A stretch of DNA of 52,388 bases. Source: an uncultured Bacilli bacterium. Its GTDB lineage: Bacteria > Bacillota_I > Bacilli_A > RF39 > UBA660. This document shows, piece after piece, positions 1 to 52,388 of the stretch. The notes below the pieces were generated by a model. It made no database searches, had not been told where the DNA came from, and saw nothing but the letters and a program-made list of their open reading frames with translations. The translations under genes and the position numbers were made by a program. The DNA is taken from the NCBI GenBank assembly GCA_947630055.1, contig CANRGA010000005.1, positions 1-52,388 on the forward strand. Direction: 5' to 3'. Every line of letters starts with the position of its first letter. Position 1 is the first letter of the stretch.

Positions 1-7
1 TCATCAT
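1..7 (-). CDS. start of a gene running off the left edge
   Basis: On the minus strand there are two consecutive ATG codons at 7-5 and 4-2. They are preceded by AAGGTGG about nine bases upstream and by a TATAAT-like box at 30-35. Only the start is inside the window, so nothing can be said about the product. It would be transcribed in the same direction as the GLUG gene, about 100 bases downstream of it, from its own promoter. Confidence 0.35.
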
Positions 8-29
8 ATTAATCAACCACCTTTTCTAT

Positions 30-42
30 ATTATACCAAATT
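30..42 (-). promoter_or_regulatory. putative -10 box and small palindrome for the edge gene
   Basis: TATAAT is read on the minus strand at 30-35. The adjoining ACCAAATTGGT at about 34-44 is an 11-base palindrome overlapping the promoter that could be an operator. No good -35 is visible (TTTTTT at the right distance), so an activator may be needed. This is inference only. Confidence 0.3.
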
Positions 43-103
43 GGTGATTGCGAAAAAATTTCACTCCTTAAAGCTGAGGGTTTAATCCCTATTTAAATTC
101 AAA

Positions 104-2214
104 TTAACAAACAAGTTCTGGATAACCACTTTTTCCCAATTTCCAATTACATAAACCATATGCACTTAAATTACTATCTATACTACTCAAGTTAATTGTT
201 TTTTTATTATTATTTAATAAATCGACAAATGTATTATTCTTCATATCATTCAAACTTTTTGTTGTTACTCCTTCTACACTTAGATTACTTGTTGTATAAT
301 CACTTAAATGATAGACATTATTTATTACATTAAATTGGGTATTTGTTCCTAAATTTCCAAAGCCATAGTTTCCTGTTGTTCCATTTAATGTTCCTCCTGT
401 ATATACATTATTTAATGTAAGTTTTACATAACAATTACCAGATTCCCAAAATGAATGTACAATACCACTGGCTTTGTCTCTATTATTTGTTATATTTCCT
501 ATATTATAGCTATTTATTGCCATAAATATATTAGTAGTAGTCGTATTAAAATTTCCAACAATACCTGCTGCTGATATATTTTGCGATGTAATATTACCTT
601 TATTATATGTATTTAGTACATATGCTTTCCCATTATTAATTAATCCAACTATTCCTCCACATGAGTCTTGATTATTTACATACGGGCTACTTGTTATGTT
701 GCCTTCATTATATGATTTATCTATATATAATGTACCTCCACTATTAATTTGACCTACTATTCCTCCTCCTCTTCTCATTCCATTTACTTCAGCATGATTA
801 TTAGAATTAATTATTTTTGCAACTGTTCCTTTACTATCTCCGGATACTCTTCCTAGTATTCCGCCACCATTTCCTGTAAAACTTGTATTTGATTCGTTAT
901 ATTCACTTCTAACTTCGCCATAATTATCACTATTTTCTATAATAACCGTACTACCAATTGCTGCTATTCCCATTATGCCACCCATTTTTTGCTCTGTTGC
1001 TATTGATTTTCCTGTTGTTATTAAACCATAATTTTTACAATTTGTTATAGTAAGATTAGAGGCTATTGTATCTGTCCTTCCTATTATTCCTCCCATAGCA
1101 GTATAACCAAGTGAATTAGTTATTGTTCCTCTATTTTCACAATTTTCTATTTTTACATTACTACTATACTCACCAATTCTTGCTACTATACCACTAGTAT
1201 TATTACCATTTGATATGTTTCCTTTATTAGTACAATTTGTTACTTCAGACTCACCATGTAAAGAACCAATTAATCCTCCTACTTGAAATCGTCCAACTTC
1301 ACTTGTTATATTTACTTCATTATGACAATTGTTTACTTTTGAATTATGTGCTAATGCTGAAAATGCGCCAATATTAGTATTTACTGATGCTATTATTTCT
1401 CCCCCTATGGTTAAATTGGCTATTTCTGCATTTTCTATTCTTGTAAATAATCCAATAGATGCCGTATCAATATCATTTTTTATATATAAATTATCTATTT
1501 TATGATTTTTGCCATCAAATATCCCACTAAATGGCCTTTCAACTCTTTCATTATTAGTATAAAAACCTATTGGTTTCCATCCTCTTCCTGTTGTTAGTTC
1601 TGTTTTTAATTCTTCATCTATTTCATTACCATTGATATCACCATATTCTTTAGTTTGGTAATTTCGGTAACTATCATTCTTTTGGAAATCTAAATTTCTT
1701 GTTAATTCAAAATATTTTCCTTCATATGTTTCGCCATTATTTACTGCTACTTGTAAATCAACTAAATCTTCTATGTATTGTATTCTATATGGATGTTCTT
1801 TCTCTCCTGTTTCTGAATAATCAAAATATAATGTACAATATATTGTTTTACTACTTAATACTTTACTTGCTTCTATTTCATTTCCATTTTTATCTTCACA
1901 TTTACTTTTATCTATATTTAAGTAATATCCTTTAGGAAAATTATCACTATCTGTATATTCTTTATAACTATCTCCATCTTCTATATACATAGCAAATTTT
2001 TTTCTATCTATTTGATTTATTTCTTTTTCTTTTATTACTTCTTTATTGAAAAGTTTACTATTTGTAATTGTTTTTATCCCAATAAATGATAATAACAAAA
2101 TTACAAATAATATCGGTACTATATTATCTTTATTTATTTTACTCTTTAATCTTTTTAGACTATAAGAGTACCCCCCCCGATTTTTTGTTTCATATTTTTA
2201 ATTTTATTCTTCAT
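104..2214 (-). pseudogene. GLUG-repeat surface protein, phase-OFF at a G8 tract
   Basis: The open frame 104-2098 has no ATG near its 5' end. An ATG at 2214-2212, with GAAGGG seven bases upstream, opens MKNKIKNMKQKIGGG and then stops at TAA after the G8 tract at 2171-2178. One extra G (nine in all) joins that ATG to the long frame through GGYSYSLKRLKSK and gives a 703-residue protein. That protein would have a basic cytoplasmic N-terminus, one membrane segment (NIVPILFVILLLSFIGI) and a large outside region. The outside region carries at least seven GLUG-type repeats (GGLIG, GGIIG, GGIMG, GGGILG, GGGIVG, CGGIVG, AAGIVG, each followed by N.yN.G.I), a fold usual in bacterial surface adhesin-like proteins. 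There is no lipobox and no sorting tail. The frame is otherwise undamaged over 2 kb, which argues for a reversible switch over decay. A TTG start at 2098 inside the membrane segment is the other, poorer reading. An assembly error in the run is possible. Confidence 0.8.
2171..2178 (-). repeat. G8 homopolymer, translational slip site
   Basis: Eight consecutive Gs lie on the coding strand between ATC and TACTCTTATAGT. With eight the frame reads GGG GGG GGT ACT CTT ATA GTC TAA (stop). With seven it reads GGG GGG GTA CTC TTA TAG (stop). With six, nine or twelve it enters the GLUG frame. G runs of this length are very rare in such A+T-rich DNA. Confidence 0.9.
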
Positions 2215-2399
2215 AATATTCCCTTCAATATCTTCTTATATCGTATTGGTGCACTTATTGTGTAATTTTAATATGCCCAATTTTTAATATTTTACCAGCT
2301 TTTACTACACATCTATTGTAATTAAATTATACAACACAAAAGTTCACAATTCAACATATTTATTGTAAAAAATGATATTAGTTATTTAGGTGATATAAA

Positions 2400-2624
2400 T
2401 TGTATTATAATGAAAAAATTCAATATGTAAGAGAAATGGAAAATATTACCCAAAAGGAAATTGCTGATTATTTAGGAATAAAACAACAACAATATGCTAG
2501 ATATGAAAAAGGGGTAAATATTATGCCAGTTACATATTTACCAAAGATATGCGAATACCTAAATGTATCTGCTGATTATGTTCTAGGCTTAAATGAAAAA
2601 AAGCGTGAAAAAACTCCTAATTAG
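2400..2624 (+). CDS. small XRE/Cro-type helix-turn-helix regulator
   Basis: A 74-residue single-domain DNA-binding protein. Residues about 5-60 form the classical lambda-repressor-like HTH, with the recognition region TQKEIADYLGIKQQQYARYE and the following PVTYLPKICEYLNVSADYVLGL typical of XRE proteins. It lacks a C-terminal sensor domain, so it probably acts as a dimeric repressor. The start is taken as TTG, because AGGTG lies seven bases before it and no in-frame ATG precedes it. It is transcribed away from the phase-variable GLUG gene across a 185-base A+T-rich intergenic region, so it could control that gene or itself; this is inference from position only. Confidence 0.85.
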   Translation: MYYNEKIQYVREMENITQKEIADYLGIKQQQYARYEKGVNIMPVTYLPKICEYLNVSADYVLGLNEKKREKTPN

Positions 2625-2633
2625 GAGTTTTTT
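2608..2633. terminator. bidirectional terminator between XRE gene and ddl
   Basis: A perfect 26-base palindrome, A6-CTCCTAATTAGGAG-T6, serves both convergent genes and contains both stop codons (TAG at 2622-2624 on plus, TAA at 2623-2621 on minus). Confidence 0.9.
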
Positions 2634-3661
2634 GTTAGATCAATTAATTTATCTAATAACTTATCATAATCAAAACCGTATTCTTCCATTAATTTAGGAT
2701 ACATACTAATATTAGTAAATCCTGGCATTGTATTTATTTCATTTAAAATAATTTCATTATCTTCTTTAATAAAAAAATCTATACGAGCAAGTCCCTTGCA
2801 TTCACAAACTTTAAAAGCTTTTTTAGCAATGTTTTTTACTCTATTAATTATATCAAAAGAAATATCATTAGGAATCAAAGTTTGTTCTTCTTGACTTTTA
2901 TATTTAGAATCATAAGAATAAAATGAAGCATCTGGTTTAATTTCGCCAAGAGGGCTTGCTATTAATTCTTCATTACCTAAAATAGCACATTCTACTTCTC
3001 TACCTATAATACACTCTTCTACTAAAACTTTATCATCATATATAAATGCTTCATTTAAAGCATTAATTAATTCATCTTCCATTTCTACTTTTGTAACACC
3101 AATGGATGAGCCTGACTTAGATGGTTTAACAAATATCGGATAAGTAAATTTATTATTAACAAAATTTATTAAACTAACACTATTATGAATAGATTCATTA
3201 AATGAATTATCTAGTATTTTGTATTCATTTTGATATTTTTTTACTACTATATAATCTGCTTGTTTAATACCAGCACTATTTAAAATTATTTTAGTATATA
3301 CTTTATCCATACATATAGCTGATGATAAAGTATGACAGCCAACATATTTTTTATCTAATAAATCAAGCATACCTTGAATAGTACCATCTTCCCCATATTT
3401 ACCATGAAGTACAGGAAATACAACATCAATATTTTTTAAATAAGCAAATATATTATCTATTCTTTTTAAATTTTGGGGAATCTCTCCTAAAGATAAAACT
3501 TTTTTATTATATGGACAAGCATAAAAAGTACCAAACTTATCAATATAAATTGGATAAATTTGATACTTTTCTGAATCTAAATTAGCAATTATGGAAGTAC
3601 CTGAGACAACTGAAACATCATGCTCTGTTGACTTACCACCAAAGATAACTGCTAATTTCAT
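2621..3661 (-). CDS. ddl: D-alanine--D-alanine ligase
   Basis: A 346-residue cytoplasmic ATP-grasp enzyme that joins two D-alanines using ATP, giving the dipeptide added by MurF. The N-terminal domain starts GGKSTEHDVSVVSG. The ATP-grasp core shows KPSKSGSSIGVTKV, GREVECAILGN, LARIDFFI and the metal and substrate site NEINTMPGFTNISMYP. Length is normal for the family. It lies six bases after murF in the same operon, with AAAGGGG upstream of the ATG, so the two consecutive steps are co-expressed. Confidence 0.96.
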   Translation of the reverse strand: MKLAVIFGGKSTEHDVSVVSGTSIIANLDSEKYQIYPIYIDKFGTFYACPYNKKVLSLGEIPQNLKRIDNIFAYLKNIDVVFPVLHGKYGEDGTIQGMLDLLDKKYVGCHTLSSAICMDKVYTKIILNSAGIKQADYIVVKKYQNEYKILDNSFNESIHNSVSLINFVNNKFTYPIFVKPSKSGSSIGVTKVEMEDELINALNEAFIYDDKVLVEECIIGREVECAILGNEELIASPLGEIKPDASFYSYDSKYKSQEEQTLIPNDISFDIINRVKNIAKKAFKVCECKGLARIDFFIKEDNEIILNEINTMPGFTNISMYPKLMEEYGFDYDKLLDKLIDLTKNS

Positions 3662-3667
3662 TTAAAT

Positions 3668-5044
3668 CTATTCCCCTTTTAATGCCTCATAAATTTCATT
3701 AAAATGCATTCCATTAGATGCTTTTATTAAAATAGTATCATCATCTTTGATAATTTCTTTTAATTTATTAATGGCATCCTTATTAGAATTATATGAATAA
3801 AGATTATTTTTATTAAAATTTAAATTAATTAATTCTTGATAGATATAATTTGCATACTCACCAACAGTTATTACTATATCTATTTTATTATTTATTAAAA
3901 CTGCAGCTAAATTGCGATGTATTTTTTCGGAATATTTACCTAATTCTAACATATCACCTAAGACAGCTATTTTATGAGATTTGAGTGATCCTAAATAATT
4001 TATAGCACTAACCATGGAATCATAATTAGCATTATAAGAATCATTAATAATGGTATAATTATTTACTTTTTCTATTGCCATTCTATTTTTTGATAAAGTA
4101 AAATTTTCTAAACCATTTTTTATTTTAGAAGTAGATATATTAAATAAATTACCAATAGTTATACCTACTAAAGCATTTAGAATAAAATGATTACCCGGAA
4201 TATTTATTTGATAATTTTCATCATCTACCCTAAAAGTACTAGATAATTCATTTAATTTAATATCTATAGCATTAAAATCACTTGGATTATTAAGGCCATA
4301 AGTAACTATTTTTAAATTATTTTTATTTTCTAAATACCAATTATGTAATAAATCATTATCATTATTAATAATTAATATACCATTATCCATACCATCTAAT
4401 ATTTCCATTTTTGCTTTTAAAATATTTTCTCTACTACCTAAATTACCTATATGAGCTGTTCCAATATTAGTAATAATGCCAATAGTTGGTCTGGCTATTT
4501 TAGTAAGCGTACTAATTTCACCTAAATTATTCATACCCATTTCTACTACTAGGGCATCTTCATCTTTCAAAGATAAAATAGTTAAAGGTAGACCTATATG
4601 ATTATTTAAATTACCAACAGTTTTTAAAACATGATATTTCTCTTCTAAAACTGAGGCCACAATATCTTTAGTAGAAGTCTTACCTACACTACCAGTAATA
4701 GCTATTACCGGAATATCATATAAACTTCTTTTATAGCTTGCTAATTTTTGTAAAGCAGAAATTGTATCATCTACTAAAATAATAAAGGCATTTTTAAATT
4801 TATTTAAATAATATTCATTAACTATAGTATCTTTATTTAAAATACAACCAATTGCCCCTTTTTCTAGAGCTTCTTCGTACATGTTATTACCATCAAAGTT
4901 TACTCCTTTAATACCTACAAAAACATCACCTTTTTGAATAGTCCTTGTATCTTTCGAAAAACTGATTAAAGGTGTATCTAGTGCTCCTTGGATAAGTTTA
5001 CCATGACATTTTTGAGTAACATCTTTAACATAAATATTATGCAT
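3668..5044 (-). CDS. murF: UDP-MurNAc-tripeptide--D-Ala-D-Ala ligase
   Basis: A 458-residue Mur ligase that adds D-Ala-D-Ala to the UDP-MurNAc-tripeptide, the last cytoplasmic step of the stem peptide. Three Mur domains are recognisable: N-terminal substrate domain, central ATPase with the P-loop GSVGKTSTKD (about residue 117) and VEMGMNNLGEIS, and C-terminal domain after INDSYNANYDSM. The ATG overlaps the end of plsC by eight bases and has AAAGGGGG upstream, so translational coupling is likely. Ddl, which makes its substrate, follows directly. Confidence 0.96.
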   Translation of the reverse strand: MHNIYVKDVTQKCHGKLIQGALDTPLISFSKDTRTIQKGDVFVGIKGVNFDGNNMYEEALEKGAIGCILNKDTIVNEYYLNKFKNAFIILVDDTISALQKLASYKRSLYDIPVIAITGSVGKTSTKDIVASVLEEKYHVLKTVGNLNNHIGLPLTILSLKDEDALVVEMGMNNLGEISTLTKIARPTIGIITNIGTAHIGNLGSRENILKAKMEILDGMDNGILIINNDNDLLHNWYLENKNNLKIVTYGLNNPSDFNAIDIKLNELSSTFRVDDENYQINIPGNHFILNALVGITIGNLFNISTSKIKNGLENFTLSKNRMAIEKVNNYTIINDSYNANYDSMVSAINYLGSLKSHKIAVLGDMLELGKYSEKIHRNLAAVLINNKIDIVITVGEYANYIYQELINLNFNKNNLYSYNSNKDAINKLKEIIKDDDTILIKASNGMHFNEIYEALKGE

Positions 5045-5702
5045 TTTTATCCCCCTTTACCATTTTTAAAATTTCATTATATAATTTATCATTAGCATCT
5101 TCTAATGACATATCATCTACTTTAAAAGGTTTACCATAAGTAAGTTTTAAATTTTTACTTCTAAATTTATAAGTACCAGTTACGGCAAAAGGCACAATTG
5201 TCGCTTTAGTTTTCTCGGCCATCGATACTGCGCCAAATTTAAAAGGTAATAATAATTCTTTGGTTTTATTTCGAGTACCTTCTGGGAATATTCCTAAAGC
5301 AAGGCCTTTATCTAAAACTTCTATGGCCTCAGTTTTAGCCTCAGTATCATGAATTTCCCTATTAACAGGAATACAACCAACTAAACTAAAAAACCATCTT
5401 GTTTTAAAATTATCAAAATATTCTTTTTTGGCCATATAATGAATTGGTCTATTTGTGGTTAAAATAACTAAGCATTGATCCATTAGATGAATATGATTAC
5501 CAGCATAAATAACCGGACCTTCTACTTTCGCATTTTCTTTATTTACAACTTTAAAAGGATAATATAATTTGAATATTAATCCTAAAGGATATTTTAAGAA
5601 ATTATACCAAAACATATTAAATTCATTTTGTTTAAATGATTTAAAAATGATAAATATAATATATAAACATAACAAATTTAAAATAATTAATACTGCTAAC
5701 AT
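5037..5702 (-). CDS. plsC: 1-acyl-sn-glycerol-3-phosphate acyltransferase (PlsC family)
   Basis: A 221-residue membrane-associated acyltransferase, probably acylating lysophosphatidic acid to phosphatidic acid. An N-terminal hydrophobic segment (about residues 2-18) is followed by the catalytic NHIHLMDQ block, of the H-x4-D type, and by the substrate motif FPEGTRNKTKE. It sits between the acyl-CoA ligase and murF in one operon, so membrane lipid and wall precursor synthesis are transcribed together. The acyl donor (acyl-ACP, acyl-phosphate or acyl-CoA) cannot be told from sequence. Confidence 0.9.
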   Translation of the reverse strand: MLAVLIILNLLCLYIIFIIFKSFKQNEFNMFWYNFLKYPLGLIFKLYYPFKVVNKENAKVEGPVIYAGNHIHLMDQCLVILTTNRPIHYMAKKEYFDNFKTRWFFSLVGCIPVNREIHDTEAKTEAIEVLDKGLALGIFPEGTRNKTKELLLPFKFGAVSMAEKTKATIVPFAVTGTYKFRSKNLKLTYGKPFKVDDMSLEDANDKLYNEILKMVKGDKNA

Positions 5703-5710
5703 AAAATCAC

Positions 5711-7414
5711 CTAATTATCTTTTTTGATTAGTTCATCTCTTAAGGCTAAATAATCAGTCTTAGCCATTTTCGTTTTCGGAAATTCTTTTTTATAAATATA
5801 TTCTCTTGGTATCATATAATGGGCTAAATTTTTTTCGGCATAATCCATTATTTCTTTTTTAACTGTATAACTTTCTTCTATGCCATCTTTTAAAATAATA
5901 AAGGCTTTCGCTATTTCTTTTTTATATGGATGTGGTACTCCCACAACACAAGCATCTTTAATATATTCATTATCTTTTAAAACATTTTCAATATATTGCG
6001 GATAAACATTATACCCTGATGAAATAATAATTCTTTTTTGTCTTTGGACATAAAATATTACCCCATCTTTATCCATATAACCTAAGTCACCGGTATGAAT
6101 ATATTTAAGCCCATCATCATGTTTAATTAAGACATCTTCAGTTGCTTTTTTATTATTTAAATATTCTTTCATAACAACTATACTATGAATGCAAATTTCC
6201 CCTAGTTCACCCGGTGCTACTTCTTTATTTTCGTTATCGCAAATTTTAATTATATTACCGGGTAGAGGTATCCCAATACTTCCGAGTTTATTACTACCAT
6301 GAGTTCCATAACAAACTGGTCCAGTTGTTTCGGTCATCCCATAGCCTTGGACAACTTGGGCGTTAGAATTATGATCAGATAGAAAATCATTTATCTCTTT
6401 ATTCTTCTTTTCGGATAGAGAATCTCCCCCACAAATTAAAGTTTTAAGGAAAGATAAATCCATCAAATTTATTTTTTTATTATTAAGCATGGCTTCAAAT
6501 AAAGTTGGCACACCAAGTAAGAAATTTGGTTTATATCGTAATAATAATTTATCAAATTTCTTCGCATCAAATTGGGGAATTAAAATAGAACTTGCACCTC
6601 GACATAGAGGAATAAACATACCAACAACTAAACCAAAGCAATGAAATAATGGCAGAATTAAAAGAAGAGAATCGCCAACTTCAGCTTCTGGGAAAAATAT
6701 TTTCGCTTGTTCATTTACTCCAATAATTGAGGCATTTGATAAAACAATACTTTTAGGTACACCAGTTGTTCCTCCACTATGTAGTATTACAGCAGTATCA
6801 TCTTTATTAACTTTTACCTTTATTTTTTCCTTATAAGATACTCCTAAACTCATAAATTCACGCCAAAATAAATACATACTATTACCAACTGGTTTTTCAT
6901 CTTTTCTTCCCATCGTAGCATTATATAAAGTATTCATAATAATTGGCATTGAATCAGAAGGACTTGCTATAACTACTCTTTTTACTTTTGTATCTTTAAT
7001 AATTTTTTTAATTTTACTATAACATTGATTTAGAGCAATCATGTACTTACTTTTAGTATTATTTAAATAATCTTTAATCTCTTCTTCCGCAGATAAAGGA
7101 TGAATCATATTAGCAACTGCGCCAATTTTATTAACAGCAAAAAAAGAAATAACTGCTTCTGGCGTATTAGGCATACAAATTGTTACCACATCTTTTTCCT
7201 TAACGCCTAAAACTTTTAAGCTTTTGGCACATTTGTCAATATAATCCCAAAATGTTTTAAAAGTTATTTTTCGGCCAAAATAATTTAGAGCCACTTCTCT
7301 ACTAAAATTCTTAGTAGAATTCATCATATAATCATATAATGATTGATCTGGTACACTTATATTTCTTTCATTTTCTTTATAATAATGTTCCCATAAATAT
7401 TTATCTTTTGCCAT
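5711..7414 (-). CDS. AMP-forming acyl-CoA synthetase/ligase
   Basis: A 567-residue ANL-superfamily adenylating enzyme. It shows the phosphate-binding loop LHSGGTTGVPKS, the A5 motif GYGMTETTGP, the A7 motif HTGDLGYMDKDG, and the C-terminal lid PKTKMAKTDY with the expected lysine. It probably activates a fatty acid to acyl-AMP and then acyl-CoA; exact chain length is not readable. It is the first gene of an operon with plsC, so activated acyl groups may feed phospholipid synthesis. There is a strong promoter just upstream (7442-7470). Fatty-acid-CoA ligase is the best family label, but other aryl or acyl acids cannot be excluded. Confidence 0.88.
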   Translation of the reverse strand: MAKDKYLWEHYYKENERNISVPDQSLYDYMMNSTKNFSREVALNYFGRKITFKTFWDYIDKCAKSLKVLGVKEKDVVTICMPNTPEAVISFFAVNKIGAVANMIHPLSAEEEIKDYLNNTKSKYMIALNQCYSKIKKIIKDTKVKRVVIASPSDSMPIIMNTLYNATMGRKDEKPVGNSMYLFWREFMSLGVSYKEKIKVKVNKDDTAVILHSGGTTGVPKSIVLSNASIIGVNEQAKIFFPEAEVGDSLLLILPLFHCFGLVVGMFIPLCRGASSILIPQFDAKKFDKLLLRYKPNFLLGVPTLFEAMLNNKKINLMDLSFLKTLICGGDSLSEKKNKEINDFLSDHNSNAQVVQGYGMTETTGPVCYGTHGSNKLGSIGIPLPGNIIKICDNENKEVAPGELGEICIHSIVVMKEYLNNKKATEDVLIKHDDGLKYIHTGDLGYMDKDGVIFYVQRQKRIIISSGYNVYPQYIENVLKDNEYIKDACVVGVPHPYKKEIAKAFIILKDGIEESYTVKKEIMDYAEKNLAHYMIPREYIYKKEFPKTKMAKTDYLALRDELIKKDN

Positions 7415-7441
7415 ATTGCACCCTATTTCTATTATATTTTA

Positions 7442-7470
7442 ATTATACAATAATAATTAAATAAGAACAA
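7442..7470 (-). promoter_or_regulatory. promoter of the acyl-ligase-plsC-murF-ddl operon
   Basis: On the minus strand TTGTTC (7470-7465), a 17-base spacer and TATAAT (7447-7442) lie 28 bases before the ligase ATG. The promoter sits downstream of the gtrA stop, so the operon is independent of gtrA. Confidence 0.7.
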
Positions 7471-7488
7471 TGAAAGTTTAATGAAATA

Positions 7489-7881
7489 CTATTTAAATAT
7501 GAAAAATTTTTGAATTAAATAATTACAAATAAAGATAATAAATTCTACTGGTATTTTAATTAAAGTAGCATTTAGAGGTATAATTTTTACTAAACTATCT
7601 ACTACAAAAGCTGATACTAACATTTGACATATTACTAAAGTATAATATTTTAAATACATAATTTTATTTTTATTTAAAGATTTAAATACTTTATCTCTAT
7701 TAAGTAAAAAATTAATTAATGAAGAAATTATTCTTGCTAAAATAGTTGCAAGTATTATATTAGTAAATAAAAAATTAAAGATAGTAAAAAAAGTAATATC
7801 GATTAAAAAACTCATAATAGCTACTACTATATATTTTAAAAATGTTTTATTCTTCTTAATTAACTCTTTTATAGAATCCAT
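7489..7881 (-). CDS. GtrA-family membrane protein
   Basis: A 130-residue protein with four predicted membrane segments and the GtrA/DPMS family pattern: FLKYIVVAIMSFLIDITFF at the start, then a loop FLLNRDKVFK between the paired helices. Family members are thought to move or position undecaprenyl-linked sugars in the membrane. The start is set at the ATG at 7881 because GGTGTTATT precedes it; a longer frame begins 15 codons upstream without a ribosome site. No glycosyltransferase is next to it, so its partner is unknown. Confidence 0.82.
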   Translation of the reverse strand: MDSIKELIKKNKTFLKYIVVAIMSFLIDITFFTIFNFLFTNIILATILARIISSLINFLLNRDKVFKSLNKNKIMYLKYYTLVICQMLVSAFVVDSLVKIIPLNATLIKIPVEFIIFICNYLIQKFFIFK

Positions 7882-7930
7882 AATAACACCAAAATAATTG
7901 TAACATAAATAATATATTTTATTCAATTAG

Positions 7931-8819
7931 TTATTTTTCTCTAATTTTTATTATATCATCTTTAGTAATATCACCAATTAATAAACTACTATTATCATTA
8001 TGTTTACTTTTGTTTTTTAAAACTTGATCTTCATCATAATTAGCATAACAATATTTACATAAATGTGGACATGTATTATAAGCACCAATATCAACCATTT
8101 GAACACAATTACATTTCTTTCCCTTTCGTGCCTTCCAATTAGGATATTTTTTACCAGTTAAATTATAAGCAAGTTCATGAGATAAACATTCACCTATAAT
8201 AAAACCATATTCAGCTAAATTTCTATCTTCGAAACAAGTTTGAACAGTCATATTATGTAATTTGGCACTAGTGCTAAAACTTATTCCTATTTCTTTATAA
8301 TCATTTTCAGTAAATTTTCGATATTTTAAAATAGGCATATTTTTACGAACGTTTTTATAATCATCAATAAAAGATACAATAATTTTTTTTACATAACCAT
8401 CAAGCAAACTACACATTTTAGCAAAAGCTTTTTGATGATATTGAATATTATATTTATTACTAATAAAAATAGGATCATATCTTACATAAACATTATCTAT
8501 ACCTATTATTTTAGAAACCTCTTTAATAGATGCAAATAATTCTTTCTTTATCCAAAACATTAGGTTCTATATCTTTATGATAAGGAGTTAAAGTTATTTG
8601 AAAGATTATCGGCTTTTTAATTTCTTTTAAATATTTTATAATAGGTTCAGGATTTTTAGTGCAAAATAAAATAGCATCAACAGAAGAAAAATTGATACGA
8701 CTAATAAGTTTAGGATTAAAAGGATTTCTAACATCGACAAAACCTTTGCGATATCTATCCATAAACCAATCACTATAAAATGCTACTATATCAGTTCTAC
8801 CACTTACATTTAAAATCAT
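7931..8819 (-). pseudogene. DUF1848 protein, broken by one frameshift
   Basis: Two overlapping frames together match one DUF1848 protein of about 300 residues. Part one, 8819-8523, starts MILNVSGRTDIVAFYSDWF and ends DIEPNVLDKERII then a stop. Part two, 8560-7931, continues ASIKEVSKIIGIDNVYVRYDPIF to the C-terminal cysteine cluster CPHLCKYCYA. The shift maps to TTATTTGCATC near 8537-8545, where removing one T restores RIIASIKEVS. The CX3CX2C set resembles the iron-sulfur motif of radical SAM/photoproduct-lyase relatives, but function is unknown. Both halves are otherwise intact, so this is a fresh mutation or a sequencing error; programmed shifting has no support. Confidence 0.8.
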
Positions 8820-8838
8820 TTAAAAATCACTTCTTATT

Positions 8839-9072
8839 TTATTTATCTTCTTCTTTTACACTATCAAATACTTTAATACCAAATATTTTAATAATAATCC
8901 CTCTATCATATCCATCTTTTGAATTATGATTTATTTTATGAACATTACTTATTTGATATGTAAGTGCTTTATATTCTACTGTACCTCCATCTTTTAAATG
9001 AAAAGGTATTGGTACAAATAAAATTAAAAGTAACAAAACTATAATTATCGTTAATTTTCTATTTTTAAACAT
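8839..9072 (-). CDS. small membrane-anchored protein of unknown function
   Basis: A 77-residue protein: a short basic N-terminus, one membrane helix (LTIIIVLLLLILFVPI) and an outside part PFHLKDGGTVEYKALTYQIS. This block recurs in small Firmicutes proteins of unknown role. The start at 9072 is chosen because GTGAGGA precedes it; a GTG five codons earlier has no ribosome site. It lies 20 bases upstream of the broken DUF1848 gene and may be co-transcribed with it. Confidence 0.65.
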   Translation of the reverse strand: MFKNRKLTIIIVLLLLILFVPIPFHLKDGGTVEYKALTYQISNVHKINHNSKDGYDRGIIIKIFGIKVFDSVKEEDK

Positions 9073-9121
9073 TTCAATTTTCCTCACTTTATATATAATA
9101 TTTTACCATAATTTTGTATAT

Positions 9122-9146
9122 AAAAAACTTCTCAAATGAGAAGTTT
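9122..9146 (-). terminator. rho-independent terminator of the coiled-coil gene
   Basis: The nine-base stem AAACTTCTC / GAGAAGTTT with loop ATTT is followed by a T run on the minus strand. Confidence 0.88.
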
Positions 9147-9158
9147 AATTTATAATTA

Positions 9159-10454
9159 TTATATTTGTCTATATACTGCTCTATAACTTACCATTTTGAT
9201 GTTTTCAAGTGTATATGAAGATTTTTCCCATTCCACAAATTCATAACCAGGTTTAGCAGCTGGAGCATACATTGTTAATTTTTCAACATCTCCTCTACGA
9301 CCATAAATGACATCACCACCAAAGTTACTAGATCCAGGTATAGAGAAACCATAACATTCATTCATATCGCAAGTAAATCTAACGAACCAAATAATACCAT
9401 AATCTTTATCAGTAAGTTTTGGATCAAAATCTTTACGTAAAGCATCAATTGGATGTTCTTTTACATCTGATTTAACAGAAGAACTTGCTTGTTTTTGAGC
9501 TGTAATTAATCTATCAGATGTATATTCTACATTTTTTCTTTCCTCTTCTGCTTTTAATCTTTCTTCCAAACCAGCAGTTGATTCTCTAGCAGCTCTTTCT
9601 TGAGCTTCTTTTTCTGCTGCTTCTTTTTCGGCTTGTTCTTTAGCTAATCTTTCTGCTCTTTTTTTAGCAACTTCTTCTTCTTTAGCTTTCATTTGAGCTT
9701 CATATTCAGCTTTATCTCTTTCTTCACCTTTTTTAGCTAATTCTAACATTCTTTGGAATTTTGCAGCTTCCTCAGCTTGTCTTTTTGCTTCTTCTTCTTT
9801 TAATCTTTGAGCTTCCTCAGCAGCTTTCTTAGCTTTTTCTTCAGCAATTTTTCTTGCTTCTTCAGCCTTTCTAGCAGCTTCTTCAGCAGCTTTTCTTTCT
9901 TCTTCTGCTTTTCTTTCTGCCTCTATTGCGGCTTGTTTTTTAGCTTCTGCTTCTTTTTTTGCATCTTCTGCTCTTTGAGCTTCTTCTTTGGCTGCTTTTA
10001 ATTTAGCTTCAGCAGCTTTCTTTTCAGCAGCAGTTTTGGCAGCTTTTAATTCAGCTTCAGCTTCCTTTTTTGCTTCTTTAGCCTTTTCGGCAGCTTTTTC
10101 GGCTTTTTCAACTGCTTTTTCTGCTTCTTTTTTATCATTTTGAGCATTAGCAATTTCTTTACTTGCAGCTTCTACTTTAGCTTCTGCTTGTTTAATTTCT
10201 TTAGATGCACTAGCAACCTCTTCATTAGCTGCAATCGCTTCTTTTTTTGCCTCTACTACTTCTTCACTATCATCTGCCATAATTTCAATTGTAGCATTTT
10301 CGGCAAAATGTAATGCTTCTTCATTATTTACCTCATTAACCAATGAAGCATCATATTTTTTATTATTGTTTGTTGCTACTACATAAGCACCAGCAGCAGC
10401 TAAGCCAGAAACTAATACTAAGCCTGTAACAGATTTAACTGATAATTTTTTCAT
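9159..10454 (-). CDS. membrane-anchored Ala/Glu/Lys coiled-coil envelope protein
   Basis: A 431-residue protein. Residues about 4-28 (VKSVTGLVLVSGLAAAGAYVVAT) form a signal anchor with no lipobox. Residues about 55-320 are an almost unbroken charged helix of A, E, K and R, built from degenerate repeats such as EEARKAEEARK and AEEERKAAEEA, which predicts a very long coiled coil. Residues about 345-431 are a compact C-terminal domain. It contains the pair CDMNEC and ends GYEFVEWEKSSYTLENIKMVSYRAVYRQ, similar in pattern to InlB B-repeat/Listeria-Bacteroides repeat domains. The likely picture is a rod spanning the envelope with a small exposed head; TolA-like rods are an architectural analogy only. 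It has its own promoter and terminator. Confidence 0.75.
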   Translation of the reverse strand: MKKLSVKSVTGLVLVSGLAAAGAYVVATNNNKKYDASLVNEVNNEEALHFAENATIEIMADDSEEVVEAKKEAIAANEEVASASKEIKQAEAKVEAASKEIANAQNDKKEAEKAVEKAEKAAEKAKEAKKEAEAELKAAKTAAEKKAAEAKLKAAKEEAQRAEDAKKEAEAKKQAAIEAERKAEEERKAAEEAARKAEEARKIAEEKAKKAAEEAQRLKEEEAKRQAEEAAKFQRMLELAKKGEERDKAEYEAQMKAKEEEVAKKRAERLAKEQAEKEAAEKEAQERAARESTAGLEERLKAEEERKNVEYTSDRLITAQKQASSSVKSDVKEHPIDALRKDFDPKLTDKDYGIIWFVRFTCDMNECYGFSIPGSSNFGGDVIYGRRGDVEKLTMYAPAAKPGYEFVEWEKSSYTLENIKMVSYRAVYRQI

Positions 10455-10678
10455 AAATTTTCCCTCTTTCTCACTAAACTCTTATTTATAACTCAATTAT
10501 AAGGTAATATATGTTAAATGTAAAGAAATATTACCACAAAAGTGTAAACCAACCAACAATATATTTACATTTCAATTTTTTAATTTATACTTTGTATTTA
10601 TATTATATATTAAAATTATATATCTATACTATATTATATTCGTCAATATGCAAGTGTGTTTTCTAAATTGACAGATAT
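10455..10678. promoter_or_regulatory. intergenic region with the promoter of the coiled-coil gene
   Basis: On the minus strand TTTACA (10524-10519), 17 bases, and TATAAT (10501-10496) give a good sigma-A promoter about 42 bases before the ATG. The rest (10525-10678) is very A+T-rich; I see no gene and no clear terminator for the upstream KilA-N gene, so some read-through is possible. Confidence 0.7.
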
Positions 10679-11551
10679 TTATTTAGTTTCAATTAAGTAT
10701 TTATCAATATTTTCTAATTCTTTTATTCCATTATTATTCTTTAAGATTTCCATTTGATTTCTAGCAGAATCATTAAGTTTTATTAATCTTTCTTTTTGTG
10801 ATAATCCTAATTTAATAAATTCAGCATTAGAGTTTTCTAAATTATTTAATATGACTAAATGTACTAAATCAGTATAATCTCTAATATTTCCATCTTTAGC
10901 CAATTCTGGATTAATTTCTCTCCATTCTTTTGCTGTCATACCAAATAATGCAACATTTAATACATCAGCCTCTTCTGCATACACATATTGTTTTTGTTTT
11001 TCAGTTAATAATGGTACAATATAATTTTTTATGGCATCTGTATGAACTAAATAATTAGTTTTAGATAAAACTCTATTAGCATGCCATTCAATTTTCTCTT
11101 GATAAGCCTCATTCTTTTTTAATCTTTCAAATTCTTTAATCAAATATAATTTAAAAGTAGGACTTAACCAACTAGCAAATTCAAATGCTATATCAGGATG
11201 AGCAAATGTTCCTATGCTATATTTTCCTCCCTTAGAATAAATTCCTATAGCATTTGTTCTATCAATCCATCTTTTAGGGCTTAAAGTAAATGATGAATAA
11301 CCAACTTCATTATTTTTAATTTCACGGAATTCCGTGAAATTAAAATTTTCATTATTTAATTGTTCCCATAAGCCTATATAATCAAATGTTCCTTTATTAC
11401 TCATCCAATGTATGATAACATTAGCAGGATTTTCAGGATTAGAATATTTTGCTAAATCAGTTAATGATATATAGTCGGTATTACCAATTCTTAAAATACC
11501 TATTTTATTGTTATTAACATTTATTTCTGTTTTAATTAACTCTTTTTTCAT
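10679..11551 (-). CDS. KilA-N domain protein
   Basis: A 290-residue protein. Residues about 10-150 are a KilA-N DNA-binding domain, recognisable by YISLTDLAKYSNPENPANVI, FTLSPKRWIDRTNAIGIYSK and HPDIAFEFASWLSPTFKLYLIKEF. The second half is helical and of unknown role. KilA-N proteins occur in phages and DNA viruses and, singly, in many gut bacteria. No phage genes surround it. The ATG follows GGGAGG. Bases 11315-11346 inside the gene form a perfect 32-base palindrome coding FNFTEFREIK, in the segment between the two KilA-N blocks. Confidence 0.88.
   Translation of the reverse strand: MKKELIKTEINVNNNKIGILRIGNTDYISLTDLAKYSNPENPANVIIHWMSNKGTFDYIGLWEQLNNENFNFTEFREIKNNEVGYSSFTLSPKRWIDRTNAIGIYSKGGKYSIGTFAHPDIAFEFASWLSPTFKLYLIKEFERLKKNEAYQEKIEWHANRVLSKTNYLVHTDAIKNYIVPLLTEKQKQYVYAEEADVLNVALFGMTAKEWREINPELAKDGNIRDYTDLVHLVILNNLENSNAEFIKLGLSQKERLIKLNDSARNQMEILKNNNGIKELENIDKYLIETK
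11315..11346. repeat. 32-base perfect palindrome inside the KilA-N gene
   Basis: Sixteen bases, TTTTAATTTCACGGAA, are followed directly by their exact reverse complement. It contains an EcoRI-type core GAATTC. It is translated in frame and breaks no motif. Confidence 0.92.
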
Positions 11552-11771
11552 ACAAAACCTCCCATAATAAATATTTTAAATAATAATTAAAACTACTTTT
11601 CTAAATAAATATTATCATATATTTAAACATTTTAAAACTCGGTATAAAAAAGTTTAAATTATCTATCAATCTTATATATTATGATAAACTACAAATTTAA
11701 TGATTCAATGTATAAAAATATATTTTTTTTAAACATTTTAATTATCTAATAACTTATGATAAAATATATCT

Positions 11772-12014
11772 ATGGAGAAATGCAAATTGAAATTTATTAA
11801 TTTAGAACTTAATCCAGCGCTTCTTTATACTACCTATGATAGAAAACATTCTTTTTATGAGGATGTTTTGCCTAGTGAAAGAGTTGAGGCACAAGGAGTT
11901 ATGCCTGCGAATGTTTTTGACCTAGAGCCAGACGAATATATTATTAAAGATGGTAAAATACTTAAATTAACTTTGACTAAAAATAATAATAATAATAATA
12001 AATTGAAAAAATAA
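11772..12014 (+). CDS. small orphan protein
   Basis: An 80-residue frame that I do not recognise. It is mostly hydrophilic, with PALLYTTYDRKHSFYEDVLPSE, then GVMPANVFDLEPDEYIIKDG, and ends in a short Asn run encoded by an AAT repeat. The alternative start is the TTG at 11787, which is better placed relative to GGAG (nine bases) and would give a 75-residue protein starting MKFINLELNPALLY. It is transcribed divergently from the KilA-N gene and followed by a strong terminator, which supports it being real. Confidence 0.55.
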   Translation: MEKCKLKFINLELNPALLYTTYDRKHSFYEDVLPSERVEAQGVMPANVFDLEPDEYIIKDGKILKLTLTKNNNNNNKLKK

Positions 12015-12055
12015 AAATATATTTAAATCTAAAAAAATAATTATTAATATTTAAC

Positions 12056-12101
12056 CCTTAGATATTTTGAAAATATGCAAAAATATCTAAGGCGTTTTTT
12101 T
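12056..12101 (+). terminator. terminator after the small orphan gene
   Basis: The 13-base stem CCTTAGATATTTT / AAAATATCTAAGG is followed by CG and T7. Confidence 0.9.
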
Positions 12102-12104
12102 ATG

Positions 12105-12172
12105 AAAAAACGGCTTCTTCCAAGTTAAAGAATATATTTTATTATACATTCTTTTTCTAACTTTTCGAAGCC
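12105..12172 (-). terminator. terminator of the tRNA-Thr transcript
   Basis: On the minus strand GGCTTC (12172-12167) pairs with GAAGCC (12117-12112), followed by a T6 run. The long interior also pairs partly (AGTTAGAAAAAGAAT with ATTCTTTAACTT), giving a long imperfect hairpin. Confidence 0.7.
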
Positions 12173-12187
12173 ATTTCCTATCTATCT

Positions 12188-12260
12188 GGTGCCAAATGCG
12201 AGAATCGAACTCACAGCTAAGCATTACGAGTGCCTTGTTTTACCATTAAACTAATTTGGC
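12188..12260 (-). tRNA. tRNA-Thr (anticodon CGT)
   Basis: The acceptor stem GCCAAAT/ATTTGGC closes a cloverleaf. The D arm is GTTT/AAAC. The anticodon stem AGGCA/TGCTT carries loop CTCGTAA, so the anticodon is CGU for ACG. The T arm is GTGAG/CTCGC with TTCGATT. CCA is encoded at 12187-12185. It lies just after the NahK-like gene on the same strand and may be co-transcribed with uvrC. Confidence 0.95.
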
Positions 12261-12281
12261 ATTAAACTTACAATAGTAAGT

Positions 12282-13439
12282 TTATATAATTTTTCTAATT
12301 TTTCCTTTATGCTTTTTATAACACTCTTTAATAAATTTTTCAATAGCTGGCATGTTTTTTTCAATATCTTTAGCAAGGGCTAATTGATTTTGGGCTCTTT
12401 CTAAATTATGTCTTTCTCTTTTTGGATCTACTTTAAAATAAATATCGCCACAAATATAATCATCTAAGAATCTAATTGCTAGTTCTAGTGTAATAATTCT
12501 AATTGATTCACCCATTAAAGCTACTTCACTTTCGGTAATACAAGGAGCCATCTCACTTAAAAATCCATCAGTATAAGCCTCAAATAATTCTAAATCTAAA
12601 TGAACTTTACTTAAATCAGTTTCATTTTCAAAAGCTGTCGCTGCCGTTGATCTAATGCCATCACCATAATCAAAAAGCATACTACCTGGCATAACCGTAT
12701 CTAAATCAATAACGGCTAAAAATTCATTCGTATCTTTATCCATCATCACATTATTGACTTTAGTATCATTATGAGTTACTCGCCAAGGAATACGATTAGA
12801 TCTTAAGGCATTAATAATTTTAGGATAGCGATTTTTATTACGATATATTGTATAAAATTCTTGCCCTATATCATCAGCTCTTTTTTTAAAATCTTTAAAA
12901 ATATCATTTTCTAATTTAGCATATCTTGTTGGAGTATCATGAAAGCCAGGAATTGTTTCTTCTAAAGAGAAAATTGGAAAATCTCTAAGTAACATTTGAA
13001 AATTACCAAAAGCTTGACCAACTTTATAAGCAATATCAGGACTTTTTACCATATCATATGATACAGCATTTTCTATATAATCATAAACTCTATAATAATC
13101 ACGATCATCAACTTCTGTTACATGACAATAAATATCATCATCTTTAGTCCTTATTAAATGAAGTGATTTATGAGTTGTATCATTTAAAGAAGTAAGTTCA
13201 TTTTCTAAATGAAGCGTAACATTTTCAATATTATGCATTAAAATATTAGGATCTTTAAAAACTGTAGTATTAATTTTTTGAATAATATATCGTTTTACTA
13301 TACCATAATTCTCTAACATAGTTACCACGTAGGTACTATTAATATTACCAGTATGATTTTCTTCTATCTTAATACATTTACCTTTAATATTATAATTTTT
13401 TAATATATCGTTTATTTTATTTTCAGTTTCTTTATTCAT
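12282..13439 (-). CDS. APH-family sugar kinase, N-acetylhexosamine 1-kinase (NahK)-like
   Basis: A 385-residue phosphotransferase with an aminoglycoside-phosphotransferase fold. It has the catalytic loop THNDTKVNNVMMD and the metal-binding AVIDLDTVMPG followed by LFDYGDGIRS. The DTVMPG block is typical of NahK, which phosphorylates GlcNAc/GalNAc at C1; substrate is inferred. The start is ATG at 13439 because AAAGGAG sits just upstream; it overlaps the uvrC stop by eight bases. A sugar-salvage role would fit a mucus habitat, but no lacto-N-biose pathway gene is nearby. Confidence 0.82.
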   Translation of the reverse strand: MNKETENKINDILKNYNIKGKCIKIEENHTGNINSTYVVTMLENYGIVKRYIIQKINTTVFKDPNILMHNIENVTLHLENELTSLNDTTHKSLHLIRTKDDDIYCHVTEVDDRDYYRVYDYIENAVSYDMVKSPDIAYKVGQAFGNFQMLLRDFPIFSLEETIPGFHDTPTRYAKLENDIFKDFKKRADDIGQEFYTIYRNKNRYPKIINALRSNRIPWRVTHNDTKVNNVMMDKDTNEFLAVIDLDTVMPGSMLFDYGDGIRSTAATAFENETDLSKVHLDLELFEAYTDGFLSEMAPCITESEVALMGESIRIITLELAIRFLDDYICGDIYFKVDPKRERHNLERAQNQLALAKDIEKNMPAIEKFIKECYKKHKGKIRKII

Positions 13440-15222
13440 TGCTATTCTCCTTTTTTGCTTCATCTTTAGCTTTTAAATATTTTTGTAACTCAATAGCAAC
13501 CCCTTCTGGTATAATTTGCGATAACTCTTCAACACTAGCATTCTTAATATTATTTATATTACCATATTTTTTAATTAATTCTTTTTTACGAACACTTCCG
13601 ATACCTTCAATATTATCTAATACACTACTGATACTTCCTTTACTTCTTAAAGTTTTATGATAAGTAATCGTAAACCTATGCACTTCATCTTGAATACGTG
13701 TTAAATAATGGAATATATTACTATCTTTATCGAGTTCAATAATTTGATAAGTATCTCCATCAATTAGTTCATTCGTTCTATGCTTATCATTTTTCTTTAA
13801 ACCCACTACTTTAATATGTAAATTTAAACTATTTAAAGTATCTAGACAAGCATTAATTTGATTTATACCACCATCTACGATAATTAAATCAGGTAATTCT
13901 GTTTTTTCTAAAAGAGCCCTGTAGTATCTTCTATAAATAACTTCTTTCATCGTATTATAATCATCATTTTTATCAACACTTACTTTATATTTTCGATAAT
14001 CTTTTTTATAAGGTAATCCTTCTTTAAAAACCACCATGCCACTTACGGAATATGAACCAAAAAGATTCGAGTTATCAAAAGCATCAATTCTTCTTAAATT
14101 ATCTAGATGTAATAACTCTCTTAAATTTTCATTAGCATTAACTGTTCTTAACTCTTCTCTTTCTACTCTTGTAATTTCATTTTCTAAATAAATCTTCGCA
14201 TTAGTTTTAGCCATATCTAATAATTTTTTCTTTATCCCTTTTTCCGGAATAACAAAATAAGTATTAATTAAATCACTTAAAATATCACTAAAAACATCAC
14301 TACTTACAATTATTTCTTTTGGTATTTCATGTTTAGTATAAAAATTCATTATATAATAATTTAATTCTTCTTCCGGATCTATTTTAATGGTAAGTATTTC
14401 ATTATGACTACCAATTAATTTGTTATTTCTAATAAATAAAATATTTATACCAATATGGCCTTTATCTAAATAGGTACCAATAATATCTCTGTTAACAAAA
14501 TCATGTAATTCTACTTTTTGTTTATCTAATACAACATTGATATAATGAAGTTCTTCAGTAAGTTCCTTCGCCATTTCATAATTAAGCGTATCAGAATAAA
14601 TTTTAATTTTTTCCATTATTTTATTTTTTAAAATTTTATCATTACCTCTTAAGAAGCCTAGAATTTCTTCTTCCATTATTTTTAATTTATCAGGATCAAC
14701 ATTTTTCGTGCAATAACCAAGACATTCCCCAATATGATAATATAAACATACTTGTTTAGGCATACCTTCACATTTTTTTAAAGGATACAAACGATTAATT
14801 AATTTAACTATTCTTCTTGCGGCATAAGCATTAGGATATGGGCCAAATATTAATTTTTTATCTCTTCTTTTAATATTTAAGTATCTTGCTACTTTTACTT
14901 TTGGATAAGGTTTAGAGATATATTCAATATAAGGATAACTTTTATCATCTTTAAGCAATATATTATATTTAGGATTATATTCTTTAATTAAATTTATTTC
15001 GGTAATAAAGGCTTCGGTTTCTGATCCTGTTACAATATAAGTAAAATCAACTACTTCAGAAACCATTTTTCTAGTTTTACCGGTAACAGTTCCTTTAAAA
15101 TAACTATTTACTCTTTTATATAAATCTTTAGCTTTACCCACATAAATAATTATGCCATTTTTATCGCGCATTTGATAACTGCCAGGTAGATGTGGTACTA
15201 ATTTTAATTTTTCTTCTAACAT
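13432..15222 (-). CDS. uvrC: excinuclease ABC subunit C
   Basis: A 596-residue nucleotide-excision repair nuclease that makes both cuts around a lesion with UvrAB. The GIY-YIG domain is at the N-terminus (LPGSYQMRDKNGIIIYVGKA). A UVR segment near residue 215 is followed by the RNase H-like second nuclease (DAFDNSNLFGSYSVSGMVVF) and a C-terminal helix-hairpin-helix pair (IEGIGSVRKKELIKKYG). The start is ATG at 15222, with GGTG six bases upstream; four extra codons lie before it. Confidence 0.97.
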   Translation of the reverse strand: MLEEKLKLVPHLPGSYQMRDKNGIIIYVGKAKDLYKRVNSYFKGTVTGKTRKMVSEVVDFTYIVTGSETEAFITEINLIKEYNPKYNILLKDDKSYPYIEYISKPYPKVKVARYLNIKRRDKKLIFGPYPNAYAARRIVKLINRLYPLKKCEGMPKQVCLYYHIGECLGYCTKNVDPDKLKIMEEEILGFLRGNDKILKNKIMEKIKIYSDTLNYEMAKELTEELHYINVVLDKQKVELHDFVNRDIIGTYLDKGHIGINILFIRNNKLIGSHNEILTIKIDPEEELNYYIMNFYTKHEIPKEIIVSSDVFSDILSDLINTYFVIPEKGIKKKLLDMAKTNAKIYLENEITRVEREELRTVNANENLRELLHLDNLRRIDAFDNSNLFGSYSVSGMVVFKEGLPYKKDYRKYKVSVDKNDDYNTMKEVIYRRYYRALLEKTELPDLIIVDGGINQINACLDTLNSLNLHIKVVGLKKNDKHRTNELIDGDTYQIIELDKDSNIFHYLTRIQDEVHRFTITYHKTLRSKGSISSVLDNIEGIGSVRKKELIKKYGNINNIKNASVEELSQIIPEGVAIELQKYLKAKDEAKKENSNE

Positions 15223-15290
15223 ATGCTTCACCACTTTTATGTAAATCTTATTAATATCTTTCCCTTTTCAACTAAATTATACCATGTATT

Positions 15291-16424
15291 TTAAATATTT
15301 CTACTTGCTAATTTTTCCATTATATTCTTGATAAATTGATTAAAATCATCAATTACTATTTCAATTTCATTATATTTTGGGGTATTTTCTTGATGAATAT
15401 CTAAAATATCTCTGGTTACTAAAAAGCTTTTATATTCTTCAATAGATTTTAAAATTTCTTCTTTACTAACATTATTTAAAATATCTTTTTCAATCTTTAT
15501 TTTAAAATAATTTAATAGTCGCATTTCTATCCCTGCTAAAATATTTCGTGGAGAATCCTTATCTAAATTAAAATTGATTTCTATTAATTCAAACAAAAAT
15601 AATGCTTCATCAAAATCTGGAGCAAATTCACATAGTTTTTTGGCAATCTCTTTAATACCTAAATTATTAAAATAAGACTCTATCATAACAGATTTACCCA
15701 CTATTAAAATAAGCTGATTTACAAGCATTTCTTCAACGAAATAATTACAAGGAATTTCCTTAGTATTAGGTACACAAGCATTAGCTAAATACTCGGTAAA
15801 TCCTTCCGTTAAACCACGATTTCTTTCATAATTATTAGCGGGATATTTATCAAACCCACAAACAAAACCTTGGCCTTTGCCAAAATATTTACTACTTGCC
15901 ATATGAAATAATTCATGAATTAAATCATGACTAATATTTGACCATAAAAACTCATCTGGATTAGGCATACTTTGGGCCATTAATCGATATTGTCTAATGG
16001 AATCAGGATCAGAAAATATGGCATTATGTTCGACATCATAACCAGCCATAAAATCATCTTTCTCTTCTGTAGTAATTGATTCATCTAAAACTTGTAAATT
16101 AAAATTAATTTTTAAAGTTGGAAAATTAGTATAAAAATTACTATGACAATTTTTGGAAACTTTTGTACCTAAATATTCAAAAAAGATATATAAATAATTG
16201 TCCATTTTTGCAGCTATATCATTATTTTCAACTGGCGTATCTTTTCTTTCCGAATAATATATACTTGAATTATTTCTATTTAAATATTTTTCTAGCTCTT
16301 TTATTTCTTGTTCATTTAAAGAAATATATTGATTATCAACTAATTTTTTATAAACTAATTTATTATCTTCTTTAACTATATAAATTCTCTTGATACTAAA
16401 ATTAGGTATTTCAAAATAAATCAT
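15291..16424 (-). CDS. putative zinc metallopeptidase-like cytoplasmic protein
   Basis: A 377-residue protein I cannot place in a named family. It carries LIHELFHMASSKYF (HELFH at residues 170-174) and, 33 residues on, GLTEGFTEYLANA, which together look like the HExxH plus glutamate zinc site of gluzincin-type peptidases. There is no signal peptide and no membrane segment, so it should be cytoplasmic or released by another route. The N-terminal 60 residues look like a small beta domain with IKRIYIVKEDNKLVYKKL. The ATG follows AGGGTGTGATAAG. It sits alone between uvrC and the divergent yigZ-like gene. Peptidase activity is inference from the motif. Confidence 0.6.
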   Translation of the reverse strand: MIYFEIPNFSIKRIYIVKEDNKLVYKKLVDNQYISLNEQEIKELEKYLNRNNSSIYYSERKDTPVENNDIAAKMDNYLYIFFEYLGTKVSKNCHSNFYTNFPTLKINFNLQVLDESITTEEKDDFMAGYDVEHNAIFSDPDSIRQYRLMAQSMPNPDEFLWSNISHDLIHELFHMASSKYFGKGQGFVCGFDKYPANNYERNRGLTEGFTEYLANACVPNTKEIPCNYFVEEMLVNQLILIVGKSVMIESYFNNLGIKEIAKKLCEFAPDFDEALFLFELIEINFNLDKDSPRNILAGIEMRLLNYFKIKIEKDILNNVSKEEILKSIEEYKSFLVTRDILDIHQENTPKYNEIEIVIDDFNQFIKNIMEKLASRNI

Positions 16425-16494
16425 CTTATCACACCCTATATATTTAAATTATACCATAAATAAATTTTATGATAAAATATATTTAGGTGAAATT

Positions 16495-16851
16495 ATGAAA
16501 TTAATTAATACTTGTACATTAGAGGTAAAAAAATCTAAATTTATTGCGTATTATTATGAAGTAAAAACGAAAGAAGAAGTAGATAATATTTTAAAAGATA
16601 TAAAATTAGAACATAAAAAAGCAAAACATATTCCTTATGCTTATAAAATAGATAATATAGTTAAAAAAAGTGATGATAAAGAACCTAGTAATACAGCTGG
16701 TACACCAATATACAATATCATTATGCAAAATAATTTAAACAACGCTTTAATATTAGTGGTAAGATATTTTGGTGGTACTCTTTTAGGTGCTGGACTACTT
16801 ACGAGAACTTATTTAAACAGTGCCAAAGAAGTCATTAAAAAAGTGGATTAA
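16495..16851 (+). CDS. YigZ/IMPACT N-terminal domain protein, short form
   Basis: A 118-residue protein consisting of the UPF0029/Impact N-terminal domain only. It has KSKFIAYYYEVKTKEEV, AKHIPYAYKI, DDKEPSNTAGTPIY and LVVRYFGGTLLGAGLLTRTY, the usual signature. Most bacterial YigZ proteins are about 200 residues with a second DUF1949 domain, which is absent here: the frame ends KKVD then TAA. AGGTGAAATT precedes the ATG. It converges on thioredoxin; the two frames overlap by four bases. Confidence 0.88.
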   Translation: MKLINTCTLEVKKSKFIAYYYEVKTKEEVDNILKDIKLEHKKAKHIPYAYKIDNIVKKSDDKEPSNTAGTPIYNIIMQNNLNNALILVVRYFGGTLLGAGLLTRTYLNSAKEVIKKVD

Positions 16852-17153
16852 TTTCCACTTATTTTTTGATATAATTCTTTTATTTCATCAGCATTTTTAT
16901 AACCAATAACTCTTTCTTTTAGTTCCCCATCTTTAAAGAAACATAATGTTGGAACACTCATAATACCAAATTTTTGCGCTAAATCCATAAATTTATCAGC
17001 ATCTATTTTTAAAACATCTATATAGTCAATTTCTTCTAATACCGGTGCTAACATTTTACAAGGTCCACACCATTCAGTATAAAAATCTACTAAAATAAAA
17101 CCTTTTTCTATTTCTTTAGTAAAATCAGCACTATTTTCTAAATGTTTAACCAT
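16848..17153 (-). CDS. trx: thioredoxin
   Basis: A 101-residue thioredoxin-fold protein with the redox site WCGPCK (about residues 28-33) and the cis-proline motif MSVPTLCFFKDG. It is cytoplasmic, with no signal. The ATG lies inside the end of the cvpA-like gene (16-base overlap) and has AGAGGC upstream, so the two are translationally coupled. Confidence 0.95.
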   Translation of the reverse strand: MVKHLENSADFTKEIEKGFILVDFYTEWCGPCKMLAPVLEEIDYIDVLKIDADKFMDLAQKFGIMSVPTLCFFKDGELKERVIGYKNADEIKELYQKISGN

Positions 17154-17875
17154 AAATCAGCCTCTTTACCAAACATTACATTTCCTAAATTAATTTTACC
17201 AGAATCAATTAATTCTTGGGCTTTTTCCTTAGTTATTAAACCATTTGTGATTTCAATTTGTAATATTCTTAAATTTAAATCTTCAGTTGTTTTAGTTTCA
17301 TCTTTTTCAAAATCTTCGACATCTTTATAAATATTTTTAATGGTACTAATAGTTCCTTCAAAAACACTATTTACTATTGGTGTTTCATCTAGCATAAATG
17401 TTGCTACTTTACTACCAAGAATAAAACTTGATGTAACATTAAAAGCACTTAAGATAAATAATACTAAGTATAAATATACCCATGATTCTAATAAACCTAC
17501 TAAGGCTCCTAAAATTTTTGAAGGAATAATCCAAATTACCGTAAATTTTAAAAGCATATCAATAAATCCAGTAATAGAAATTATGATATTTAATACGCAA
17601 TATAATATAATAAATACAAAGATAAAAGAAATTATATTATATATTAGTATATTTACTGAACTAAGGCCATTTAAACCAGCAAAATTTAAAAATGGCATTG
17701 TATCAATTAAAAAATTAGCTATAAATGTTTTTAAATAAAAACTTAAAATTACTACTGCAATTAAGCCAATAAAATTAACTAATGATTTTATTAACCCTTT
17801 CCGCCAACCAGCATATGTTCCAAGTAAAAGAAATACAATTATTAAAATATCGACAACTGTACTCAATTTTATCAT
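17138..17875 (-). CDS. CvpA-family membrane protein
   Basis: A 245-residue protein with four membrane segments; the first part VDILIIVFLLLGTYAGWRKG and the positions of loops match the CvpA family. CvpA was named for colicin V production and is linked to envelope robustness; mechanism is unsettled. The C-terminal 60 residues are a charged cytoplasmic tail ending in a short-C-terminal-domain-like helix (NGLITKEKAQELIDSGKINL). The ATG follows AGGAGATGATAAA. It is divergent from rnhC. Confidence 0.85.
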   Translation of the reverse strand: MIKLSTVVDILIIVFLLLGTYAGWRKGLIKSLVNFIGLIAVVILSFYLKTFIANFLIDTMPFLNFAGLNGLSSVNILIYNIISFIFVFIILYCVLNIIISITGFIDMLLKFTVIWIIPSKILGALVGLLESWVYLYLVLFILSAFNVTSSFILGSKVATFMLDETPIVNSVFEGTISTIKNIYKDVEDFEKDETKTTEDLNLRILQIEITNGLITKEKAQELIDSGKINLGNVMFGKEADLWLNI

Positions 17876-17949
17876 CTCCTATTATAAATTATATTATATT
17901 TATAATGAAAAATAAAGAAGTTTATGTTAAAATTACTTTGAGGTGTAAA

Positions 17950-18873
17950 ATGACTATTGTATTTAAAGTATCTGATAATTTAAAAAATAAAATAATTGAT
18001 TATTATAAAGATAAAGTTAGACCTAAAACTCCACCTTATGCGGTATTTCAAGCTGAAGAAGAAGATACTATTATTACTTTATATGAAAGTGGTAAAATAA
18101 TGTTTCAAGGTACTAGTGCAGATATTGATGCTAATTTATGGATAGATTTAGAAAAAAAATTAAATAAAAGAGTTATTAATATTGATGGTACAGAAACAAA
18201 AGTTAAAGAAAAAAGTAATGATGGTATTTTAGAACTTTCTACTATCGGTTCTGATGAAGTTGGTACAGGAGATTTCTTTGGTCCCATTGTTGTAACTGCC
18301 ACTTTTGTTTCTTTAGATAATTTTGATTATTTAAAAGAACTAGGAGTTAAAGACTCAAAAAAGTTAACTGATCAAAAGATAAAAGAAATTGCCCCAAAAA
18401 TTATGCAAAAAATACCATATGTTACTACTATTTTAGATAATACTACTTATAATAAACATTATAGTAAAAATAATAATATGAATAAATTAAAAGCCATTTT
18501 ACATAATAAAGCTTTATATGAGCTTAAAAATAAAAATAAATTTAATTATGCTAAAATTGTTATTGATGAATTTTGTAGTAAAGATAATTTTTATAAATAT
18601 TTAGAAGATATTCCCGATAAAGTTATGCATATCACTTTTATGACTAAAGCTGAAGATAAAGTATTAAGTGTTGGTTGTGCATCAATTATAAGTAGATATA
18701 TTTTCTTACAAAAAATGGATGAACTTTCTGATAGTGTTCATATTCCTCTTCCAAAAGGAGCTGGGGCAAATGTTGATGAAGTTGCTAAAGAAATTAAAGA
18801 AAAATATGGTATGGAAAAATTAGAAACTATTGCGAAAATGAATTTCGGTAATGTAAATAGATTAGATGATTAA
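17950..18873 (+). CDS. rnhC: ribonuclease HIII
   Basis: A 307-residue RNA/DNA hybrid nuclease. Residues 1-90 form the TBP-like N-terminal domain (KTPPYAVFQAEEEDTIITLY, GKIMFQGTSADI) that separates RNase HIII from HII. The catalytic domain begins TIGSDEVGTGDFFGPIVVTA, and VIDEFCSKDNF and FMTKAEDKVLSVGCASIISR follow. The start is ATG at 17950 because AGGTGTAAA precedes it; the open frame extends upstream but overlaps the cvpA-like gene on the other strand. Confidence 0.95.
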   Translation: MTIVFKVSDNLKNKIIDYYKDKVRPKTPPYAVFQAEEEDTIITLYESGKIMFQGTSADIDANLWIDLEKKLNKRVINIDGTETKVKEKSNDGILELSTIGSDEVGTGDFFGPIVVTATFVSLDNFDYLKELGVKDSKKLTDQKIKEIAPKIMQKIPYVTTILDNTTYNKHYSKNNNMNKLKAILHNKALYELKNKNKFNYAKIVIDEFCSKDNFYKYLEDIPDKVMHITFMTKAEDKVLSVGCASIISRYIFLQKMDELSDSVHIPLPKGAGANVDEVAKEIKEKYGMEKLETIAKMNFGNVNRLDD

Positions 18874-18876
18874 TAA

Positions 18877-18918
18877 TGAAGTGGTTGGTCGCAATTGTAG
18901 CTTCCCGCCATTTTTTTA
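18877..18918 (+). terminator. probable terminator of rnhC
   Basis: AATG-AA-GTGG can pair with CCGCCATT (one two-base bulge, one G-T), followed by T7. It is an imperfect stem with a 20-base loop. Confidence 0.55.
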
Positions 18919-18928
18919 TTTTGCCAAG

Positions 18929-18957
18929 AAAAAAGCAGAATAACTAAATTCTGTTTT
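18929..18957 (-). terminator. terminator of the SleB-like gene
   Basis: On the minus strand CAGAAT pairs with ATTCTG around loop TTAGTT and is followed by CTTTTTT. It overlaps the stop codon. Confidence 0.65.
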
Positions 18958-19579
18958 CCTCTTTTATAGTACTAAAGTAATTATTCCCCTTTTTACTAAA
19001 TGATTCACTATTATCTACTTTAATACTATGTGACCTAAATGATAGGTAATTATGCATAATATTTTCCGTATAGAGAAAGTCAACAATGGCATCATAACCA
19101 GCGCTATCAACATCATTCATATGTCTTTTATATGTTCCACTAGCATAAACTGTAAATTGGTTAGGTGATATAGCTTGATAATATAGGTTCATTCCTTTGC
19201 CTTTCCCAAATTTATTATCAACACTTCTAACCCAGTTTTTACTATGCGTTCTATTATAAATAGTATTAATAACAGCATATGCATCTTCATAAGTATCATC
19301 TGCTTCACTTAAAACTATTCCACATAGAATGCTAAATTCACTTTTAGATAAGTTATATTTATTTAAGATATATTCTATTTTTTCGTTCTTATCTAGTATT
19401 ACTGTATTATATGAACTTAATCTTTTATCATCGACAATATTAACTATTGTCTTTGGACTAGGAACTACTGATACAATAATAACTAAGTATATTATTGGCA
19501 TAGCCAAATATTTTAAATTGTTTTTTACCCCACTCCACATCTTGTGGAGGACCGAGGCATAATCAACTAAATTATTCAT
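18944..19579 (-). CDS. SleB/cell wall hydrolase family protein
   Basis: A 211-residue membrane-anchored hydrolase. One membrane segment (LAMPIIYLVIIVSVV) is followed by a Hydrolase_2/SleB-type domain, shown by LCGIVLSEADDTYEDAYAVINTIYNRT with its catalytic glutamate, then FTVYASGTYKRH and YLSFRSH. Such enzymes cleave peptidoglycan glycan strands; in spore formers SleB attacks cortex, but no other spore gene is in this window. The start is ATG at 19579 with AGGGGG upstream; a longer frame adds seven residues. It has a near-consensus promoter. Confidence 0.82.
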   Translation of the reverse strand: MNNLVDYASVLHKMWSGVKNNLKYLAMPIIYLVIIVSVVPSPKTIVNIVDDKRLSSYNTVILDKNEKIEYILNKYNLSKSEFSILCGIVLSEADDTYEDAYAVINTIYNRTHSKNWVRSVDNKFGKGKGMNLYYQAISPNQFTVYASGTYKRHMNDVDSAGYDAIVDFLYTENIMHNYLSFRSHSIKVDNSESFSKKGNNYFSTIKEENRI

Positions 19580-19604
19580 ACATTCCCCCTGAATGAACAT
19601 GATA

Positions 19605-19633
19605 ATTATAGCATATATTACATTTTATGTCAA
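19605..19633 (-). promoter_or_regulatory. consensus promoter of the SleB-like gene
   Basis: On the minus strand TTGACA (19633-19628), a 17-base spacer and TATAAT (19610-19605) form a perfect sigma-A consensus 26 bases before the ATG. Confidence 0.88.
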
Positions 19634-19708
19634 GTTTTGTAAAAATGTTAATGGCTATTTACCAAAAATTAACAATGTTCTTCTTAAAATTATACAGAAT
19701 ATGACACT

Positions 19709-21379
19709 TTAACGGAAACCGCCTCCGCCGCCTCCGCCGCCGAAGGAACCGCCTCCTCCACCAGATGATGAGAATCCTCCACCACCGGCAGAATAGCTTT
19801 CGGCTCTACTTTGGGCAAGACTTGCAGCATGCACTCCTTCATAAGAAATCATATGAATAAAGATAATATCATCATAATAATCATCAGTAATAACATCAGG
19901 ATATAATTTTTTAAATTCTTCTGCTACTTTTTTCGCAATACCAAATATTTGGGCATAGATTAAATATTCATCCCATATTTTTACTTCAATAGCTTCCCGA
20001 TTTTTTATATTAGAAAAATCATTTAAGAAGTTCTTTAAGCCAGCCATTTCAAGACCATAATCTTTCATTTTATCATCAACATAATATGTTGCACTAAAGG
20101 TTTTCTTTTCTTCTCTTATTAAACCAGCATTTACAAAATTCATTGTTGTATCATCTATTACTTTATTAAACCACTTAAGAATTTTACTATAGTGATTTTT
20201 GCACCATTTAGTAAATTCATTTTTTTCTAAAATGCCATCACCAGATGCACTACTCATCATGTCAAATAGTTCAACTTCCAAAGGTGTTAAATTATTGCTC
20301 GAAATTAATTTTAATTTTTTATTCTTACTTTCATCTTTAATATTTTCAATATTACCATTCTTTAACCACTTTAAAAGGATGGCACCTAGAAAATCTGTTT
20401 TATTTTTAACTAAATGAAATTGACAAGCTACCCAATAAGCTTTAAAAATATCTTTATTTAAAGGAATATCGCGAAAATATGGAGCATCTTTTACACTACG
20501 AATATTTTTATTAAATTTTAAATTTTTTGTACCATAATTATTACTATTTTTAACAGCAAAAACACTTACTAAAACAACAATAATAAATGGTAAAAAATCT
20601 AAAATAAATGCAAAGATATAACCTATAACTTCAGCAAAAGAAACTTTATCATGATAATTATAAGATCCACTTTTAGCCATATTTAGATAATAAGTAAAGT
20701 TATGCTCTAAAGTATTACTAAGTTCAAAGGTATCTTTTGGAAATTTAATTAAGACAGTCATATATTCATCACTATTTAAGGCACCTTTTTTAGACATTTC
20801 AATTATGCCATCAGCTACATAAGCATAGCCTTCATTATCATCATCACCATAACCATAACCCCAGACAGGTAAATCATCACTATAAGCAAAATCACTATGA
20901 ATTTTAATATAGACTTGCTCTGGTTTATCAGAAAGGTCATAAGGAATGAGTTGCCAATAAACCATATCAGCATCTTCTAATCTTGATACAAAATTAGTAA
21001 TTGTATATTTTAAAGTATAAATATTATTACCATACTCTGAAATACCAAAGCAAAGTTCATAACCATCTTCAACTGCATTAATACCTGCTTTATAACTTTT
21101 CTCACTAAAAGAAGCATCAACATTCCAATAACTTAATGTTTGAAATGGTTTACTTCCAAGTGATACTTGATAATCTTCGATAGTAGAATTTCCTAAATTA
21201 TAATATGGTTTATATCCTTCTGTACCATTATCTAAATCAGCCTCCCAAACTTCTGTAATATTAGCATTACCATAATTATCAATAAATATATCCATAGTAA
21301 TGCTTTTTATATCATTAGCATAAACTATTTTACAGCTTAAAAATAACACAATAAACCAAACAAAATGTTTAAATTTCAT
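19709..21379 (-). CDS. DUF2207 membrane protein with Gly-rich tail
   Basis: A 556-residue protein with an N-terminal signal sequence and an outside beta-rich DUF2207 domain (about residues 22-245; VYWQLIPYDLSDKPEQVYI). A membrane hairpin (FAFILDFLPFIIVVLVSVFAV) follows, then a cytoplasmic helical region. The last 30 residues are almost only Gly and Ser (SAGGGGFSSSGGGGGSFGG), encoded by a conspicuously G+C-rich patch. The ATG follows GTAGGTGAGTTA. Family members usually sit beside LemA, as here, 35 bases downstream of it. Function is unknown; an envelope complex with LemA is the usual guess. Confidence 0.9.
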   Translation of the reverse strand: MKFKHFVWFIVLFLSCKIVYANDIKSITMDIFIDNYGNANITEVWEADLDNGTEGYKPYYNLGNSTIEDYQVSLGSKPFQTLSYWNVDASFSEKSYKAGINAVEDGYELCFGISEYGNNIYTLKYTITNFVSRLEDADMVYWQLIPYDLSDKPEQVYIKIHSDFAYSDDLPVWGYGYGDDDNEGYAYVADGIIEMSKKGALNSDEYMTVLIKFPKDTFELSNTLEHNFTYYLNMAKSGSYNYHDKVSFAEVIGYIFAFILDFLPFIIVVLVSVFAVKNSNNYGTKNLKFNKNIRSVKDAPYFRDIPLNKDIFKAYWVACQFHLVKNKTDFLGAILLKWLKNGNIENIKDESKNKKLKLISSNNLTPLEVELFDMMSSASGDGILEKNEFTKWCKNHYSKILKWFNKVIDDTTMNFVNAGLIREEKKTFSATYYVDDKMKDYGLEMAGLKNFLNDFSNIKNREAIEVKIWDEYLIYAQIFGIAKKVAEEFKKLYPDVITDDYYDDIIFIHMISYEGVHAASLAQSRAESYSAGGGGFSSSGGGGGSFGGGGGGGGFR

Positions 21380-21396
21380 TAACTCACCTACTTAAA

Positions 21397-21416
21397 AAGG
21401 CATTTTTTAATGCCTT
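21397..21416 (-). terminator. hairpin between lemA and the DUF2207 gene
   Basis: The stem AAGGCATT/AATGCCTT with T5 after it on the minus strand overlaps the lemA stop. It may be an attenuator that reduces DUF2207 expression relative to LemA. Confidence 0.75.
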
Positions 21417-21963
21417 AGAATTTAACTTTAACGTTTTCTCTTTCATTACCATTTGCTTCAAAATATTCTCGCTTTTTAAAGCCAAACATTGAAGCGATAA
21501 TGTTAGAAGGAAACATTTCAATTTTATTATTTAGTTTTAATACTGAATCATTATAAAAACCACGCGCATAAACTATTTTTTGTTCAATTTCTGATAGTTC
21601 ATTTTGAAGTTGAATAAAGTTTTCGTTAGCTTTTAATTCAGGATAACTTTCTGCTAAAGCAAATAACTTATTAATTGCATTAGTAAGTTCGCCATCTGCT
21701 TTTAATTGTTCACCCATACCATTTGCATTAGCATAAGTATTACGAGCATCAACTACTTCTTTAAAAGTTTCTTTTTCATGTTTAGTATACCCTTTAACTG
21801 TTTCAATTAAATTTGGTACTAAATCAAATCTTCTTTTTAACTCAACATCAATTTGACTATATTGATCTTCAACATTGTTTTTAAGTCCTACTAAACCATT
21901 ATAAACACTTATAACATAGATTACTAATAAAACTACAATAACAATTAGAATAATCCACCACAT
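21415..21963 (-). CDS. lemA: LemA family protein
   Basis: A 182-residue protein: an N-terminal membrane helix (IILIVIVVLLVIYVISVYNGLV) and a long helical bundle outside, with VEDQYSQIDVELKRRFDLVPNLI and a C-terminal FKKREYFEANG typical of LemA. Length is standard. It is transcribed from its own promoter with the DUF2207 gene behind it, the common LemA pairing. Confidence 0.95.
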   Translation of the reverse strand: MWWIILIVIVVLLVIYVISVYNGLVGLKNNVEDQYSQIDVELKRRFDLVPNLIETVKGYTKHEKETFKEVVDARNTYANANGMGEQLKADGELTNAINKLFALAESYPELKANENFIQLQNELSEIEQKIVYARGFYNDSVLKLNNKIEMFPSNIIASMFGFKKREYFEANGNERENVKVKF

Positions 21964-21986
21964 ATAAATTCACTCTCCTTATAAAC

Positions 21987-22015
21987 ATCTTATCATAAAC
22001 TTATTATTTTGACAA
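21987..22015 (-). promoter_or_regulatory. promoter of lemA
   Basis: On the minus strand TTGTCA (22015-22010), 17 bases and TAAGAT (21992-21987) lie 24 bases before the ATG, directly after the stop of the upstream glycosyltransferase gene. Confidence 0.65.
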
Positions 22016-22996
22016 TTATCTTTTAGTAACCTTGACAGCAAGTTTTCTTGCTAGCGGTTGAATAGATTTAGGAGTAAAACTATGCGCGACAATTAAAGAT
22101 TTTAAAAGAATAGGATTTTGAGAGAAAAACTTTTGCCACATCGTAAGTTCATCGCTTTGAAATTCTGGATTTACCACATTTAAATATTTAGTAAATAGTT
22201 CATAATCAGGATGAATATTACTATCCCAAGGTTTAATTTCAAACAAACTAGTACTATGAAGAATTACAGGTTTTAATTCAGCTTCATGTATTTCATAACT
22301 TTTTGTATTAGGACCATATGTATCAAAATATATTTTTCGAAAGAAAGAAGTTAAAAAACGATCAACTGCTAAAAGATTATATTTTAATGAAAGTTTAGTT
22401 ATATTTTCATTTATTGCATAATTTAAAGTATCTTGATCAGGAAATACTAAATTATCACATCTATTTTCCAAATAATGAATTATTTTATCTTCTAAATTTT
22501 CATTTATCCATTTTAAAACATTAAAATATAAAACACCAGAATTATAATAAGGACTTATTTTGGTTCTTATATAATGTGCTCTTTGTACTGATTCTATAGC
22601 AGCATTAATAGTATTATTATTATATTCACTAAGACCTTTAAGAGAATCAACAACTAAAGTATCAGAATCTAAATATAATAAATTAGAAATATTTTCAACA
22701 TTATATCCCATTATACTTTGAAAAAATAATCTAGCATTGGAAACTTGCGTATTACGCCACTTTGGTAAATGATATTTTTCTATATCAAACTTTTTAATAT
22801 CATAAAAATAAAACTCTATATTAAATTTAGCTAAAAACGATTCTATCTTATAATAATCATCTTTAGTAAAATCACTAGTTATGATATGTAATCTCAAATT
22901 ATTTACATTACCATTTTCTATTAATGATAAAATTGCTGCTAGCATAACATCAATATATTTATTATTAATAGTATATAAAACATCTAATCTTTCCAT
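22016..22996 (-). CDS. glycosyltransferase family 8 protein
   Basis: A 326-residue GT-A fold enzyme. The nucleotide-sugar site is at the N-terminus (DVLYTINNKYIDVMLAAILS), the metal-binding DxD motif lies in LLYLDSDTLVVDSL, and YYNSGVLYFNVLKW and FPDQDTLNYAINE are typical of the GspA/LgtC-like GT8 group. These transfer glucose or galactose from UDP-sugar; acceptor unknown. The ATG follows AAAGGAAAAGTT. It is a single gene, not in a polysaccharide cluster. Confidence 0.9.
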   Translation of the reverse strand: MERLDVLYTINNKYIDVMLAAILSLIENGNVNNLRLHIITSDFTKDDYYKIESFLAKFNIEFYFYDIKKFDIEKYHLPKWRNTQVSNARLFFQSIMGYNVENISNLLYLDSDTLVVDSLKGLSEYNNNTINAAIESVQRAHYIRTKISPYYNSGVLYFNVLKWINENLEDKIIHYLENRCDNLVFPDQDTLNYAINENITKLSLKYNLLAVDRFLTSFFRKIYFDTYGPNTKSYEIHEAELKPVILHSTSLFEIKPWDSNIHPDYELFTKYLNVVNPEFQSDELTMWQKFFSQNPILLKSLIVAHSFTPKSIQPLARKLAVKVTKR

Positions 22997-23087
22997 AACT
23001 TTTCCTTTAATAGCAAGTATTATATATTTTATTTATTATTTTGGCAAGAAATTTTAAGCTTATATTAATCTTCATCGATAATATTAT

Positions 23088-24173
23088 TTATGAATTGCGG
23101 GATATATTTAAAAGTATGCCAATACTAGCCATACTAACAAGTAATGATGAGCCACCATAGCTAAGAAATGGTAATGTTACACCAGTTACAGGAATTAAAC
23201 CCACTACTACTGCTAAGTTTAATAAAGCTTGAATAATTAAGCCAAAGACAAGGCCAAAGGCTAAATATTTACCAAATAAATCATTAGCTTTCAAAGATAT
23301 TGTAATACCTCGATAAAAGATGATAAAAAATAAAATACTAACTATCAAAATTCCTAAAAAACCTAACTCTTCACTAATAATGGAAAAGATAAAATCAGTT
23401 TGGGGCTCAGGTAAATAAAAATATTTTTGGCGTGATTTTAAAAATCCTTGGCCAAGAAGACCACCGGGACCAATGGCATATAAACTTTGCAGTATTTGAT
23501 AGCCAGAACCTAAAGGATCACTCCATGGATTTAGAAAACTTACTATTCTTTTCATCCGGTAAGGAGCAGCAATAATAATACCAACAATGCCAAGAAGACC
23601 AAAAAGACCAACTTTGACAAAGAAAGATATCTCTACTCCACTTATAAAAATTAATACTACTAAAGTTAAGACAATAACCATAGAGGTCCCAAAATCAGGT
23701 TCTAACATAATTAAAAGAAAAAATAAACCAATAACTCCTAAAATTGGTAAAACACCACTTTTTATGCTTTTCATAATTCTTTTATTATTAGTTAAATATT
23801 TAGAAGCATAAATTATTAAACCAATTTTCGCAAATTCCGATGGCTGAATACCTAAAGAACCTATTCCAAACCAACTACGACTACCATTTCGAATACTACC
23901 AATACCCGGAATTAAAACTAAAATTAAAAGAATAGCGCAAATCATTAATATTAGGTTAGCTTTTTTATAATAGAGATGATAATCAATTTTAGATAAAAAA
24001 TACATTAAAATTAAACCAACTAAGAAAAATAATCCTTGCATTTTTACAAATTTATAAGGATCATTAAATTTATATTCAGCCCAAACAAAACTAGCGGAAT
24101 AAATCATTACTAAACCAAAGATAGCAATTATTATTACTGTTATTAATAATGGCTTATCAAAGTTCTTTTTCAA
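23088..24173 (-). CDS. ftsW: FtsW/RodA-family septal peptidoglycan polymerase
   Basis: A 361-residue SEDS protein with about ten membrane segments. Landmarks are GLVMIYSASFVWAEYKF, SWFGIGSLGIQPSEFAKIGL, the outside loop LPEPQTDFIFSIISEELGFLG and PFLSYGGSSLL. SEDS proteins polymerise glycan strands together with a class B PBP. It is the third gene after pbp and mraY, the usual dcw position of ftsW. The start is TTG at 24173, since GGGGG is nine bases upstream and no ATG fits. Confidence 0.93.
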   Translation of the reverse strand: MKKNFDKPLLITVIIIAIFGLVMIYSASFVWAEYKFNDPYKFVKMQGLFFLVGLILMYFLSKIDYHLYYKKANLILMICAILLILVLIPGIGSIRNGSRSWFGIGSLGIQPSEFAKIGLIIYASKYLTNNKRIMKSIKSGVLPILGVIGLFFLLIMLEPDFGTSMVIVLTLVVLIFISGVEISFFVKVGLFGLLGIVGIIIAAPYRMKRIVSFLNPWSDPLGSGYQILQSLYAIGPGGLLGQGFLKSRQKYFYLPEPQTDFIFSIISEELGFLGILIVSILFFIIFYRGITISLKANDLFGKYLAFGLVFGLIIQALLNLAVVVGLIPVTGVTLPFLSYGGSSLLVSMASIGILLNISRNS

Positions 24174-24201
24174 AAATTTTAACCCCCTTAAAATTTTCTA
24201 T

Positions 24202-25194
24202 CTATAACCAAACACCATAAGTAATCGCTGCCATTGCTAAAAGTAAACCAACAACATAAAATAATTTAACTATATCACTTTCACTCCATTTTAATTCTTC
24301 AAAATGATGATGCAATGGAGCTTTTAAAAATATCTTTTTATTAAATTTTCTAATACCAATTATTTGAATTAAACTGCTTAATGTTTCAATAACGAATACG
24401 CCACCAATAATAGCAAGTGATAATTCATGTCTAGTTAAAATAGCAATTGTAGCAAGTGCACCACCTAAAGATAATGAACCTAAATCACCCATAAATACAT
24501 GAGCAGGATGCGAATTATATACTAAGAAACCAAGTAAAGCCCCAACAATTAAAAAGCAGAAAATAGCAATTTCTTGATAACCTTCAAGCCAGCCACAATT
24601 CCAAGAAATAATACCATAAGCAAGAAAAGCAATGGCAGAAAGCCCTGCACATAAACCATCTAAGCCATCCGTAATATTAACCGCATTAGTAGTTCCTACT
24701 AGTAAAAATAAAATGAATAAGCCAAATGTCCAACCTAACGGAATTACTAAATTTAAAGCGGTAAATTGCAATACATTAGATCCACCACTACGCATAAATA
24801 AATAGAAAAATACTAAAGCGATAATCATTTGAATTAAAAATTTAGTAACAATAGAAAGCCCTGCATTATTTTTAAATTTAACTTTTAAATAATCATCAAT
24901 ACCACCTAAAAGAGCATAAGCTAAAAAAGTAAAAACTAAAATAATTATATTATAACTTATTTCAATACTGCCATTTATATATAGTAAAATTAAAGAAAGA
25001 ATAACTGGAAAAATAAAGATAATTCCTCCCATAGTTGGTGTTCCTTCTTTAACTAAATGCCTTTTATTAATTTCTCTACTAACCATTTGACCAATATGAA
25101 ATTTCTTTAGCACAGGAATAAATACTAAACCTGATGCAATTGCTAAAGTAAAACCTAACATCATAGCCATAGCTGCTTTTGCTAGTATTAACAT
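24202..25194 (-). CDS. mraY: phospho-N-acetylmuramoyl-pentapeptide transferase
   Basis: A 330-residue integral membrane enzyme that moves phospho-MurNAc-pentapeptide onto undecaprenyl phosphate, making lipid I. About ten membrane segments and the family motifs are present: EGTPTMGGIIFIFPV, LGGIDDYLKV, NAVNITDGLDGLCAG and APLHHHFE. The start is ATG at 25194 with AGAGGTG upstream; ten more codons lie before it. It lies between pbp and ftsW. Confidence 0.96.
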   Translation of the reverse strand: MLILAKAAMAMMLGFTLAIASGLVFIPVLKKFHIGQMVSREINKRHLVKEGTPTMGGIIFIFPVILSLILLYINGSIEISYNIIILVFTFLAYALLGGIDDYLKVKFKNNAGLSIVTKFLIQMIIALVFFYLFMRSGGSNVLQFTALNLVIPLGWTFGLFILFLLVGTTNAVNITDGLDGLCAGLSAIAFLAYGIISWNCGWLEGYQEIAIFCFLIVGALLGFLVYNSHPAHVFMGDLGSLSLGGALATIAILTRHELSLAIIGGVFVIETLSSLIQIIGIRKFNKKIFLKAPLHHHFEELKWSESDIVKLFYVVGLLLAMAAITYGVWL

Positions 25195-25276
25195 AGTTTT
25201 CACCTCTTCTTTATTATTATACACTACAAACTACTATTAATTAGATATAGAAATACTTTTTTGACAAATATTTACA

Positions 25277-27178
25277 TTAGTTTAGTAACAATGTAATCGT
25301 GGTCTCCACACTTTGAAAGGTATTAGCAGAAGGTGACATATAAGCAACTTTATTACCATTACCAGTATATTTTACTTTAAATTCTTTTAAAGTTTTAGTA
25401 GCCTCTTCCTTACTCATTCCCACAACATCTGGCACTTGTAAATATTTAACATCAAGATAGCTATATTCTTTTAACATGCCACCTTCTTTTTCTTTAATAC
25501 CTAAAGTTTCAATAGCAGATAACATAATGTTACGAGCAATTGGTGCTGAAACTGTACCACCGTATTGCGTCACTCCCTTCGGATTATTTACAGCTACATA
25601 GACAATAACTTCGGGATCATCGGCTGGTAAAAAACCAATAAAAGATAGAATATAATTACCTACCATATATTTACCATTAGAAACCTTTTGGGCAGTTCCC
25701 GTTTTACCACCAACACGATAATTTTCAATATAAGCATTTTTACCTGTACCATTCGCCACAACACTTTCTAAAACAAATCTTACAGTTGCTGATGTTTCTT
25801 TACTAATAACTCTTCTTTTTACTTTAGGTTTATTTTCATAAATGATTGATTTACTACTATCATCTATTATTGAAGATACCACATAAGGAGTATTTAAATT
25901 ACCGCCATTAATCGCTGCTGATACCGCAGTTATTTGTTGAATTGGTGTCACACTTATCCCTTGACCAAAGGCAGTAGTAGCAAGTTCGACCGGTCCCATA
26001 TTTTCATTTTTAAATAATATACCATTACCTTCCCCATTTAAATCTATTCCTGTTTTAGTACCAAAACCAAAGCCACGTATATAGCCCATTAATTTTTCTA
26101 CTCCTAGTTTGTTTCCTAACGAGACAAATCCCGGGTTACAAGAATTCTCTACTACTTCTAAGTACGTTTGTGTACCATGACCACCATGTTTCCAACAATG
26201 CAAAGTTGAGCCATCAATTGTTATTGCTCCCGTATCAGTAAATGTATCTTTAAATAAATCAACTGTTCCTTCTTCAATAGTACTAGCAAGTGTAATTATT
26301 TTAAAAGTAGAACCTGGTTCGTAAGTCATCCATATAGGTAGATTACGATTAATAACTTCTTCACTATATTTTTGATAATTATCAGGATCAAATGATGGCT
26401 TACTACCTATGGCTAATATCTCTCCTGTTTTAGGACGCATGGCAATAGCTAAAGCAGATTCTGAATCATATTTATCCATCGCATTATTTATCTCATTATC
26501 AACGGCTTTAATAAGTTCTATATCTAAAGTTAATTTTAAAGTCATTCCTTTAGTCGGTGCTACATAACTATCTGGTATTTCTAATTTATTACCTTTACCA
26601 TCACTATAATATTTAAGCTCCCCATTAGTACCCGTTAAATATTTATCATAAGTAAGTTCTAACCCTGATAGACCTTGATTATCACTGCCAACAAAACCAA
26701 TAATATGAGCTAAAGTTTCCCCATAAGGATAATATCTTTTCGAATCCACTACTAAATATACTCCATCATAACCAAGTTTATCTATTTTATCTGCTACACT
26801 ACTATCTAAATCCATTCCTTTTCTAATAATTTCCATACTACTATGTTTAGAGACATATTTATAAACGTCATCATAATCACAATTTAAAATTTCGGCGATA
26901 TCTTTAGATACTTTTTCTTTATCTTTAATTTGATTAGGTACGACATATATAGTTGTTGTAACTAGACTAGTTGCTAATATATTGCCATTCCTATCAACTA
27001 TATCTCCCCTTGGGGCATTTATAGTCATCTTTCTGCTCCATAAATCTTCAGTAATTTTTGAAAGCTTATTATAAGATACAACTTGAATATAAAATACTTT
27101 CCCTATTACTAATAACAAAATTATAATTACTACTAAAAATGTAAAACGAATTCTAGTATGAATATCATTAAAAAACAT
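25277..27178 (-). CDS. class B penicillin-binding protein with PASTA domain (SpoVD/PBP2B type)
   Basis: A 633-residue transpeptidase. It has one N-terminal membrane helix, a dimerisation domain starting APRGDIVDRNGNILATS, and a transpeptidase domain with the active-site serine in PGSTFKI, SCN and KTGTAQK. A single C-terminal PASTA domain (LQVPDVVGMSKEEATKTLKEF) follows. It cross-links septal wall, probably with FtsW two genes on. The start is ATG at 27178 because GGTGA precedes it. It is the second class B PBP of the cluster and is now separated from the first by the surface-protein insertion. Confidence 0.94.
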   Translation of the reverse strand: MFFNDIHTRIRFTFLVVIIILLLVIGKVFYIQVVSYNKLSKITEDLWSRKMTINAPRGDIVDRNGNILATSLVTTTIYVVPNQIKDKEKVSKDIAEILNCDYDDVYKYVSKHSSMEIIRKGMDLDSSVADKIDKLGYDGVYLVVDSKRYYPYGETLAHIIGFVGSDNQGLSGLELTYDKYLTGTNGELKYYSDGKGNKLEIPDSYVAPTKGMTLKLTLDIELIKAVDNEINNAMDKYDSESALAIAMRPKTGEILAIGSKPSFDPDNYQKYSEEVINRNLPIWMTYEPGSTFKIITLASTIEEGTVDLFKDTFTDTGAITIDGSTLHCWKHGGHGTQTYLEVVENSCNPGFVSLGNKLGVEKLMGYIRGFGFGTKTGIDLNGEGNGILFKNENMGPVELATTAFGQGISVTPIQQITAVSAAINGGNLNTPYVVSSIIDDSSKSIIYENKPKVKRRVISKETSATVRFVLESVVANGTGKNAYIENYRVGGKTGTAQKVSNGKYMVGNYILSFIGFLPADDPEVIVYVAVNNPKGVTQYGGTVSAPIARNIMLSAIETLGIKEKEGGMLKEYSYLDVKYLQVPDVVGMSKEEATKTLKEFKVKYTGNGNKVAYMSPSANTFQSVETTITLLLN

Positions 27179-27232
27179 ATTATTCACCAATAAATAATAT
27201 GTTTTTAGATTAACTTATATTATTTTTATACC

Positions 27233-28171
27233 TTAATTAACTTGTTTTTTATTTTCTAATAAATAAGTAGTAATATATAAATTATTATTAGAAATATATT
27301 TAGTAACTAGTTTATTCTTTTCTCTAACTACTAATATACCTTCTGTTTTATTATGATAATTTTCTTTTATATTTTTATCAACATAATCCATATATAATTC
27401 TATTTGCCCTCTATCTTTTGGATTATATTCTTTTATCTTCACTTCTACTACAACAAAGGCATTTATTTTATAATTAAAGAATAATAAATCTATTTTATAA
27501 GTTCTATTATCTATTTTGCATTTATATTCATGACCTATTAAAGCAAAACCTGCTCCTAATTCCATATAATGATTTTCAACTAACTCAATTAATATTTCAT
27601 GTAATTTTTGTTCAGTTAAATTAGTTGTATCTTTATCAGTTTTAATAATTATCGGATCTTTTATCATATCACTTAATGTTATTGAATTATTATTCTCTGT
27701 TATTAACTTAATGTTATTTTTATCTGCATAAGATAATCTATCAAAGGCTTTACTTTTTATTTCATTTCTTAACTCTCTAACAGATAAATTATTAAGTATT
27801 ACTTGATTTATATAATAGTTTCTCTCATTCTCATTTTTTATTGATAATAAGCATCTACATATTGACCAACTAAATTGTGAACACACTGTGTTCACATTTT
27901 GAAATGTTAAGTAAAATTGTCTATAATACATAAGATTTCTTTTATTATAATTCTTACCATATTCTAAAGATAATTTTTCGCCCCATTTCTTAATTAGATT
28001 TTCACCATATTTTGCTCTAGCTTCTCCACCTTGAGCATTAACTAGTAATCTACCTATCTCCCAATTAGTTTTTAATGTTTCTGAATTTTCTTTAAATTCT
28101 CTAACAAACTTTTTTACTTCTCTTTCTTCAATTAACTCAACTATTTCGTTGTATATTTTTTCTTCTGTCAT
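27233..28171 (-). CDS. PDDEXK nuclease, DUF1016 (YhcG) family
   Basis: A 312-residue protein. The helical N-terminal DUF1016 part (GEKLSLEYGKNYNKRNLMYY, QFSWSICRCLLSIKNENERN) precedes a C-terminal PD-(D/E)xK-type nuclease core with ALIGHEYKCKIDNRTYKIDLLFF and VVVEVKIKEYNPKDRGQIELY, holding the D...E-x-K catalytic set. Family members travel between genomes and are linked to defence or mobile DNA; exact role is unsettled. The residue pair after FSWS is IC where HY is usual. Bases 27876-27896 form a palindrome in the gene. It lies between two division genes, with the relic of a relative directly upstream. Confidence 0.88.
   Translation of the reverse strand: MTEEKIYNEIVELIEEREVKKFVREFKENSETLKTNWEIGRLLVNAQGGEARAKYGENLIKKWGEKLSLEYGKNYNKRNLMYYRQFYLTFQNVNTVCSQFSWSICRCLLSIKNENERNYYINQVILNNLSVRELRNEIKSKAFDRLSYADKNNIKLITENNNSITLSDMIKDPIIIKTDKDTTNLTEQKLHEILIELVENHYMELGAGFALIGHEYKCKIDNRTYKIDLLFFNYKINAFVVVEVKIKEYNPKDRGQIELYMDYVDKNIKENYHNKTEGILVVREKNKLVTKYISNNNLYITTYLLENKKQVN
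27876..27896. repeat. palindrome inside the DUF1016 gene
   Basis: TGTGAACACA, one central base, then TGTGTTCACA: ten-base perfect arms. On the coding strand the centre is the first base of the GTG Val codon in NVNTVCSQFSWS. Confidence 0.92.
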
Positions 28172-28206
28172 AATTTTGCCTTTCTTTTTTACTTAATTGT
28201 TTTTAT

Positions 28207-28353
28207 CTATAATAATAATTTATATTGAGACCAGTTTAATTTGGCGCTCACTGCGCGCCAAATTGGATATGCTAAATAAAACTCTCTCATTTCTCTTAAA
28301 TTTCTACTACTATAACTTTTAACATACTCTAAAAATAATTTTTCCCCCTTCAT
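28207..28353 (-). pseudogene. relic of a second DUF1016 gene
   Basis: Starting at ATG 28353, the minus strand reads 48 codons, including GEKLFLEYVKSYSSRNLREM, then REFYLAYPIWRAVSAKLNWS and QYKLLL, then TAG. This aligns residue for residue with the middle of the neighbouring DUF1016 protein, but sequence before and after is missing. It is a truncated, diverged paralogue and not a recent copy. A hairpin with ten-base arms lies inside it (28238-28264). Confidence 0.8.
28238..28264. repeat. inverted repeat inside the DUF1016 relic
   Basis: AATTTGGCGC and GCGCCAAATT surround seven bases. On the coding strand the centre is the first base of the GTG codon in WRAVSAKLNWS, the same alignment position as in the intact gene. 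The arms are unusually G+C-rich for this DNA. Confidence 0.9.
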
Positions 28354-28424
28354 ATATATTATTCGTCACTCATAGGCTGATTTCCTTTTTATTTTAAAAA
28401 TTTTCGCAAAATATTCACATAAAA

Positions 28425-28453
28425 CAAAAAAAGAATGATTTTACTCATTCTAA
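28425..28453 (-). terminator. terminator of the MMPL gene
   Basis: On the minus strand AGAATGA/TCATTCT closes a six-base loop and is followed by T7. Confidence 0.85.
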
Positions 28454-28487
28454 TCATCTTTCACATTATCATTCTTTTTATTTTTAC

Positions 28488-31400
28488 TTATTTATGTTCT
28501 TTATAATATCCTTTTCGACAAATAATTTTATCTGTTGCCGCAAGTACACCAGGCAAGACAAATAAAATTAATATTACTGATGCAAAAGTACCTTGGGAAA
28601 TAGTTTCACATATTTTGGCCGCAATAGCTGAAGCAAAGTATGCTACTATTAATGTAACAATTATTAATATTGATGAAGAACTAAGTATGGTATGAATTGA
28701 TTTGTTATAAGCATTAATTACAGCATCTTTAATTCCCATTGTTAATCTTGATTCACGATAATAAGATGTATAAACAATGGCATAATCTATTGTTGCTCCC
28801 ATTAATATTGCTTGAACGATTAATAAAGCTATGAAATATACTGATCCTCCCGTAATAGAAATGGCACTCATAGTTAAATATACAGCAGTTTGAATAATAA
28901 GTACTAAAACAAATGGAATAATTAGATCCTTAAATGTTATTGCGACAACAACAAAAATAAATATCATTGTTAAAATTGTAATCTTATTTAATTCATCATT
29001 AAATGTTTTACTCATTTCTACTGCCATAGGAGAATTTCCGACAATATATATATCATCATTATTACCTATTTCATCTTGAATAGAATTAATAAACTTATAA
29101 GTATCTTCATTTTCAGCTGCATATTTTGTATTTAAGACAACTCTTGAATATTTATCTGCTACGATTAAATCTTTTGACTTATCAACTGTTTTTTTAGCAT
29201 CAGTAATTGTTATTCTTTTTTTAGAACTTATGAAATCATCAAATCTTTGGTCAGTTAAAATATTAGAATTTAAATAATTGATAAATTCTTCAATTGTCAT
29301 TTTCCAACCAGTATTATATTCTTTATTACTACCATAATACATATATACTAAATCTACAAGATTTTTATCTAAATTATCACTTAATATATCTAATGATGCA
29401 AAAGTTTCCGTAGATGTATATTTTTCATTATTTAAAGATTTATTCATTATATCATTAATAGTTGTTAATTTTTCTCTTTTTGTATCATCAAATTTTGCTG
29501 AATAATCCTTGTTATTCATAACATTTTTAATAGTATATTGAACATAGTTATATAATGAAGTTTCTTGACTATCTTTTATATATTTAGAATTATATAAACT
29601 AAATAATAAACTCATCGTATTATTATCTATATTTAGTAATGAACTTAAACTAGAAGATGTATATTTAGTATTATTGAGTGTTGATGTCATTACTTCTTTA
29701 ACTAAAGATAGTTCATTAATCTCTGAATTAGATATTTTGCCCTTTAATAATTCGTTATCTTTATTTTTTAATATTAGATTTGTAAATTCTAACGGTGTCA
29801 TTGTTGTTTCTTCATTATTATAATCATATATGCCAAATATTTTTGCTAATTTCTCTTTATCTGTACCCGTAATATTACTTATTTCTGAATAACTATAAGT
29901 TGTATCTAAATTATTAACAATTATATGAGCAAGTTCTAATAAATCACTTACTTGTGTTAATTTTTCTGCAAATAAAGGATTTTCTTTATTATCATATAGA
30001 AAATTAATTAATTCTTTTAAGGATATATCTTTTAAATTATTATTTTCAAAATCATTATAGCCATAAATAACACTTGCAATTACCTTTACTCTAGGATCTA
30101 TACTAATTAATTCATTTAAACTATATTTATCATCAGGTGAAGGCAACTTACTAAATAATTCTTGAAATATTTTTATTGAATCTGTAGTTAAATATTCTTT
30201 ATATATTTCATATTGAGACATTTCCTTTGCAGTATTAAATATTTCATCTTTATTTAATTTTGTATCAGTATTATAACCAGTATAATAAATATACAAAAGT
30301 TGCAAAGTATTATCATCCAAACTTAATCCTAAATTATTTAAAGTTGTCTTCATTGATTCCATATTAAGCGCAGTAGTTACGTTTTGCTTATTACTTAATG
30401 TTTTCAAAAGCGTTAATAATTTAATAGTATTATCATCAAACATATCTTTATAAGCACTTTCATTAGACATATTTAAAGCAAATGTTGCAAACTCATTTAG
30501 AGTCATTTTAGTATTGCTATCAATAGTTGTTCGATAAAATAAGAATAATTGCGAGATTAAATTTTTATCTATGCCAAAAATACTAGAAAGTTCACTTGCA
30601 TTCATCTTTTTATTTATATTATTTACATCAACAAATTTTTGCAATTGTTTTAACTTTAAAATAGTTTTAGCATCTAAACTTGATGAATACTCTTTGTCAC
30701 TGGCAACATCATTAAGCATAAAATTCACAAATTCTTTAATAGTCATTTTAGTTTCAATATTCTTACTATTATAATAAATTAAAATTTTTTCCGCATCACT
30801 TTCATTTATTCCTAAAATACCCGCTATTTCTTTGATACTTCTCTTTTTATTAATTAAAGAAGATGATGTAAAATTTTCAAGTATTTCTAAATTATCTTTA
30901 GTATCTTGATCTATGGAATTACTAAAATTATCATTCGTATAAACATCCGATTTAATAAAGGAAATAAATTCATTTAATGTCATTTTATTATTAGCATCTT
31001 TATTATAATAATTGTAATAAATAAGTTTTATTAGATATTCTTCTACTTGGGTATCTTGACCTAAATCTTTAAATTTATTATTTAATTCATCATAGGCTAA
31101 TTTCTCATTAATGGTATTTGCATAACATAATACTTGATCTATTTTTTCATCTTGCTCTAATTTTTTACAATAATTTGCTATTAATTTTTCATATTTATTG
31201 TTATATACTATAGCAATTTGATTAGTAACAGGGAAAACTTTTCCTACTTTATCTTGTTCTGAATCGGTATAAAGTATCCCAATGCTTCCCTTTAATAAAT
31301 ATGCCCCAACAAATAATGCAACTATTAAAATTGCTTGAATATATCTGGTCTTATATATATAATTTCCTAATTTAGTTAAATTAAATTTAGGAGATTTCTT

Positions 31401-32342
31401 TTTAGTTTTGGTTATTAAATCGTCAAAGATTAAAAGCAAGGCTGGTAAGCAGAAAAAAATACTAATTAAACTTAATAATACACCTTTAGCTAAAACAAAG
31501 CCTAAATCTTTACCAATGGTAAAACTCATAAATACAAGAGCTACTAAACCGACAATTGTTGTAACCGAACTACTTGATATTGCTTTAAAAGAATGATATA
31601 GAGCTTCTTTCATCGCATCTATCTTATTACTATGAGTTAATTTTTCTTGCTTATATCTATTAGATAACATAATTGAATAGTCCATCGATAAGGCAAGTTG
31701 TAAGATAGCTACGATTGAATTTGTGATAGATGATACACTAGCAAACATAATATTAGTGCCTTTATTAATGAATACAGCTATTCCTATAGAAATTAAATAT
31801 AGCCATGGTTCAACATAAGAATCACTTAATATAATTAAAATTACCATTGCACAAGCTATAGCAAGTATTACGATCCATAATTGTAATACTGGTTTATTTT
31901 CATCATATATAGATCCATTCATTCCAGCAGTTTTAAAATTATCTTTAACATAATTATAAACATTAGTGGCAGTATCTGAATCACTATAATCATCTACATT
32001 TAGAACATATAATGTATATTCATCTTTATTGTATTCATTTGTATTTTCATAATCTATGGAACTTACTCCATCAATATTTTTAAGTTTTTTTAAAGTATCT
32101 TCCTTTTCCGTGTTTGTTAATCCTTTAAACATCACATTAAGTGTTGAAGAGTCTTGTTCAAGAAATTCTTCATCCATAATATCTTTACCAATTTTAGTTT
32201 CACTTGTCTTAGGAAGATATTTCATAATATCTTCATTTATATTTACTTTAGTAGATAAATATAAACTAAATATTGCTACAATTATAAATAATGCCAAAAA
32301 AACATATCGTCCTTTCACAACAAAATCAGTTATTTTTCGCAT
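28488..32342 (-). CDS. giant MMPL/RND-family membrane protein with repeat ectodomain
   Basis: A 1284-residue RND-superfamily protein. Each half has a membrane block: an N-terminal helix (YVFLALFIIVAIFSLYL) and helices around LQLALSMDYSIMLSNRYK in the first, and MGATIDYAIVYTSYYRES in the second, where the paired acidic and Tyr residues mark the MMPL/SSD family. Between them, roughly residues 440-1030, is an outside region of about eight degenerate 70-85-residue repeats, each with an MTLNEFISF-like block, then acidic helices and a YY pair (MTIKEFVNF, MTLNEFATF, ISLKELINF, MTPLEFTNL, MTIEEFINY). Ordinary MMPL proteins lack this. It could export a lipid or envelope component or hold a surface partner. 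It has its own terminator and lies in the surface-protein insertion. Confidence 0.85.
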   Translation of the reverse strand: MRKITDFVVKGRYVFLALFIIVAIFSLYLSTKVNINEDIMKYLPKTSETKIGKDIMDEEFLEQDSSTLNVMFKGLTNTEKEDTLKKLKNIDGVSSIDYENTNEYNKDEYTLYVLNVDDYSDSDTATNVYNYVKDNFKTAGMNGSIYDENKPVLQLWIVILAIACAMVILIILSDSYVEPWLYLISIGIAVFINKGTNIMFASVSSITNSIVAILQLALSMDYSIMLSNRYKQEKLTHSNKIDAMKEALYHSFKAISSSSVTTIVGLVALVFMSFTIGKDLGFVLAKGVLLSLISIFFCLPALLLIFDDLITKTKKKSPKFNLTKLGNYIYKTRYIQAILIVALFVGAYLLKGSIGILYTDSEQDKVGKVFPVTNQIAIVYNNKYEKLIANYCKKLEQDEKIDQVLCYANTINEKLAYDELNNKFKDLGQDTQVEEYLIKLIYYNYYNKDANNKMTLNEFISFIKSDVYTNDNFSNSIDQDTKDNLEILENFTSSSLINKKRSIKEIAGILGINESDAEKILIYYNSKNIETKMTIKEFVNFMLNDVASDKEYSSSLDAKTILKLKQLQKFVDVNNINKKMNASELSSIFGIDKNLISQLFLFYRTTIDSNTKMTLNEFATFALNMSNESAYKDMFDDNTIKLLTLLKTLSNKQNVTTALNMESMKTTLNNLGLSLDDNTLQLLYIYYTGYNTDTKLNKDEIFNTAKEMSQYEIYKEYLTTDSIKIFQELFSKLPSPDDKYSLNELISIDPRVKVIASVIYGYNDFENNNLKDISLKELINFLYDNKENPLFAEKLTQVSDLLELAHIIVNNLDTTYSYSEISNITGTDKEKLAKIFGIYDYNNEETTMTPLEFTNLILKNKDNELLKGKISNSEINELSLVKEVMTSTLNNTKYTSSSLSSLLNIDNNTMSLLFSLYNSKYIKDSQETSLYNYVQYTIKNVMNNKDYSAKFDDTKREKLTTINDIMNKSLNNEKYTSTETFASLDILSDNLDKNLVDLVYMYYGSNKEYNTGWKMTIEEFINYLNSNILTDQRFDDFISSKKRITITDAKKTVDKSKDLIVADKYSRVVLNTKYAAENEDTYKFINSIQDEIGNNDDIYIVGNSPMAVEMSKTFNDELNKITILTMIFIFVVVAITFKDLIIPFVLVLIIQTAVYLTMSAISITGGSVYFIALLIVQAILMGATIDYAIVYTSYYRESRLTMGIKDAVINAYNKSIHTILSSSSILIIVTLIVAYFASAIAAKICETISQGTFASVILILFVLPGVLAATDKIICRKGYYKEHK

Positions 32343-32393
32343 ATATTTTACCTCCCGAAATAATAGTATAGCACTTTTTTAAAATAAATGCAT

Positions 32394-32425
32394 AAAAAAG
32401 AACAAGTTATTTAAAACTTGCTCTT
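32394..32425 (-). terminator. terminator of the first NPKTG gene
   Basis: On the minus strand AAGAGCAAGTT/AACTTGTTCTT with loop TTAAAT is followed by T6. Confidence 0.9.
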
Positions 32426-32433
32426 AAATTTAA

Positions 32434-33690
32434 TTAATTTGTTTTTCTTAATTTTTTAACACTTAATGCTGCTACTGCAACACTTGCAAGTCCTAAGCTT
32501 AGATACATTAGAATGTTATCACCAGTTTTAGGGTTTTCTTCTTCAGTTACAGTTTCTTGTACAACTATTTTCTTAAATGTTGCTTTTACAACTACATCTT
32601 TCTCAGGCATTTTAAATGTTAATTCTTTTTGTTCTTTGCCATCAACATATAATTTATCTAATTCGTAACCTTCATCAGCTTTAATAGTAATTTTAACTTC
32701 CTCATCTTTTTGAGCAGATGTTTTATCAACTGTTACTTTACCATTTTCAGCTTCAGTTGTTATAGCATAATATTTTGTTACTCCTTTTGTATATGTTACA
32801 TTTTCACCAACAATATTAGCACCAGCTTCAACTGTAACTTTTTTTTCAAATGTTAATGTAGCGCTATTAACAGTTTTAATAGTTACACCAGCAGGTATAG
32901 TAACTTCTTCTTTTACTGTTGTAGGTTCATTAACATTAATTTCTGTTACACCGGTTTTTTCTGCTTCTTCTAATGCTTGTTCAATACTTGTATAATAATA
33001 TGATCTTTCACCATTTGATGCAGTTATAGGAAATTCAATATCATATGTAACTCTTACATAAGTATATTTAACTTGTCCACCTTCAGTAGTTCTCCATACC
33101 CAAACAGTATCACTCTCTGGAACAGCAAAAATATAATCTTTACCATATATTAAAGTTCCATGGTTATTAGTAGCATCTTTTATTGCATCTTCAATTGTTT
33201 TTATTCCAGTACCCTCTTCATCAATTTTAGTCCATACTCCATCTTTGTTATATAAAATTTGTACACCTAATGTCCATATAGTTGTTGTTGAATCATGATC
33301 GTTACCTTGGCTTTGAGCATCAGCATTAGCTTTAGCTTTATCCATAGCACAAGCAAAATCACAATCAGCTGATGTATAAGCATAGTGTTTATCTAAGTTT
33401 CCATCTCCTCTTGCGATATCTGGATCAATACTAATATAGAAAATACCTAGACTAGCTTTACCATTTTCACTACCTTGATAACCTGGTGTTTGGCCTAAAA
33501 TATGAGTAATTGTGCTTTGATCAACTTTTACTGTTACCTTAACAGTTGAATATCCATCCTCCGGTTTAGTAATATTTTCAATTGTTAAACCTAAAGATAA
33601 TCCACCAGTAGTTGTTGTTAAGGCATGAACGCCAACTGTTGCTACAAACATAGCAATTATTGATGTTACAAATAATTTTAATTTTTTCAT
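32434..33690 (-). CDS. NPKTG-anchored surface protein A
   Basis: A 418-residue exported protein. The signal peptide MKKLKLFVTSIIAMFVATVG ends near VHA. The middle is beta-rich and unassigned. Residues about 310-375 form a bacterial-repeat domain of the kind found in adhesins (EAENGKVTVDKTSAQKDEEV, then FKMPEKDVVVKATFKK). The C-terminus is a sorting signal: NPKTG at residue 386, a hydrophobic stretch and KKLRKTN. NPKTG departs from LPxTG; no sortase is in the window. Signal, tail and promoter region are near-copies of those of two neighbouring genes. It is transcribed alone from a G8 promoter and closed by its own terminator. Confidence 0.88.
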   Translation of the reverse strand: MKKLKLFVTSIIAMFVATVGVHALTTTTGGLSLGLTIENITKPEDGYSTVKVTVKVDQSTITHILGQTPGYQGSENGKASLGIFYISIDPDIARGDGNLDKHYAYTSADCDFACAMDKAKANADAQSQGNDHDSTTTIWTLGVQILYNKDGVWTKIDEEGTGIKTIEDAIKDATNNHGTLIYGKDYIFAVPESDTVWVWRTTEGGQVKYTYVRVTYDIEFPITASNGERSYYYTSIEQALEEAEKTGVTEINVNEPTTVKEEVTIPAGVTIKTVNSATLTFEKKVTVEAGANIVGENVTYTKGVTKYYAITTEAENGKVTVDKTSAQKDEEVKITIKADEGYELDKLYVDGKEQKELTFKMPEKDVVVKATFKKIVVQETVTEEENPKTGDNILMYLSLGLASVAVAALSVKKLRKTN

Positions 33691-33748
33691 AATATCCTCT
33701 TCCTTTCTTAAAACTATTTTATTTTCAGTTTTCTCCTTCCTTATTATA

Positions 33749-33778
33749 AGTATACCCCCCCCGAACTTTTAAAGTCAA
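33749..33778 (-). promoter_or_regulatory. G8-spacer promoter of surface protein A (putative phase switch)
   Basis: On the minus strand TTGACT (33778-33773), an 18-base spacer TTAAAAGTTC-G8 and TATACT (33754-33749); a second possible -10, TATAAT, lies six bases on. The G8 tract is at 33755-33762. Losing one G gives the optimal 17-base spacer, and gaining one gives 19. The G tract directly abuts the -10 box. Confidence 0.85.
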
Positions 33779-33811
33779 CCTCAATTATTGGTAGAACATT
33801 TTTCTTGACAC

Positions 33812-33847
33812 AAAAAAACATATTACTTTTTTTCAAAGCAATATGTT
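33812..33847 (-). terminator. terminator of surface protein B
   Basis: On the minus strand AACATATT/AATATGTT is followed by T6. Confidence 0.85.
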
Positions 33848-33872
33848 TTCCTTACTATTTTAACTTATTTAA

Positions 33873-35387
33873 TTAATTTGTTTTTCTTAATTTTTTAACA
33901 CTTAATGATGCTACTGCAACACTTGCAAGTCCTAAGCTTAGATACATAAAAATGTTATCACCAGTTTTTGGGTTTTCTTCTTCAGTTGTTTCTGTTGTTT
34001 CAGGAGTAACAACTGGAGTTTCAACTTTTTTAAATGTTACAGTTACTTTTACATCACTAGTTGGCATTGTAAATCTAATTCCACCATCAGCACTTAAGAA
34101 TTTTACAGTTTTACCATCTTTATCAGTAATAGTTACAGAATCAATTTGGTAACCTTTATCAGCTGTAATTTTTACAACTACTTCTTCACCTTCAGCAGCA
34201 TTTGTATATGCTTCTACTTTTCCATTTTCAGTTTTGGTAATTTCAACTTTATGTAATTTTCCTACTTTTCCACTTTCAGATTGACCTAAATCATTTGAAG
34301 CAAGATATTCTTTTTCAACATCTACATTAAATGTACCACCTGAAACTTTAATTTTTTTAGCTCCAGGGTTTTCATAATCTAATACGGCTTCTTTTCCTTT
34401 AGGAACATTAAATTCACCTTTTTCAATATTTACTTCAGCAGGATCAGTATTATAAGCACCTTCTTCTGAATTATCAACTATAACTGCAACTCCTTGAGGT
34501 ACTAGAACATAATCACCATCTTTTTTCGCATCTCCAACTCTTATTGGTTCGCCAGTTCCTTTAGCATTAATAGTACCACCATCAACAGTAATATCACCTT
34601 GACGAGCTACGATACCAATTGCTCCAGTTATAGTACCACCAGTAATATTTAAAGTACCAGTTTGTGGATGATAAATTGCAGCACTTTTAGCACTTTTTAA
34701 TGTACCACCAGAAATTTCAATTAATGAATTAGTAGTATCTCTACCATTTCCTGAAATAGCAAAATCATCATCAGAATCTATTGTACCATTTTTAAAATAT
34801 AAATGAGGTCCAGCACCACTAACTAAAATTCCACCTTTTATTAATACAGCTGATTCACCTTTTTCTTCAACAGTTAATTCTGCACCACCAAAAACAGTGA
34901 CAGCTGAATAACTTTTTCCATCAGTAGAATTACCTGATTTAATAAATTCGCCACCTTCAATTGTTACTTTAGCAGTTCCTGTTACTAATAAAGCAGAACT
35001 TCCTTTTTGATTTTCAATTCCACCTTTACCAACAAAAGTAACTTCACTTGTTCCTTTTACTACAAATGCAGCAAATTCGCTTGGTAGTTGAGTTGCTGTA
35101 ATTTTATTACCATTAAAATCAAAAGTAATATTTTTATTGTTAATTTCAATACGATTTGTTGTATTTTGTTCTGTAAATGAATAAGGTTTTAATAATTTTA
35201 CAGTTTCGCCTGTAACTGCAGTATCAACTGCATCTTTAACAGTAGAACAATATTTTTCTGTTGATCCACTTACAATACTTGCATCAGCATCTTCTTTAGC
35301 CACACCATCACATGCTGCAGCATGAACACCAACTGTTGCTACAAACATAGCAAGCATTGTTGTTACAAATAATTTTAATTTTTTCAT
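33873..35387 (-). CDS. NPKTG-anchored surface protein B, beta-helix type
   Basis: A 504-residue exported protein. The signal peptide is nearly identical to that of protein A. Residues about 55-330 have short turns rich in Gly, Asn and Thr (GGTLKSAKSAAIYHPQTG, GGTITGAIGIVARQGDI), the pattern of a right-handed parallel beta-helix seen in adhesins and polysaccharide-binding proteins. A bacterial-repeat domain (KTENGKVEAYTNAAEGEEVV ... FTMPTSDVKVTVTFKK) follows, and a sorting tail with NPKTG at residue 472. No catalytic residues of a lyase are evident, so adhesion is the likelier role. Monocistronic, with its own G8 promoter and terminator. Confidence 0.88.
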   Translation of the reverse strand: MKKLKLFVTTMLAMFVATVGVHAAACDGVAKEDADASIVSGSTEKYCSTVKDAVDTAVTGETVKLLKPYSFTEQNTTNRIEINNKNITFDFNGNKITATQLPSEFAAFVVKGTSEVTFVGKGGIENQKGSSALLVTGTAKVTIEGGEFIKSGNSTDGKSYSAVTVFGGAELTVEEKGESAVLIKGGILVSGAGPHLYFKNGTIDSDDDFAISGNGRDTTNSLIEISGGTLKSAKSAAIYHPQTGTLNITGGTITGAIGIVARQGDITVDGGTINAKGTGEPIRVGDAKKDGDYVLVPQGVAVIVDNSEEGAYNTDPAEVNIEKGEFNVPKGKEAVLDYENPGAKKIKVSGGTFNVDVEKEYLASNDLGQSESGKVGKLHKVEITKTENGKVEAYTNAAEGEEVVVKITADKGYQIDSVTITDKDGKTVKFLSADGGIRFTMPTSDVKVTVTFKKVETPVVTPETTETTEEENPKTGDNIFMYLSLGLASVAVASLSVKKLRKTN

Positions 35388-35446
35388 AATATCCTCTTCC
35401 TTTCTTTAAAACTATTTTGTTTTCAGTTTTCTCCTTTCTTAGTATA

Positions 35447-35476
35447 AGTATACCCCCCCCGAATTTTTAAAGTCAA
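35447..35476 (-). promoter_or_regulatory. G8-spacer promoter of surface protein B (putative phase switch)
   Basis: TTGACT (35476-35471), an 18-base spacer ending in G8 (35460-35453) and TATACT (35452-35447), then a second TATACT. Architecture and spacing are identical to the promoters of proteins A and C. Confidence 0.85.
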
Positions 35477-35508
35477 CCTATTTTCGTCTCTTTGTTAAAA
35501 ATTGACAT

Positions 35509-35545
35509 AAAAAAACACATTATTTTCTTTAAATAATGTGTTTTT
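35509..35545 (-). terminator. terminator of surface protein C
   Basis: On the minus strand the 12-base stem AACACATTATTT/AAATAATGTGTT (read across both arms) is followed by T7. Confidence 0.9.
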
Positions 35546-35569
35546 GATTATTATTTTCTATTGTTTAAA

Positions 35570-37267
35570 CTAATTTGATTTTTTTAATTTTTTGACACTT
35601 AATGTTGCTACTGCAACACTTGCTAGTCCTAAACTTAGATACATTAGAATATTATCACCAGTTTGTGGATTATTTGTTGCTACTTTTTCTAATCCTTTAA
35701 TTGCATTTTCTAATTTTTTAACAGCATTATCAATAGAAACTTGATCCTTAATTTTTAAATCTCTTGATAAATTCTTTGCTTCTTTTAAGGCTTCTTCAAG
35801 TTTTTTATAACTTTCCTCTGTATATTGTTTTTTATTTATTTTTGATGCTTGCTCAATTAATTCATCTAATTTAGTATAGTCAGCTTTTATATCAGAATAT
35901 GTTGCTGTTACCTCTGTATCATTAGTTAATTCAGAGTCTGCTGCTAATACTTTTTTATTTGCTAAATAACTATCAATTTGTTTTCCTTCAACAGCTAACA
36001 TAGTATCTAATTTATTTTTTCCGACTTTAGACAATTCTCCAAATTTTTGATTTTTAAATAGTAATACTACACCTTCAGCAACATCATCACCAACTTTAGC
36101 AGTGATTTTAATTAAATTATATGTTCCCTCAGCTCCATCATTTAATGTTTTTACTACACTTGAATCAGCCGTAGTTACTTTTAAATCTTTACCAATATGA
36201 TTTTTTACTTTAACTGTACCATCTGCAGCAATATCTTCTAAAGTAATTTCTAAAGTATCATTATCAACAGAATATACATGTAATAAGTCTCCAACACGAA
36301 CAACACCAGTTATTCCAGATTCAGGAGCAGTAAATACATCATTAGTAATATGACTTACTTTTAAAGTAACATTATTATTTCCTCCTGTTTGAACAGTTAA
36401 TTTAGCATTTACGCCACCATAAGGAGCAAGAACACTACCAGCTTCTAAAGTAGCATTATCTTTAAATGTTAACCCATTTCCTGTAACACCAATATCTTCT
36501 TCTCCATTATTATTACTTACAATAGTAGCATCGTCACTTATTGTACCACTAGTATAAATTCCAGATAACTTATTGTTTTCAACTGTTAATTTAGCATTAT
36601 CTTCAGCAATTAATCCATTAGCTGTAGTTAAACCACGATCGTTATCGTGAGAATAATACTCACTATTTTCAGATACAGTCATATTGCCAATATTAGCAGC
36701 GTGAGCACAATTAGAAACTTCTAGTTTTCCGCCATTTTTAAGAACAACAGCATTAGTACGAACAGCAGTATGTCCATATCCTGAAATAGAAACTTTTCCA
36801 CCATCTACTTCAAGAGTACCTTCATCAGTATACCAGCCTCTTTCACTTCTCTTACTAATAGCAATTGTATTTCCACCAGAAGTACTAGCAACTAATTCGT
36901 CTTTAACAATTAATTTAGAACTGGTGTCTAATAATACATTTATAAGTTTGTTATTTACAATATCACCAACACCTGTAACATATATATCATCATCACTATC
37001 ATTAACAGCAAAATTAACTAATTCTAATTTTCCAGTAATAGTTAATGTTTTACTATCATCAATTACAACTCTCTTGTTATCTACTATAACATTTCCACTA
37101 AGTTCGTAAGATCCAGTAACTTGAATAACCCTATCTGATGATGATAAACAAGATTTGAAAGCCGTTTCATTATTTGCTGTACATATTGTTGACGTTGCAG
37201 CATGAACACCAACAGCAGCTACAAACATAGTAATTATTGATGTTAAAAACAATTTTAATTTTTTCAT
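35570..37267 (-). CDS. NPQTG-anchored surface protein C
   Basis: A 565-residue exported protein with the same signal peptide family (MKKLKLFLTSIITMFVAAVG). Residues about 35-330 are beta-helix-like, with many short N-G-G and D-D turns (GGKLEVSNCAHAANIGNMTV). Residues about 455-525 form a helical FIVAR-like bundle (YTKLDELIEQASKINKKQYT, SYKKLEEALKEAKNL, IDNAVKKLENAIKGLEK), a spacer or fibronectin/sugar-binding module in Gram-positive surface proteins. The sorting tail has NPQTG at residue 533. It differs from A and B in its interior but shares both ends and the promoter, as if cassettes were exchanged between fixed ends. Confidence 0.88.
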   Translation of the reverse strand: MKKLKLFLTSIITMFVAAVGVHAATSTICTANNETAFKSCLSSSDRVIQVTGSYELSGNVIVDNKRVVIDDSKTLTITGKLELVNFAVNDSDDDIYVTGVGDIVNNKLINVLLDTSSKLIVKDELVASTSGGNTIAISKRSERGWYTDEGTLEVDGGKVSISGYGHTAVRTNAVVLKNGGKLEVSNCAHAANIGNMTVSENSEYYSHDNDRGLTTANGLIAEDNAKLTVENNKLSGIYTSGTISDDATIVSNNNGEEDIGVTGNGLTFKDNATLEAGSVLAPYGGVNAKLTVQTGGNNNVTLKVSHITNDVFTAPESGITGVVRVGDLLHVYSVDNDTLEITLEDIAADGTVKVKNHIGKDLKVTTADSSVVKTLNDGAEGTYNLIKITAKVGDDVAEGVVLLFKNQKFGELSKVGKNKLDTMLAVEGKQIDSYLANKKVLAADSELTNDTEVTATYSDIKADYTKLDELIEQASKINKKQYTEESYKKLEEALKEAKNLSRDLKIKDQVSIDNAVKKLENAIKGLEKVATNNPQTGDNILMYLSLGLASVAVATLSVKKLKKSN

Positions 37268-37335
37268 ATTTATCCTCTTCCTTTCTTTAAAATCGTTTGC
37301 TTATTTTGTAAACGTTTTTCTCCTTTCTTACTATA

Positions 37336-37365
37336 AGTATACCCCCCCCGAATTTTTTAAGTCAA
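37336..37365 (-). promoter_or_regulatory. G8-spacer promoter of surface protein C (putative phase switch)
   Basis: TTGACT (37365-37360), an 18-base spacer ending in G8 (37349-37342) and TATACT (37341-37336). The 5' untranslated region and about 50 bases upstream of the -35 are closely similar to those of protein B. Confidence 0.85.
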
Positions 37366-37399
37366 TCTATTTTTTTCTCTTTGTTAAAAATTGACACAT

Positions 37400-37543
37400 T
37401 TATTTAGTCTTTTTACTTTTTCTTATTTTATCTACAGCCAAAATAATAATTACTATACTTACTATACCTAGGCCAATAAAAAGATAGATACTATCTAAAG
37501 TATTAGGATTTTCAATTATCACTTGTTTAGCTAAATTTGTCAT
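37400..37543 (-). CDS. 47-residue miniprotein resembling a free sorting signal
   Basis: ATG at 37543 with GAAGGGAAG upstream opens a 47-codon frame ending TAA at 37400. It reads ENPNTLDSIYLFIGLGIVS, then a hydrophobic run and KIRKSKKTK. This matches the C-terminal tail of the neighbouring surface proteins (NPKTGDNI-hydrophobic-KKLRKTN), except that the Gly after NPNT is replaced by Leu, so sortase cutting is doubtful. There is no signal peptide in front: only ten residues precede NPNT. It could be a single-pass membrane peptide, a decoy or regulator of the sorting machinery, or the fossil end of a deleted surface protein. The good ribosome site argues for translation. Confidence 0.6.
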   Translation of the reverse strand: MTNLAKQVIIENPNTLDSIYLFIGLGIVSIVIIILAVDKIRKSKKTK

Positions 37544-37576
37544 TTAATTCTTCCCTTCTAATATAACTAGTTTGCA

Positions 37577-37617
37577 CAAAAAAACATATTATTATGCAAT
37601 AATGCCAATAATATGTT
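37577..37617 (-). terminator. terminator of the mraZ-rsmH-ftsL-pbp operon
   Basis: On the minus strand AACATATTATT and AATAATATGTT form an 11-base stem around an interior that also pairs, then T6. It ends dcw transcription before the surface genes. Confidence 0.88.
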
Positions 37618-39720
37618 TTATTTACTTAAAGTTACTTCTAATACCATATCATTACTTATAGTAGTCCCTGGTGGAATACTTTGAGTAGTTACATAACCAT
37701 AGCCATCTGTTTTTACATCAATACCTAACATATTAGCATAAGTCATAACTTCATTTAAACTCCAGCCAGTAATATCTTCTAATATATAATCATGTTTATT
37801 ACTTATTAAAAATATTTTACTTCCTTCTAAAACTTCGACATCTTTCAAAGGATATTGATTAATAATATATTTACCACTACCAAGTTTATATACTTTTAAT
37901 TTTTTATTCTGTAATTCTTCTACTGTAGTATTCATATCTTTACTAATATAATTATCTAACTTAATTACTTTAGTATTTATTTCATTAGAAGAATTTTCAA
38001 TACCTAAGTTAGAAACTATATCATCTACTGCTTTCGTCAGTTGTTCAGCGATTGGTCTTGCTGTTGAAGCAGATAATTGTTTAGCTGCAACATAGACAAT
38101 ATATTTGGGATCATCTTCTGGAAATATACCTGCAAAAGAACGAACATAATCATAACCACCTTTTAAATAACCACCATGAGGTGATGCTATTTGAGCAGTA
38201 CCAGTTTTACCCATCATATTAGTAAGTGTTGGTCTATACATTTTATTACTTTCTAGGCCTTCATAAACAACATTATGCATTAATTTTTGCATATAATCAG
38301 TTGTTTCTTTGCTAAATACTTTAGCTACCTCAGTTCTTTTACCATCATAAATAGTCTCACCATTACCATCAACTATTTTATCAACAACATAAGGTTTTAA
38401 AACAGTACCATCATTAGTAATGCTACTTAAAGCTTGTAACATTTGAATTGGCGTAACAGTAATACCTTGACCAAAGGCAGCGGTTGCAAGATCTGTTTTA
38501 TATTTAATATTTACTTTACCAGACACTTCATTAGCAAGTTCTATACCCGTCTTTTTACTAAATCCTAATTTTTTATAGTAATCAGTTAATGTAGCATTAC
38601 CAACAGATTCACCAATATAAGTTGCTCCAACATTGGATGAATAGGCAAACCCAGTATCAAAATTGATTTCACCAAAACCATAATCGTTGAAGTCACAAAT
38701 TTTAGCATCCGCTATTTCCCTACAACCAGATTTAAAAGTTTTAGTTCCATCATATTTACCCTCATTAATACTTGTAGCCCACGAAAAGACTTTCATAACA
38801 CTACCAGGTTCATATTCGTAAGATACGAGTGGATTAGTATAAATACTTAATGTACTTAAATCATTAGGATTAAAATTAGGATATGTTGAACTTGCAACAA
38901 TAGCTCCTGTTTTAGCATCCATTACCGAAAATACCATCCAATCCATATCATATTCTGCTGCTAAATTACGTGTTAAAGTTTCCGCAAACCATTGAATCCG
39001 ATTATCTATAGTAAGATAAATTTCAGCGCCATCTAAAGCTTCTTCAGTTATAACTTCAGCACTAGGAAGAGTATATCCATAAGCATCTGTTTGATAAGTA
39101 GTTTTACCATCCGTACCAGAAAGTTCTTTATCATAGTATGATTCAATACCGAGTTCACCAACTATATCACCATCTTCTTGCGTTTTAGCATAACCTACTA
39201 TGTATGAAGCAAATTGGCCCATATTATAATGTCTTTTTTGTCCTTGAATAAAATCTATTCCTGGCATATTTAATGCTTCTATTTCATTTTTCTTAGATTC
39301 AGATATTCCACTACCTTTAGTACCAAATTCTGTTTGATATATACCTTCTTTACTTAAAAGTTTAACTGCTTTATCATAATCAATACCAAGTTCTTCATTA
39401 AGCATTTTGGCAGTACCTTCAATATCTACGACATGTTGAGGTTTTTTTGGATCAGTTGTTCTACTAGGAGATAAATAAGCAATAATAGTATAAGAATTAA
39501 CTGTAGATGCCAGCATATTACCTCTACTATCATAAATATTTCCTCTTTTAGCATAGATAACATTACTTTTAGTATTTCTATTACTAGCAAATTCATGTAA
39601 ATTAATGCCATCAATATTATTACTTAAAGCAATAAATGAAAGTCTTCCAATAATTGCTACAAATAAAAAAGCCACAATAAAAATTAATATTTTGGGTATC
39701 TTTACTGTAACTTTTCTCAT
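37618..39720 (-). CDS. class B penicillin-binding protein with two PASTA domains (FtsI/PBP2B type)
   Basis: A 700-residue transpeptidase. It has an N-terminal membrane helix (IPKILIFIVAFLFVAIIG), a dimerisation domain with YAKRGNIYDSRGNMLAS, and a transpeptidase domain with active-site SVMK, SSN (YSSNVGATYIG) and KTGTAQI. Two C-terminal PASTA-like segments follow (DITGWSLNEVMTYANMLGID in the second). It follows ftsL by four bases in the classical dcw order, so it is the septal PBP of the divisome. AGGAGAG precedes the ATG. Confidence 0.94.
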   Translation of the reverse strand: MRKVTVKIPKILIFIVAFLFVAIIGRLSFIALSNNIDGINLHEFASNRNTKSNVIYAKRGNIYDSRGNMLASTVNSYTIIAYLSPSRTTDPKKPQHVVDIEGTAKMLNEELGIDYDKAVKLLSKEGIYQTEFGTKGSGISESKKNEIEALNMPGIDFIQGQKRHYNMGQFASYIVGYAKTQEDGDIVGELGIESYYDKELSGTDGKTTYQTDAYGYTLPSAEVITEEALDGAEIYLTIDNRIQWFAETLTRNLAAEYDMDWMVFSVMDAKTGAIVASSTYPNFNPNDLSTLSIYTNPLVSYEYEPGSVMKVFSWATSINEGKYDGTKTFKSGCREIADAKICDFNDYGFGEINFDTGFAYSSNVGATYIGESVGNATLTDYYKKLGFSKKTGIELANEVSGKVNIKYKTDLATAAFGQGITVTPIQMLQALSSITNDGTVLKPYVVDKIVDGNGETIYDGKRTEVAKVFSKETTDYMQKLMHNVVYEGLESNKMYRPTLTNMMGKTGTAQIASPHGGYLKGGYDYVRSFAGIFPEDDPKYIVYVAAKQLSASTARPIAEQLTKAVDDIVSNLGIENSSNEINTKVIKLDNYISKDMNTTVEELQNKKLKVYKLGSGKYIINQYPLKDVEVLEGSKIFLISNKHDYILEDITGWSLNEVMTYANMLGIDVKTDGYGYVTTQSIPPGTTISNDMVLEVTLSK

Positions 39721-39724
39721 AATC

Positions 39725-40063
39725 TTACTCTCCTAATTCTTCTGTATCATTTATTTCATTATTATTTTGGCCATCTACTTTTACTATATTACCACTTATA
39801 TATGAAAGTCCATACTCATCTGCAATTTTTTGAATATTTTCCATACTAACTAGTTCATTTATTTGCATTTCTAAACTTTCATTAATATCTTCTTGCTTTT
39901 CTATTTTACTTTTAATCTTTTCATTTTTAATATTAGTTTCACTTAATAATGCCTTTGAAAAAACATTAACAGTAGGAATTGCTAAAAGAAGTAATAAAAG
40001 TATTACATACATAAATTTTTCTCCCTTTAATAATTTTAATCTTGTTTTCTTTCTCTTTGGCAT
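39725..40063 (-). CDS. ftsL: FtsL-like divisome protein
   Basis: A 112-residue bitopic protein: a strongly basic N-terminus (PKRKKTRLKLLKGEK), one membrane helix (FMYVILLLLLLAIPTVNVFS) and an outside coiled coil (NEKIKSKIEKQEDINESLEM). Sequence similarity to FtsL is always weak; the assignment rests on this architecture and on its position between rsmH and the septal PBP. Confidence 0.85.
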   Translation of the reverse strand: MPKRKKTRLKLLKGEKFMYVILLLLLLAIPTVNVFSKALLSETNIKNEKIKSKIEKQEDINESLEMQINELVSMENIQKIADEYGLSYISGNIVKVDGQNNNEINDTEELGE

Positions 40064-40065
40064 TA

Positions 40066-40992
40066 TTAAATCCTTTCTACTATTCTAAGTTTAGCACTAT
40101 GGCTTCTACTATTTATTTTTAATTCATCTTCACTAGGTAAGATAGGTTTTTTATTAATTATTTTAATTTTAGGTTTATACTCATCTGGTATATCAGGTAA
40201 ACCTTTAAATATTTCATTTACTTCACTATACTTTTTAAAAGTATTTTTGACAATGCGATCTTCTAGGGAATGAAAAGTAATGACTGAAAGTCTACCACCT
40301 TTTTTTAGTAAATCAATTGCATCTGGTAAAACACTTTCTAACACGGATAGTTCATTATTAACCGCAATTCTTAGTGCTTGAAATATTTTTCTTTCGGGAT
40401 GCGTTTTATAAAAGTAATTAGCTCCTGTAGCACTTTTAATTATTTCAACTAATTCTAAAGTTGTCATAATTTTTTTATTCTTTCGCATACTCACTATTTT
40501 TTTGGCTATTACTTTTCCTAAACGTTCTTCCCCATATTCATAAAAGTATTTCGTTAACTCTTCTTCTGATGCATTATTTACCAAAGTACTAGCATTAAAT
40601 TTCTCATCTTGATTCATTCGCATATCTAAAGGTGCATCTTTCATAAACGAAAATCCTCTTTTTTCATCATCTATTTGGGGTGATGAAAAACCTAAATCAA
40701 AGATAATACCATCAACTTTGTTTATTCCTAAATCATGTAAATACTTTTTCATATCAACAAAGTTTATCGGCAGTATTTGGTAATTACTACCAATTTTGGC
40801 GAGTTCGATATTGGCATATTCACGGGCTTCTCTATCTTGATCAATTCCAATAAGTAATCCGTCCTTATCTAACGCTTCCAGTATTCTTTTACTCATACCC
40901 GCATAGCCTAAAGTAGCATCAACATAAATACCTTTGGGATTTATGTTTAATGAATCAATTATTTCACTGCAGAGAACACTATAATGCTTCAC
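40066..40992 (-). CDS. rsmH: 16S rRNA (cytosine1402-N4)-methyltransferase
   Basis: A 308-residue SAM-dependent methyltransferase (MraW). Family blocks: HYSVLCSEIIDSLNI, the SAM loop DATLGYAGMSKRILE, ADGIIFDLGFSSPQIDDEKRG, FHSLEDRIVK and RSHSAKLRI. The SAM loop normally reads GxGGHS; here it is GYAGMS. The start is GTG at 40992 with GAGG upstream; it overlaps the mraZ stop by 14 bases, so translational coupling is likely. Confidence 0.95.
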   Translation of the reverse strand: MKHYSVLCSEIIDSLNINPKGIYVDATLGYAGMSKRILEALDKDGLLIGIDQDREAREYANIELAKIGSNYQILPINFVDMKKYLHDLGINKVDGIIFDLGFSSPQIDDEKRGFSFMKDAPLDMRMNQDEKFNASTLVNNASEEELTKYFYEYGEERLGKVIAKKIVSMRKNKKIMTTLELVEIIKSATGANYFYKTHPERKIFQALRIAVNNELSVLESVLPDAIDLLKKGGRLSVITFHSLEDRIVKNTFKKYSEVNEIFKGLPDIPDEYKPKIKIINKKPILPSEDELKINSRSHSAKLRIVERI

Positions 40993-41416
40993 TAGAAACC
41001 TCAAATAAATTTTCGGCAATTTCTTCTAATTTAGAAGAATTATCATCCATAAATGATTCAAATAAATCCTTATCCCATATTTCAATGCGGTCATTTACGC
41101 CAATCACTACGCATTCTTTGGTAAGACTGGCGTAACTAACCAACGGGGAGGTAATATTGATTCGACCCATTTTGTCGAATTCGCATACAGAGGCACCGGC
41201 AAAAAATGATCTCATAAATGTTCGGGCATCTTTTTTGGTAAAAGGTAATTCATTTAATTTATTAACTACTTTTTCCCAATCTTCCATCGTATATAGATAA
41301 AGGCATTTTTCAAGTCCCCTAGTAACAACTATTTTAGTTCTATTTTCTCTAAATTTACCAGGTAAAACGATTCTGCCCTTTTCATCGATGTTGTGATGAT
41401 ATTCGCCCATGAACAT
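40979..41416 (-). CDS. mraZ: transcriptional regulator MraZ
   Basis: A 145-residue protein with two AbrB/SpoVT-like halves: MFMGEYHHNIDEKGRIVLPG then FAGASVCEFDKMGRINITSP, both with the DxxGRI signature. MraZ forms a ring that binds direct repeats upstream of its own gene and represses the dcw operon. Four such repeats are present just upstream (41426-41459), so autoregulation is expected. Confidence 0.97.
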   Translation of the reverse strand: MFMGEYHHNIDEKGRIVLPGKFRENRTKIVVTRGLEKCLYLYTMEDWEKVVNKLNELPFTKKDARTFMRSFFAGASVCEFDKMGRINITSPLVSYASLTKECVVIGVNDRIEIWDKDLFESFMDDNSSKLEEIAENLFEVSSEAL

Positions 41417-41425
41417 TTATATCAC

Positions 41426-41459
41426 CCACTTTCTGCCACAGTTATCCACTGTCTACCAC
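41426..41459 (-). promoter_or_regulatory. four MraZ boxes with exact 10-bp period
   Basis: On the minus strand GTGG occurs at 41459, 41449, 41439 and 41429, each ten bases apart: GTGGTAGACA, GTGGATAACT, GTGGCAGAAA, GTGGGTGATA. This matches the known helical phasing of MraZ operators (three or four GTGG repeats). They lie between the -10 box and the mraZ start. Confidence 0.93.
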
Positions 41460-41460
41460 T

Positions 41461-41489
41461 ATTGTACTATAAGACCACTGAAAAGTAAA
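41461..41489 (-). promoter_or_regulatory. promoter of the mraZ operon
   Basis: On the minus strand TTTACT (41489-41484), 17 bases and TACAAT (41466-41461), directly followed by the MraZ boxes. Confidence 0.8.
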
Positions 41490-41544
41490 TATCTAATCCC
41501 AATTAATTTTGTGTTTAGAGTAAATTGACATATTTTTGACAAAT

Positions 41545-41566
41545 AAAAAATCTCACTAGGAGATTA
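41545..41566 (-). terminator. terminator of the gene upstream of mraZ
   Basis: On the minus strand AATCTC/GAGATT around five bases, then T6, overlapping the stop codon. Confidence 0.8.
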
Positions 41567-42295
41567 TTTAGTTCTTTTTAAAGTAATATCGTTCTTATTC
41601 AGTTTAATCATTATTAATAATTTCATTAAATCACACTCATCAGTTTTTAAATCGCTTTGAAGCATCTTTATTAAATACATTATAGTATTGCTATCCATTG
41701 GTAAGATAATATTATTATCAAGATAATTATTTAATACTTCTTGGGCTTTATTAAATAAATCTAAATCTTTAGTAAATGTTGATTCGTTTTTATCTTTTCC
41801 ACTCTTTAAAATATTTCTTTTAGTATTTTGTAAAATATTTTCTATTTTTTGTAATTCAGCTAAAGCAATTTTACTATTTATTTTATCTTTATCTACTACT
41901 TTCATAAATGATTCAGATAAATATGCAAAACGATACGCTAGGAAGAAATTAATTAAAAATATTAAAAGAGAAATTAGCAAAGGAATATTTAACATAATTA
42001 AAGCAAAAGATACTAAAGTTAGAAAAGATGAACCTAAAAGATTAATAATTATTTTTAAATTAATACTTTCATTTTCTTTTAAAATGTTACTAATTAATTC
42101 TCTTAATTTATTAACATCTTCTTGTAGTTTATCAATATCAGTATCATACTTTAAAATATTATTTAAAGATTCATGCTTAAAAGAAGCAAAATAAAGATTA
42201 CTAGATTTGCTTTCTAACATATTAATAGATTCATAAATTTCCCTAAAACTTTCTTCTGGTTTTAAAAAAAGTATTTTAATAAAATCTTTTAGCAT
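41564..42295 (-). CDS. unknown protein with membrane hairpin and coiled coils
   Basis: A 243-residue protein I do not recognise. Residues about 45-80 and 140-180 are coiled-coil-like, flanking a two-helix membrane hairpin (NLLGSSFLTLVSFALIMLNI and LLISLLIFLINFFLAYRFAY). Both termini should be cytoplasmic. The start is ATG at 42295 with AAAGGTG upstream. It sits between rpmF and mraZ with terminators on both sides, so it is its own unit. Confidence 0.65.
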   Translation of the reverse strand: MLKDFIKILFLKPEESFREIYESINMLESKSSNLYFASFKHESLNNILKYDTDIDKLQEDVNKLRELISNILKENESINLKIIINLLGSSFLTLVSFALIMLNIPLLISLLIFLINFFLAYRFAYLSESFMKVVDKDKINSKIALAELQKIENILQNTKRNILKSGKDKNESTFTKDLDLFNKAQEVLNNYLDNNIILPMDSNTIMYLIKMLQSDLKTDECDLMKLLIMIKLNKNDITLKRTK

Positions 42296-42312
42296 ATAAC
42301 TCACCTTTAATG

Positions 42313-42336
42313 AAAAAAAGCAACCAAATTGGTTAC
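42313..42336 (-). terminator. terminator of rpmF
   Basis: On the minus strand AACCAA/TTGGTT around one base, followed by GC and T7. Confidence 0.8.
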
Positions 42337-42339
42337 TAA

Positions 42340-42525
42340 TTAATTTTCTTCTTCAACTTTTAAAACGTTTGAACCTTTATAATTACCACATTTAGTACAT
42401 GCTCTATGTGGTCTTAAAGGAGCACCACATTTTGGACAAGTAGTAACTGAGCCAACTTCTTTTTTTAAGTGAGTTCTTCTCATATTCTTTTTAGTTTTAC
42501 TTGTTCTTCTAAAAGGAACTGCCAT
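42340..42525 (-). CDS. rpmF: 50S ribosomal protein L32
   Basis: A 61-residue ribosomal protein starting MAVPFRRTSKTKKNMRR, with a zinc-ribbon of the CPKCG...CTKCG type. It is preceded by the DUF177 gene by two bases, the near-universal arrangement, with AAAGGTGATG inside the preceding gene's end. Confidence 0.97.
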   Translation of the reverse strand: MAVPFRRTSKTKKNMRRTHLKKEVGSVTTCPKCGAPLRPHRACTKCGNYKGSNVLKVEEEN

Positions 42526-42527
42526 AA

Positions 42528-43004
42528 CTAATCATCACCTTTCAATAAATCTTCTAATTTTTGAAGTCGTGGATCAATATCTTGCGATTTCTCTCCACTT
42601 CCTAATTCCCAACCATTACCTTTAAGATTCTTATTAGTTACAGTAGTATAACTAATGGGAACTTCCAATACAATATTTTGCCATAAAATTTGCTTTAAAT
42701 CAAGTGTATTTTGACTATTTTGGTAACTTCCTTCATAATTTTCCTCTAAATCTTCTAAATTTTCTTCTATTTTAGTATTTATTTTATACCAAACTTTATC
42801 GAGAGAGATAGAATCTTCAATTAATATTTGACCGGATATACTAGCATTTAAACTAATATCATTATTACTATTTTCGGAAATAGAACCTTTAATATTTAAA
42901 TCTTTTACCCCATATATTCTTTTATCAGTGCCATCATAATCATTTAAAGTTTCATTAAACTCTATGACATTTTTATAATTTAATTCATCTAAGTTAATTA
43001 ACAT
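42528..43004 (-). CDS. DUF177/YceD-family protein
   Basis: A 158-residue protein with the family pattern NIKGSISENSNNDISLNASI, an acidic middle and C-terminal DPRLQKLEDLLK. YceD/DUF177 proteins are linked to 23S rRNA metabolism, and the gene precedes rpmF in most bacteria. Shorter spacing (two bases) suggests joint translation. Confidence 0.88.
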   Translation of the reverse strand: MLINLDELNYKNVIEFNETLNDYDGTDKRIYGVKDLNIKGSISENSNNDISLNASISGQILIEDSISLDKVWYKINTKIEENLEDLEENYEGSYQNSQNTLDLKQILWQNIVLEVPISYTTVTNKNLKGNGWELGSGEKSQDIDPRLQKLEDLLKGDD

Positions 43005-43092
43005 AATAATCCCTTTCTTTGATAATTATATATGCTTTAGGAAATTATTGCAAGAAAGATAAATAAATGCTAATATTTATTTAGGTGGTAAA

Positions 43093-43386
43093 ATGTATCG
43101 TTTAAAAGTGTATTCTTTAAGTAAGAGTGAAAGAAATAAATTAAAAGACGAATTCTACAAAACAGATATAGGTAAAGATTTAAAATTAAGATTAACTAGA
43201 TTACTTATTATAGGTATCTTAGGAATATTATTTAGTATATATCTATTTATAAGTAATACTTCTATCTTTGATATTATAACTGGTATTATTTTAGTAATTG
43301 CATCTTTAGTATTTATCATAGCAAGTTTTAGATTACGTATTACTAAATTAAATGATTATCTAGTAAATAACAAGAAAAAGAAATAA
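43093..43386 (+). CDS. small two-helix membrane protein
   Basis: A 97-residue unknown. The charged N-terminus (LSKSERNKLKDEFYKTDIGK) is followed by two membrane helices (LLIIGILGILFSIYLFIS; DIITGIILVIASLVFIIASF) and a basic tail ending KKKK. AGGTGG precedes the ATG. It is divergent from DUF177. Confidence 0.6.
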   Translation: MYRLKVYSLSKSERNKLKDEFYKTDIGKDLKLRLTRLLIIGILGILFSIYLFISNTSIFDIITGIILVIASLVFIIASFRLRITKLNDYLVNNKKKK

Positions 43387-43426
43387 GTTACCAAATAATT
43401 TATTTCTTTTTTAATACAATAATAAT

Positions 43427-43801
43427 ATGAAGGACTATGCTCGGGATTTAAAATTATTAAAAGAAGAAGATATTATTTGGTATATATATTATTTTATTGT
43501 TACATTTGCAATTATTGCTAATAGTTTTGAAGAAAAATATATTTATGAAGGTAATAAAAACGACCGCTTAAGTGGTCGTAAAATAAATGTTGTTCTTTTA
43601 ATAATTGCCCTACTTATTTATTTGTATTATGTTATTATTGCCATCCAAGATGTAAATTTAAATAGAAGTAAAGATGCGAACAAGCAAAGAATTGCGATGG
43701 AAAGATTAATTACTACATTAGTATTCTTAGTGGGTGGTGCTCTATCTTTATATACGGAACTTGATGATAATGCTGGTGATGTTGATCTTGCTATCTTCTA
43801 A
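43427..43801 (+). CDS. small membrane protein of unknown function, possibly leaderless
   Basis: A 124-residue protein with about three membrane segments (IIWYIYYFIVTFAIIANSF; VVLLIIALLIYLYYVIIAI; LITTLVFLVGGALSLYT). No ribosome site precedes the ATG: the 20 bases before it are T-rich, then AATACAATAATAAT. A -10-like TACAAT ends about seven bases before ATG, which would suit a leaderless mRNA; this is speculative. The loop between helices one and two (NDRLSGRK) is encoded by a near-perfect 20-base palindrome (43560-43579). It converges on the deacetylase gene with a four-base overlap. Confidence 0.55.
   Translation: MKDYARDLKLLKEEDIIWYIYYFIVTFAIIANSFEEKYIYEGNKNDRLSGRKINVVLLIIALLIYLYYVIIAIQDVNLNRSKDANKQRIAMERLITTLVFLVGGALSLYTELDDNAGDVDLAIF
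43560..43579. repeat. near-perfect palindrome inside a small membrane-protein gene
   Basis: ACGACCGCTTAAGTGGTCGT, symmetrical except for one G/T pair that can wobble in RNA. It is the only G+C-rich spot in the gene and is flanked by A runs. Confidence 0.85.
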
Positions 43802-44958
43802 CTAACATTATAATATATTTTATTTTTTTCTAAAGGAATATTTTTTAATTTAAATAACTCTGATACACTCATTACTTGATAACCTTTACTATATAAAATA
43901 GGTAGTAATTCTTCAATAGCTTTAGCACTACTATCATAAGCATCATGAAATAAAATAATATCACCATCTTTAATATTATCAATTACATAATTAACTAAAT
44001 AATCACTACTGCGATAACGCCAGTCATTAGTATCTAGACTCCATAATATGTAAGATGCATCAAGTAAAGTTTGTTGACTTTCATTTATAGAGCCATAAGG
44101 TGGTCTTATTAAATTCAAATTCTCATTAAATATGCTTTGATAAAAATCATTCATGTTTTTAAAATCATTTATTACTTCTTCATCACTAAGTTTTTTCATA
44201 TTTTGATGGTAATATGTATGACTACCTATTTCATTACCTAAATTTTTAATATTAATAAGTAAATCTTTATTATAGACTGCTCTTTCCCCAACAATAAAAA
44301 AAGTAGCATGAAAATGATTATCTTGGAGGGATGCTAAAATACGATCAGTTTTATTTTTATTAGGACTATCATCAAAAGTAATAGCGACACTTTTCTTAGC
44401 ATTAGTATAATCATATCCTGATTCATTTTGATAATCTTTATCTAAAGAGGCAGTAAAATTTATACAATCTTTTATTTCATTATAATTTACTTTTAAATAT
44501 AGAAGTTCTTCTACCTCTGGGTTAGTTTCCACATTATTAAAATAAATTACTAACTCATTATCTCTTAAAATATAACTTCTATCTACATCTTCATTTATTA
44601 AAGTATCGGCGACAAATTTGGGATATTTTAACTTTATTAGTTCATTTATTTTATTGTTATAATCTTCTACTTTTTCTTTCTTAATTAAATCTTCTATTTT
44701 AAGTTCATTTTCCGTACCATATTCGTATATTTTACTTAAATAATTATCATGACTATCTTTATATAAATAACTAGTTATACTTTTACCTAAAGTATTTTTT
44801 TCGACTAAAACATAATTATTATCCTGCTCATAAAAACATAAATCTATATTAGGTTCTTCTTTATTTTTACTAAATATACTAATTGTCACAACATTTATAA
44901 TAACAAGCAAAAATATTATAAAAATAGCGATTTTTAAATATAAACTCTTTCTTTCCAT
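43798..44958 (-). CDS. polysaccharide deacetylase (NodB-homology, carbohydrate esterase 4)
   Basis: A 386-residue membrane-anchored enzyme. After one N-terminal membrane helix (IAIFIIFLLVIINVVTISIF) comes a 170-residue outside region, then the NodB domain. The domain has VAITFDDSPNKN (catalytic Asp and metal Asp), GSHTYYHQNM (metal His pair), LIRPPYGSI and DIILFHDAYDSS (catalytic His). It probably deacetylates peptidoglycan or another outside glycan, which commonly gives lysozyme resistance; substrate is inferred. The start codon lies in the 3' arm of an inverted repeat (44954-44980). Confidence 0.9.
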   Translation of the reverse strand: MERKSLYLKIAIFIIFLLVIINVVTISIFSKNKEEPNIDLCFYEQDNNYVLVEKNTLGKSITSYLYKDSHDNYLSKIYEYGTENELKIEDLIKKEKVEDYNNKINELIKLKYPKFVADTLINEDVDRSYILRDNELVIYFNNVETNPEVEELLYLKVNYNEIKDCINFTASLDKDYQNESGYDYTNAKKSVAITFDDSPNKNKTDRILASLQDNHFHATFFIVGERAVYNKDLLINIKNLGNEIGSHTYYHQNMKKLSDEEVINDFKNMNDFYQSIFNENLNLIRPPYGSINESQQTLLDASYILWSLDTNDWRYRSSDYLVNYVIDNIKDGDIILFHDAYDSSAKAIEELLPILYSKGYQVMSVSELFKLKNIPLEKNKIYYNVS

Positions 44959-44980
44959 ACTACATCATTTTTAGTATGGA
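44954..44980 (-). promoter_or_regulatory. inverted repeat over the deacetylase start codon
   Basis: TCCATACTA and TAGTATGGA, nine-base perfect arms around nine bases; in the minus-strand mRNA the AUG sits inside the second arm. It could fold to hide the start codon or be an operator. Confidence 0.65.
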
Positions 44981-44997
44981 TATATTTTAAAAATTCA

Positions 44998-45026
44998 TTT
45001 ACAAAATAAGTTATTTTTTTTATAAT
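44998..45026 (+). promoter_or_regulatory. promoter of the dCMP deaminase gene
   Basis: TTTACA (44998-45003), 17 bases and TATAAT (45021-45026), 18 bases before the ATG. Confidence 0.78.
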
Positions 45027-45044
45027 TTTAGTAGAGGTATAATT

Positions 45045-45530
45045 ATGAGAATTGATAAGGTAAATTATTATTTAGATATTGCAGAAGCAGTATCAGAAAG
45101 AGGAACTTGTTTAAGAAGAAATTTTGGAGCAGTTATTGTTAAAAATGATGAAATAATTTCGACAGGTTATGTTGGAGCACCAAGAGGTAGAAAAAATTGT
45201 TGTGATTTAAAATATTGTACTAGAGAAAAATTAAATATTCCAAGAGGAGAAAGATATGAATTATGTCGCAGTGTTCACGCTGAACAAAATGCCATTATTT
45301 CTGCTCCAAGAAAAGAAATGATAGATTCTACTCTATATTTAGTAGGCAAAAATTATGAAGATGGCAAATATGTGGAAAATGCAAGACCTTGTGCCCTATG
45401 TAAAAGAATGATTATTAATGCTGGTATTAAAGAAATATATGTTAGAAACACAAAAAAAGAATTCACCAAAATAGATGTTGATGAATTCATTAAACAAGAC
45501 GAATCACTAGAAGGAGTTAAAGGATATTAA
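45045..45530 (+). CDS. dCMP/cytidine deaminase family protein (ComEB-like)
   Basis: A 161-residue zinc deaminase. The catalytic HAEQNAII supplies the zinc His and the proton-shuttling Glu, and PCALCKRMIINAGI the two zinc Cys. Extra cysteines in KNCCDLKYCTREKLNIPRGE are typical of dCMP deaminases with a second zinc. It makes dUMP from dCMP for dTMP synthesis. TAGAGG precedes the ATG. Confidence 0.93.
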   Translation: MRIDKVNYYLDIAEAVSERGTCLRRNFGAVIVKNDEIISTGYVGAPRGRKNCCDLKYCTREKLNIPRGERYELCRSVHAEQNAIISAPRKEMIDSTLYLVGKNYEDGKYVENARPCALCKRMIINAGIKEIYVRNTKKEFTKIDVDEFIKQDESLEGVKGY

Positions 45531-45538
45531 CTTCTTTT

Positions 45539-45958
45539 TTATTTGTGTAAAAGCCTTCTTGTATATTTTTCTTTAACAACTGGTACGCCATTTTCCCAGC
45601 GTCCACAATGTTCTTTTTCAAAACCATTTAAAATACCATCTATATATAATATATTTTGCATATCAAGAAATCCTTTAACTTTCATATCAATCATTTCACT
45701 AGTAATTGCATCAAAGCGATCGGGATCAATAACCCCAATAATATGTAAATAAGGATGTGATGTCAAACGATTTAAAACCGCTACATTCCATTTTTTAAAA
45801 CCTTTACCATAGCCCAATTTACTGCATTCACATTTAGGAACTAATAAATGATGTAAATCAAGTTCAGCCGGAATTGATTCAAAAGAATACCCCATAAAAT
45901 CAAAGCCTAGTCTCTCTATTTTATATTTTTGAATCATTTCTCTATGAATTTTACGCAT
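45539..45958 (-). CDS. HNH-like small protein
   Basis: A 139-residue protein. LDLHHLLVPKCECS, then KKWNVAVLNRLTSHPYLHII, gives an H-H...N...H pattern like HNH nucleases. The C-terminal half (FDAITSEMIDMKVKGFLDMQ) is helical. The start is ATG at 45958; AGAGGG is about 12 bases upstream. Nuclease activity is unproven. It converges on the deaminase gene with eight bases between. Confidence 0.55.
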   Translation of the reverse strand: MRKIHREMIQKYKIERLGFDFMGYSFESIPAELDLHHLLVPKCECSKLGYGKGFKKWNVAVLNRLTSHPYLHIIGVIDPDRFDAITSEMIDMKVKGFLDMQNILYIDGILNGFEKEHCGRWENGVPVVKEKYTRRLLHK

Positions 45959-45988
45959 GACTATCACTACCCTCTGAAATTTATACAC

Positions 45989-46220
45989 TCTCTAATAAAG
46001 TTATAACATAAATTTTTTTGTTTGCAAATAAAAAAACCATTAAAATATTAATATTATTTTAAAATTTATTTTGCTCACTATTTTTAGCCAAAAAAATAGT
46101 ACTCAATCTTCGAAAGATTAAGTACTTTTACCAATTTGTTAGGTAAGTACTCAACTTGACATAGTTAAGTATTTCCTTTTTTATTCTATGCAAGTTTTCT
46201 TGACATATTCAAAATTTTGG
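45989..46220. other. intergenic region downstream of the tRNA pair
   Basis: Apart from the tRNA terminator, the region holds a second imperfect hairpin at about 46141-46175 that repeats the AGTACTCAA sequence and ends in T6 on the plus strand. No gene is visible. Confidence 0.5.
46090..46126 (-). terminator. terminator of the tRNA-Leu transcript
   Basis: On the minus strand AGTACTTAATCTT/AAGATTGAGTACT, a 13-base stem with one G-U, loop TCG, then ATTTTTTT. Confidence 0.88.
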
Positions 46221-46302
46221 TGCACCTGAAGGGACTTGAACCCCCACGGATATTTCCACTAGATCCTAAGTCTAGCGCGTCTACCAGTTCCGCCACAGGT
46301 GC
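46221..46302 (-). tRNA. tRNA-Leu (anticodon TAG)
   Basis: The acceptor GCACCTG/CAGGTGC, anticodon stem CTAGA/TCTAG with loop CTTAGGA (anticodon UAG), a long variable arm (TGGAAATATCCGT) as expected for Leu, T arm GGGGG-TTCAAGT-CCCTT. CCA is encoded at 46220-46218. Confidence 0.95.
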
Positions 46303-46312
46303 ACTTAAATGG

Positions 46313-46386
46313 TGGACCTCGTAGGACTCGAACCTACGACCGCCCGGTTATGAGCCGGATGCTCTAACCAACTGAGCTAGAGGTCC
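46313..46386 (-). tRNA. tRNA with CAT anticodon (Met or lysidine-type Ile)
   Basis: The acceptor GGACCTC/GAGGTCC, D arm GCTC/GAGC, anticodon stem TCCGG/CCGGG with loop CTCATAA, T arm CGTAG-GTTCGAGT-CCTACG. CCA is encoded at 46312-46310. The body resembles Bacilli tRNAs that are annotated as elongator Met but may be the CAU isoleucine tRNA; sequence alone does not settle it. It is first in the tRNA pair, ten bases before tRNA-Leu. Confidence 0.93.
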
Positions 46387-46397
46387 ATTGCTTTTTC

Positions 46398-46426
46398 ATT
46401 ATACTATAATTGTAGTAATCTTGCAA
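46398..46426 (-). promoter_or_regulatory. promoter of the tRNA pair
   Basis: On the minus strand TTGCAA (46426-46421), 17 bases and TATAAT (46403-46398), 11 bases before the tRNA. Confidence 0.85.
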
Positions 46427-46449
46427 GAGCAATTCTTGCAAAATGGCAT

Positions 46450-46495
46450 ATGTTGTATTTTTGCAAAACAAAATGAAATTGCAAAAATACAACAT
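46450..46495. terminator. long hairpin after the lipoprotein operon
   Basis: Seventeen-base perfect arms ATGTTGTATTTTTGCAA / TTGCAAAAATACAACAT around 12 bases. It lacks a trailing T run, but the arms hold T5 and it sits between the operon end and the tRNA promoter, so it may act as a terminator or mRNA 3' stabiliser. Confidence 0.6.
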
Positions 46496-46514
46496 AATAA
46501 ACTTATTAGAACAT

Positions 46515-47366
46515 TTAACCAATAAATTTTGAAACAGTAGTTTGATTACTTAATTCATTATCATTATTTACATTATAATTAGCATACTTTTTATCACCTT
46601 GATATAAGCATAAACAATGATTAATTGAACCACCATAACTTTCTAAATCACATTCTTTATATGTTCCACTTATTTTACTATTATCTTTAGTTAAAGTAAG
46701 TTCAAACTCGCCATTTTCTTTTAATTCTATTGTACTAATCAAATCTCTAGATGTTCCATTATCTTGCCACATTTCATATTTTCCAAATGATAATTTAAAA
46801 TCACCAACAGAAATACTTTTATTATTTTCATTTACTATTTGGTTATCATCATTATCAAATTCAATAATTGGAACATCACTACTTCCATAACTATTATCTT
46901 TTGTTTGTTCAAAGAAAATATAAACTTTGGCATCTTCAAAATCATATAAATACATTTGCATTAAATCTTTATCTTTGTAATTAATTAATTTTATCTCTAA
47001 ATTTTTTTCTATATCATCAGTATTTTTAATATTTGTATCAATGGTATCATAAAAACTAATAGTATTATTTTCATATTTATATTTACCACTTAAATTATAG
47101 TAGCAACCAATATTTAATTTAAAAGTACTATCATCATTAATTGTTAAAGAATTATCACTATCTTTTAGACAAGTCCCAAACAAAGAATTAAGATTGGTAT
47201 AATTATCATTATTAGCTCTAACATTAGTATTTAGATGCCAAATACCTAAAATGTTTTTAGAAGCATTATCATTATCCTTTTCTAATGTTTTACCACAACC
47301 TGTCATACTAAAAACAATAATTGCTAACAATAATACTGTTAATATTTTACTTTTATTATTCTTCAT
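46515..47366 (-). CDS. lipoprotein with two lipocalin-like repeats
   Basis: A 283-residue lipoprotein: signal with lipobox SMTGCG (Cys about 24). Two similar halves each read ILGIWHLN... / FKLSFGKYEMW..., followed by FKLNIGCYYNLSGKYKYENN and FELTLTKDNSKISGTYKECD, the pattern of small beta-barrel extracellular sensors. Function is unknown. Its ATG overlaps the preceding gene by 11 bases; last gene of the operon. Confidence 0.72.
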   Translation of the reverse strand: MKNNKSKILTVLLLAIIVFSMTGCGKTLEKDNDNASKNILGIWHLNTNVRANNDNYTNLNSLFGTCLKDSDNSLTINDDSTFKLNIGCYYNLSGKYKYENNTISFYDTIDTNIKNTDDIEKNLEIKLINYKDKDLMQMYLYDFEDAKVYIFFEQTKDNSYGSSDVPIIEFDNDDNQIVNENNKSISVGDFKLSFGKYEMWQDNGTSRDLISTIELKENGEFELTLTKDNSKISGTYKECDLESYGGSINHCLCLYQGDKKYANYNVNNDNELSNQTTVSKFIG

Positions 47367-47778
47367 TTAAAAGATCTTCTTTATAACTAGCAAGATAGCT
47401 TAAATATTGTTGGTAGCCACCTTCTTCATCACCATTTTTAAATTTGAAAACATTTGATAAGCAACCACCACAAGTTAATTTCTTATACCATCTAACTTCT
47501 ATATCATTTCCTGTTTTTTTATCTTTACCAGTTAATATTATCGCGCCACTACCATCAGTAGCAATATAACTATCATCTTCACTCCATTTTTGGTCTAAAA
47601 CACAATAGTCTAAATATTCACCAACTGTATGGCTTCCTAAAAGACCAATAGTGTGATTTCTTTGCTCAATCATGGCTTCCGTAAATTCAAATTTTGCATT
47701 GCTTCCACCATTATTACCACAACCCACTAAAGTTAAAGATAAAACCCCAATTAATAATATACTAAATAATTTTTTCAT
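47356..47778 (-). CDS. small lipoprotein
   Basis: A 140-residue lipoprotein: signal MKKLFSILLIGVLSLTLVG with lipobox LVGCG. The mature part has a helical start (MIEQRNHTIGLLGSHTVGEY) and KKLTCGGCLSNVF with two nearby cysteines. I do not recognise the family. Fifth gene of the operon. Confidence 0.72.
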   Translation of the reverse strand: MKKLFSILLIGVLSLTLVGCGNNGGSNAKFEFTEAMIEQRNHTIGLLGSHTVGEYLDYCVLDQKWSEDDSYIATDGSGAIILTGKDKKTGNDIEVRWYKKLTCGGCLSNVFKFKNGDEEGGYQQYLSYLASYKEDLLNEE

Positions 47779-47794
47779 AAATTAAAATTCCTTC

Positions 47795-48769
47795 CTATAA
47801 ACTAAAATCCCCTATTATAGTGCCATCTTTTTTAGTAATGACTACTTCTTTACCTTCTTTAAAAAGATAAACATCATCATAAATATAATAATTAGAATAT
47901 TTAGGTTCCACTATTACTTTTTTATTTTCAAGATCATACAATCCGATTAAAAGATATCCTTCACTACTATTCTTCATAATAAATATAATTTTTGGATTAT
48001 CTAAATCAAATTCATAATTATCATATTCTCCAAGTTTAAAAACATAATTTCCGTTTGTATCAATAACGCCTTGACCTTCATCCTTTGTTCTAACTTTTGC
48101 ATATCCTAATTTGTTAAAATCATATACATAATCATACATCTTATCCCCAAAGACTTGTTCATGCGTTTCTTTATCAACAAAGAAATATTTTTCTTCATTA
48201 CCTATCCATTTATAAGATGCTTCAACATTGAAATTGTCTTCTTCTTCAGGTTTTTCTACTTCATTACCATTTTTATCTATATAAATTGTTTCACCATATT
48301 CAGGCATTACCCGAGCAACACCATTATCAAAGCCACCACATTGATAAAAAGTTTTATCAAAAATATTTTTTCCTGTCTTATCAATATAAATACAACTATG
48401 TAAACTACCCGTTAAAACTGCTGCAATACCATCAACAAAATTACTAGAATAGTAAGATTCATAAGTTCTTTTTTCTGGTGGTAATTCAAATTGTGGTTCA
48501 ATAACATACTCGCCTTTATTATTGATATAACCCATTTTATTGTCCTTAACAACTGCTGCTAGGCCTTCATAAAAACCATAAGCTGTATCATATTGTGATT
48601 CTATTACTATTTTTCCTTTAGCATTAACATAGCCCCAAGTTGCGCCAGTTTGAACAGGATATAAAGCGCCATTATTAGTAGATCCACCTTGGGAATCTTT
48701 GCTTCCACATCCGGTTAAACTTATAATTAGAACTCCAATTAATAATATATTAAATATATTCTTTTTCAT
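47795..48769 (-). CDS. lipoprotein with WG repeats
   Basis: A 324-residue lipoprotein (lipobox SLTGCG). WG-type beta repeats follow: TWGYVNAKGKIVIESQYD, MGYINNKGEYVIEPQFE and later IYIDKNG and GVIDTNGNYVFKL. Such repeats form beta-propeller-like surface domains; partners are unknown. Fourth gene of the operon. Confidence 0.85.
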   Translation of the reverse strand: MKKNIFNILLIGVLIISLTGCGSKDSQGGSTNNGALYPVQTGATWGYVNAKGKIVIESQYDTAYGFYEGLAAVVKDNKMGYINNKGEYVIEPQFELPPEKRTYESYYSSNFVDGIAAVLTGSLHSCIYIDKTGKNIFDKTFYQCGGFDNGVARVMPEYGETIYIDKNGNEVEKPEEEDNFNVEASYKWIGNEEKYFFVDKETHEQVFGDKMYDYVYDFNKLGYAKVRTKDEGQGVIDTNGNYVFKLGEYDNYEFDLDNPKIIFIMKNSSEGYLLIGLYDLENKKVIVEPKYSNYYIYDDVYLFKEGKEVVITKKDGTIIGDFSL

Positions 48770-48788
48770 ATTTACCTACTCTCTTATT

Positions 48789-49121
48789 TTAATAAAAGAA
48801 CGTCCATAAATTTTTAGCATTACATTTAGGGCATATTTTTTCTCTATTATCTGGATTATTTCTAATTGCTGCTACTACACCAATGTAAATTAAACCAGGA
48901 ACAATTCCCATTACTAAAAAGATAGCACCTAAAACATAATCCATTGGTCTTAGTAATGGTCCAAGCACCCAGTCTCCTTCATAACCACAACATGTACATT
49001 TTGGTTTATCATGCTTTTTTTCTTTCTTCTCATCCTTTTCATCTTCTTTTACTTTTGCACCACAATTAGGACAAAATTTCACCTCTTCGTCTAATTTACT
49101 TCCGCATTCTTTGCAATACAT
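48789..49121 (-). CDS. zinc-ribbon membrane protein
   Basis: A 110-residue protein with three CxxC-type zinc sites: MYCKECGSKLDEEVKFCPNC, CTCCGYEG and KICPKCNAKN. Between the second and third is a membrane hairpin (YVLGAIFLVMGIVPGLIYIG). The start is ATG at 49121, with AAGGAG ten bases upstream; a GTG three codons earlier is too near that site. Third in the operon, the only member without a lipobox. Confidence 0.75.
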   Translation of the reverse strand: MYCKECGSKLDEEVKFCPNCGAKVKEDEKDEKKEKKHDKPKCTCCGYEGDWVLGPLLRPMDYVLGAIFLVMGIVPGLIYIGVVAAIRNNPDNREKICPKCNAKNLWTFFY

Positions 49122-49153
49122 TTTTATCACTCTCCTTCTATTTTTATATATTG

Positions 49154-49672
49154 CTAATTTTCTTTTAATTCATAGATGTTTTTATATTCTTCTACGCCAA
49201 TTGCACCTTTCATTGATTCAAAATTAATTTTATTGTTTTCGATATAGCCAACATATTCTTCATCTATTGCATCATTATAAGGATCACCCAAACTAGTCAC
49301 ACCAGTACTTTTAGTATAATGAATAGTTATTTTATTACCTTCTACTTTATAAGTACCTGTTTTATGAGCTTCCCAATATTCATTATAATAAGATGCATTA
49401 TTATTTTCTAAAGTTATAGTTAAATTATATCCTTCAGCTTCTGTTCCTTTAGTACCTGGATCTATTTCTATATATGTGCCTTCTGTAAATGTAACATCAT
49501 TTTCATTAACATTTTCTTCCTTTGGTATATCATTTGCATTAGTATCAACACTTGTATTATTAGTTTTTTCATTAGATAAGTTATTATTACCACAGCCAGT
49601 TAAAGCTATCATTACTATACCTATAAGGAATATATTACATAATTTTTTTAATCTATTTATTTTAATATCCAT
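49154..49672 (-). CDS. lipoprotein, lipocalin-like
   Basis: A 172-residue lipoprotein with lipobox ALTGCG (Cys about 27). The mature part has NLTITLENNNASYYNEYWEA and GTYKVEGNKITIHYTKS, a small beta-barrel pattern like the 46515-47366 protein. Its ATG overlaps the stop of the upstream gene by 16 bases. Confidence 0.75.
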   Translation of the reverse strand: MDIKINRLKKLCNIFLIGIVMIALTGCGNNNLSNEKTNNTSVDTNANDIPKEENVNENDVTFTEGTYIEIDPGTKGTEAEGYNLTITLENNNASYYNEYWEAHKTGTYKVEGNKITIHYTKSTGVTSLGDPYNDAIDEEYVGYIENNKINFESMKGAIGVEEYKNIYELKEN

Positions 49673-50688
49673 GGGCTTGATTCACTTCCTTCTCCACTAG
49701 ATAATTCTATATTTGCTTTTAAGGTAACAATTGGTTTAATATTGCCATCAACTGAATATTCAAAACTTTCTCCTTTTGTATAAGCACCATCACTACCTTT
49801 TAAATAAAGTTTATAAATATTTTCACTTATATATTTATAAGTATTTAATTTACTATCATAACTAAATCTAGGTAAATCATAATCTATATAATCAGAATTC
49901 CAATTTAAATCATGAGCAATTAATGTTTCAACATCACCATAAAGCCATACAGCCCAACTATTATTAATTAAGCTTTTATAATTTTCATCAGTAATACATT
50001 CATTTAAACCATTATTCATTATATAACTTCTATTAAAAGTTACTTCTTGATTATCTAATTTAATTGTATCGCCATAAGTATGACCAGTCATAGAACTATA
50101 ATAAGTTTTACTAATACTATTTAAAACATCTTCCTTTGAACCACTTGTATCTATGTTTTCATCTCTCGTATATAAAGATGACTCAGCATCATATGTTTTT
50201 AAAAAATATTTTACGGTAGCATCTATATCTAACATATTTTCTAAATCTTTTTTACTAATGATTCTACTTGATGTAGCATAATTACTATTAGCATATATTT
50301 GGGCTATATTATTTAATTCACTTTTATAATTATCAACACCAATTTGGCCTTTAAAACGTAGACCAGAATCAATTATAGATTTAGCATAACCATCTAAAAT
50401 CAAATCAATTGTCCCATCATTATTAATACTCATTACTCGCCATTTTTCTTCACCAGTTACTTCAAATGTTTGGTCTTTATCATAACCAGTTTTATCTTTA
50501 GTAGCTGTATATGATTTTCCTTTTTCAGCTTGATAGTTAACATAATCACCAACTTTAGCTTTCGATACTAAACTATTTTTAACAGGCTTATTATTAGTAG
50601 TTCCATCCTTAGCAGTTTCACTACCACAGCCAGTTAAATTAATAAGTAAAACCCCAATTAATAATAAACTTAATATTTTCTTTTTCAT
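49657..50688 (-). CDS. lipoprotein with DUF6273-like domain
   Basis: A 343-residue lipoprotein, first in the operon. Signal MKKKILSLLLIGVLLINLTG with lipobox NLTGCG. KAKVGDYVNYQAEKGKSYTA, EKWRVMSINNDGTIDLILDG and PIVTLKANIELSSGEGSESS resemble a domain common in uncultured Firmicutes surface proteins and pseudopilin-like genes; I use DUF6273 as a guess. The start is ATG at 50688; an open frame of 42 further codons runs upstream but lacks a ribosome site. The IS110 element lies 79 bases upstream and may have replaced the native promoter. Confidence 0.75.
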   Translation of the reverse strand: MKKKILSLLLIGVLLINLTGCGSETAKDGTTNNKPVKNSLVSKAKVGDYVNYQAEKGKSYTATKDKTGYDKDQTFEVTGEEKWRVMSINNDGTIDLILDGYAKSIIDSGLRFKGQIGVDNYKSELNNIAQIYANSNYATSSRIISKKDLENMLDIDATVKYFLKTYDAESSLYTRDENIDTSGSKEDVLNSISKTYYSSMTGHTYGDTIKLDNQEVTFNRSYIMNNGLNECITDENYKSLINNSWAVWLYGDVETLIAHDLNWNSDYIDYDLPRFSYDSKLNTYKYISENIYKLYLKGSDGAYTKGESFEYSVDGNIKPIVTLKANIELSSGEGSESSPWILK

Positions 50689-50766
50689 TATTCTAAACAT
50701 TCCTTTCCGCTTCACTACGTTTTGCTTAAGCCACAAACCGCAATGAAAATAATTATCTAAATTTAT

Positions 50767-50798
50767 TGTTCTTTGATATAATAGTAAACTGTTATCAG
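50767..50798 (+). repeat. left inverted repeat of the IS110 element
   Basis: The three extra bases relative to the right copy create TATAAT, so the left end may carry a -10 box that drives the leader and transposase. Confidence 0.85.
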
Positions 50799-51024
50799 GT
50801 ATACTACAGAGCACGGGGAGGTGAGTGGTGTTAGGATTTGTTTCTTAAACCCGTATTATTATATGTGTCGATTATCTCTGGAGTACAAATGAGTGTGCCT
50901 TATAGATTTTGAATCTATTGTTTTTGAGCACGGAACCTTATCTTTGGTAAACAATTTCCCAGTTTCAAAATAGAGATTTTCAGTCAATGCCTGTTTAACA
51001 AAATATTTTAGAAAGGAGATATTT
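50799..51024 (+). ncRNA. candidate bridge RNA region of the IS110 element
   Basis: A 226-base leader without a reading frame. Elements: GAGCACGG occurs twice (about 50811 and 50928), ACGGG at 50814 pairs with CCCGT about 30 bases on, and a perfect hairpin ATAGATT-TTG-AATCTAT lies at 50902-50918. IS110 recombinases are known to use a structured RNA from a long untranslated end whose loops pair with target and donor DNA; position and length fit. The RNA ends and guide loops are not determined here. Confidence 0.55.
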
Positions 51025-52278
51025 ATGTTAAAAACAATTTATACTAATTGTGCTGGTATTGACGTTCACAAAAAGATCATTGTTGTAACTATTGCTAAAA
51101 CTGATTCTAACAATGTTACTACTTATCAAACTAAATCTTTTTCTACTTTTACTGAAGAATTAGAATTATGTCGTGATTGGTTAGTTTCAAATGACACACT
51201 AGATATTTGTATGGAATCTACTGGTAAATATTGGATACCTGTATTTAATATTCTAGAAACTAGATGTAAGTGTGTCATTACTCATCCTAAATATGTTAGA
51301 AGTATTCCAGGTAAAAAGACTGATAAGAAAGATTCTAAATGGATTGCTGATATGTTTAAACATGGTCTTGTTGAACCTTCTTTTATGCCTCCATCTGATA
51401 TTAGACAATTAAGAGATTTAATGCGTTATAGAAATAAATTAGTTAATGTTCGTACATCAGAAAAAAATAGATTTCAAAATTCTCTTACTGTTTCTAATAT
51501 TCAAATTGCTAATGTTGTAACTGATGTGTTTGGCAAAACTTCTCAGTCTATTCTAAAATTAATGCTTAATAACCCTAACTTAACTTTAGATGATATTACA
51601 CCACTACTTAGAAAAAATTTGAAATCTACTCCAGAAGATATTTTAAAATCTATCAATGGTAATTTTGATGAATCTCAATCATCAAAAATGTCAGTTTGTT
51701 TAAAACATTATGATTCAATTAATGAATGTATTGATTTAATTGAACAACAAGTTTTAAAACTAACTGTTAAATATTCAACTGAAGTTAAGTTACTTATGTC
51801 AATCCCTGGCATTAACGAAACTTCAGCAATATTTATTATAGCAGAAATTGGTACAAATATGAATGCTTTTATTGATGATAAACATCTTTGTTCTTGGGCA
51901 GGACTTACTCCTAGATGTAAAGAATCTGCCGGTAAAAAACAGTCTGTTAGAATTATCAAAGCTGGACAATATATCAAGCCTTTACTTGTTGAGTGTGCCT
52001 TAAATGCAATTAAAGATAAATCTTGTCCTTATATTAAAGCAAGATATGAATCTTTAAAAAGACGTCGTGGTCACAAAAAAGCCATTATCGCCATTGCTAG
52101 ATTTCTTTTAACTTGTGCATTTCATATTTTAAATGATTCTATACCATTTGATAGTGATAGATTTGATGAATTGCTTAACAAAAAGATTAAAAAGCACAAC
52201 AATTCTATCAAAAACACCACTGATATGATTTCCTATTTAACTAAATTAGGATATAACATCACCTTGCAGAATAACTGA
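51025..52278 (+). CDS. IS110-family transposase (DEDD recombinase)
   Basis: A 417-residue recombinase. The N-terminal RuvC-like DEDD domain shows GIDVHKKIIVVTIA (Asp), CMESTGKYW (Glu) and KKTDKKDSKWIADMF (two Asp). The C-terminal Tnp domain shows LLMSIPGINETSAIFIIAEI and WAGLTPRCKESAGKKQ with the catalytic serine, then KAGQYIKPLLVECAL. All key residues are present, and the frame is intact, so it may be active. AAAGGAGATATTT precedes the ATG. Confidence 0.95.
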   Translation: MLKTIYTNCAGIDVHKKIIVVTIAKTDSNNVTTYQTKSFSTFTEELELCRDWLVSNDTLDICMESTGKYWIPVFNILETRCKCVITHPKYVRSIPGKKTDKKDSKWIADMFKHGLVEPSFMPPSDIRQLRDLMRYRNKLVNVRTSEKNRFQNSLTVSNIQIANVVTDVFGKTSQSILKLMLNNPNLTLDDITPLLRKNLKSTPEDILKSINGNFDESQSSKMSVCLKHYDSINECIDLIEQQVLKLTVKYSTEVKLLMSIPGINETSAIFIIAEIGTNMNAFIDDKHLCSWAGLTPRCKESAGKKQSVRIIKAGQYIKPLLVECALNAIKDKSCPYIKARYESLKRRRGHKKAIIAIARFLLTCAFHILNDSIPFDSDRFDELLNKKIKKHNNSIKNTTDMISYLTKLGYNITLQNN

Positions 52279-52303
52279 TAACAATTTACTATTTCAAAGA
52301 ACA
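52275..52303 (-). repeat. right inverted repeat of the IS110 element
   Basis: Reverse complement TGTTCTTTGAAATAGTAAA-TTGTTATCAG agrees with the left end apart from one base and a three-base gap. Confidence 0.85.
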
Positions 52304-52388
52304 TACGCAAACACGCTTTCTGTTTATTTTAGCGTCTTCATTGACGGTTTTTGTCGTGAACAAAATTTATGTTTTTATTTTCAACCTT
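52304..52388. other. right flank of the IS element, no gene seen
   Basis: This stretch has no open frame. Bases 52339-52365 resemble the reverse complement of 50720-50745 on the far side of the element (about 21 of 27 positions with one gap), so either the element extends further out than its inner repeats or it sits in a repeated host sequence. Confidence 0.4.

Follow-up and report, generated by a model that had tools for sequence, protein, structure and literature searches.

What does a run of eight guanines do when it sits, three times over, in the promoter spacers of neighboring surface-protein genes? The question arises in a stretch of 52,388 nucleotides (the window), which is contig 5 of an approximately 1.19-Mb, 60-contig genome (labeled G000) of an uncultured Bacilli bacterium. 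A sequence-only reading of this DNA had described three promoters with a G8 run against the −10 hexamer and had proposed that they phase vary. Its coordinates and letters are correct, as follows.

33749..33778, minus strand: promoter 1, TTGACT-N10-G8-TATACT (TTGACT 33773-33778, G8 33755-33762, TATACT 33749-33754)
35447..35476, minus strand: promoter 2, TTGACT-N10-G8-TATACT (TTGACT 35471-35476, G8 35453-35460, TATACT 35447-35452)
37336..37365, minus strand: promoter 3, TTGACT-N10-G8-TATACT (TTGACT 37360-37365, G8 37342-37349, TATACT 37336-37341)

The spacer from −35 to −10 is 18 nt in all three promoters, and the ten bases between TTGACT and the G-run GGGGGGGG are TTAAAAGTTC, TTAAAAATTC, or TAAAAAATTC. 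Each promoter lies 64 to 74 nt upstream of an ATG and serves one gene, which bears out the claim that each precedes a single NPxTG surface gene. The three genes and the terminator-like hairpins that separate them are the following.

32434..33690, minus strand: exported protein of 418 aa with wall-anchor signal NPKTG (end NPKTGDN) and an InlB B-repeat-like domain (PF18998)
33873..35387, minus strand: exported protein of 504 aa with wall-anchor signal NPKTG (end NPKTGDN) and an InlB B-repeat-like domain (PF18998)
35570..37267, minus strand: exported protein of 565 aa with wall-anchor signal NPQTG (end NPQTGDN); FIVAR matches weakly, below cut-off
32398..32425, minus strand: terminator-like hairpin after the 32434-33690 gene (terminator scan)
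about 33812..33847, minus strand: AT-rich hairpin and T-run, terminator-like, after the 33873-35387 gene (read from the sequence)
about 35509..35542, minus strand: AT-rich hairpin and T-run, terminator-like, after the 35570-37267 gene (sequence reading and repeat search)

By sequence, all three proteins have an N-terminal export signal (signal peptide) and a membrane tail after NPxTGDN. The two AT-rich hairpins fall below the G+C threshold of the terminator scanner. Around the window promoters, a search for inverted repeats returned only the terminator hairpins and chance-like pairs, and an invertible, recombinase-flipped promoter was ruled out by this lack of flanking inverted repeats. The occurrence of G8 in the window is far beyond chance: four runs were observed, about 40 times the 0.11 expected from dinucleotide shuffles, in which the maximum was 2. 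Apart from these four, G/C homopolymers in the window do not exceed 5 bases.

Three independent runs had been taken as the scale of the system, and this was a considerable underestimate. G000 contains approximately 37 runs of G7 or more, of which 34 are promoter-type G8, although some of these sit at contig ends and a few are perhaps counted twice. A search of G000 by flanks alone added one promoter copy with G6, giving 34 G8 to one G6, or about 35 promoters; the sequence-only reading had missed about 31 G8 promoters elsewhere in the genome as well as the fourth run of the window. Two layouts account for them. In layout A, TTGACW-N10-Gn-TATAMT, to which the window promoters belong, the G-run lies directly against the −10 and the spacer is 18 nt at G8. 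Layout B reads TTGACTCTC-G8-TATTATATAATA, or in general form TTGACTCTC-Gn-TATTATATAATAATCTTATA, with 16 nt to TATAAT at G8; here the G-run begins 2 to 3 nt from the −35, and 5 nt separate it from the best −10 (TATAAT) downstream. Downstream products in G000 are exported or membrane anchored in nearly all cases, with two dominant families (14 proteins ending in RPVFYL...GT..NPYI and 7 ending in WF.RGG...FRIAL) and a few exceptions, such as one AMP-binding-like and one acyltransferase-like protein, identified by eye. The runs are also pure: B promoters located by their flanks alone are almost all uninterrupted, the sole exception being in the relative G004, and the flanks of poly-G promoters diverge at 9 to 17% of sites.

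The long G-runs of G000 that are not in promoters comprise the fourth window run and a repeated contig-end element (L064, the end of L065, and the start of L069). The latter reads aataaaaaga-G8 or G7-aaatatc, and its copies differ in run length within the genome (G8, G8, G7). The fourth window run lies within the start of a gene.

2171-2178, minus strand: fourth G8, at the 5' end of the GLUG-repeat protein gene, between ATG 2212-2214 and the GLUG frame
104..2098, minus strand: reading frame of the GLUG-repeat protein, 664 aa counted from a TTG start; the fourth G8 lies upstream of it

Reading from the ATG at 2212-2214 gives 19 aa with G8 and a fusion of 702 to 703 aa with G9 or G6, and the run is thus a possible translational switch. 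Relatives of the GLUG gene in G015, G017, G021, and G024 have a B-type G8/G9 promoter upstream in place of the coding tract, and for this reason we do no more than infer a coding role for the run at 2171.

Some of the genes behind poly-G promoters are connected to diversity-generating retroelements (DGRs). G000 encodes three DGR-type reverse transcriptases (RTs) with Avd-like neighbors (L237 on G000:C43, L238 on G000:C28, and L239 on G000:C3); the RTs match the RVT_1 profile and have the TSQ motif, while bAvd scored above the cut-off in one of the three and the other Avd model scored below it. On C43, the TR beside the RT and the VR that closes the neighboring surface gene differ at 22 positions, and all 22 mismatches fall on TR adenines, which identifies a DGR signature. 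RT, Avd, and TR/VR differences confined to TR adenines, the features shared with DGRs that have C-type-lectin-like variable proteins, were thus found together in this genome, outside the window. The variable-protein gene of C43 has a G8 promoter (L075). Several other variable-looking genes match VR-like sequence near another RT without adenine specificity, leaving C43 as the sole proven TR/VR pair. The two dominant families and many B genes look like DGR variable proteins. What distinguishes G000 from known DGRs is that poly-G promoters precede many look-alike genes and, in at least one case, a variable-protein gene itself.

Do these tracts change in length? Among 38 genomes of the genus, 27 match the loose promoter layout, and several hold mixtures. 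Layout A copies in G004 have G10/9/9/8 (L209) and, in a pair with 40 identical upstream bases, G9/G8 (L210). Near-identical promoters carry G9/G9/G8 in G019 (L214), G8 to G10 in G035 (L212-L213), and G9/G9/G11/G10 in G015:C66 (L211). G021 has G8 in most promoters, four G7, and two G9, and G017 has mostly G8, plus G7, G9, and G10. G8/G9/G10 mixtures with otherwise near-identical cores occur in G004, G024, G023, G029, and G035. For instance, the 25 B promoters of G004 with near-identical cores comprise 12 G9, 12 G8, and one A-interrupted G7; when these lengths were placed on the gene tree, 8 changes were counted against 8.6 in shuffles (221 of 500 shuffles as low), so tract length in G004 is uncorrelated with ancestry. 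Moreover, an orthologous TTGACTAAAAAATATC promoter has G8, G8, and G7 in three species whose proteins are 81 to 90% identical. Near-identical promoters of relatives thus range from G7 to G11, or from G6 to G11 with the G6 copy of G000 included. Tract length changes on evolutionary time, and slippage would be the obvious cause.

The layout also extends beyond the genus. Of 395 genomes of the class, 25 have it, in 16 of the 192 genera, and a reversed-pattern control gave 0 of 395. When 84,980 species genomes were scanned for the exact pattern, at least 117 stretches with tracts of G7 to G14 came up, and the matches listed include gut Clostridia and Bacilli, Saccharibacteria, Treponema, Helicobacter, and Streptobacillus. 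Among the matches listed from outside the genus, 74% of 95 usable downstream genes have a hydrophobic export or anchor start versus 26% of 907 background frames. The poly-G layout is shared by many other gut bacteria, where it likewise precedes genes for exported proteins. One member of the genus itself is identical in sequence to a rabbit-gut Bacilli assembly (CANRKS010000004.1), which makes a mammalian-gut Bacilli genome the most likely source of the window.

The window locus itself is constant. All nine sites are G8 in three species (the window and the corresponding loci in two relatives, L198 and L199), with no length variation at the three window sites across these genomes, although clear one-to-one relatives at the locus exist for gene 1 only (the 418-aa protein, at 55% identity). 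The sequence-only reading had set a constant G8 in relatives against phase variation; constancy is what the window locus displays in three genomes, but not what the promoter family displays. Two parts of its proposal therefore stand, namely poly-G promoters ahead of surface proteins and a tract length that evolves (G7 to G11 in relatives), while variation at the window sites does not. A/T control runs in the flanks of these promoters are as variable as the G-runs or more so, and in G000 the G-run is by far the more constant of the two, a comparison that does not bear out the idea that G-runs are more labile than ordinary runs. Loss of mismatch repair was ruled out as a cause, since MutS1 is present in G000 and in 33 of the 38 genus genomes.

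Why eight? The sequence-only reading had noted that one G fewer would give the optimal 17-base spacer. Layouts A and B, at 18 and 16 nt with G8, carry equal numbers of G per genome (Spearman 0.93 over 9 genomes, with kinship ignored), and selection for 17-nt spacing was rejected as the source of the number 8, since it would have to shorten the run in A and lengthen it in B. Outside the genus, compensation between the non-G length and the G length of the spacer is weak (p about 0.06). The number in each genome is set either by slippage bias or by something that recognizes the G block. A set point common to A and B is what slippage bias would give, though a recognizing factor could also cause it. 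Modeled homopolymer tracts of meningococci have equilibria set by such bias (PMC4085013). The nonpromoter G8, G8, and G7 copies and the G8 at 2171 lead us to lean slightly toward slippage bias.

We propose, with a probability of about 0.55, that these are genus-wide sigma-A-type promoters whose pure poly-G spacer tract is maintained, whose output is tuned by slippage, and which serve almost exclusively exported, surface-anchored, or retroelement-diversified proteins. Replication slippage would add or remove one G, changing the −35/−10 spacing by one base and rotating the two elements by approximately 35 degrees; this shift would alter transcription of that single surface gene, and surface makeup would come to differ from cell to cell. 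In the window lineage, with its tract at a set point of 8, slippage is expected to be rare and switching slow, while sister species with 8/9/10 mixtures would switch faster. What has been observed directly is that the tracts exist and are pure, which classes of gene they precede, and that lengths differ between near-identical copies and between orthologs. From these we infer an effect on transcription and switching within populations; slippage-tuned expression in the window's genome is likely but unproven.

The main competing explanation is a fixed promoter element, in which G8 is structural (a stiff spacer) or recognized by a regulator and selection keeps the run at 8 or 9 without switching, so that length differences would be rare mutations, mildly harmful or neutral. 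We consider this a substantial candidate, if the less probable one. The 34-to-1 ratio in G000, the nine constant sites at a locus whose gene-1 relatives are only 55% identical, and the stability of the G-run relative to control runs are all in keeping with it, and a recognizing factor might produce the number common to A and B. Such a factor would have no constant place to bind, however, since the G-run adjoins the −10 in A and lies near the −35 in B. The mixtures on near-identical cores in five relatives also count against a fixed element, as does the recurrence of the layout with G7 to G14 in unrelated bacteria.

Two further explanations concern how the runs came to be there. Recent spread of promoter and leader by duplication or gene conversion, with G8 merely inherited, could explain why the B promoter and its 60-nt leader are almost identical ahead of strongly diverged proteins. 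We think it improbable, because it leaves unexplained the independent A layouts, the occurrence of the layout elsewhere in the class in other families, and the length variation of runs with near-identical flanks; unrelated G000 promoters (C35, C10, and C50) also carry the run. Chance or assembly error deserves hardly any weight. The source assembly is fragmented and homopolymers are error prone, and one-base length errors in single runs are possible. Nevertheless, the shuffles, the reversed-pattern control, and the recurrence of these promoters in many genomes that were assembled separately refute this explanation for the existence of the runs.

Promoter-spacer repeats ahead of surface proteins have precedents. 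At porA and opc of Neisseria and in Haemophilus, a homopolymer or repeat lies between the −35 and −10 of a sigma-70-type promoter that serves a surface protein, and its length alters the spacing; for porA and opc, length effects and switching have been measured, tracts are usually longer, and one or a few loci are involved. The window promoters resemble the porA type in having a homopolymer of 7 or more bases between the hexamers and surface proteins as products (export signal and NPxTG tail, by sequence). Tract length varies between related copies of the promoter family in relatives but is constant at the three window sites. G000 also differs in its phylum and in having about 35 copies. PMC9187656 cites the Haemophilus influenzae fimbrial promoter as a promoter-spacer repeat switch. 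The same paper reports slippage at G-tracts, some said to be in promoter spacers, in the Gram-positive gut commensal Bifidobacterium breve, and so the earlier statement that no description exists in this kind of organism was too strong. B. breve shares with the window system G-tracts and sortase-dependent surface structures. Its pilus tracts, however, are G10-G11 in coding sequence, longer than the window G8, and act as a translation switch with measured population heterogeneity (PMC9187656). Campylobacter jejuni NCTC11168 has 29 poly-G loci with tracts of 7 or more (PMC4965091). The likeness to G000 consists of tens of poly-G tracts, many in surface genes, a small AT-rich genome, and a narrow length range; the C. 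jejuni tracts lie mostly in reading frames and switch at measured high frequency, whereas those of G000 lie in promoter spacers, with MutS present and near-constant lengths.

A broader proposal, to which we give somewhat less than even odds, is that uncultured gut Bacilli diversify their surfaces in two layers and that the poly-G layout is a widespread and mostly unrecognized surface-gene device of gut bacteria. About 35 slippable promoters, at a species-specific set point, would pick the surface proteins and their dose, while retroelements would rewrite the binding faces of many of these proteins. Novel here would be the scale, the set point, and the coupling of such promoters to retroelement-diversified proteins. 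A literature search found no description of DGR variable genes paired with poly-G promoters, and no paper on DGRs with homopolymeric phase variation, on poly-G promoters in Firmicutes, or on DGRs in RF39; bioRxiv lay outside this search, which makes it weak evidence. If the runs slip, very many surface states would be available without dedicated recombinases, in combination with retroelement hypermutation of the displayed proteins. A question about contingency loci, usually a pathogen topic, could then be read directly from gut metagenomes of different hosts and dates, where each genome would offer about 35 promoters at which to look for mixed tract lengths. If the runs do not slip, a G8 block fixed throughout a surface regulon would still be new as a promoter feature and would call for explanation.

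Three minor observations concern the genes beside such promoters. Upstream of the third window promoter, a 47-codon frame (37404-37544, minus strand, ATG at 37544), read by eye, ends in a tail resembling a wall anchor (ENPNTLDSIYLFIGLG...KIRKSKKTK), with its protein missing, and is perhaps the remnant of a fourth surface gene. In the relative G015, the L211 genes (G015:C66) behind poly-G promoters begin with a prepilin-like KDGFTLIELL segment, and pili too may be under such promoters there. Poly-G promoters also precede small proteins that contain a TLLVAVVGATFAYF-like segment, both in G000 and in other Bacilli assemblies (L188, L189, and L059), at L188 as two near-identical copies.
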